NCBI GenBank assembly: GCA_009885845.1
Contig: VFJW01000119.1
Span: 1-34,696, forward strand
DNA: 34,696 nt
From: Geobacter sp.
GTDB taxonomy: Bacteria; Desulfobacterota; Desulfuromonadia; Geobacterales; Pseudopelobacteraceae
Direction of reading: 5' to 3'
Shown here: piece by piece, positions 1 to 34,696 of the stretch
Layout: each line of letters opens with the position of its first letter
Position numbering within the stretch: the stretch's first letter is position 1
Notes under the pieces: generated by a model
What the model was told of the DNA's origin: nothing
Databases searched by the model: none
The model's input: the letters and a program-made list of their open reading frames with translations, nothing else
Program-made: the position numbers and the translations under genes

Positions 1-246
1 AAAGTGTATGGAACGCCAAAAGAGACCATTAACTCCATGCTCCGCGACTTTGTTGCCATGCCGGGTGTCGAGGTATGCCAGCAAACCGATTTTGGCGCCG
101 TGCTCTCGTTGTGGCCGTCAAAGATTGCGGATTTTGGTGATGCACTGATTGCTGCAACGGGAAAGGCGATGAAGGGTGCTGCCATCGTCACGTTTGATGT
201 GAAGTTTAAATCTGCGTTGAAGAAACTTGGGCTGGATTCATTGTAA
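1..246 (+). CDS. PIN-domain protein, C-terminal part (cut by window edge)
   Basis: The reading frame is open from the first base of the window and ends at a TAA. The GTG at position 4 is probably internal. The roughly 81 visible residues look like the C-terminal half of a PIN-domain RNase of the VapC type. The segment FGDALIAATGKAMKGAAIVTFD carries the usual acidic residue before the final helix and the VTFD strand that ends the PIN active site. The N-terminal catalytic aspartate would lie upstream of the window, so activity cannot be judged. Its antitoxin, if any, would also be upstream. It is followed by a REP-like hairpin and other TA genes. The family call is fairly good; the toxin role is inferred. 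Confidence 0.6.
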   Translation, partial: KVYGTPKETINSMLRDFVAMPGVEVCQQTDFGAVLSLWPSKIADFGDALIAATGKAMKGAAIVTFDVKFKSALKKLGLDSL

Positions 247-313
247 CTATTCGGCTACGTCCGGTCCGCTCTGCCTTTAAAATAACTAATCAGTCAGTCA
301 TTGTCAGAAGGAA

Positions 314-365
314 GAACGTAGGGACGTTCCCCCAATTGATTATTAGTACGGGGACGTCCCTGTTC
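314..365. repeat. REP-like imperfect hairpin
   Basis: The two arms read GAACGTAGGGACGTTCCCC and GGGGACGTCCCTGTTC, separated by an A/T-rich loop. They pair with a one-base bulge, and each arm is itself close to palindromic (GGGACGTCCC is a perfect palindrome). It sits between the convergent PIN and hicA 3' ends, so it could act as a bidirectional terminator or be a REP-type dispersed repeat. There is no clear U-tract. Confidence 0.55.
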
Positions 366-549
366 ATTCATCCGGTATTTGAAGGTCACGACAAATCTTT
401 TTTGCCAGAAAATCATTTATTTCCCGGTGTCGGGGAACGGCAGATGAACGTTGTTTTTCACGATTGATGTAGACAGAATGATTGCCACCTTCTCGAAACA
501 ATTCACAACCATGAGACAACAAATAGCGAATCAGATCAATCCGTTTCAT
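364..549 (-). CDS. hicA: HicA-family mRNA interferase toxin
   Basis: This 61-residue protein matches the short HicA toxin fold, a dsRBD-like ribonuclease that cleaves mRNA. MKRIDLIRYLLSHGCELFR is the typical first helix and strand. GGNHSVYI carries the catalytic histidine, H24. A helical end, INDFLAKKICRDLQI, follows. Its ATG overlaps the stop of the upstream hicB by 4 bases (ATGA), so the two are translationally coupled. The order hicB then hicA is the less common one. The gene ends inside the right arm of the REP-like hairpin. Toxicity is known for the family but is not shown here. Confidence 0.85.
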   Translation of the reverse strand: MKRIDLIRYLLSHGCELFREGGNHSVYINREKQRSSAVPRHREINDFLAKKICRDLQIPDE

Positions 550-761
550 GCTGCAAGCAGAAACGGTTCTCTGATAATATCCAATCCTTTGATACGTTCC
601 TCGGCAAGGTAACGGTTTGCCTCCATCACCATTTCAACCGCCTCCACCAAGTTGGCGCGAGCCTCCTCAAGTGTTTTACCCTGGGTGTTCGCGCCAGGCA
701 ACTCTTCAATGAAAGCAATATATCCTTCGACAACTTTTTGATAAACTGCAGTAAGTGGCAT
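546..761 (-). CDS. hicB: HicB-family antitoxin (short form)
   Basis: The 71 residues form the partial-RNase-H-like HicB domain. YQKVVEGYIAFIEELPGANTQGKTLEEARANLVEAVEMV is split here only by normal loops and shows the conserved ELPG..QG.TLEEA pattern. It should bind and neutralise the HicA encoded directly downstream. There is no C-terminal HTH or ribbon-helix-helix domain, so this short form may lack an obvious DNA-binding part; autoregulation would then need another mechanism. A Shine-Dalgarno AAGGGG lies six bases before the ATG. Confidence 0.85.
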   Translation of the reverse strand: MPLTAVYQKVVEGYIAFIEELPGANTQGKTLEEARANLVEAVEMVMEANRYLAEERIKGLDIIREPFLLAA

Positions 762-815
762 TTTGCACCCCTTTAATATTGTTAAGTCTATTTATACAAT
801 CAGCCAAACCGGCTG

Positions 816-1025
816 TTACCACTCATCGCGTATGCTCCGCTGAGCTGCGACTGCGTCCCCTTTCCAGGAGAGACCGCCGCAAAGATCGGCAAAGTTGTAT
901 TTTGTCGTCGGTGTTTTACTTGTCTTTCCCCGACGGGAAAGCAGGAATTGATAGAAGTCCCGCACCTCGCGTCGTGATGTCGGGGGAAGTGGTGAAAGAT
1001 CAAGTTGATTGGTCATTGCAGTCAT
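816..1025 (-). CDS. DUF2281-type antitoxin, orphan
   Basis: The 69-residue protein has the pattern of short VapB/DUF2281-like antitoxins. A segment with LPPTSRREVRDFYQFLL near residues 14-30 is followed by a basic stretch and the C-terminal FADLCGGLSWKGDAVAAQRS, ending in RDEW. That tail is the toxin-binding part in relatives, which usually precede a PIN toxin gene. Here the next gene downstream is hicB and no PIN gene follows, so it looks orphaned. The start is supported by GAGGGG six bases before the ATG. A TATAAT at 1038-1043 could be its -10 box. Two other overlapping frames here look non-coding. Confidence 0.65.
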   Translation of the reverse strand: MTAMTNQLDLSPLPPTSRREVRDFYQFLLSRRGKTSKTPTTKYNFADLCGGLSWKGDAVAAQRSIRDEW

Positions 1026-1073
1026 AAATTGCCCCTCATTATAAACTCATGCGACATGCCACAAGGAGCCCCG

Positions 1074-2030
1074 TCATTCAGCAATCCGTGTCATCGCCCT
1101 GAATTTTTTGTATCGCCCTTCAACAAGATCGTCACCGGAAAGCCTGTTCAGCTCGGCAAGGTTGCGGGCAATCGCCTCTTTCATGTTCCTGGCGGTGGCT
1201 TCGTGGTCGCGGTGGGCACCGCCGACCGGTTCCTTGATGATCTCGTCGATAACACCCAGCTTAATAATGTCCTTTGCTGTCGGTTTGAGTGCCTCTGCGG
1301 CCTGGGCACCTTTCGTGCCGTCCGACCAGAGAATAGCGGCACACCCTTCCGGAGAGATGACGGCATACACGGAATGTTCCAGCATCAAAATCCGATCACC
1401 GACAGCGATAGCCAGCGCCCCCCCCGATCCTCCTTCACCGGTGATACAGACGATAATCGGAGTGCGAAGGCTTGCCATCTCACGCAGATTGCGGGCAATT
1501 GCTTCAGCCTGGCCACGCTCTTCAGCGCCAATGCCGGGGTATGCTCCGGGGGTGTCGACAAAGGTGATCACCGGCAGCTTGAACTGTTCAGCCATCTGCA
1601 TCAGGCGGAGCGCCTTGCGGTATCCTTCCGGATTCGGCATGCCGAAGTTGCGGTAGACCTTCTCTTTGGTATCGCGCCCCTTCTGATGTCCGATAACCAT
1701 CACCGGCTGACCGTCGAAGCGTGCCAGACCGCCGACGATCGCGTGATCATCGCCATAGTTCCGGTCGCCATGCAGTTCGACAAACTCGGTGAACATGAGG
1801 TTTATATAGTCCTGGGTAAAGGGGCGATTGATGTGGCGGGCCACCTGTGCGGTCTGCCATCGGGACAGGTTGGCGAATATATCGGCGCGCATTTCCTCAA
1901 CCCGCTCCTCAAGAGCGGTCACATCGGCGGAAATATCCAGACCTCCACCGGCCAGAGCATTCAACTCCTCAATTTTCTTTTCCAGCTCAACAATCGGTTT
2001 TTCAAATTCAAGATAAAACGGAGTAGCCAT
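1074..2030 (-). CDS. accA: Acetyl-CoA carboxylase carboxyltransferase, alpha subunit
   Basis: AccA pairs with AccD to move the carboxyl group from biotin to acetyl-CoA, giving malonyl-CoA for fatty acid synthesis in the cytoplasm. At 318 residues it has the usual length. It opens with the family's coiled segment ([18 protein letters not shown]) and has the crotonase-like core: [35 protein letters not shown] and the late [14 protein letters not shown]. The start has GAGGT seven bases upstream. It lies downstream of dnaE on the same strand, a common pairing, but 169 bases containing an inverted repeat element separate them, so coupling is not certain. Confidence 0.97.
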
Positions 2031-2056
2031 GGAATATACCTCACTTCATATTTTCT

Positions 2057-2181
2057 AACACAGAGACACAGCCAAAAGTAGGCGCTTCTAAGCGAGAACA
2101 CAGAGTATTGAAAAACGAAAAGGCAGGGGTAACTCCCTTTAATTTTCATGTTTTCTCGGTGTCCTCTGTGACTCTGTGTTT
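2057..2181. repeat. ACACAGAG-type inverted repeat element, copy 1
   Basis: AACACAGAGACACAG at 2057-2071 is inverted as CTCTGTGACTCTGTGTT at 2164-2180. A further ACACAGAG lies at 2098-2105. The arms enclose about 90 bases of unrelated sequence between dnaE and accA. The same arm sequence forms a second, larger element at 30786-30958. No open reading frame is present, so it is a non-coding dispersed or structural repeat. Confidence 0.75.
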
Positions 2182-2199
2182 AAATGGCTTCAGATTCTG

Positions 2200-5100
2200 T
2201 TATTCAAAAGTGGCGGCATTATACCCTAACAGTCGCTCCACTTCCAGCCTTAAATCATCACTTGCCGCCACGTTCATTCCCGCCTGCAACGGCATGGTAG
2301 TGCGACTCCGCCCCGGTATCAGGAACTGGACGCAGGTTGGCACAGCTCCGGGGTGTCGTTCGATAACCTCTTTGAGAAGGGTGATCTGTTCGGCGGATGT
2401 TTGATCAATACGCAGGTTGAAAGATACTTTTCTGGTCGTCTGGGCTCTGGCTTCCGAGAGCAGTTTGATCTGTCCTGCCGGACCGCGGTCGCGCTGGAAC
2501 TTCCTGCCGTTATTCTCCTCGCCACCCTTCATGATCAGTACCTTGCACCCTTTTTCCCCCTTTTCCAGCTTGCCGATCACCAGCAGCGGGTCATCAGATT
2601 TCAGCAGAGCGGAGGTGGATACGTAGATGTCGGAAAAGACCGTGATCTCAACAGAACCGGTCAGATCCTCGATAGTCACAAATCCCATCCGGTCACCCTT
2701 TTTGGTCGTAATCTCCTTGAAGGCGGAGACGATTCCGCAGATTCGAATCTCGCTACCTTCAGGCATTTCCACCATACTGGCAATGTCGGTGTTGGTCAGA
2801 CGTTTGATGTCGTCGATGTAACGATCCAACGGGTGACCGGTAATCAAAAATCCGAGAGCTTCTTTTTCATACGCCAGCTTCTCCTTGTCATGCCATTCGG
2901 GGGTGTCAGGCAACTTCATGCCGCCGGTCGCATTGCCCCGTGACACCTCCTCGGCTCCGAACAATGAAACCTGGGCACTTGCCTTTTCTTCCTGGATTTT
3001 CTGACCATAACTTGAAGCGGTCTCCAGTCCTTCCATCTGGGAGGAACGGGTTGCTCCGGTAGAGTCAAAAGCGCCGCACTTGATCAATGATTCGATCACC
3101 CGTTTGTTGACTCTCCGCAGGTCAACCCGTTCACAGAAATCGTACAGAGTATTGAACGGGCCTTCCATGCGTGCTTCCAGAATGGCCTCGATTGCACCGG
3201 AGCCGACATTTTTCACCGCTCCCAGTCCAAAGCGCATCGATGTTCCAACGACAGTGAAGGAGAGTCCGGAGGTGTTGATATCCGGAGGCAGTACCTCGAT
3301 GCCCTGTTCGCGGCAATCGCTGATATTTTTGACAACTTTGTCGGTATTGTCCATGTCGCAGGTCAAAAGAGCAGCCATGAACTCGACCGGATAATGAGCC
3401 TTCAGATAGGCGGTCTGATACGCGATCAGAGCATAGGCGGCAGAGTGGGATTTGTTGAAGCCGTACGCGGCGAATTTTGCCATCAGATCGAAAATCGCCC
3501 CGGCTTTTTTTTGATCGACTCCCTGTTGTGCCGCACCTGCAAGAAAGGGGACTTTTTCCTTGTCCATGACCGCCGCATCTTTTTTTCCCATCGCGCGGCG
3601 AAGAAGATCAGCCTGTCCCAGGGAATAGCCGGCCAGCGATCGGGCAATCTGCATGACCTGCTCCTGATAGACAATAACCCCGTAGGTGTCCTTCAGGATC
3701 GGTTCAAGCTGTGGCAGCTCATATACAACCTGCTGGCGACCATGCTTGCATTCGATGAAATCCTTGACCATGCCGGATTCAAGCGGACCGGGGCGGTAGA
3801 GGGCGCAGGCGGCAATCACGTCCTCGAAACAGGAAGGCTTGAGCTTGACGAGCATCTCCTTGATGCCGGTGGATTCAAGCTGGAAAACCCCGGTAGTGTT
3901 ACCGGCGGAGATCAGATCATAGCTGGCCTGGTCGTCGTCACGCAGCGTGGTGATGTCGAAAAGCGGCTCGTTCACTCGCACCAGTTTAACGGCGTTTTCG
4001 ATCACGGTCAGATTTTTCAGTCCCAGAAAGTCAAATTTGACCAGGCCGACCAGTTCGACATATTTCATTGAGTACTGGGTATTAATCGAGCCGGTTTTCT
4101 GATCCTTGTAGAGCGGCAAAAACTCCTCGAGCGGTTCCGGTGCTACCACGACCGCAGCGGCGTGGGTCGAAGCATGCCGTGTCAGCCCCTCCAGGCAGAG
4201 GGCGGTGTCCAGAAGCATTTTGACCTGAGGGTCGGCAGCTGACATTTCGCCCAGTTGCGGTTCCTTTTGCAGCGCATCTTTCAGGGTAATGTTCAAGTCG
4301 TCCGGGATCAGTTTGGCTATCCGGTCGACATCACCGTACGACATGTTAAGTGCCCGTCCGACATCCCGTATGGCGGCTTTGGCTTTCATGGTGCCGAATG
4401 TAATGATCTGGCAGACACGGTCGCGACCGTACTTCTCGACCATGTACTGGATGACTTCGCCGCGTCGATCCTGACAAAAGTCGACGTCGATATCAGGCAT
4501 GGAGATACGTTCCGGGTTGAGAAAACGTTCGAACAGCAGGTTGTAGGGGAGCGGGTCAAGATCGGTGATCGAGATGCAATATGCAACCAGCGAACCGGCT
4601 GCCGAACCCCTGCCCGGACCGACCGGAATGCCGCGATCCTTGGCCCAGCGGATAAAGTCGGAGACGATCAGAAAATAGGCGGGAAATTTCATGTCGCTGA
4701 TACAATCCAGCTCAATTTCCAGACGGTCGAAGTAGCCCTGCTGCTGCTCCAGGGTCATGTCGGGATATTTGGCCAGAATGGTTATCATCCGCTCCTTGAG
4801 TCCGGTTGTTGCAAGTTCCCGCAGCATATCGTCATGATTCTGCCCTGCGGGGGGGTCAAAGTGCGGGAAGTAGTAGGTTTTGCCATCCACCGCCAGTTCG
4901 AGATTACAGCGTTCGGCAATTGCAAGCGTATTGCTGATTGCCTCCGGTGCGTAGGAAAAAGCCTGTGACATCTCATCCGGCGACTTGACGTAGAACTCGT
5001 CAACCGAAAATTTCATATGAGTCGGGTCTTCCATGGTCTTGCCGGTCTGGATGCAGAGCAATACCTCGTGAGCACGGGCGTCCTCACGGTTCAGGTAGTG

Positions 5101-5754
5101 GCAGTCATTGGTTGCCACCAGCGGCAGCTTCAGTTCAGCCGCCACATCCATCAGACGTTTATTGACAACATCCTGTTCCGGGATGGTGTTTTCCTGCAGC
5201 TCGATATAGTAGCGGTCGGGGAACAGTTCGCTGTACCAGCGGGCGGTGGCGACGGCATCTTCCATTCTGCCGCGGCCGCACTGCATGGCCACTTCTCCTT
5301 TGAGGCAGGCGGACATTGCAATCAGCCCCTCGGAGTGCCCGGCAAGAAGTTCGCGGTCGATGCGGGGGCGGTAGTAAAAGCCCTCTTTGTAACCGGCCGA
5401 GGTCAGGTAGGAAAGATTCTTGTATCCCTGCATGTTCTCACAGAGCAGGATCAGATGATAGGCAGCTTCAGAGATGCCTTTGGCGTCCCGTGAAAAACGT
5501 GAATCGGGGGCCAGATACAGTTCGCAACCGATAATCGGCTTAACGCCTGCCTTTTTACATGCAAGATAAAACTCCGCTGCTCCGAACATGTTGCCATGGT
5601 CGGTAATCGCAATTGCCGGAGCATTATGTTCTTTGGCCTTAGCGATCAGGTCATCAAAGCGGATAGCACCGTCGAGGAGCGAATATTGGCTGTGGAGATG
5701 GAGGTGGACGAATTGGGAAGATGGGTAGTTTTCTATGTTAGCGGGTGTTTCCAT
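2200..5754 (-). CDS. dnaE: DNA polymerase III alpha subunit
   Basis: This is the replicative polymerase subunit. The 1184-residue product has, in order, an N-terminal PHP domain (HLHLHSQYS at residues 17-25, TDHGNMFG), the C-family polymerase core, helix-hairpin-helix and beta-clamp-binding regions, and a C-terminal OB fold beginning ICGIVSAFKEI. The catalytic aspartates are visible in PDIDVDF (about D421, D423). GPGRGSAAGSLVAY and the fingers segment YQEQVMQIARSLAGYSLGQA are intact. The frame is open further upstream, but the ATG at 5754 is chosen because GGAGG lies nine bases before it and a good promoter occupies 5788-5817. Confidence 0.98.
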   Translation of the reverse strand: METPANIENYPSSQFVHLHLHSQYSLLDGAIRFDDLIAKAKEHNAPAIAITDHGNMFGAAEFYLACKKAGVKPIIGCELYLAPDSRFSRDAKGISEAAYHLILLCENMQGYKNLSYLTSAGYKEGFYYRPRIDRELLAGHSEGLIAMSACLKGEVAMQCGRGRMEDAVATARWYSELFPDRYYIELQENTIPEQDVVNKRLMDVAAELKLPLVATNDCHYLNREDARAHEVLLCIQTGKTMEDPTHMKFSVDEFYVKSPDEMSQAFSYAPEAISNTLAIAERCNLELAVDGKTYYFPHFDPPAGQNHDDMLRELATTGLKERMITILAKYPDMTLEQQQGYFDRLEIELDCISDMKFPAYFLIVSDFIRWAKDRGIPVGPGRGSAAGSLVAYCISITDLDPLPYNLLFERFLNPERISMPDIDVDFCQDRRGEVIQYMVEKYGRDRVCQIITFGTMKAKAAIRDVGRALNMSYGDVDRIAKLIPDDLNITLKDALQKEPQLGEMSAADPQVKMLLDTALCLEGLTRHASTHAAAVVVAPEPLEEFLPLYKDQKTGSINTQYSMKYVELVGLVKFDFLGLKNLTVIENAVKLVRVNEPLFDITTLRDDDQASYDLISAGNTTGVFQLESTGIKEMLVKLKPSCFEDVIAACALYRPGPLESGMVKDFIECKHGRQQVVYELPQLEPILKDTYGVIVYQEQVMQIARSLAGYSLGQADLLRRAMGKKDAAVMDKEKVPFLAGAAQQGVDQKKAGAIFDLMAKFAAYGFNKSHSAAYALIAYQTAYLKAHYPVEFMAALLTCDMDNTDKVVKNISDCREQGIEVLPPDINTSGLSFTVVGTSMRFGLGAVKNVGSGAIEAILEARMEGPFNTLYDFCERVDLRRVNKRVIESLIKCGAFDSTGATRSSQMEGLETASSYGQKIQEEKASAQVSLFGAEEVSRGNATGGMKLPDTPEWHDKEKLAYEKEALGFLITGHPLDRYIDDIKRLTNTDIASMVEMPEGSEIRICGIVSAFKEITTKKGDRMGFVTIEDLTGSVEITVFSDIYVSTSALLKSDDPLLVIGKLEKGEKGCKVLIMKGGEENNGRKFQRDRGPAGQIKLLSEARAQTTRKVSFNLRIDQTSAEQITLLKEVIERHPGAVPTCVQFLIPGRSRTTMPLQAGMNVAASDDLRLEVERLLGYNAATFE

Positions 5755-5787
5755 GGGGTACTGCCTCCGGTGAATCAATGAAGCGAA

Positions 5788-5817
5788 ATTATGCATTATA
5801 GCAAGATGTGGTGTCAA
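5788..5817 (-). promoter_or_regulatory. Sigma70-type promoter for dnaE
   Basis: On the minus strand a perfect TTGACA (5812-5817) is followed after 18 bases by CATAAT (5788-5793). Transcription would start about 25-30 bases before the dnaE ATG. The site excludes the longer open frame as the true start. Confidence 0.6.
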
Positions 5818-5901
5818 GAAAAGGGTAGGGAGGCTGTATTTTGTGGGTAGAGGTGAGTAGTTGTTCTATATCTCAGCCGTAACTTCAATGTAGAAGTGTA
5901 T

Positions 5902-6303
5902 TCAGCTCAACCAGTTAGCAATCAGCAATTCCGGAACATGTTCAAAATGCTTCGTATTATTCGTAACAAGAGTGGCTTTACGGCTTCTGGCATGAGCTGC
6001 TATCAGCATATCCATACTACCGGTGGGGGTGCCGTTTTTCTCAAGTGATGTTCTGATTGAACCATAATGATTCGCTGCCAACTCATCCCATGAAATAATT
6101 TTGAGCCGGGACGTGAAATCATCAATCTCTCGACGAATTGCTATGCCCTTTGGGTGCCGAGCTGCTCCATAGTAGAGTTCAGCCAGTACAATCGAGGAAA
6201 TTGCCAGCAGGTCAGCGCCAATTTCATCGAACCGTTCTTTGACGGATAAAGGATGATTTTTGAGAATGTAGCTACAGATGTTTGTATCGAGCATATACAA
6301 CAT
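5902..6303 (-). CDS. vapC: VapC-family PIN ribonuclease toxin
   Basis: The 133-residue PIN domain has all the usual active-site residues. D6 lies in MLYMLDTNICSYI, E42 in SSIVLAELYYGA, D98 in GSMDMLIAAHA, and LVTNNTKHF follows at 112-120. VapC toxins are Mg-dependent RNases that mostly cut tRNA or rRNA; the target here is unknown. It starts one base into the stop region of vapB, so the pair is co-translated. TGSMDMLIAAHA with a C-terminal NWLS is typical of the VapC group paired with AbrB-like VapB. Confidence 0.93.
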   Translation of the reverse strand: MLYMLDTNICSYILKNHPLSVKERFDEIGADLLAISSIVLAELYYGAARHPKGIAIRREIDDFTSRLKIISWDELAANHYGSIRTSLEKNGTPTGSMDMLIAAHARSRKATLVTNNTKHFEHVPELLIANWLS

Positions 6304-6533
6304 CAGAAAAGGTCCCTGTCTTCAGGAGAAGTGTCTTGACGGTCACTCAGGAAATCAACCGGCACTTTTGAATCACGTGAAAAAAAATCATCCCACCCGC
6401 ATGGTTTGGGGCGAAGTGTAACGGTATCCCCATGTTTCTCGATAATTACTTCCCGTCCTGAAAAACGGAATTCAGCAGGCAGGCGAATTGCCTGACTTCT
6501 GCCGTTCATGAATATCTTTGCCGTGTGTGACAT
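6303..6533 (-). CDS. vapB: VapB-family AbrB-like antitoxin
   Basis: The N-terminal part, TAKIFMNGRSQAIRLPAEFRF, is the swapped-hairpin AbrB/MazE DNA-binding domain typical of VapB (written here in its 21-residue family frame, residues 3-23 without further sequence). The acidic C-terminal tail (SPEDRDLF) would cover VapC. ATG at 6533 is chosen over the GTG at 6542 because AGGAGG lies eight bases upstream of it. A 17-base palindrome at 6551-6567, overlapping the -10 box, is the likely operator through which the VapBC complex represses itself. Confidence 0.9.
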   Translation of the reverse strand: MSHTAKIFMNGRSQAIRLPAEFRFSGREVIIEKHGDTVTLRPKPCGWDDFFSRDSKVPVDFLSDRQDTSPEDRDLF

Positions 6534-6550
6534 GGTAACCACCTCCTGAT

Positions 6551-6567
6551 ATATACCAATAGTATAT
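6551..6567. promoter_or_regulatory. Putative VapB operator (palindrome)
   Basis: ATATAC-CAATA-GTATAT is a perfect 6+6 palindrome with a 5-base centre. It lies between the vapB Shine-Dalgarno sequence and the -35 box and overlaps the -10 box, the usual place for AbrB-like antitoxin binding. Confidence 0.55.
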
Positions 6568-6587
6568 TACAGACATGGACTTGGCAA
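6559..6587 (-). promoter_or_regulatory. Putative vapBC promoter
   Basis: On the minus strand TTGCCA (6582-6587) and TACTAT (6559-6564) are 17 bases apart. The -10 box overlaps the palindromic operator. Confidence 0.5.
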
Positions 6588-6805
6588 GAGAGAAGTTTGT
6601 ATTGGAAATTTGCATGTAGATGCCTCGAAAGAAAAGTCTATTTCACTTTAAACGTCACTTTCTTCACCTATCACGCTATCGACATGCTACCATAATAGCT
6701 CAATTAAACAGTCGCAACTAAAATTGTTATTCAAACATTTTTCCTCTTTTCCACACTATTTTTCTCTGCTATAAGCATCGGTCAAACAATGTACCGGAGG
6801 GTTTC

Positions 6806-9800
6806 ATGTCAAAGTCATTCGGCGTCTGTCTTGGCGCCAGTACGATAAGTATTGCAGAGCGAACTGATACTGGTGTGGTTTATTCGCGGATAACCCATGA
6901 CGGCAGGGTTATGGGGGTTCTGGATGAATTCTTTGACACAGCCCTGCCGGCTAACATCGGTTTTACAGGCAGAAAATTCAAAAAACTGATTACGATTCCT
7001 ACCGTTTCCGAACCGGAAGCGGTTGAACTTGCCTACCGGCAGATACGACCATCTTATCCGGATATTGACTGTATTGTTTCGGCGGGGGGGGAAACCTTTC
7101 TGGTTTATATGCTCGACAGCAAGGGAAATATCCGCGGAGTCCATACCGGCAACAAGTGTGCGTCAGGAACCGGAGAATTTTTCTTTCAGCAGATCAAGCG
7201 AATGGAGTTGGGGATTGAGGAGGCTGTTGAACGTGCCGCCGGTTCAGAATCGTATCCGGTGGCAGGAAGATGCTCGGTTTTCTGCAAGAGCGACTGTACT
7301 CATGCGCTTAACAAAGGAAGGGACAAGGGAGAGGTTGCGGCGGGACTCTGCCGGATGATGGCGGGCAAGATCATCGAGCTATTACAGAAAGCCCAGGCGA
7401 AAAAAATCCTGATGATCGGCGGTGTCTGCAGCAACCGGGTCGTGCTCGATTATATCAGAGAATCATATCCGGACACTGTTGTACCTTCCGAAGCGCTTGG
7501 TTTTGAAGCTCTCGGGGCGCTGCTCTGGGCAGAAGAACATGGCATTGTTGTTACTGACAGGGAGGCGCTGATTTCAGCAGCATATCACTCTTTTCCGACC
7601 TTTCCGGCACTGAAAGAGGCGGGAACCGGTGTTACGTTCAAATCTGCGCCACGAGGTGAATTTTACGAAGGAGAATACGTCTGCGGACTCGATGTCGGCA
7701 GTACCACCACCAAGGCGGTGCTGCTCCGGACGGACACTATGGCCATCACGGCCAGTGTGTATCTGCGCACCAACGGCGATCCGATTGCTGCAAGCCGTGA
7801 ATGTTATCGTCAGATACTTGCCCAGGTGCCTGCCGGGGCGGCTCTCGCAATTACCGGTCTCGGAGTCACCGGCAGCGGCCGACAAATTGCCGGACTCCAT
7901 TCGTTAAGCGAAGGGGTTATCAATGAGATCGTGGCGCACGCAACTGCTGCGGTTCATTTTGATCCGGAAGTGGAAACAATATTCGAAATCGGCGGGCAGG
8001 ACGCCAAGTACACCTCCATAACCAATCGGGTTGCCAGCGATTACGCCATGAATGAAGCCTGTTCGGCCGGTACCGGTTCTTTTCTCGAAGAGGCATGCAG
8101 TGAGTCACTCGGTATTAAAACGGTTGAGATCGCAGGCATCGCCTTTGAATCCACCGCTCCCCCCAATTTCAATGACCAGTGTGCGGCCTTCATCAGCAGC
8201 GACATCAAGACAGCCGTTCAGGAAGGTGTGGCCAGAGAGGATATCGTCGCAGGTCTGGTCTATTCCATCTGTCAGAATTATCTGAACCGGGTCAAGGGTA
8301 ACCGGCCGGTAGGGAGAAAAATCTTCATGCAGGGGGGCGTCTGTTATAACAGTGCTGTTCCTGCTGCAATGGCACAGCTCTGCGGCCAGGAAATCATCGT
8401 TCCACCGGAACCGGGTTTGATGGGTGCATTCGGTGCCGCACTTGAGGTGTACCGGAAAATTGAGAGGGGTCTCCTGCAGCGACAGGTTTTTGATCTGACA
8501 GAACTGGCTACCCGTGAGGTCGAGTACAAAGAGCCGTTTGTCTGTGCCGGCGGTGTCGAAAAGTGTGACCGGAAATGCTCTGTCGCACGGATCACCGTAA
8601 AGGGGAAAACGTATCCCTTCGGCGGAGCATGCAATAAATATTACAACATCATCGGCAACAAAAACGCATATGACACGAATGAGTTTGATCTTGTCAGACT
8701 CCATGAAGAGCTGGTCTACCGGAAGTACACACCTGCTCCGCTCAACAATGGAGGGGTCAGGGTCGGCATCCCGGCATCGCTGTTCTCCAATACTTTTTAT
8801 CCGCTCTATGCCCACTTTTTTGCCAATCTCGGGGCTGAGGTGATTCTCGGCGACACTCTTGATCCGCGTGGTATGGAGGCGATCGGTGCCCCGTTCTGTT
8901 ATCCGGTTGTGCTCAGTCACGGCCTGACTGGGGGACTTCTTCAGAAAGAGCTGGATTATCTGTTCATTCCCCATGTTCTCAGCTCAGCTGTTGAAAGCGG
9001 CGATGAAGCCAGCTGTACCTGCCCGTTTGTCCAGGCGGAACCGTATTACCTGAAGGCTGCATTCCATGAACAACTGGCGCCCCGGCTGATTACGGCGGTG
9101 CTCACTTTTGACGACCACAAAAAGCTCCGGAAAGCTTTTGCCGGAATCGGCAGGCAGTTCGGTGTCTCCGCCCGCGCGGCAGGTCGCGCCTTTGACGATG
9201 CCTGGAGAGTTTTGCTGGCGATGCGGTCCGAAATGAGAGAAATTGGCGCGCGTTTTATTGCCGGTCTCTCCGAGAATGAAACGGCAGTAGTGCTGTTCGG
9301 CCGCTCTTACAATGCCTTCAACCGTCATGGCAACATGGGGATTCCGCATAAATTTGCTACACGCGGCACGAAGATCATCCCGCACGACTTCCTGCCGCTG
9401 AATGATTCTCAAGGTGACACGGTTGAGTGGATGTACTGGACATCGGGTCAGGGAATCCTCTCCGGCGCGACGTATATTCTTGATAAGCCGAATCTGTACG
9501 GCGTCTATATCACCAATTTCAGCTGCGGTCCCGATTCATTCATTACCGGATACTTCCGCAACATCATGGGACAGAAACCGTCTCTGACTCTGGAACTTGA
9601 TGCCCATACGGCAGATGCCGGGGTCGATACCCGGATTGAAGCGTTTCTTGATGTAGTCAGAGGGTATCGTGAGTTGAACCTGCCGCGACCGGTTGAGGAT
9701 ACGTTCGTGCCGTCTGAACTGCTCAGCAGAAAGAGCGGCATGTTTGTCCGGACAGGTAACGGGAAGGAATACCCGTTGACCGATCCGAAAGTCACGGTAT

Positions 9801-11056
9801 TGATACCATCCATGGGTGACACCGCAGCCAAGGGACTTGCAGCTGCATTCCGCCATGCGGGCATCAGATCGGAAGCGCTCCCCCCTCCGGGTCAGCAGGA
9901 ACTGATGCTCGGCAAGGGAGAGGCCACCTGCAAGGAGTGCCTGCCGCTGCTACTGACTTCCGGTTCACTGCTCCGTTATCTGGAAGAACGCAAGAGACAT
10001 GACGAAGTGGTTGTCTATTTCATGCCGGCCGCCGATGGTCCCTGCCGTTTCGGGCAGTACAACGTGTTCATGTCCAACCATATCAAAAAAAATCACCTTG
10101 ATAACATCGCCCTGCTCTCTCTCTCCTGCGAAAACGGCTATGGCGGCATGTCTACTGCTTTTACCCGGCGAGTATGGCGGGCTTTCAGTATCAGTGACGG
10201 GCTTGATGAAGTGTACGCCGGAGTGCTGACTGTAGCACAGAATCGCGAAGAAACGCTGTCGATTTACGAAGCCGGCAAAGCGCGCATCATTGAGAGCATC
10301 GCTACGGACAAATTTGCAGATACTTTGAACGTGCTTGAAGAGGTGATGTGTGCCCTCGGTCGCTGTGCCAAGAAATATCCGGTGGGTGATGCGGTGATGG
10401 TGAATCTGACCGGAGAAATCTACGTTCGTCGCGATGGATTTTCGCGGCAGTATCTTGTTGAACAGTTGGCCGACCGGGGGGTGCTCGCACGTACAGCTCC
10501 CCTTACGGAATGGATGTACTATACTGATTATCTGGTACTGAAAGGTATTGCGAACGATTCTTCCTTTGGTGCCCGTCTCGGTATTCGTCTGAAAAAACTG
10601 TTCATGCGCAGTGATGAGGCCGACATCCGGAAACGACTTCTCATGAGCGGTTTTTACCACCCCTGTGATGTTGACGTGGAGGATCTGATGGATCGCGGCG
10701 CGGCACTCATCAACCCCGCCTTGAGCGGTGAAACTATACTGACGGTCAGCTCGGTACTGACCGAAGTGGGGGATGATACTCACGGGGTCATCAGTATCGG
10801 ACCGTTCGGTTGCATGCCGTGCCGCATTGCCGAATCGGTTCTGAACCATCGGCTGATTGACGAAAAAGAGAACTTCTCCCGGCACGACGGTGCTTTCTGG
10901 GCGGAGCATAAAAACGAACTCCCGCTGCCGTTTCTCGCCATAGAAACCGATGGCAACTCGTTCCCGCAGGTTGTTGAGGCACGCCTCGAGAGTCTGGTTC
11001 TTTCGGCTCAACGTCTGAAGGCGGAACTGGATAGAGGGGCACATTCCAGTCATTAA
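6806..11056 (+). CDS. Fused acyl-CoA dehydratase/reductase-type activase (tandem BadF/BadG/BcrA/BcrD ATPase plus DUF2229)
   Basis: This 1416-residue protein joins two ASKHA ATPase domains of the 2-hydroxyglutaryl-CoA dehydratase activator (HgdC) type to a long C-terminal region resembling the dehydratase component side. Domain 1 (about 1-250) has CASGTGEFFFQQ and GRCSVFCKSDC. Domain 2 (about 290-555) has LDVGSTTTKAVLL, CSAGTGSFLEEA and QCAAFISSD. DUF2229 begins near 650 (VRVGIPASLFSNTFYPLYAH). Later Cys motifs include CKECLPLL (about 1042) and GPFGCMPCR (about 1332). Family members use ATP to drive electrons through a bridging [4Fe-4S] cluster. Domain 1 lacks the usual D..GS..TK phosphate motif (LGASTISIA), so it may not hydrolyse ATP. 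GGAGG precedes the ATG. The substrate is unknown and the gene stands alone. Confidence 0.88.
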   Translation: MSKSFGVCLGASTISIAERTDTGVVYSRITHDGRVMGVLDEFFDTALPANIGFTGRKFKKLITIPTVSEPEAVELAYRQIRPSYPDIDCIVSAGGETFLVYMLDSKGNIRGVHTGNKCASGTGEFFFQQIKRMELGIEEAVERAAGSESYPVAGRCSVFCKSDCTHALNKGRDKGEVAAGLCRMMAGKIIELLQKAQAKKILMIGGVCSNRVVLDYIRESYPDTVVPSEALGFEALGALLWAEEHGIVVTDREALISAAYHSFPTFPALKEAGTGVTFKSAPRGEFYEGEYVCGLDVGSTTTKAVLLRTDTMAITASVYLRTNGDPIAASRECYRQILAQVPAGAALAITGLGVTGSGRQIAGLHSLSEGVINEIVAHATAAVHFDPEVETIFEIGGQDAKYTSITNRVASDYAMNEACSAGTGSFLEEACSESLGIKTVEIAGIAFESTAPPNFNDQCAAFISSDIKTAVQEGVAREDIVAGLVYSICQNYLNRVKGNRPVGRKIFMQGGVCYNSAVPAAMAQLCGQEIIVPPEPGLMGAFGAALEVYRKIERGLLQRQVFDLTELATREVEYKEPFVCAGGVEKCDRKCSVARITVKGKTYPFGGACNKYYNIIGNKNAYDTNEFDLVRLHEELVYRKYTPAPLNNGGVRVGIPASLFSNTFYPLYAHFFANLGAEVILGDTLDPRGMEAIGAPFCYPVVLSHGLTGGLLQKELDYLFIPHVLSSAVESGDEASCTCPFVQAEPYYLKAAFHEQLAPRLITAVLTFDDHKKLRKAFAGIGRQFGVSARAAGRAFDDAWRVLLAMRSEMREIGARFIAGLSENETAVVLFGRSYNAFNRHGNMGIPHKFATRGTKIIPHDFLPLNDSQGDTVEWMYWTSGQGILSGATYILDKPNLYGVYITNFSCGPDSFITGYFRNIMGQKPSLTLELDAHTADAGVDTRIEAFLDVVRGYRELNLPRPVEDTFVPSELLSRKSGMFVRTGNGKEYPLTDPKVTVLIPSMGDTAAKGLAAAFRHAGIRSEALPPPGQQELMLGKGEATCKECLPLLLTSGSLLRYLEERKRHDEVVVYFMPAADGPCRFGQYNVFMSNHIKKNHLDNIALLSLSCENGYGGMSTAFTRRVWRAFSISDGLDEVYAGVLTVAQNREETLSIYEAGKARIIESIATDKFADTLNVLEEVMCALGRCAKKYPVGDAVMVNLTGEIYVRRDGFSRQYLVEQLADRGVLARTAPLTEWMYYTDYLVLKGIANDSSFGARLGIRLKKLFMRSDEADIRKRLLMSGFYHPCDVDVEDLMDRGAALINPALSGETILTVSSVLTEVGDDTHGVISIGPFGCMPCRIAESVLNHRLIDEKENFSRHDGAFWAEHKNELPLPFLAIETDGNSFPQVVEARLESLVLSAQRLKAELDRGAHSSH

Positions 11057-11088
11057 GCAAGTCATGATGAAACACCAGCATGAGAAAA

Positions 11089-11118
11089 GGGCGTCCCGGA
11101 TGGGGCGCCCTTTTTTTT
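11089..11118 (+). terminator. Intrinsic terminator after the activase gene
   Basis: GGGCGTCCC-GGAT-GGGGCGCCC forms a 9-bp stem with one G-T pair and is followed by eight T. On the other strand the hairpin is followed by only four T, so it may also help end the convergent tsaB operon. Confidence 0.9.
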
Positions 11119-11138
11119 AAAATGGAATTACGGGGGCA

Positions 11139-11840
11139 TTATTTTTTTGCCGCAAGATTTATTTCGGCATCAGAAGCGCGCAGGTAGATCGGCAGCAATT
11201 GGGACGGCTTCAGTAATGAGCCGTTATTGACGGTATTCAGCGCGAGCAGAACACCATTGGAGGCATGGGGGATATGGAGTGGGAAGGGGGCAAAAACCGC
11301 CAGCTTGCCAAGACGTTCAGCAATCTGATCGTGATAGCGTACCGCGCCGTCGCCGACGAAGATGACCTGCCGATCGGTCAGAACGGCAATTTGATCGAGA
11401 AGTGCAGCAGGGGAGAGAACGCAATCAGCGACACGAGGGGAGGGGACAGGAACAGAACAGTCATACAGTGCGGCGTACACCTCACTCTTTCGGGCATCAA
11501 GCATCGGACAGACCAGTGTGGACTGGAGAGAAAAATTCATGGCCAGCATGGCTAATGAAGAAAAACCGGCGCATGGTTTATCAAGCGCCAGTGCCAACCC
11601 CTGAATTGTCGCGACACCGCCACGCACCCCGGTGAATGATCCGGGCCCGATTGATGAAGCAAAGAGCTCGATGTCGGCAAGTGCCAGTCCTGCTGTTGAT
11701 AACAGCCGTTCTATTTCGGGTAGAAGGCGGGCGGAAAGGGTACGGTTGGTATTTAACAGCGACTCGGCAACGATCTGCTCGCCAACGGCGATGGCAATGC
11801 TGGCGCGGGATGTTGAAGTGTCAATGGCAAGGATGTTCAT
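11139..11840 (-). CDS. tsaB: tRNA N6-threonylcarbamoyladenosine biosynthesis protein TsaB
   Basis: TsaB is the inactive ASKHA-fold partner of TsaD in the complex that places t6A at position 37 of ANN-decoding tRNAs. At 233 residues it has the normal length. MNILAIDTSTSRASIAI and the signature FASSIGPGSFTGVRGGVA are diagnostic of the family, with LDARKSEVYAALY in the second half. It is the last gene of the pyrH-to-tsaB operon; its ATG lies two bases after the rseP stop. Confidence 0.95.
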   Translation of the reverse strand: MNILAIDTSTSRASIAIAVGEQIVAESLLNTNRTLSARLLPEIERLLSTAGLALADIELFASSIGPGSFTGVRGGVATIQGLALALDKPCAGFSSLAMLAMNFSLQSTLVCPMLDARKSEVYAALYDCSVPVPSPRVADCVLSPAALLDQIAVLTDRQVIFVGDGAVRYHDQIAERLGKLAVFAPFPLHIPHASNGVLLALNTVNNGSLLKPSQLLPIYLRASDAEINLAAKK

Positions 11841-11842
11841 TG

Positions 11843-12985
11843 TTACCCCTGACGGGTCACAAAATACCTGATGATATCGTTGTAGAACGCCAGAACCATG
11901 AGGCCTAACAGCAACACCATGCCGATCTGCTGGGCATATTCACGAACTTTTTGCGGGACAGGACGCCGGAAGATAAATTCCATGAAATAGAACAGCAGGT
12001 GCCCGCCGTCAAGTACCGGAACCGGCAGCAGGTTAAGTACTCCCAGGTTGACAGAGAGAAGCGCCATAAATGCCAGAAAAGGCGCAATGCCGGCCGAGGC
12101 CTGCTCTCCGGCCATCTTGGCGATCATGATCGGTCCGCCGACACTATCCATCGGAACAATACGCTGCACCATTTTAACCAGCGACATGAATGTCAGGCCG
12201 ATGACCTTCCCGGTTTGCTCAGTCCCTTTAACGACCGCTTGAACGGGATTGTAGTATTCGGTGACAAATTCACCCGCTGAGGCGACTCCGATGGCATAAC
12301 CATTAATTTGTTCACCGAACAGGTTTTTTGAAATACGCGGTTCAGGAGTAATGGTGAAGGAGATATCCCGGGTTTCACGTGTTACCGTCACAATAAGCGG
12401 GCTGCCGTTGCTTGCAGAAACCGCATCGGCAATCTGATCCCAGCGGTTAATCGGCCGGTTGTTGATCGCAGTGATAAGATCATCTTTTTGAATGCCGACT
12501 CTGGCAGCTGGTTTGTCCTTAAGCGCCTCACCTATTTTGGTGGTTACGGTAGGAACACCCATCATGCAAAGTACGATAAAGATAAGCCAGGCAAAGAGCA
12601 GATTGAACATCGGGCCGGCCATGACTATTGCGATCCTCGCCAGTACCGGTTTATGAGAAAAGGAGCGGGCTTTCTCGTCTTCGGTCAGTTCACGAAACAC
12701 CGGTTCAGAAGTAACATCCGTCGGAGAGTTTTTGTCTTCCGGGCGGGGATCCGACTCCCCCCCCTCAATAAACCCTCCCTCGCCGAACATCTTGACATAT
12801 CCACCAAGCGGAAAGGCTGAAAGCAGATATTCGGTCTCGCCGATTTTTTTACCGATGAGTTTGGGTCCAAAGCCGAGAGAAAATTTCTCAACACTGACCC
12901 CCATCCATTTGGCCAGCAGAAAATGTCCCAATTCATGCACAAAGATCAAAATTCCTAACACAATTATTGCATATATAACGGTCAT
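11843..12985 (-). CDS. rseP: RIP metalloprotease RseP (site-2 protease)
   Basis: This membrane zinc protease cleaves substrates such as anti-sigma factors inside the inner membrane. The 380-residue protein has the first transmembrane segment with HELGH (H17-H21), a loop GYVKMFGEGG, a second membrane segment after MAGPMFNLLFAWL, a PDZ domain at roughly 120-195, and the C-terminal LDG motif (VPVLDGGHLLFYFMEF) that supplies the third zinc ligand. Only one PDZ domain is evident, as in many non-enteric homologues. The ATG follows the dxr stop after one base. Confidence 0.96.
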   Translation of the reverse strand: MTVIYAIIVLGILIFVHELGHFLLAKWMGVSVEKFSLGFGPKLIGKKIGETEYLLSAFPLGGYVKMFGEGGFIEGGESDPRPEDKNSPTDVTSEPVFRELTEDEKARSFSHKPVLARIAIVMAGPMFNLLFAWLIFIVLCMMGVPTVTTKIGEALKDKPAARVGIQKDDLITAINNRPINRWDQIADAVSASNGSPLIVTVTRETRDISFTITPEPRISKNLFGEQINGYAIGVASAGEFVTEYYNPVQAVVKGTEQTGKVIGLTFMSLVKMVQRIVPMDSVGGPIMIAKMAGEQASAGIAPFLAFMALLSVNLGVLNLLPVPVLDGGHLLFYFMEFIFRRPVPQKVREYAQQIGMVLLLGLMVLAFYNDIIRYFVTRQG

Positions 12986-12986
12986 T

Positions 12987-14147
12987 TCAGTATCCCATTT
13001 CCTTGCAAATTTCCCGTGCAGATTCTCTGCCCCAGAGATCGGCCTTCAGAACCTCATCGATGGAGCGCAGATGATGTGGTGTGTGGGCATCCATGGTGCG
13101 CTCAATAGTTTCGGCTATCCGGGTGAAGCCGATACGTCCTTCCAAAAACTCAGCAACAGCAATTTCGTTCGCGGCATTCATAACGGCCGGCATGCTTTCT
13201 CCTGCTGAAATGGCGCGATAGGCAAGGCCAAGGCAGCGGAACTTTTCGATATCCGGGTTAAAGAAGGTGAGGCCGGAGAAGGAAGTTAAATCAAGTGGTC
13301 TGACGCCAGTGGTTACCCGCTCAGGATAGGCCAGAGCATAGGCTATGGGGGCTTTCATATCCGGCGTGCCAAGCTGTGCAATAACGCAGCCGTCCACATA
13401 CTCCACCATAGAGTGAATGATGCTCTGCGGATGGATATTGACCAGTATTTTTTCTACCGGAGTGTTGAACAGCCAGCGGGCTTCGATCACTTCGAGTCCC
13501 TTGTTCATCATGGTGGCAGAATCGATGGTGATTTTTTTACCCATGTTCCAGTTGGGGTGGTTGAGGGCATCCCGCACCGTTACTGTCGATAGTTGCGAGG
13601 CCGGAGTGGATAAAAACGGACCGCCTGACGCAGTCAGGATTATTTTTTGTATATCTTCGTTGCGATGTCCTTCGATTGACTGAAAGATAGCGCTGTGTTC
13701 GCTGTCAACCGGGAAAAGCCGCACACCGAACTCTGCTACCAGATCCATGAAGAGATGACCGGCGGTAACCAGAGTCTCCTTGTTGGCGAGGGCAATATCC
13801 TTGCGGGCCCGGATGGCGGCAGCTGTCGGAACCAAGCCGGCGGCTCCGACAATTGCGGCCACTACCATTTCGGTTTCATCTGCGGTTGCTGCGGCAATCA
13901 AGCCTTCCACACCACCCAGGATTGTGACGTCCAGGCCGCTGCACAATTCTTTCAGGCGTGGAACGTCATCCTGTGAGGCAACAACTGCAATTCGGGGAGC
14001 AAACTGCTTGATCTGTCGTACAAGCAACTCAAGGTTTTTTCCGGCAGTCAGTGCTACAACCCGGAACCGGTCGGGGTGAGCGCTGATGATTTCCAACGTG
14101 CTGACGCCAATAGAGCCGGTTGAGCCAAGGATAGTGATGTTTTTCAT
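12987..14147 (-). CDS. dxr: 1-deoxy-D-xylulose 5-phosphate reductoisomerase
   Basis: Dxr converts DXP to MEP with NADPH, the committed step of the non-mevalonate isoprenoid pathway. The protein has 386 residues. The NADPH-binding loop [14 protein letters not shown] is at the N-terminus. ASGGPF, the metal-site region ([15 protein letters not shown]) and the substrate loop [15 protein letters not shown] are intact. It supplies precursors used by the nearby uppS product. It is three bases downstream of cdsA in the operon. Confidence 0.97.
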
Positions 14148-14150
14148 GGG

Positions 14151-14945
14151 TCAGCCTTTGAAGAAGAACAGCACGTAATAGTAGGTAACGGGTGCGGCAA
14201 ACAGGATGCTGTCAAGGCGGTCAAGCACGCCGCCATGCCCCGGAATGAGGGTTCCGGAATCCTTGACGCCGAAACTGCGCTTCAGTAGAGATTCAAACAG
14301 ATCTCCCACCTGTCCGACCATGCCAACTACGAGGGCTGTTATGATGGCATCATAAAAGGTCAATTGCGGGAAGAATGTAAATTTTGCCAGCATGGTTCCG
14401 CAGATACTGCCAACCAAGCCGCCAATTGCACCTTCAATACTTTTTTTCGGGCTTACCAGAGGGTAGAGACGATGCTTGCCAAAGGCGCTGCCGATGTAAT
14501 ATGCCGTTGAATCATTTGTCATCACGATCAGCATGATGACAAACAGCCACTTGACTCCGAATGGTGTTTGTCGCAACAGCACAATGTGCATCATCAGGAA
14601 AGGGATGTAGAGGAACGCCAACAGGGCAAACGCCACATCACGCGCGGCAGTTTCAATGGTGTGGACGCGGAACAGGAACAGTAGTGAAAAACCAAAAAAA
14701 AGGAGACCTAATGCGGGGATGAAAAGTTTGTCATTACCTGCAAAAGGGACAAAAATCAGTGTTGACCCGGTTACAGCAGAAAGCCAGAGTTCTACCTTCC
14801 GCTCCGGTAGCGCCATACGATAGAATTCAGCAATACATATTGCGGAAAGAAATGCCAGAAAACAGGCGAGTGTAAGCTGACTCCCCTTCAAGACAATCAG
14901 GATGATGATTGGCAGCAGTATGCCTGCAGAGATCAGGCGTTTGAT
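14151..14945 (-). CDS. cdsA: Phosphatidate cytidylyltransferase (start uncertain)
   Basis: CdsA makes CDP-diacylglycerol from phosphatidate and CTP in the inner membrane. The C-terminal signature is clear: KKSIEGAIGGLVGS, then SFGVKDSGTLIPGHGGVLDR (two separate blocks), with several hydrophobic helices. With standard start codons the gene can only begin at a TTG (14891), which loses the first membrane helix and has no Shine-Dalgarno. The frame continues upstream as IKRLISAGILLPIIILIVLK, which matches the usual CdsA N-terminus (MKRLI...). The codon at the expected Met is ATC (14943-14945), seven bases after AAGGGG. I therefore place the start at this ATC, overlapping uppS by 13 bases; a TGA lies just upstream in frame. 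Confidence 0.85.
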   Translation of the reverse strand: MKRLISAGILLPIIILIVLKGSQLTLACFLAFLSAICIAEFYRMALPERKVELWLSAVTGSTLIFVPFAGNDKLFIPALGLLFFGFSLLFLFRVHTIETAARDVAFALLAFLYIPFLMMHIVLLRQTPFGVKWLFVIMLIVMTNDSTAYYIGSAFGKHRLYPLVSPKKSIEGAIGGLVGSICGTMLAKFTFFPQLTFYDAIITALVVGMVGQVGDLFESLLKRSFGVKDSGTLIPGHGGVLDRLDSILFAAPVTYYYVLFFFKG

Positions 14946-15688
14946 AGGCCGCCCCTTTGTGTTATCTGGTCACCGGTCATTCCGAAACGCCGCTCCCGAG
15001 ACTGAAAATCTGCAAGTGCTTTTTGCAATTCATTAATGGTGAAATCCGGCCAGTTCGTTTCGGTGAAATAAAGTTCGGTATAGGCAAGTTGCCAAAGCAG
15101 GAAGTTGCTGATGCGTTTCTCACCGCTGGTGCGGATCAGAAAGTCAGGGTCAGGCAGGTTGCTTGTGTCCAGATAGCTATCAATCAGTTCGGTGGTGATC
15201 TCGGCTGTGGATAATTTACCGGCAGCGACGTCTTCTGCAAGGCGGACTGCTGCCTGGCATAACTCTTGCCGACCACCGTAGGAGAGGGCCAGTGTCAATA
15301 CCATTCCAGTATTGGAAGCAGTTTTGTGTATGGCCTTATCCATTGTTTCGTTAACATCGGCCGGTAGTTCACTTCGATTGCCAATAATGTTGTAACGGAT
15401 ATTATTACGCATCATGCGCGCAGTTTCGTGGCTGATATACTTTTTGAGCAGGGTCATCAAAGCCCGTACTTCTAACGCCGGCCGCGACCAGTTTTCCGTG
15501 GAGAAGGCAAAAAGGGTCAGGTATTTGATCCCGAGCAGGGACGCCTGCTCAACAACCATTTTTACTGTTTCTGCCCCTCGCTGATGCCCGACTATGCGTT
15601 TGAGCATGCGCTGTTGTGCCCAGCGGCCGTTACCATCCATTATAACCGCCAGATGAACCGGCATTTTGTGCGGATCAAGCGGTGCCAT
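14933..15688 (-). CDS. uppS: Undecaprenyl diphosphate synthase (cis-prenyltransferase)
   Basis: UppS extends farnesyl-PP with isopentenyl-PP to the C55 lipid carrier used for cell-wall and O-antigen synthesis. The 251-residue protein has the catalytic aspartate D18 in VIMDGNGRWAQQR, the FSTENWSRP segment, LSYGGRQEL and the C-terminal RTSGEKRISNFLLWQLAYTE (20 residues of the signature). Its ATG shares one base with the frr stop (TGATG), indicating coupled translation. Confidence 0.97.
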   Translation of the reverse strand: MAPLDPHKMPVHLAVIMDGNGRWAQQRMLKRIVGHQRGAETVKMVVEQASLLGIKYLTLFAFSTENWSRPALEVRALMTLLKKYISHETARMMRNNIRYNIIGNRSELPADVNETMDKAIHKTASNTGMVLTLALSYGGRQELCQAAVRLAEDVAAGKLSTAEITTELIDSYLDTSNLPDPDFLIRTSGEKRISNFLLWQLAYTELYFTETNWPDFTINELQKALADFQSRERRFGMTGDQITQRGGLSNA

Positions 15689-16245
15689 CAGACTTCCAGG
15701 ACCTCTTTCTCTTTATGTGCAACCGCATCATCCATCTTCTGCTCAAAGCTTTTGGTAACTTCCTGAACATCTTTTTCAAATTTTTTGAGTTCGTCTTCTG
15801 TGATAGCTTTATCTTTTTCCAGTTTTTTCAGCTTGTCAATCGCATCACGGCGGATGTTTCTAATTGCTATCTTGTCCTCTTCAGCTTTTTTCTTAAGTCC
15901 TTTTACAATATCTTTACGGCGCTCTTCAGTCAGAGGAGGAAGATTCAGGCGAATGGATTTGCCGTCGTTTGAAGGGGTCAAGCCGATGTTGGCGTTCATA
16001 ATTGCCTTCTCAATGGTCGGAATAATCTTGGCTTCCCAGGGAGTTATAGTAATAGTGCGAGCTTCAGGAACAGCCAGGGTTGCTACCTGGCTCAGCGAAG
16101 AGGTGTTGCCGTAATAATCGACGGTTATGGCGTCAAGGATGCCTGTTGTTGCCCGTCCGGTGCGAATCTTCTGGAATTCGTTTTTCAGAACCCCCAACGT
16201 TTTTTCCATATGGATTTTCATATCATCAAGAATGCTCTTCGGCAT
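15688..16245 (-). CDS. frr: Ribosome recycling factor
   Basis: RRF, together with EF-G, splits the post-termination ribosome. At 185 residues it has the standard length and the complete domain pattern: an N-terminal helix (MEKTLGVLKNEFQKIRTGRA), the small beta domain with LDAITVDYYGN, and the long C-terminal helices with RLNLPPLTEERRKDIVKGL. AAGGAGAA precedes the ATG, inside the end of pyrH. Confidence 0.98.
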   Translation of the reverse strand: MPKSILDDMKIHMEKTLGVLKNEFQKIRTGRATTGILDAITVDYYGNTSSLSQVATLAVPEARTITITPWEAKIIPTIEKAIMNANIGLTPSNDGKSIRLNLPPLTEERRKDIVKGLKKKAEEDKIAIRNIRRDAIDKLKKLEKDKAITEDELKKFEKDVQEVTKSFEQKMDDAVAHKEKEVLEV

Positions 16246-16247
16246 GG

Positions 16248-16985
<738 letters not shown>

Positions 16986-17032
16986 TTAAACTATTTGGTA
17001 AAAACGAACCTGAAAAACAGTTGTAAATTCAT

Positions 17033-17062
17033 AAAAAAAAGCCGGCCATATCAGGCCGGCTT
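17033..17062 (-). terminator. Intrinsic terminator after tsf
   Basis: On the minus strand AAGCCGGCC-TGATAT-GGCCGGCTT is a perfect 9-bp stem followed by a run of T. It begins about ten bases after the tsf stop and divides rpsB-tsf from pyrH. Confidence 0.93.
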
Positions 17063-17072
17063 CGATGAAGGA

Positions 17073-18008
17073 TTAAAGTCCGGCAACTGCCGCCACTTCG
17101 GCGGCAAAGTCACATTCCTTCTTTTCCAGTCCCTCTCCGAGGGCATATTTGGTGAAGCGGGTGACCGTAATCTTCGTGCCAAGCGCTTTGCCTGTTTCAG
17201 CAGCAAATTGCAGGATAGTCTTGTCAGTATCTTTAACAAACTGCTGTTCAAGAAGGCAGATGTCGGCGTAGAACTTGTTGACCTGGCCGTCGATGATCTT
17301 TTCGATGATATTTTCCGGTTTGCCGGTTTCACGTGCCTTGGCACGATAAATATCTTTCTCCCGCTCAAGTACCGCCGGGTCAACTTCACATCGCTGTACA
17401 TACAGAGGTGAAGCAGCTGCGGAATGCATCGCAACATCTTTTACAAAAGCGGCAAAGAGAGGGTCTTTAGCGGCAGCAGCGTTGTCGCAGGTTGCTTCTA
17501 CCAGAACACCGATTTTTCCGCCTGCATGAATGTATGAGCCGATTACGCCGGCACCCGGGAGAACAAAGCTGCTGAAGCGGCGGATCTGCATGTTTTCGCC
17601 GATGACGGAAATAGCTTCATTCAGCATTGTCTGAATAGTTTTGCTGCTGTCGCCACAGTATGGCTGAGCGAACAGCTCCTCAACAGTTACAGGATTAGCC
17701 TGAAGGATATGGTTGGCAATGTCTTTTACAAAGCCCTGAAACTTCTCGTTTTTTGCTACAAAGTCGGTTTCACTGTTGATCTCAAGCAAAATACCTTTAG
17801 TGCCATCTGAAGACACAGCCGCGGCAACCATACCTTCAGTTGCAGCGCGCCCGGCTTTTTTTGAAGCGGCAGCAAGGCCTTTTGTACGAAGGAAATCGAC
17901 CGCCTGGTCAAAATTTCCGTCAGTTTGTTCAAGCGCCTTTTTGCAGTCCAGCATTCCGGCACCGGTTGATTTTCTCAGTTCTGATATCTGCGCAGCAGTT
18001 ACAGCCAT
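17073..18008 (-). CDS. tsf: Elongation factor Ts
   Basis: EF-Ts is the nucleotide exchange factor for EF-Tu. The 311-residue product is a long-form EF-Ts: an N-terminal UBA-like domain with [18 protein letters not shown], the core with [15 protein letters not shown], and a second half including [22 protein letters not shown] precedes the ATG. It follows rpsB after 45 bases, the standard pairing, and is terminated by the hairpin at 17033-17062. Confidence 0.98.
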
Positions 18009-18053
18009 TGTTATTCTCCTATCCTTGATACAACAGAAATTAAGTAATGTAAT

Positions 18054-18842
18054 TTATTCGGCTGTCACTTCAGCAGCAGCTTCAACAACCTCTTCCGCAG
18101 CAACCACTTCAGGAGCATATTCTTCAGTGCCTTCTGTATCTGTCTGCAGTGCGGTTCTGCGTGCCTGAATTCCTTCAAGAACAGCATCAGCCATTTTTGC
18201 CGAAAGCAGACGAATGGCACGGATTGCGTCATCGTTACCTGGAATAACATAATCAATCGGGTCGGGATCGCAATTGGTATCAACGACAGCAACAACCGGA
18301 ATGCCGAGCTTGTTGGCTTCCTGAACGGCGATCTCTTCGTTTTTGGGATCAATGACGAACATGACGCCGGGGAGTTTGTTCATCGTTTTGATGCCGCCAA
18401 GAGTTTTCTGCAGTTTTTCGCGGTCACGGGTAAACTGAAGTGCCTCTTTTTTGGTGTAGGCATCGATAGTACCGTCTTCGAACATGGCGTCGATCTTTTT
18501 GAGACGATCGATACTCTGCTTGACGGTGGCAAAGTTGGTCAGCATGCCACCCAGCCAGCGCTGATTGACGTAATGCATGCCGCAGCGGGCTGCCTCTTCA
18601 GCGACAGAATCCTGAGCCTGCTTTTTTGTGCCGACAAACAGAACAGTGCAGCCGTCCTGAGCGGATTCTTTAACAAAGCTGTAGGCGGTTTTGAAATAAC
18701 GGACGGTTTTCTGCAGATCGATGATGTAAATGCCGTTACGTGCACCGAAAATGTAAGGTTTCATTTTCGGGTTCCAGCGTTTTGTCTGGTGACCGAAATG
18801 GACGCCAGCTTCCAACAGTTCTTTCATACTGATACTTGACAT
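18054..18842 (-). CDS. rpsB: 30S ribosomal protein S2
   Basis: The 262-residue S2 protein starts with the conserved block [18 protein letters not shown] and continues with the typical IYIIDLQKT and [13 protein letters not shown] blocks. [16 protein letters not shown] is near the end. The C-terminus is an extra Ala/Glu-rich tail of about 35 residues. AAAGGAGAAG precedes the ATG. A promoter lies at 18946-18975, giving a leader of about 95 bases. Confidence 0.98.
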
Positions 18843-18945
18843 GTGCTTCTCCTTTGGTTTTTCCTCCGCCCCGTCGAATCCCCGACATCTAACAACCGAG
18901 GGACACCACCGGATTTACCGAGGCGTGTGAATTGAACAGCGGAAC

Positions 18946-18975
18946 TTTATAGCACAGTAATTTCAGTAAAATCAA
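18946..18975 (-). promoter_or_regulatory. Promoter of rpsB-tsf
   Basis: On the minus strand TTGATT (18970-18975) and TATAAA (18946-18951) are 18 bases apart. The resulting leader runs from about 18939 to 18843 and contains a small hairpin (GTCG-GGGATT-CGAC). Autoregulation by S2 through such leaders is known in other bacteria; no specific match is claimed. Confidence 0.65.
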
Positions 18976-19012
18976 GGGAAAATACGTTGTTTGTCAGGAA
19001 TCAGGCAGGCTT

Positions 19013-19234
19013 TTAACTCACTGCGGCAAGCGGACAGGATACTACGCAGCATCCACAGGAGTCACATCGATCTGAATCCTGTATCTCTGCATATTTGCGG
19101 AATCCGGCGACTTCGAGTGAAATAAGATTGTGAGGACAGACAGCAACGCATCGACCGCACCCGCTGCAACGGGTTGCGTCTATGACAGGAACGACGGAGT
19201 CGCTTTTCAGAGTCCCAGTTCCATCTGTTGCCAT
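19013..19234 (-). CDS. 2[4Fe-4S] ferredoxin
   Basis: The 73-residue protein has two complete cluster motifs: C23, C26, C29, C33 (CSGCGRCVAVCP) and C57, C60, C63, C67 (CDSCGCCVVSCP). It should carry low-potential electrons in the cytoplasm. The ATG overlaps the 3' end of the small cysteine protein gene by 28 bases, so the two are likely co-translated. The Shine-Dalgarno is weak. Its redox partner cannot be told from context. Confidence 0.88.
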   Translation of the reverse strand: MATDGTGTLKSDSVVPVIDATRCSGCGRCVAVCPHNLISLEVAGFRKYAEIQDSDRCDSCGCCVVSCPLAAVS

Positions 19235-19386
19235 GTAAACTCGCGCTTTATCTGCTTGCGGTTAAAGGGGTAGTACCGGGGGCATTTGGCAACAACGGCA
19301 TTTGCCGCCTGCTTGCAGGTACGGCGGCATGACGTACAGAGCTTATTTACGGCTGGTTTGTTGTGTGCAGTCTTTTTTGGTGGCAT
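19207..19386 (-). CDS. Small conserved-looking four-cysteine protein
   Basis: The likely product is 59 residues, starting at the ATG at 19386 (MPPKKTAHNK). The frame is open back to 19473, but that part overlaps the 3' end of ilvE. Four cysteines (C17, C20, C24, C35) in CTSCRRTCK and AKCPRYYPF could bind zinc or an iron-sulfur cluster. It resembles a small-protein type I associate with Geobacter genomes, without a known function. It sits between ilvE and the ferredoxin and overlaps the latter. Confidence 0.6.
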   Translation of the reverse strand: MPPKKTAHNKPAVNKLCTSCRRTCKQAANAVVAKCPRYYPFNRKQIKREFTWQQMELGL

Positions 19387-19441
19387 GGCGACTTGTGATC
19401 CATGCCGGGGCGGGTTCAAACCCGTCCCGGCGAAATGTGGA

Positions 19442-20515
19442 TTAAACGACGAACCTGACCCAACCGAACTCATCCTTCAGTTTTCCGGTCTGAATTCCGG
19501 TGAGGGTATCATAAAGACGTTGCGTGATATCTCCAACCCTGCCGCCGCTCAACTGCAGAACCTCATTCTTGTAACAAAGTTTTCCGACCGGAGTGATGAC
19601 CGCTGCCGTGCCGCTGCCAAAAGCTTCGGTGACTTTACCGGAACGGATATCAGCCATCAGATCGTTAACATCAATCTGTAGTTCCTCAACGGTATAGCCA
19701 AGCGTCGGAGCCAGTTTAAGTACTGAATCACGCGTTACGCCCGACAGAATCGAGCCGGTTAACGGAGCGGTTACGATATGATTGCCGTAGGCGAAAAACA
19801 TATTCATGGCACCGACTTCTTCAATAAAGCGACGCTCCCGGCCATCCAGCCAGAGCACCTGATCATACCCTTTTTTCTTGGCTTCGAGTCCAGCTTTGAG
19901 CGAACTGGCATAGTTTCCGCCGGTCTTGGCCTCGCCCGTTCCACCCGGCACTGCCCGGACGTAATGATCTTCCACCATGATGTTGATAGGGTTGAATCCG
20001 GCTGCGTAATAGGCGCCGACCGGAGAGAGGATGACGAAGAAATAAAAATGGTTTGAAGGATGAACCCCCAGAAACGGTTCCACGGCAATCATGGCCGGGC
20101 GGATATAGAGCGACGTGCCGGGGGCAGTGGGAATCCACTCCTGCTCCAGTGCAACCAGCTTGTTTATGCCGTCAAGAAACAGCTCTTCCGGCACTTCCGG
20201 CATACAGATGCGGTCACCGGACTGATTGAAGCGGCGGGCGTTCATCTCGGGGCGGAACAGGGCCACGCGCCCGTCAGTCCACTTATAGGCCTTGAGCCCT
20301 TCAAATATTTCCTGGGCATAATGGAACACCGAACAGGATGGGTCAAGTATGAAGGGGCCGTATGGTTCGATGCGGGCATCACACCATCCCTGGCTGTCCT
20401 TCCATTCAATAACCAGCATCCGATCGGTGAAGTATTTGCCAAAGCCGAGTTGGGATTGATCAGCAATTTTTGATTTCATCTTCTCAGCCGGTAACGGCAC
20501 TATTTTTATATCCAT
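19442..20515 (-). CDS. ilvE: Branched-chain amino acid aminotransferase
   Basis: IlvE transfers the amino group between glutamate and the keto acids of Leu, Ile and Val, using PLP. The 357-residue protein is of the longer (eukaryotic-like, BCAT type II) class. It has FEGLKAYKWTDGRVALFRPE, the arginine-rich RRFNQSGDRICMP, and the PLP lysine K197 in EAKTGGNYASSL. The C-terminal GSGTAAVITPVG block is intact. GAGGTG lies four bases before the ATG. Confidence 0.96.
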   Translation of the reverse strand: MDIKIVPLPAEKMKSKIADQSQLGFGKYFTDRMLVIEWKDSQGWCDARIEPYGPFILDPSCSVFHYAQEIFEGLKAYKWTDGRVALFRPEMNARRFNQSGDRICMPEVPEELFLDGINKLVALEQEWIPTAPGTSLYIRPAMIAVEPFLGVHPSNHFYFFVILSPVGAYYAAGFNPINIMVEDHYVRAVPGGTGEAKTGGNYASSLKAGLEAKKKGYDQVLWLDGRERRFIEEVGAMNMFFAYGNHIVTAPLTGSILSGVTRDSVLKLAPTLGYTVEELQIDVNDLMADIRSGKVTEAFGSGTAAVITPVGKLCYKNEVLQLSGGRVGDITQRLYDTLTGIQTGKLKDEFGWVRFVV

Positions 20516-20698
20516 GATTCACCTCTTTTATCTGTCTGAACGTTTGCTGTACCTACCATATTCGGATAATTGCGGCAAGATGAAAAAGCCTGCGTCGTGG
20601 GATATACAGGCACTTCAAGCTTGAATTGTTTTACATGATCAACAATGGTGTACGGCTTTCTCTCTTGCCAATTCGTAAAAAACCATAAAACGGCAGGT

Positions 20699-21019
20699 TT
20701 AAGCGTAGATAGACTCCAGGCCCTTCCTCTTGACAATATTAAGCAATGTTATGGCCGGGCCGCTCGGGTGTTTTTCGCCTCGTTCCCACTTGCTGATGGT
20801 TCCCAGAGACACCCGGAAATAACGGGCAAAGACTGCCTGACTTACCCCGGCTTTGTTTCTGACTTCAACAATTTCTTCCGGCTTCATGTCCTCAATCGGC
20901 GCAAGGCACGAGGAATCAAAGCGTCGCATCGTTTTTGCCGGCACAATGCCTATGTCGTGCAAGCCCTGCATAGATTCATGGAGCGCTGCAAGTGCTTCGC
21001 TTTTATATTTCTTCGTCAT
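20699..21019 (-). CDS. higA: HigA-like XRE-family antitoxin (NadS type)
   Basis: The 106-residue protein carries a helix-turn-helix at about 47-100, with the sequence VEVRNKAGVSQAVFARYF followed by SLGTISKWERGEKHPSG. It is typical of antitoxins encoded downstream of RelE/HigB-like toxins. It overlaps the toxin gene by 17 bases. The HTH would bind the inverted repeat overlapping the promoter at 21396-21436. Confidence 0.85.
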   Translation of the reverse strand: MTKKYKSEALAALHESMQGLHDIGIVPAKTMRRFDSSCLAPIEDMKPEEIVEVRNKAGVSQAVFARYFRVSLGTISKWERGEKHPSGPAITLLNIVKRKGLESIYA

Positions 21020-21386
21020 TGTAGTCTACCTCCACAAGTTCTTTTTTATCCAATGCCAAGGCAATTTGTGCGTCGGTAAGGCCAAGATATATTGCCGTTG
21101 CTTCCCGGTATTCCTTCACCTCGGCATTGTCGAGATTATCTTTTTTGCTTTTGGGGAAAGAATAAAAGAAGATGCTGCGCGTTTCCGATTTAAAGGCAAT
21201 GATGCTTCGGTGCCCGCCGCTCTTTCCGCCGCCTTCCCGCGCGATTCGTTGTTTAATCATCCCTCCGCCATAGTCGGCGTCGATAAGCCCTTTTTCTATC
21301 TGCCGGACAGCCTCCACCAATTTTGCGTCGTCGATGCCTTCTTTAGACGCATGGCGCGCAAACCACTTTGTTTTGAATACTCTCAC
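21003..21386 (-). CDS. higB: RelE/HigB-like toxin (DUF1044 type)
   Basis: The 127-residue protein has the layout of the RelE-superfamily group PF06296: MRVFKTKWFARHASKEGI at the start, the Gly-rich IAREGGGKSGGHRSIIAFKS and the strand-turn IFFYSFPKSKKDNL. Such proteins are usually ribosome-dependent mRNA endonucleases. A GTG start is used, with GAGGG just upstream. Toxin before antitoxin is the higBA order. The C-terminal acidic tail (VEVDYNDEEI) is longer than in minimal RelE. Confidence 0.83.
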   Translation of the reverse strand: MRVFKTKWFARHASKEGIDDAKLVEAVRQIEKGLIDADYGGGMIKQRIAREGGGKSGGHRSIIAFKSETRSIFFYSFPKSKKDNLDNAEVKEYREATAIYLGLTDAQIALALDKKELVEVDYNDEEI

Positions 21387-21395
21387 ATTTCCCTC

Positions 21396-21436
21396 TGCTT
21401 GATAATAGTATAGTTCTTAGTGTTATAAATCAAGCA
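21396..21436. promoter_or_regulatory. Putative HigA operator (inverted repeat)
   Basis: TGCTTGAT (21396-21403) and ATCAAGCA (21429-21436) are perfect inverted arms 25 bases apart. They bracket the -10 and -35 boxes of higBA, the expected place for autorepression. Confidence 0.55.
21405..21433 (-). promoter_or_regulatory. Promoter of higBA
   Basis: On the minus strand TTGATT (21428-21433) and TACTAT (21405-21410) are 17 bases apart, ending about 18 bases before the GTG start. Confidence 0.55.
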
Positions 21437-21482
21437 ATATAAAAACAAAGAAAAAGGGTAGGGCGACATTATATCTGTTTGT

Positions 21483-22016
21483 TCACTTTTTCAACGATGT
21501 CCTGCATTTGTTGGCTGTCACAGCTTTCAAGTTCTCCACCGCCAGATTCCTGACTTCCAGAAGATCGAATCCATGTTTCGACATCAAGGTGTCACCGATT
21601 GTGTTGAGTTCTGTCATAACTGAACTGATCTCGCACGCGATTGCTTCAATCCGTCGGAAGACGTGCTCGGATTGATCCTGCAAGAATATTACGGATTCAT
21701 TTTCCCTGTGCAGTCGGTGCACGAGCCAGTTGCGTTCGTCCTTTAGCTTCCAGATCCGGTCATCAATGCCCGGTGGCAGCGGAAACTGCTTGCGAATATT
21801 TTGCATCAGTGTGCCCATAGTCTGCCTGTTTGCCGACTCCAGTGCGGCCTGCACTTGTGTCATGGCCTCAGATTTCTCCAGTCGGAGAGATGTTGCAAGG
21901 TACGCGGCAAGCGTGCTTTCAATTAATTGCGCCTGCAAAACAACGCATCCAACCTGCCTACAGAGTTCGTTAAAGTGTGGAGGTTCGTCCATTGTCATTC
22001 TCAATTCAGCCAACAT
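21483..22016 (-). CDS. Hypothetical alpha-helical protein with HEPN-type RNxxxH motif
   Basis: I do not recognise this 177-residue protein as a named family. It is predicted to be mostly helical. The segment KDERNWLVHRLHRE carries R95-N96-x3-H100, the RNxxxH form of the Rx4-6H motif that forms the active site of HEPN ribonucleases. The second half (about 107-165) is amphipathic helix. No partner nucleotidyltransferase or MNT-like gene is adjacent. It lies between the membrane coiled-coil gene and higBA in a run of minus-strand genes. GGAG lies about ten bases before the ATG; ATGs at codons 7 and 9 are alternatives. Confidence 0.6.
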   Translation of the reverse strand: MLAELRMTMDEPPHFNELCRQVGCVVLQAQLIESTLAAYLATSLRLEKSEAMTQVQAALESANRQTMGTLMQNIRKQFPLPPGIDDRIWKLKDERNWLVHRLHRENESVIFLQDQSEHVFRRIEAIACEISSVMTELNTIGDTLMSKHGFDLLEVRNLAVENLKAVTANKCRTSLKK

Positions 22017-22054
22017 AATTTAGTAGCTCCACGATTTTCACTCTCCGCCCTATT

Positions 22055-22669
22055 TTATACCCCAACGCCAATAAGGGACCTCAGTTTATCGGTAAGCTCT
22101 CTCCTGAACTCTGGTAGTTTGTCTATAATCTCGTATGCTTGGTCTTGCTGTTTAAATAGCTTGTCAAAATCTGCTTCTTGAAGCATGTAGCCATGATTAA
22201 TTTGTGATTCGACTCTCTTTTGCTGATTCACAGCCAAGTACATTTTTTTGAGGAAGTTTTCAAAATCTGCTTCAAGGGTTTTTGGCAGCAAAATTCGATT
22301 GATTTCGAAGTAATTGAAGAGGACTCGGTAACTGTCGATAAATGCTCCGTAAAGTTCATTGAGATCATCCATCGGTGTCATAAAGGATCTGATTTTGTTT
22401 TCGAAGTCCAATATCAGTTTGTACATCTCAATGATTACCGTAGCCTGTTTTTCAAAAATGCCGCTGTATGAAATTTGCAGGCGAATTCGCTCTTTCTCAA
22501 GGTTCGACCGGAAACTTTCGATTTCACTCTTCGCTTCTGATTCCAAGTTGCTCTTGAATTTTTCAATGTCCTTAGAAAGGAAATGTTGGAGAATTGTGCG
22601 CGCCAAAAAACCAAGAACTGCTATCATGATTGTGTTAGCTGCAATTGCTCCAATAATGATCTCAGTCAT
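22055..22669 (-). CDS. Membrane-anchored coiled-coil protein, unknown function
   Basis: The 204-residue product starts at the ATG at 22669 (AAGGA upstream; a TTG at 22693 is less likely). It has one N-terminal membrane segment (about residues 3-24, IIIGAIAANTIMIAVLGFLA), then a charged coiled coil (about 30-62), then a helical domain opening with SYSGIFEKQATVIIEMYKLI. That last motif resembles small anchored proteins found near defence and phage genes, but I cannot name the family. It lies 64 bases downstream of the BrnT-like gene and 38 bases upstream of the RNxxxH gene. Confidence 0.6.
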   Translation of the reverse strand: MTEIIIGAIAANTIMIAVLGFLARTILQHFLSKDIEKFKSNLESEAKSEIESFRSNLEKERIRLQISYSGIFEKQATVIIEMYKLILDFENKIRSFMTPMDDLNELYGAFIDSYRVLFNYFEINRILLPKTLEADFENFLKKMYLAVNQQKRVESQINHGYMLQEADFDKLFKQQDQAYEIIDKLPEFRRELTDKLRSLIGVGV

Positions 22670-22733
22670 GGTTCCTTGTCCTTCATCTAACAATCAGTGA
22701 GGAGTTGATCCGATGAACGGTCTAACCTCGTAG

Positions 22734-23099
22734 TTAGGGAGTTTTTTCGTGATATCCTGTGAAACAAGCGAAAACATTTCGCTCTGCCTCATGCGCCCTG
22801 CGCAACGATATAACACGGATAGTTTCATTTTTCCGCATAGTAGTAACAAAGAAAACTACTTTACCGTCGCTGTCTACTGTCATGTGTTCATGCCTGCGTT
22901 CATAACTTGTACAGGCGTCGCGTGTAATAAAAGGGCGCACATTAACCGGGAGGATTAAATGTTCTAGCAGGTTAACTGCGCTTGCCAGGGAATATTTATG
23001 TTTCGTTCGATTGTGTTCTTCTTTGTCTGCGGCGTAGTCGATCTTTGTAGCCCCAATTACAACACGGAAGTCTTCTGCTTCCCAGTACGGTGACTCCAT
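22734..23099 (-). CDS. BrnT-like (DUF497) RNase toxin, no visible BrnA partner
   Basis: The 121-residue protein has the BrnT/RelE-like core. Residues 21-46 (DYAADKEEHNRTKHKYSLASAV) follow the family pattern D.DK...N..KH..S...A, and RHEHMTVDSDGKVVFFVTTM with IRVISLRRAHEAERNVF matches the strands that carry the basic active-site residues. BrnT toxins are RNases normally followed by a BrnA ribbon-helix-helix antitoxin. Here the next gene encodes a membrane coiled-coil protein. It is 26 bases downstream of the TPR gene, and GGAG lies five bases before its ATG. It also carries an N-terminal extension of about 18 residues. Confidence 0.7.
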   Translation of the reverse strand: MESPYWEAEDFRVVIGATKIDYAADKEEHNRTKHKYSLASAVNLLEHLILPVNVRPFITRDACTSYERRHEHMTVDSDGKVVFFVTTMRKNETIRVISLRRAHEAERNVFACFTGYHEKTP

Positions 23100-23125
23100 A
23101 AATTTCTCCGATATTTTAATAACCG

Positions 23126-24403
23126 CTAAATAATCACCTCAGATGGGATTACAGAGTCATCACGAGCAACGGCAATCAAATACTGACTTTTTACCTTTTC
23201 ATCAGAAAAATGATGAGGTTTCATCTCAGATAAAATCATCGGAACTTTCCATATTTTTACATCCCATTTTCCGCTTTTTAGCATTTGCACGGTCTTGTTT
23301 AGATTGTCAATATTACGGAGATACAAGGTAAAACACCCCACACCCCCACCATCTAAAACCGGACGAGCACACACTGAGTCGCCCTCTAAAACATGTGTTT
23401 TTGATGTTCCGTTTATAATTTCAAGTGCCTCTTGAATTATTGAATCTAATTTTACCGCCTCTTCTATTATCACCTTCCGAACGTATTCGAGGTCTTTTGC
23501 CGGTGCCCAATGACATGACCTTTCGTCTCCAACATATCGTCGCCATCTAATCAACCAAGTTCCATTACGTTTCCTGACCAAGATCATGCCAAAAGTTTCA
23601 TGAACACCAGTATTTTTTTTCAGCTTACGCAAAATTGCATATGTATTTTCACGATCTGAATAGGCAGGATTCTGATCTGCTAAGGAAGTGTGCTTGTATG
23701 GGAATATTTCGATTGATCTATCATAATCTTCAATTGCTTGTTGGTAATTAAATAATGCAGAATATGACCGACCTCGCTGGCGGTACACATCGGCGTCGTT
23801 TGGATCTAATTCGATAGCTTTGTTGAAGTCTTCAATTGCCCGCCACTTGTCTCCCATATTAGAATATGCAAGTCCTCTGTTATGGTATGCTTTAAAATAT
23901 GTAGGGGCGATCTCGATAGACTTAGTAAAATTATCAATCGCTTGGCTATACTCACCTAATACATAATATACACATCCACGTTTATTGAATGGATCCGGAT
24001 TCTTTGAGTCAATTTTGATAACGGCATCCAGATCCGAAATAGCATTTTGTTTATCACCTACGTAATAATATACAATGCTGCGACAATAACGCGCCTCAAC
24101 AAATTCCGGGTTTATCTCAATAGATTCGCTATATTTGGCTATTGCCTCACCGTAAACTCGTTTAGCTTGAAATCGGAAGGCTTCATTGAATAAACCGTCC
24201 AGTTGGCTATTACCAGTTGAAATTTCAATAATTCCCCCATTTTTTGCCCATTCCACAGCAACATATATCGTCCCATCCTGAGGAACACGAAATGCATTTG
24301 CACATGTCTGCATCAGTAGCTTGTCAGTTATATGTATTTGCCTATCTACCGCAGCAACCACTCCGCCTATAACAGGTACAATTGCTTTATCGTTAGCATT
24401 CAT
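23126..24403 (-). CDS. TPR-repeat protein with unknown C-terminal domain
   Basis: The 425-residue protein has an N-terminal segment (1-65), then about five tetratricopeptide repeats (about 69-235; examples are DPFNKRGCVYYVLGEYSQAI and AYHNRGLAYSNMGDKWRAIE), and a C-terminal domain of about 185 residues that I do not recognise. TPRs bind other proteins and often serve as sensor or scaffold. No signal peptide is evident. The ATG overlaps the stop of the PLD-J gene by 11 bases, so the two products are almost certainly made together. The gene is distinctly more A+T-rich than the PLD gene. Confidence 0.85.
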   Translation of the reverse strand: MNANDKAIVPVIGGVVAAVDRQIHITDKLLMQTCANAFRVPQDGTIYVAVEWAKNGGIIEISTGNSQLDGLFNEAFRFQAKRVYGEAIAKYSESIEINPEFVEARYCRSIVYYYVGDKQNAISDLDAVIKIDSKNPDPFNKRGCVYYVLGEYSQAIDNFTKSIEIAPTYFKAYHNRGLAYSNMGDKWRAIEDFNKAIELDPNDADVYRQRGRSYSALFNYQQAIEDYDRSIEIFPYKHTSLADQNPAYSDRENTYAILRKLKKNTGVHETFGMILVRKRNGTWLIRWRRYVGDERSCHWAPAKDLEYVRKVIIEEAVKLDSIIQEALEIINGTSKTHVLEGDSVCARPVLDGGGVGCFTLYLRNIDNLNKTVQMLKSGKWDVKIWKVPMILSEMKPHHFSDEKVKSQYLIAVARDDSVIPSEVII

Positions 24404-25784
24404 TCTTGCCCTCCAATTGTATCAACTCCTGCTGCAATTTCTGACGTGTGATACTGAAATATTCATCCCAATCCGATATTCGTGCAACTTTCCGGTAGGC
24501 ATCAGAACCGCGTATAATCCTGGCCGTTCTGGCAAGCTCCGTTACTCTCGTACGCATGCGAACCACTTCTATATGGAGCCTCTGGGCATCACTCAAGGTG
24601 CCGCTGGCTGTGCTAAATATTCCCTTGCGCAGGTTGTTGTATATTTCCCTAACTGCGTCCAGATCATTGCACTCGTTGGATTCCATAAGTCGATGGAATA
24701 TACGTGCCGCCTCGACTTTTTGCTCTTCGGAAACAAGATCAGGATGGCAGAATTTAGAGCTGGCGCGAAAGAGTGCTTTCAACTCCATCTGGTCTTCGAT
24801 TGCAAGTACTGCAACCTCGTTCCGACGGGCTTGCTCGTCATCCTGAGTAAATTCTTCGTAGTCCCTCTTTGCATCTTGATATGCCTGTTCTTTTTTAGGT
24901 GAGGCGTGAACGTCCTGTTGCAGACGTTCAGCACGCAGAGAAAGAAGCCTGCGGATTATCTCCCCCAACTCGATGGCATGACGAAACTGGTAGGTACGCA
25001 GCAACCGCTCCATTTCAGCCTTCTCATCCTCCAAAGCCGCTACCTGGAGTTCCAGCACCCGAAGTTCCAGCCTTACCTCGCCGATCTCAGGGGCAACATA
25101 GACGGCAATCTGCTTGCGTGAACGGACAAATGTTTCAATGCCGGCAATCGCCTGATCCAATTGATCCGCCGCTATCTGGGCGATTATTTTATTCACTTCG
25201 GCGTACTCAACGCTACCAGCAATAAGCTTTTTCAGCTTTGCGAGTTGAAGAGAGACATCATCCTCGTCATCCAACTCAATCACATGGCGTAGCGCCTCAA
25301 GCCGGGCAACGATCTTGCCGAGATCAGCCCCGACAACACCCTTGCCGGAATGACGTTCAAAGATCGACTCGAATTCCTGAATAAACTGCCGGGCCAATTC
25401 GGGATGCTCGGAGATGACGGTGATGTTCTCGCTATTCTGCTGGGCCTGGCGGCTCCAGTTGTAGGAACCGGTAATGACGGTGGCGCTGTCGATTACGCAG
25501 AACTTGTTGTGCATGATGGCGGAACTCTTCTTTTTGTCCCCCACCATCATGAACACGCCGCCCAGATCGCGCAGTCGCTCATATGCAATGCCGCTCTTGC
25601 GGTTTATGGAGTCGTTGATAATGATCAGCTCCACCCGTACACCGGAACCGGCCTTTTGGCAGAGCTGCTCGAATATTTCCGGATCGGTAAACCAGGCGAC
25701 AGCGATATGAATAGAGGTTGCTGCCTTGCGGATTTCATGCAGAATTTGAAGTTGGATATCATCGAAATATGCCTGGGTTTGCAT
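24393..25784 (-). CDS. PLD-family phosphodiesterase/nuclease fused to a coiled coil and a J-like domain
   Basis: The 463-residue protein begins with a single phospholipase-D-like domain (about 1-145). It contains one HKD motif, HNKFCVID (H92, K94, D99), followed by TGSYNWS, as in the Nuc/Zuc-like nucleases that act as dimers. Then come a helical and coiled-coil stretch (about 155-330) and a J-like segment (about 330-388) with HPD at 347-349 in ASSKFCHPDLVSEE. A further helical tail follows. No signal peptide is seen, so a cytoplasmic nuclease is more likely than a secreted lipase. GGGGA lies upstream of the ATG. It heads the block that continues into the TPR gene. Confidence 0.82.
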   Translation of the reverse strand: MQTQAYFDDIQLQILHEIRKAATSIHIAVAWFTDPEIFEQLCQKAGSGVRVELIIINDSINRKSGIAYERLRDLGGVFMMVGDKKKSSAIMHNKFCVIDSATVITGSYNWSRQAQQNSENITVISEHPELARQFIQEFESIFERHSGKGVVGADLGKIVARLEALRHVIELDDEDDVSLQLAKLKKLIAGSVEYAEVNKIIAQIAADQLDQAIAGIETFVRSRKQIAVYVAPEIGEVRLELRVLELQVAALEDEKAEMERLLRTYQFRHAIELGEIIRRLLSLRAERLQQDVHASPKKEQAYQDAKRDYEEFTQDDEQARRNEVAVLAIEDQMELKALFRASSKFCHPDLVSEEQKVEAARIFHRLMESNECNDLDAVREIYNNLRKGIFSTASGTLSDAQRLHIEVVRMRTRVTELARTARIIRGSDAYRKVARISDWDEYFSITRQKLQQELIQLEGKNEC

Positions 25785-26002
25785 TGATTGAATCCCCCTG
25801 CGGACACTCTAGCACAAGTATGCGACAAAATAAGTCATGCGGTGAAATTAAAGGGTGAAGAATGAAACTTCTCTGGAACCTGCGTGCGATCGTTATGACT
25901 CTCTTTCAATGGCTGCACGTCATAACCTGAATCCATCAAAGAATGATATCCAGACGCCTTTGCTGTCATTGCCACGGTCATTCATGTCCGGAATTTCGAA
26001 TT

Positions 26003-26338
26003 TCAACCGTACTGTGCTGCTTCCTCTAAAACGTGAGTTGCCCACTGGTTAAGGCTTTTCCCTGCGCTTTCGGCGGCCATGATTGCAGCGGCATGAACTT
26101 CGGGAGGCACACGTAATAAAACCTTTCCGGAAGCAGGCTTGTGCGGTGGTTGCCCCAACACGATACACGCGGCAAGATAATCATCAACGGCTTCATGAAA
26201 TGAGGTTTCAAGCTCCTCAACAGATGTCCCGTGAAATCCTACAATATCGCGGATTCCCGCCAGATGTCCGACAAAAATCCGGTCGTGTGCGTCAAATTCA
26301 ACCCGCGCGGCGAATCCTTTATATTTCATACTGTTCAT
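26003..26338 (-). CDS. hicB: HicB-family antitoxin with C-terminal RHH domain
   Basis: The 111-residue protein has an N-terminal HicB domain (residues 4-60, with FVGHLAGIRDIVGFHGTSV and EELETSFHEAVDDYL) and a C-terminal ribbon-helix-helix segment (KVLLRVPPEVHAAAIMAAE, SLNQWATHVLEEA) that should bind its own operator. GGAG lies seven bases before the ATG. The gene overlaps the end of hicA by 4 bases. Unlike the hicB at 546-761 it has a DNA-binding domain. Confidence 0.92.
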   Translation of the reverse strand: MNSMKYKGFAARVEFDAHDRIFVGHLAGIRDIVGFHGTSVEELETSFHEAVDDYLAACIVLGQPPHKPASGKVLLRVPPEVHAAAIMAAESAGKSLNQWATHVLEEAAQYG

Positions 26339-26589
26339 GGTTTTACTCCGATTGATTCGAGAAAATACCTGGCATCCGTAACTCTGTACCGTAAAGACTC
26401 TTTTTGGGGATGAGGCCGGTGAAAATATGCCCGCTTTCCCAGTTTTTCAAAAGTGACTGAAGAACCGGAGCCTTCCACCACGACACAACCCACAGCAATT
26501 AGTAATGCTTCTATCCGTGACCACTCAATAGTGCTGTTGGCAGGGTTACTGAATATGGCTTCAAGTGTCTTCCGGTGTTTATTGTTCAT
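26335..26589 (-). CDS. hicA: HicA-family toxin, probably translated from a leaderless mRNA
   Basis: From the ATG at 26589 the product has 84 residues: NNKHRKTLEAIFSNPANSTI, WSRIEALLIAVGCVVVEGSG, then FEKLGKRAYFHRPHPQKES. This is the HicA subfamily in which the usual G.HH motif is replaced (SGSSVTF) and HRPHP follows. The frame is open upstream to a TTG, but that region contains the promoter. The -10 box ends only five bases before the ATG and no Shine-Dalgarno is present. The gene is followed by hicB with a 4-base overlap. Confidence 0.87.
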   Translation of the reverse strand: MNNKHRKTLEAIFSNPANSTIEWSRIEALLIAVGCVVVEGSGSSVTFEKLGKRAYFHRPHPQKESLRYRVTDARYFLESIGVKP

Positions 26590-26594
26590 GGTTA

Positions 26595-26622
26595 ATGATA
26601 ACAGATAGTGATAGCATGTCAA
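26595..26622 (-). promoter_or_regulatory. Promoter of hicAB
   Basis: On the minus strand a perfect TTGACA (26617-26622) is followed after 16 bases by TATCAT (26595-26600). The predicted transcription start falls on or next to the hicA ATG at 26589. Confidence 0.65.
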
Positions 26623-26928
26623 CGTGATTTTCAAAAACTACGTATGCTCCACGATAAAGGACGTATCACGCTCCATGCTATAGACAGCTACTCATTAAGA
26701 AATTCAGCCCACTTCCCGAATTTATTTCTAACTTACTAGCCCCGGTAACCGGGATAAGTGCGTTCACAAAATTATTTCCTGCATAAAACTGCAGAAATCA
26801 TTTCTAACTTACTAATTGACAAACACGACCCAATCTGTTTTAGTGCGAACAGTTATATCCGTAACTATTTAAAATAACTGAATATTTTTAGTTTTGCTAA
26901 AAAAATTTATCTTGGAGAATGTACTCAA
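26623..26928. promoter_or_regulatory. Intergenic regulatory region upstream of pyruvate carboxylase
   Basis: This A+T-rich stretch holds no gene I can support. It contains a 15-base direct repeat, ATTTCTAACTTACTA, at 26724-26738 and 26800-26814; a palindrome CCCGGT-A-ACCGGG at 26741-26753; a candidate promoter, TTGACA at 26816-26821 and TTTAGT at 26839-26844 with 17 bases between; and an inverted repeat AGTTA-TATCCG-TAACT at 26851-26866 just downstream. The second direct repeat ends next to the -35 box, so an activator or repressor site is plausible. Confidence 0.5.
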
Positions 26929-29900
26929 ATGGAAAAATACCGGTTTCGTAAAGTCATGGCGGCAAATCGAGGCGAAATTGCTATCCGCATCTTTCGCGCC
27001 TGTACCGAGCTTGGCATCGGCACTGTTGCACTCTATTCTGAAGAAGATAAGCTCTCTCTTCACCGCTATAAAGCTGACGAGGCATATCTGATCGGTAAAG
27101 GGAAGTCGCCGATCGATGCGTACCTCGGCATTGACGAGATCATTGCTCTGGCGCTCAAGGCTGACGTAGACGCCATTCATCCCGGGTATGGCTTTCTGTC
27201 TGAGAATGCTGAATTTGCCGAGGAATGCCGGATTAACGGCATAACCTTTATCGGCCCTACCGCTGAAATGATGCGTGCGCTGGGGGACAAGGTTTCCGGG
27301 AGACGGGCCGCTATCACCGCCGGTGTCAATGTTGTACCGGGAACGGAAAATCCGATTGAGAAAGAAGAAGACGCGCTGATTTTTGCCAAGGAACATGGCT
27401 ATCCGATCATCATCAAGGCTTCGGCGGGCGGCGGTGGTCGCGGCATGCGTGTTGCCGCCAATAAAAAAGAGCTGCTTGAGGGGCTTGTTGCGGCCAGCAG
27501 TGAGGCCAAAGCCTCCTTCGGTAATGCCGAAATTTTTCTGGAACGCTACCTGGCACATCCGAAACATATAGAAGTTCAGGTGCTGGGGGATAATTACGGC
27601 AATCTGGTACATTTTTTCGATCGGGACTGCTCGGTTCAGCGTCGTCATCAAAAAGTAGTCGAATTTGCGCCGTCGCTCTCCCTGACGCAAACCCAGAGGG
27701 AGGAACTCTGTACGGCTGCGCTTAAAATTGCGGGACACGTAAAGTACCGCAATGCCGGAACCATTGAGTTTCTTGTGGACACCGAAGGTAAGCACTACTT
27801 CATCGAGATGAATCCCCGCATTCAGGTAGAGCATACCGTCACCGAGATGATAACCGGCCGTAACCTCGTGCAGAACCAGATCCTGGTCGCCTGCGGCCAC
27901 AAACTCTCCGATCCCGAGATTAATATTCCGTCGCAGAGCGCCATCGACATGCGGGGCTACGCAATTCAATGCCGAATTACCACTGAAGACCCGTCTAACA
28001 ATTTCGCCCCTGATTTTGGAACGTTGACTACCTATCGCTCGGCTGCCGGTTTCGGTGTACGTCTTGATGCCGGCAATGCGTTTACCGGTGCCAAGATCAC
28101 TCCCCATTACGATTCGATGCTGGTTAAAATATGTGCGTGGGGTCTCTCCTTTTCAGAGGCTGCCAATATCATGCATCGTGCCCTGCAGGAGTTCCGTGTC
28201 CGCGGTGTTAAAACCAATATCGCTTTTCTCGAAAACGTCATTACTCACCCGGTCTTTCTTCGCGGGCAGTGTGACACCTCCTTTATCGAAAAACATCCGG
28301 AACTGCTCCATTTCCGAGAAAAGCAGGATCGGGCCAGTAAGGTGCTTAACTTCCTGGGCGAAGTGATTGTCAACGGTTCTCCGGGGGTGGCGAAGCCGCT
28401 CAAGTCGGGAGAGCTGATCGAGGCCCGCACTCCGTATGTCGATACCACCAGACCGCGGCCGTCCGGCAGCAAGGATCTATTCATGCAGCTTGGAGCCGAG
28501 GGGCTCTCCAAATGGATTCTGGAACAGAAGAAACTGCTGATCACCGACACGACCATGCGCGATGCCCATCAGTCCAATCTGGCAACACGAGTTCGCAGCT
28601 ATGACCTTCTCAAGATCGCCGAACCGACCTCTTATCTGGGTGCCGAACTGTTTTCGCTGGAGTGCTGGGGCGGGGCAACGTTTGATGTCTCGATGCGTTT
28701 CCTGCGGGAGGACCCCTGGCAGCGACTCCATAAACTGTCAGAATTGATTCCAAATATCCTTTTCCAGATGCTGCTGCGCGGCTCAAATGCCGTTGGATAC
28801 ACCAATTATCCGGACAATGTGGTGCAGAAGTTCGTGGAAGAGGCAGCTGATTCCGGCGTTGATATCTTCCGTGTGTTTGATTCACTCAACTGGACCACCG
28901 GCATGAAGGTTGCGATGGATGCGGTGCGCAAATCAGGAAAAATCTGTGAAGCAGCCATCTGTTATACCGGTGACATTACCGACCCGAGACGGGATAAGTA
29001 TCCGCTTGAATACTACGTCAATATGGCGAAAGAGCTTGAGAATATGGGTGCTCACATTCTGGCTATCAAGGATATGGCCGGCCTGCTCAAGCCACTCGCT
29101 GCCTACAAACTGGTAAAGGCGCTCAAGGAAAATATCGGCATCCCGATTCATCTGCATACCCATGATACCTCTTCAAACGGCAGCGCCATGCTGCTGAAAG
29201 CCAGTGAAGCCGGTGTGGATATCGTTGATGCTGCGCTTTCGTCACTCTCCGGTCTGACTGCACAGCCCAACCTGAACGCACTGGTAGCTACTCTCGAAGG
29301 TAGTGAGCGCGATCCGCTGGTTAATGCTCCCGGTCTGCAAAAACTTGCCAACTATTGGGAAACGGTTCGTGATTACTATTCTCCTTTTGAATCCGGCCTC
29401 AAGAGCGGTACTGCGGAGGTGTATCACCACGAAATTCCCGGTGGCCAGTATTCAAACTACAAGCCGCAGGTTGCCGGCCTCGGTCTGATCGAGCGCTGGG
29501 ATGACTGCAAGGAGATGTACCACAAGGTGAACATGCTGTTCGGCGATATTGTCAAAGTCACCCCCTCCTCAAAGGTTGTCGGCGACATGGCCATGTTTCT
29601 GGTCAAGAACAATCTGGAGCCGCAGGATGTTTTCACCAGCAAAGAGGACCTGGCTTTCCCTGAATCGGTTGTCGGCATGTTCAAAGGAATGCTTGGCCAG
29701 CCGTATCAGGGATGGCCGCAGGAACTCCAGAAAATTATCCTGAAAGGAGAACAGCCGATTACCTGCCGCCCCGGTGAACTGCTGGAACCGGTGGACTTTG
29801 AAGAGGAAAAATTGAAACTGGAAGAGAAGTTAGGTCATCGGGTTGATGATCGGGCGCTTGTTTCCGCTATTCTTTACCCGAATGTCTATCCCGAATTTGA

Positions 29901-30378
29901 CCGTCATCGCCAGCAGTTTTCCGACATCTCGGTTATTCCGACTCCGATCTTTTTCTATGGTCTCGAACCGGGGCAGGAAACCTCTCTGGATATTGAACAG
30001 GGAAAGACCCTGATCATCAAGCTCAACGCGGTTGGAAAAGTGCAGAGTGACGGTACTCGCGCGGTGTATTTCGAGCTGAACGGCAACAATCGTTCGGTTG
30101 TGATCCGCGACCAGTCGGTACAAAGTGATCAGGCAGTACGTGTGAAGGCTGAAAAGGGCAATCCCTGTCACATCGGGGCACCGATGCCGGGCAAAGTGTT
30201 GAAGGTGAATGTCAAGTCGGGTGATCTGATCAAGGCAGGAGATGTATTGATGGTCACCGAGGCGATGAAGATGGAGACCAACATCAAGGCCAAAGCGGAT
30301 GGCACAGTTGCAGATGTGAAGTTTAAAGAAGGGGATAAGGTTGAGAAAGAAGATCTGGTGATTGTCATCGTGGAATAG
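26929..30378 (+). CDS. pyc: Pyruvate carboxylase
   Basis: This single-chain biotin enzyme makes oxaloacetate from pyruvate, bicarbonate and ATP. The 1149 residues contain the full set: biotin carboxylase (about 4-455, with the ATP loop SAGGGGRGMRVA near 165 and FIEMNPRIQVEHTVTEM), carboxyltransferase (from about 536, TDTTMRDAHQSN; carbamylated lysine region AIKDMAGLLKP near 713), the tetramerisation region, and a biotinyl domain with K1114 in VTEAMKMETN. The start has TTGGAGAA upstream. In acetate- and pyruvate-using anaerobes it refills the TCA cycle. A long antisense frame on the other strand is only a shadow. Confidence 0.98.
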   Translation: MEKYRFRKVMAANRGEIAIRIFRACTELGIGTVALYSEEDKLSLHRYKADEAYLIGKGKSPIDAYLGIDEIIALALKADVDAIHPGYGFLSENAEFAEECRINGITFIGPTAEMMRALGDKVSGRRAAITAGVNVVPGTENPIEKEEDALIFAKEHGYPIIIKASAGGGGRGMRVAANKKELLEGLVAASSEAKASFGNAEIFLERYLAHPKHIEVQVLGDNYGNLVHFFDRDCSVQRRHQKVVEFAPSLSLTQTQREELCTAALKIAGHVKYRNAGTIEFLVDTEGKHYFIEMNPRIQVEHTVTEMITGRNLVQNQILVACGHKLSDPEINIPSQSAIDMRGYAIQCRITTEDPSNNFAPDFGTLTTYRSAAGFGVRLDAGNAFTGAKITPHYDSMLVKICAWGLSFSEAANIMHRALQEFRVRGVKTNIAFLENVITHPVFLRGQCDTSFIEKHPELLHFREKQDRASKVLNFLGEVIVNGSPGVAKPLKSGELIEARTPYVDTTRPRPSGSKDLFMQLGAEGLSKWILEQKKLLITDTTMRDAHQSNLATRVRSYDLLKIAEPTSYLGAELFSLECWGGATFDVSMRFLREDPWQRLHKLSELIPNILFQMLLRGSNAVGYTNYPDNVVQKFVEEAADSGVDIFRVFDSLNWTTGMKVAMDAVRKSGKICEAAICYTGDITDPRRDKYPLEYYVNMAKELENMGAHILAIKDMAGLLKPLAAYKLVKALKENIGIPIHLHTHDTSSNGSAMLLKASEAGVDIVDAALSSLSGLTAQPNLNALVATLEGSERDPLVNAPGLQKLANYWETVRDYYSPFESGLKSGTAEVYHHEIPGGQYSNYKPQVAGLGLIERWDDCKEMYHKVNMLFGDIVKVTPSSKVVGDMAMFLVKNNLEPQDVFTSKEDLAFPESVVGMFKGMLGQPYQGWPQELQKIILKGEQPITCRPGELLEPVDFEEEKLKLEEKLGHRVDDRALVSAILYPNVYPEFDRHRQQFSDISVIPTPIFFYGLEPGQETSLDIEQGKTLIIKLNAVGKVQSDGTRAVYFELNGNNRSVVIRDQSVQSDQAVRVKAEKGNPCHIGAPMPGKVLKVNVKSGDLIKAGDVLMVTEAMKMETNIKAKADGTVADVKFKEGDKVEKEDLVIVIVE

Positions 30379-30407
30379 ATTTTTCTCAAACAATCACGAT
30401 TGCAACT

Positions 30408-30442
30408 ATTACGCCCCGTTACCGAAAGTAGCGGGGCGTAAT
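30408..30442. terminator. Long hairpin after pyc
   Basis: ATTACGCCCCGTTAC and GTAGCGGGGCGTAAT pair over 15 bp with one G-T pair around a CGAAA loop, about 30 bases after the pyc stop. No U-tract follows on either strand, so it may need Rho, or may mainly protect the mRNA end from the 3' side. It lies between convergent genes. Confidence 0.6.
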
Positions 30443-30482
30443 AGTGTTTAGCAGAGTAAAAGTATACTTAATTCAACGCGTA

Positions 30483-30710
30483 TCAGGAACATCCCATTTC
30501 CCCGCGCAGGTACATCTCCTCAACCTTGACTCGGGCCCACGGTGTCCGACGCAGAAATTTCAGGCTGGACGAAATACTCGGTTCATGAGTAAAACAACGG
30601 ATTTCGATGGTTCTGCCCATCTCCTCCCAGCCGTACTGTTCTACCAGGGCAGTCAGAATCATATTCAAGGTTACGCCCTGCAGGGGATCGCTGCTGTTTT
30701 GACCGGACAT
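30483..30710 (-). CDS. VF530-type small DNA-binding protein (DUF2132)
   Basis: The 75-residue protein matches the VF530 family nearly end to end: DPLQGVTLNMILTALVEQYG, then RCFTHEPSISSSLKFLRRTP and WARVKVEEMYL. The family has a known structure with a DNA-binding-like fold, but its role is unknown. AGGA lies seven bases before the ATG. It is a single gene, convergent with pyc. Confidence 0.88.
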   Translation of the reverse strand: MSGQNSSDPLQGVTLNMILTALVEQYGWEEMGRTIEIRCFTHEPSISSSLKFLRRTPWARVKVEEMYLRGEMGCS

Positions 30711-30785
30711 CCTGTTTTCCTACCTCCTGCCACGGTTTCATAGGACTAAACCGGCTGTAAATATTTTTAAGCTTAGAAAAAACAG

Positions 30786-30958
30786 TTAAACACAGAGGCA
30801 CAGAGTTCACAGAGGATAAACCTTAGAGTCAACAACAGGATGGCCGGTTAAAGACAAAAAATAAGGTTCACCCATATGGTGTTGTAATTCTTGTTTAAAA
30901 GCTCAAAGATTTCTCTGTGTTCTCTGTGTTCTCTGTGTTCTCTGTGCTCTCTGTGTTT
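30786..30958. repeat. ACACAGAG-type inverted repeat element, copy 2
   Basis: The left arm (30786-30815) contains AACACAGAG, GCACAGAG and TTCACAGAG. The right arm (30913-30957) is five tandem 9-mers of CTCTGTGTT, the fourth reading CTCTGTGCT. The arms are inverted relative to each other, with about 97 bases between. The same arms form the element at 2057-2181. It fills the gap between the hemerythrin and VF530 genes. Confidence 0.85.
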
Positions 30959-31002
30959 CAAATGCCGGTTTTAGGTTAATGGAACCCGTCTCCTGGGATC
31001 TG

Positions 31003-31428
31003 CTACCCGAAGTGATCGATCAGTTCCTCATCCCGGAAATAGCTGCTGAACTTGCAGTCGTGCAGGATAATGTGTCTGACCAGCCAATCTTTCAGATACA
31101 GTAACATGTTTTCGGTAAAGTCCGGCTTTTCGGCCAGAAATTTCTTTTCGAAGTGCTCCAGTTGTTCGAGGAGAAGAGTGTGTTCGGTCTTGTGCGTGTC
31201 ATATTCCGGATAATTATTAAATAACAGGAAACGTTCTTCCGACGCAAAGTGATTTCGCACGCACTGTTCGAGTGTTTTCAGGCTGTCGCCAATGATCTGG
31301 GTTTGAAACTCCTTGTGCGTATCAATGGTGCGGTTGATATCATTTATCAAGGAGACCAGAAGTCTGTGCTCATTGTCGATGGCAGGTATGCCGACGTTGT
31401 AATCCTCTATCCACTCCAGCGTACTCAT
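31003..31428 (-). CDS. Bacteriohemerythrin
   Basis: This 141-residue four-helix protein has all seven ligands of a non-heme di-iron, O2-binding centre: H21, H60, E64, H79, H83, H119 and D124 (motifs IDNEHRLL, HFASEE, HKTEH, HIILHD). It may store or sense oxygen in a mostly anaerobic cell. The ATG at 31428 is chosen over the TTG at 31434 because AGGA lies seven bases upstream. It follows the hybrid kinase gene after a gap of about 178 bases. Confidence 0.93.
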   Translation of the reverse strand: MSTLEWIEDYNVGIPAIDNEHRLLVSLINDINRTIDTHKEFQTQIIGDSLKTLEQCVRNHFASEERFLLFNNYPEYDTHKTEHTLLLEQLEHFEKKFLAEKPDFTENMLLYLKDWLVRHIILHDCKFSSYFRDEELIDHFG

Positions 31429-31492
31429 AAACAATTCCTTTACATGCGAAGCTTGATTTTTCGAATGCGGATGTGTGGGCCCGTATAAGAGC

Positions 31493-31518
31493 TATGAATT
31501 GCAACTATAAATTGCAAC
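31493..31518. repeat. Tandem 13-base repeat upstream of hemerythrin
   Basis: TATGAATTGCAAC is followed directly by TATAAATTGCAAC (one mismatch). It lies 65 bases before the hemerythrin start and could be a regulator binding site. The rest of the 31435-31606 gap shows nothing I can name. Confidence 0.45.
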
Positions 31519-31606
31519 TTAATGAGAGCATAGCTTATATCAAAGTAAGTTACATTGTAAAGATCTGCATGATGGCCGACAAGTCATGCTATACATTCAC
31601 TCAAAC

Positions 31607-33649
31607 TCAGGTGAAATCAGGATTTCCCCGCTCCATAACACTCTTCAACAGCTCCCGCATCTGGGCAAAGCTGTACGGTTTACTGAGAAAACCGGCTACT
31701 TCTCCATCTGTTATATGTGAGTTGATATCGACATCGCCAAACCCGCTGGAGATAATAATCGGCAGCTCCGGATTGATTTGTTTGATCTCCCTGAGCAACT
31801 CGTAACCATTCATGACCGGCATACCCAGATCAGTCACCACCAGGTTGATATATTCAGAGTTCTTACGATACAACTCCAGAGCTTCACTGCCGTTTGATGC
31901 TTCAAAAACGGAGAATCCGAGAGCCTTCAACAGATTTTTAGCAACAAGCATGAGCTGTGGTTCGTCCTCCACCAACAGGATTGACCCGCTCCCCTGCCAC
32001 GTTAGCGAGTCAGTCTGCTGAAGTGGTTCCACAGAGGAGTCGCTGCTCTTGGTGGGTAGATAGACCTTGAAGGTTGAGCCGTGATCAGGTTGGCTGAACA
32101 GCTGCAATGCTCCCTTATGAGAGGTGATGATGCCAAGGGTTGCCGACATCCCCAGACCGCGCCCGGTAAATTTTGTGGTGTAGAACGGTTCGAAGATTCG
32201 CTCTTTGGTTTCATCATCCATGCCGCAGCCGGTGTCAGTGACTTCCAGACAGACGTACTGACCAGGCGGAATGATTTTTCCCAGATGGTCCTTCTCCGTT
32301 TGTCCCGCAATTATCTCGGTATTTATCAAAGATACACAGATTTCACCATGTGCCTCGCCGATAGCTTCGGATGCATTGATAATCAGATTCATAACGATCT
32401 GCCTGATCTGGCTGGTATCACCCGTGATGCGGGGAATATCGCCGGATCGATTGGTTTTTATCACCACATTCTGATTGAGGGTGGCATTCAGCATCTTGAG
32501 CGTATCATCCACCAACGCTGAAATATTGAACTCCTTGCGGATTGTCATGGACTTTCCGGCGTACGCCAGCATCTGGTGGCAGAGTTCAGCAGCCCGCTGG
32601 GCGGCTTCTTCAATCTCGGGGATAAGCTCTCCGGCCATCTGCGGCCGCTGAGTTGCCAGGTCGCAATTGCAGATGATAACCGCCAGGATGTTGTTGAAGT
32701 CGTGGGCGATGCCGCCGGCAAGCACCCCGATACTCTCAAGTTTCTGGGCATGCTGGAGTTGCAGCCCGAGTGAATGTTTTTCCTGTTCGTCGCTTTTGCG
32801 GGCGGTGATATCTGTAAAAAAACCGGTAACTTCTTCGACTTTGCCATTTATGACGAGCGGATTTCCCGTCGCCCGGGCCCATATCCGCTCCCCGTTCTGG
32901 CGAACAAACTGAACTTCCACATCAAAAGGTTTTCCGTGGCTGACTGATTGTTCAAAAGCATCCGTGATGACCGGTATATATTCCGGAGCATAGTAGCTGA
33001 TACATCTGTTCACATCACTTGGGTTGAAATCCTTTTCGACCCCATAGATCCTGTACACTTCATCCGTCCAAGTGTGACGGCCTGTCGCAATATTGCATTT
33101 CCATCCGCCCATTTTTGCTAAACTCTGTACATCATCCAAAAGTTTATTGGCACTCTTTAGTTCATCCTCTATCTGCTTCCGCCTCGCCAGTTCATGCTCA
33201 AGTTCGCGGGTACGACCAGCAACGAGACTTTCAAGCTGGTTTTGGTGCATAATCGACTCCCGCTTTCTGCGGTCAATTTCGAGGAAAATGTCGAGTTTGC
33301 CTCGCAGAACCTCTGGCGAGTATGGCTTGGTTAAGTAGTCGACACCTCCTGACTGGTATCCCTTGAAGATCTCAAGCTCGTCCGCTAAGTGGGCAGTAAG
33401 AAACAGAATCGGGATAAGCCTGGTCTTCTCGTCTCCGCGCAGGTGTTCTGCCAGCTCATAACCGCTCATCCCCGGCATCTGCACGTCCAGAACGGCCACC
33501 GCAAATTGGTGGTCAAATGTCGCGGCAAGGGCCTGATTGCCGGAGGTGGCCTCTATGACATCGGCATCCACCGTGCTCAGAACGTGCCTGAGGGTAACAA
33601 GGTTTTCCTTCTTATCGTCCACGATCAGGATTTTCTGTCTATCCGACAT
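31607..33649 (-). CDS. Hybrid sensor histidine kinase (REC-PAS-HisKA-HATPase-REC)
   Basis: The 680-residue protein lacks membrane segments. It starts with a receiver domain (D55 in VLDVQMPGMSG), followed by a coiled coil (about 125-175), a PAS/PAC domain (about 180-285), HisKA with the phospho-accepting H316 in GGIAHDFNNIL, and an HATPase domain (NLIINASEAIGE, DTGCGMDDETKERIFEPF). A C-terminal receiver has D607 in VVTDLGMPVMNG. This is a soluble phosphorelay hub. GGGAGG lies seven bases before the ATG at 33649; the longer frame upstream is not supported. It probably belonged to one transcription unit with the upstream cheB before the DUF559 unit came between them. Confidence 0.95.
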   Translation of the reverse strand: MSDRQKILIVDDKKENLVTLRHVLSTVDADVIEATSGNQALAATFDHQFAVAVLDVQMPGMSGYELAEHLRGDEKTRLIPILFLTAHLADELEIFKGYQSGGVDYLTKPYSPEVLRGKLDIFLEIDRRKRESIMHQNQLESLVAGRTRELEHELARRKQIEDELKSANKLLDDVQSLAKMGGWKCNIATGRHTWTDEVYRIYGVEKDFNPSDVNRCISYYAPEYIPVITDAFEQSVSHGKPFDVEVQFVRQNGERIWARATGNPLVINGKVEEVTGFFTDITARKSDEQEKHSLGLQLQHAQKLESIGVLAGGIAHDFNNILAVIICNCDLATQRPQMAGELIPEIEEAAQRAAELCHQMLAYAGKSMTIRKEFNISALVDDTLKMLNATLNQNVVIKTNRSGDIPRITGDTSQIRQIVMNLIINASEAIGEAHGEICVSLINTEIIAGQTEKDHLGKIIPPGQYVCLEVTDTGCGMDDETKERIFEPFYTTKFTGRGLGMSATLGIITSHKGALQLFSQPDHGSTFKVYLPTKSSDSSVEPLQQTDSLTWQGSGSILLVEDEPQLMLVAKNLLKALGFSVFEASNGSEALELYRKNSEYINLVVTDLGMPVMNGYELLREIKQINPELPIIISSGFGDVDINSHITDGEVAGFLSKPYSFAQMRELLKSVMERGNPDFT

Positions 33650-33700
33650 CGCACTACCTCCCGGAATACACAAGGTATCTTTAATAACCGCACAACGTAT

Positions 33701-33847
33701 CCCTCCCCTCAATCCCCTCCCATAAAGGGAGGGGAGGTTTTATCTCTCCTCCTATGGAAAGGGTAGGTTTTAAACCCTCTCTCCCTTTATGAGAGAGGTA
33801 GGTTCTAAGCCCCCTCTCCCTTTATGGGAGAGGGTTGGGGAGAGGGG
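33701..33847. repeat. CCTCTCCC-type palindromic repeat, copy 1
   Basis: It contains CCCCTCCC-ATAAA-GGGAGGGG (33714-33734), a second imperfect hairpin (33776-33799) and CCCTCTCCC-TTTAT-GGGAGAGGG (33812-33834) followed by TTGGGGAGAGGG. The 3' end of the DUF559 gene lies inside it. A second copy in the same orientation is at 34204-34341. Confidence 0.85.
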
Positions 33848-34183
33848 GGAAGTAGACTCCTTCAAAATATTTTCCAATACTCCATCAATATTCGTCAAAA
33901 TCTCATTATTCCAGAACCGCAGAACCTTAAACCCTTGACTGTTAAGCCACATAGTCCTGTCTTCATCATTGTCTCTGTTATCAAGATGCTGACCACCATC
34001 AGCCTCAATAACAAGCGATGCTTCGTAGCAGACAAAGTCTGCAATGTAATATCCTATCTGTTCCTGTCTGCGAAATTTGAGACCGGATATCTGTTTTGTT
34101 TTAAGGCGTTTCCAAAGCAGGCGCTCGGCGTCAGTAGAGTTCTTCCGCAATTTTCTTGCTCTGTCTGTTAGGTTGATGGTCAT
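33770..34183 (-). CDS. DUF559 endonuclease-like protein
   Basis: The 137-residue protein has the DUF559 (Vsr-like, PD-(D/E)xK) core: STDAERLLWKRLKTKQISGL, then FRRQEQIGYYIADFVC with D49, and LVIEADGGQH with E60 and H66. GFKVLRFWNNEIL closes the domain. The last 25 or so residues (from SPLSPTLSHKGRGG) are translated from the flanking palindromic repeat rather than from an ancestral domain. The Shine-Dalgarno is weak. Its role is unknown; relatives are predicted nucleases. It is flanked by two copies of the same repeat. Confidence 0.85.
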   Translation of the reverse strand: MTINLTDRARKLRKNSTDAERLLWKRLKTKQISGLKFRRQEQIGYYIADFVCYEASLVIEADGGQHLDNRDNDEDRTMWLNSQGFKVLRFWNNEILTNIDGVLENILKESTSPLSPTLSHKGRGGLEPTSLIKGERV

Positions 34184-34203
34184 TAGTACTACTCACTTTA
34201 TCA

Positions 34204-34341
34204 CCCTCCCCTCAATCCCCTCCCATAAATGGAGGGGAGGCTTATTCTTCCATAAAGGGAGGGGAGGTTTTTTCTCTCCTCCTATGGAAAGGGTAGGTTT
34301 TAAACCCCCTCTCCCTTTATGGGAGAGGGTTGGGGAGAGGG
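34204..34341. repeat. CCTCTCCC-type palindromic repeat, copy 2
   Basis: It has the same order of blocks as copy 1: CCCCTCCC-ATAAATGGAGGGG, the segment TTTCTCTCCTCCTATGG, GGGTAGGTTTTAAACC and CCCTCTCCC-TTTAT-GGGAGAGGG, then TTGGGGAGAGGG. It includes one extra half-hairpin (34249-34267) and lies between cheB and the DUF559 gene, with the last cheB codons inside it. Confidence 0.85.
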
Positions 34342-34696
34342 CTGCTCTTTTCACCAAGTCCTGCCAGCATCTGCCCGATCTTCTCCGCGCTCAGTACTGT
34401 ATCAACAGCACCGGTATCAATAGCCGCCTGAGGCATGACCGGAGTTTCGGCGCTGGCCGGATCCTGGGCGACGGTGAGACCACCGGCTTTTTTGATTGCA
34501 CGGATACCATTCGCTCCGTCAGCATTAGCTCCGGAAAGAATAACCGCTATCACCTCATCCCCCCAGGCCAGGGCAGCGCTCTCGAAGAGAACATCTATCG
34601 ATGGCCGTGACCAGTTTACCCGCTCATCTACTGAGAGGCTTATTGTGCCGTCTCTCTCCATAAGCATATGGTAGTTAGAGGGAGCGGTGTACAGAT
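34317..34696 (-). CDS. cheB: CheB-type chemotaxis methylesterase, C-terminal part (cut by window edge)
   Basis: The frame is open to the window edge, so the ATG at 34667 is internal. The visible 125 or so residues are the C-terminal half of the CheB methylesterase domain: TAPSNYHMLM, RPSIDVLFESAA and VILSGANADGANGI, with the catalytic aspartate in the last block, then GLTVAQDPASAETPVMPQAA. CheB removes methyl groups from chemoreceptor glutamates, or acts in related non-chemotaxis circuits. The catalytic Ser and His lie beyond the window. The last residues (SSPLPNPLP) come from the palindromic repeat. Confidence 0.9.
   Translation of the reverse strand, partial: LYTAPSNYHMLMERDGTISLSVDERVNWSRPSIDVLFESAALAWGDEVIAVILSGANADGANGIRAIKKAGGLTVAQDPASAETPVMPQAAIDTGAVDTVLSAEKIGQMLAGLGEKSSPLPNPLP

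Follow-up and report, generated by a model that had tools for sequence, protein, structure and literature searches.

Two adjacent minus-strand genes of the window (the whole 34,696-nucleotide stretch of DNA analysed), encoding a PLD-J protein and a TPR protein, appear to make up a single conflict module whose most likely target is phage. Judging from sequence, we give this reading a probability of roughly 0.55. The sequences compared indicate a recurrent arrangement in which a coiled-coil/J protein, mostly with an N-terminal single-HKD PLD domain, adjoins partners with a common tag and exchanged bodies. The window pair shows both halves of it: a coiled coil and J domain with HPD, and a tagged neighbour. 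An earlier note had proposed that the PLD-J and TPR proteins belong together, and their recurrence as a J-gene/tagged-partner pair bears this out; its choice of defence as context was judged reasonable.

That note had described a block of nine minus-strand genes (20699–26589), and all nine ORFs were found in the order claimed (Table 1). Pfam supports its hicAB, higBA-type, BrnT-like, TPR and PLD assignments, with matches to HicA, HicB, RelE, an HTH antitoxin, BrnT, TPR and PLDc_2. Spacing had been put at mostly below 65 bp; this applies to 6 of 8 junctions, the other two being wider (in transcription order: −4, 218, −11, 26, 40, 38, 96 and −17 bp). The block does sit between ilvE and pyc, whose start codons lie 6413 bp apart around it. 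Its composition varies as had been noted, with GC contents of 39% in the TPR body and the membrane gene and 50–52% in PLD-J, next to 52% in ilvE and pyc. A promoter-like site precedes hicA (26622–26595, 11/12 matches); such sites were about equally frequent in the window and in shuffled sequence (14 vs a shuffle mean of 13.0). No tRNA was found in a search of the window.

Table 1. Genes and gene parts of the block between ilvE and pyc, in transcription order.
Feature	Position	Strand	Basis
HicA toxin	26335-26589	-	Pfam
HicB antitoxin	26003-26338	-	Pfam
PLD-J protein, 463 aa	24393-25784	-	Pfam PLDc_2, motif, model
TPR protein (tagged partner), whole gene	23126-24403	-	Pfam TPR
N-terminal tag of TPR protein, first ~37 codons	24293-24403	-	Profile and DNA homology ends
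Body of TPR protein, exchangeable part	23126-24292	-	Pfam, DNA homology ends, model
BrnT-like protein, outside module	22734-23099	-	Pfam BrnT PF04365
Membrane-anchored coiled-coil protein, outside module	22055-22693	-	Weak PADLOC match
RNxxxH protein, HEPN-type motif only, outside module	21483-22016	-	Motif
HigB/RelE-type toxin, pairs with HigA-type gene	21003-21386	-	Pfam PF06296
HigA-type HTH antitoxin	20699-21019	-	Pfam

The PLD-J protein

The PLD-J protein carries a single-HKD PLD domain (residues ~1–145; HNKFCVIDSATVITGSYN), a long coiled coil (~233–321) and a J-type domain with HPD (helices 329–346 and 353–371). The PLD domain matches PLDc_2 (4e-25, Pfam) and contains the HxKxxxxDxxxxxxGSxN motif of the single-HKD PLD family. 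Taken alone, the J domain of the window protein gave a weak match (0.028, Pfam). Across the PLD-J family, all 17 of 17 members matched PF00226 DnaJ at E ≤ 0.1 (best 1.4e-6), and the family profile matched auxilin J domains of solved structures. The structure model was of modest confidence (pLDDT 71, pTM 0.38). All 28 J proteins examined, including that of the window, had HPD, and 17 of them an HKD-type motif. The PLD domain was absent from seven and the HKD motif from four more; PLD activity is therefore not required for pairing.

None of 72,556 plasmid and 50,697 phage records contained a full-length PLD-J, taken as covering 80% of the query. Our counts exclude 17 of 19 viral loci, which matched the PLD part only, together with 14 weaker J-like loci (L012–L014, L022, L023, L026–L034) and the remnant L008. 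Same-family J matches in G098, G153 and G202 were rejected as PLD-J proteins: on reading, they have LRR-like ends and an adjoining DnaA-like ATPase gene. Stand-alone J proteins were observed on one Salmonella and one Enterobacter plasmid.

These features also bear on an unlikely alternative, in which the tagged and J proteins together serve as a general stress signalling unit linked to chaperones, and the PLD domain is a regulated membrane-lipid hydrolase rather than an anti-phage effector. The J domain is indeed more constant than the PLD domain, mitochondrial cardiolipin hydrolase/Zucchini is among the solved structures closest to the PLD domain, and TerY-P, to which some relatives are linked, has a tellurite resistance connection in the account given in PMC11090510. 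However, those nearest structures also include Nuc and NucT, which are nucleases, and both the exchange of partner bodies and the patchy distribution are typical of conflict systems.

Other genes of the ilvE-pyc spot

The seven other genes, two TA pairs and the orphan BrnT included, look like unrelated passengers, and the spot between ilvE and pyc that they occupy is variable. A genome of the same family has an empty ilvE-pyc gap of 306 bp, which fits a gain of DNA at this spot. The BrnT-like, membrane and RNxxxH proteins, hicAB and higBA had no homologue in any of 29 PLD-J/J loci (340 kb; tblastn or phmmer, E ≤ 0.01).

This result tells against the earlier proposal that the PLD-J, TPR, BrnT-like and membrane proteins, or these and the RNxxxH protein, are one system. 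A five-gene defence system is very improbable, also in view of the differing gene compositions, although the genes share a strand with short gaps (26–40 bp) and L005 encodes a remote membrane/coiled-coil protein (23% identity) ~1.8 kb away from its PLD-J gene. The outcome that the earlier note had named as refuting, independent occurrence of the homologues, is largely borne out for three of the five proteins (BrnT-like, membrane and RNxxxH).

The BrnT-like protein matches PF04365 (8e-10, Pfam); none of the nine proteins matched BrnA at E ≤ 1 (Pfam), which leaves it outside BrnTA, and no relative of it appeared in viral contigs or plasmids. For the membrane/coiled-coil protein we observed a weak PADLOC match to RTasTM (3.6e-6). 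Neither it nor the RNxxxH protein had a relative in the viral-contig scans. Eleven plasmid records held relatives of one or the other, and three were inspected: one placed a membrane protein relative within a run of Vibrio genes of TA and phage-abortive type, and two had RNxxxH relatives near integrase/TA or partition genes. HEPN RNases combine a helical fold with an RxxxxH motif. The RNxxxH motif was kept in both aligned plasmid relatives, and thus in 3/3 aligned proteins with the window's own; Pfam gave no HEPN match, and the window protein is a candidate HEPN-type protein by its motif. Prompted by the Vibrio row, we considered an integron cassette array and rejected it: RYYYAAC sites were not in excess (52 vs a shuffle mean of 59.6), no repeat family had cassette-end spacing, and the 26–40 bp gaps counted against it.

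Tag and exchangeable partner bodies

Neighbours of J genes share a common N-terminal tag of ~30 residues on unrelated bodies. By Pfam, the tagged bodies are TPR, WD40, LRR, WG, propellers, FISUMP and vWA; those of L079, L025 and one L078 partner had no Pfam match at E ≤ 0.001. Tag peptides of the other partners were 13–56% identical to the window tag. The window TPR protein scored 21.7 bits against the tag profile with its own locus left out and 12.9 bits with related clusters left out. Under the latter scheme, 17/52 same-strand J-gene neighbours reached 8 bits, compared to 5/284 other ORFs, and on reading each of the five looks like a tagged repeat or vWA protein belonging to these loci. Seeds had been chosen by eye among genes adjoining J genes, and four (that of L085 and the second seed from each of L077, L078 and L087) were dropped from this test. 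No adjacent match of at least 8 bits was found in 14/30 loci with related clusters left out. These include the window kin L003 and L005 (downstream gene) as well as L007, L037, L079, L080, L081 (7.4 bits), L085 and L090–L093. L095 is a contig end without a testable partner, and L025 holds the remainder of the same gene.

Among 248 genomes of one order, 7 had a tag match (E ≤ 0.005; 5 of them had supplied seeds), all within the 12 that have a J gene (E ≤ 1e-15). Across 76 chosen genomes, tag matches at E ≤ 1e-3 occurred in 18/27 with a J gene (seeds had come from 16 of these) vs 0/49 without one, and 23 of 24 matches shared a contig with a J gene.

Exchange of the body behind the tag can be read from DNA. 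Homology to L002, whose partner is of the WD40 type, begins 47 bp ahead of PLD-J and breaks off within the tag, near codon 28 of the partner gene. For L002, L003 and L004 it ends at 24321, 24296 and 24318, respectively. In the tree, L002 (WD40) groups with L003 (TPR) and L005 at 98/93, inside the window clade. The partner model, which rests on 3 sequences, shows a TPR superhelix with high confidence (residues ~66–233, pLDDT 73–95) and no assigned fold in the C-terminal region beyond it; tag pLDDT was ~33–50 in this lone-partner model.

It is extremely improbable that the tag is a by-product of gene overlap, acting as a leader for coupled translation rather than an interaction element: in the window as in L002, L003 and L004, the partner start does overlap the PLD-J end by 4–11 bp, but what is conserved is the peptide, and other loci have the tagged gene ahead of the J gene (L006, L076, L087, L088), on the other strand (L005, L078) or at a distance of three genes (L077). 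In L088, the neighbour table reads as sulfur-assimilation-type genes downstream and no defence island, which counts against the anti-phage reading of the module.

Known systems and a proposed mechanism

The TerY-P triad consists of a vWA protein (TerY), a PP2C and a Ser/Thr kinase. TerY was found in the relatives L081, L082 and L026, and is itself the tagged partner in L081 and L082 (PADLOC 1.8e-59 and 9e-54), with an STK_OB-type kinase in L081. The PADLOC match starts at residue 35 in L081 and 32 in L082, and the modelled TerY therefore leaves out most of the tag. PMC11090510 describes anti-phage activity for TerY-P-like modules that have OB-fold kinases. The window differs in having no TerY, PP2C or kinase among its nine genes.

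EAD-linked and TRADD-N systems, as presented in Kaur et al. 2020 (PMC7159879), combine a constant adaptor with highly variable modules in adjacent sensor and effector genes, and each of the two partners carries a copy of the EAD. The pairs described here resemble them in the constant adaptor, the variable modules and the placing of sensor and effector on adjacent genes; in contrast, Pfam and PADLOC scans and the tag profile did not find the same adaptor on both proteins. The tag profile scored at most 5.6 bits on 30 J proteins with related clusters left out (5.8 bits when a protein's own locus was left out), and pairing would therefore be heterotypic, tag to coil/J.

The PLD domain is closest to Nuc/NucT and Zucchini/mitoPLD in the H-x-K-x4-D-x6-G-S-x-N motif and in nearest folds and sequences, but in PLD-J it shares one polypeptide with a coiled coil and a J domain. 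Similarity to DISARM DrmC, DpdK and Mokosh MkoB/MkoC is weak to moderate in the PLD domain, and the window-protein matches cover this part only. Among the nine genes there was no match to a helicase, methylase or DUF1998 and no DrmA, DrmB or methylase of DISARM; the DrmC score was 24.3 vs an NCBIfam cut-off of 133. Type II TA systems (HicAB, HigBA, BrnTA) are represented in the window by the hicAB and higBA-type pairs and the BrnT domain, but the pairs flank the module and BrnT lacks a BrnA partner here.

For the two-gene module we propose that the repeat or propeller body would sense an infection cue and the tag would dock as an adaptor on the helical/J part of PLD-J, perhaps aided by Hsp70 (DnaK) recruited via the HPD motif. 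Docking could unite two single-HKD domains into an active PLD site, which would cleave nucleic acid (or membrane lipid) and thereby halt the cell under infection. More tentatively, and at somewhat less than even odds, the family may represent an undescribed plug-in immunity, in which a probably disordered tag docks unrelated sensors on a coiled-coil/J hub with PLD nuclease or other output, licensed by Hsp70, and specificity is renewed by exchange behind the tag. Literature searches, with reading outside closed-access papers, listed no recognisable account of a PLD-J and tagged-partner system.

If correct, this would add a new family of bacterial sensor-adaptor-effector immune systems, in which a minimal linear adaptor replaces the folded death-like domain and a Hsp70 co-chaperone motif lies inside the effector. 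It would also connect the TerY-P phosphorylation triad with PLD effectors. Further sensors could be sought simply by their tag, which also allows sensor exchange to be tested directly.

The PLD-J gene, its neighbours and its relatives

Peptide-pattern searching of 84,980 species genomes gave 7 PLD-J loci, one of them a remnant, and viral contigs gave 19 PLD-J matches, 2 of them full-length. Profile searches (thresholds from 1e-8 to 1e-15, anchoring genome counted each time) were positive in 4/345 genomes of the window phylum, where PLD-J occurred only in the window's own genome. They were also positive in 12/296 and 1/201 genomes of the phyla of a Paludibacter MAG and an Anaerolineaceae MAG, and in 12/248 and 8/247 genomes of two orders. 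We studied 29 loci (340 kb; L-numbers denote loci or genome regions examined), a sample that leans towards PLD-J proteins because the search profile was built from them. Fourteen weaker J-like loci (L012-L014, L022, L023, L026-L034) were inspected by eye and stand outside all counts.

The nine minus-strand ORFs were present as the earlier note described them, with 6/8 junctions under 65 bp, and domain searches recovered the expected domains. Its proposal of a five-gene defence system stood in part: PLD-J recurred with the TPR protein, but the BrnT, membrane and RNxxxH proteins had no match in the 29 loci (E ≤ 0.01). HigA, HigB, HicB and HicA likewise gave 0 matches at this threshold, and the TPR protein was the only one of the window proteins compared that gave any. 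Judged from neighbourhood and sequence, PLD-J and the tagged TPR protein are a real, recurrent module; the seven other window genes are most likely unrelated passengers. We found no description of such a system in the literature searched.

In a genome of the same family (G153), ilvE and pyc are direct neighbours, with a gap of about 306 bp and 0/9 window genes (L144). A genome of the same genus (G025) has a gap of about 2.3 kb holding two other genes (L141), and ilvE beside pyc was not found in the remaining 3/5 regions fetched. Because this gap differs between genomes (306 bp and empty, 2.3 kb, and 6413 bp in the window), the nine-gene block is variable cargo.

Coordinates of features in the window and in related loci
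Region	Strand	Feature	Observation
Window 24393..25784	-	PLD-J
Window 23126..24403	-	TPR partner
Window 22055-22693	-	Membrane coiled-coil protein	Similar to PADLOC RTasTM (3.6e-6); 29% identical to a Vibrio protein whose gene lies in a TA-rich row
Window 22734-23099	-	BrnT-like protein without BrnA	No relatives found in plasmids or viral contigs searched
L008:291-5407		PLD-J remnant (residues 1-91), Desulfocapsaceae contig	Flanked by a TA-like gene pair and by ilvE, which also neighbours the window block (by reading)
L022:551-2205		J-coil protein without PLD (genome of L005)	Precedes an FGE-sulfatase (SUMF1-type) protein
L026:1-3714		J protein	Part of a gene row with TerY, PP2C and a kinase that has WG-like repeats (by eye)
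L078:1261-4823		Two tagged proteins built from W-rich repeats of about 25 residues	No Pfam match for 3558-4823, the one scanned
L082:7531-9074		hicAB-like pair (by eye)	Apparently an insertion that separates PLD-J from its tag-TerY partner

The J domain of the window PLD-J was weak when searched alone (E 0.028, Pfam). Across the PLD-J family, PF00226 was recovered in 17/17 aligned members (E ≤ 0.1, best 1.4e-6), and the family profile matched auxilin J domains. The structure model places the HPD of the window protein between helices 329-346 and 353-371. The J domain is solid at the level of the family. HPD was present in 28/28 J proteins checked (window plus 27 loci; the fragments L025 and L095 are outside these counts), compared with an HKD motif in 17/28, including L088 with P for S; it was degenerate or absent in 11. 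In this sample, therefore, the core is the coil-J part, with PLD as the most frequent output. Closest to the PLD part were Zucchini/mitoPLD, NucT, Nuc and FAM83. PLD proteins with a single HKD usually work as dimers, and PLD-J may dimerise through its long coiled coil.

By eye, L012, L013, L014 and L023 (same-family genomes and the genome of L002) encode a J-domain coiled-coil protein ending in LRR-like repeats, with J-coil and repeat body fused in one chain. These genes adjoin a DnaA-like ATPase gene and, at some of the loci, also ruvB-like sequence.

A common tag with exchanged bodies

We observed that a gene adjoining the J gene opens with a common stretch of ~30 residues, the tag, and then switches to unrelated sequence, the body. 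The tag was weak in the J-gene neighbours of L080, L085 and L037.

Bodies of tagged partners
Body	Loci	Basis
TPR	Window, L003, L004, L080, L085, L088	Pfam
WD40	L002, L078	Pfam
LRR	L005 (upstream gene), L006, L037, L076, L077, L083	Pfam
WG repeat	L007, L036	Pfam
Gyrase-A-type propeller	L094	Pfam
PQQ-type propeller	L089, L090, L092, L093	Pfam
FISUMP	L087	Pfam
vWA	L081	Pfam below curated cut-off; clear TerY in PADLOC

Relative to its closest kin, the window shows tag identities of 43-57% and body identities of 15-26%. DNA homology to L002, L003 and L004 extends from 7-47 bp ahead of PLD-J to positions within or shortly past the tag (24321, 24296 and 24318, respectively); homology to L005 stops before the partner, at 24456. 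In the PLD-J tree, L002 (WD40), L003 (TPR) and L005 form a group (98/93) within the clade of the window. The 16 labelled rows require a minimum of 8 body changes, with one main label per locus, L005 (short partner) left out and L084 labelled LRR by its likeness to L083.

The tag profile was seeded by eye from genes adjoining J genes. Each of the 29 loci and the window was then withheld once; the best match adjoined a J gene in 26/30 of these sources, 16 of them at ≥8 bits, and in L085 it was a gene other than the TPR gene. Some loci being closely related, the test was rerun on 366 ORFs, including 30 J genes, with entire clusters withheld. Here, 17/52 same-strand neighbours of a J gene reached ≥8 bits, compared with 5/284 other ORFs. 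By our reading, all five belong to the tagged proteins of these loci: L087 and L077 each hold a second copy, L005 an LRR protein, L078 a W-rich repeat protein, and L082 a TerY that lies beyond an inserted hicAB-like pair. An adjoining match of ≥8 bits was found in 16/30 loci and none in 14/30; for two of the latter (L005, L082), a non-adjacent tagged gene matched instead. The sensitivity of the profile is limited, because L003 and the downstream gene of L005, plain kin of the window partner, scored <3 bits with clusters left out.

Within one order, the tag profile matched 7/248 genomes at E ≤ 0.005; each of the 7 belongs to the 12 that carry a J gene, and 5 of them were seed sources. Among 76 chosen genomes (E ≤ 1e-3), the tag occurred in 18/27 with a J gene, 16 of these 18 being seed sources, and in 0/49 where the J gene was absent at the thresholds of the window-phylum and order profile searches. 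Matches lay on the J gene's contig in 23/24 cases. The remaining tagged gene (genome G876) sits on a separate short contig near a PP2C-like gene (by reading), and the part of that contig inspected has no J gene. Five J-less genomes gave weak matches (0.015-0.04), within or close to apparently unrelated genes.

Links to known systems and a proposed mechanism

The L081 partner joins the tag to TerY. This locus also has a kinase with a PADLOC STK_OB match, truncated at the end of the contig, and between the two lies a PP2C-like gene (by reading) without a PADLOC match. In L082, the tag-TerY gene is followed by a PP2C-like gene (by reading). TerY-P-like modules with an OB-fold kinase are described as stand-alone anti-phage systems in PMC11090510, which cites Gao et al. 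2020, and excerpts of PMC7699616 report TerY-P activity against T7-like phages. For EAD and TRADD-N conflict systems, a rule of a 'constant module plus rapidly varying modules' appears in sections of PMC7159879, and EADs are presented as adaptors linking sensors with effectors in a portion of PMC10907252. EAD and TRADD-N adaptors are thought to be homotypic, whereas the J proteins here score ≤5.6 bits with the tag profile.

The model of the lone partner, built from 3 sequences, gave low confidence for the tag (about 33-50) and high confidence for the TPR region (about 73-95). The low values are compatible with a peptide that orders on binding and prove nothing. Sensing, docking, activation and the involvement of Hsp70 are proposed steps. 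The sensor body would bind a cue, the tag would dock on coil-J, the PLD dimer would turn active, and the infected cell would be stopped.
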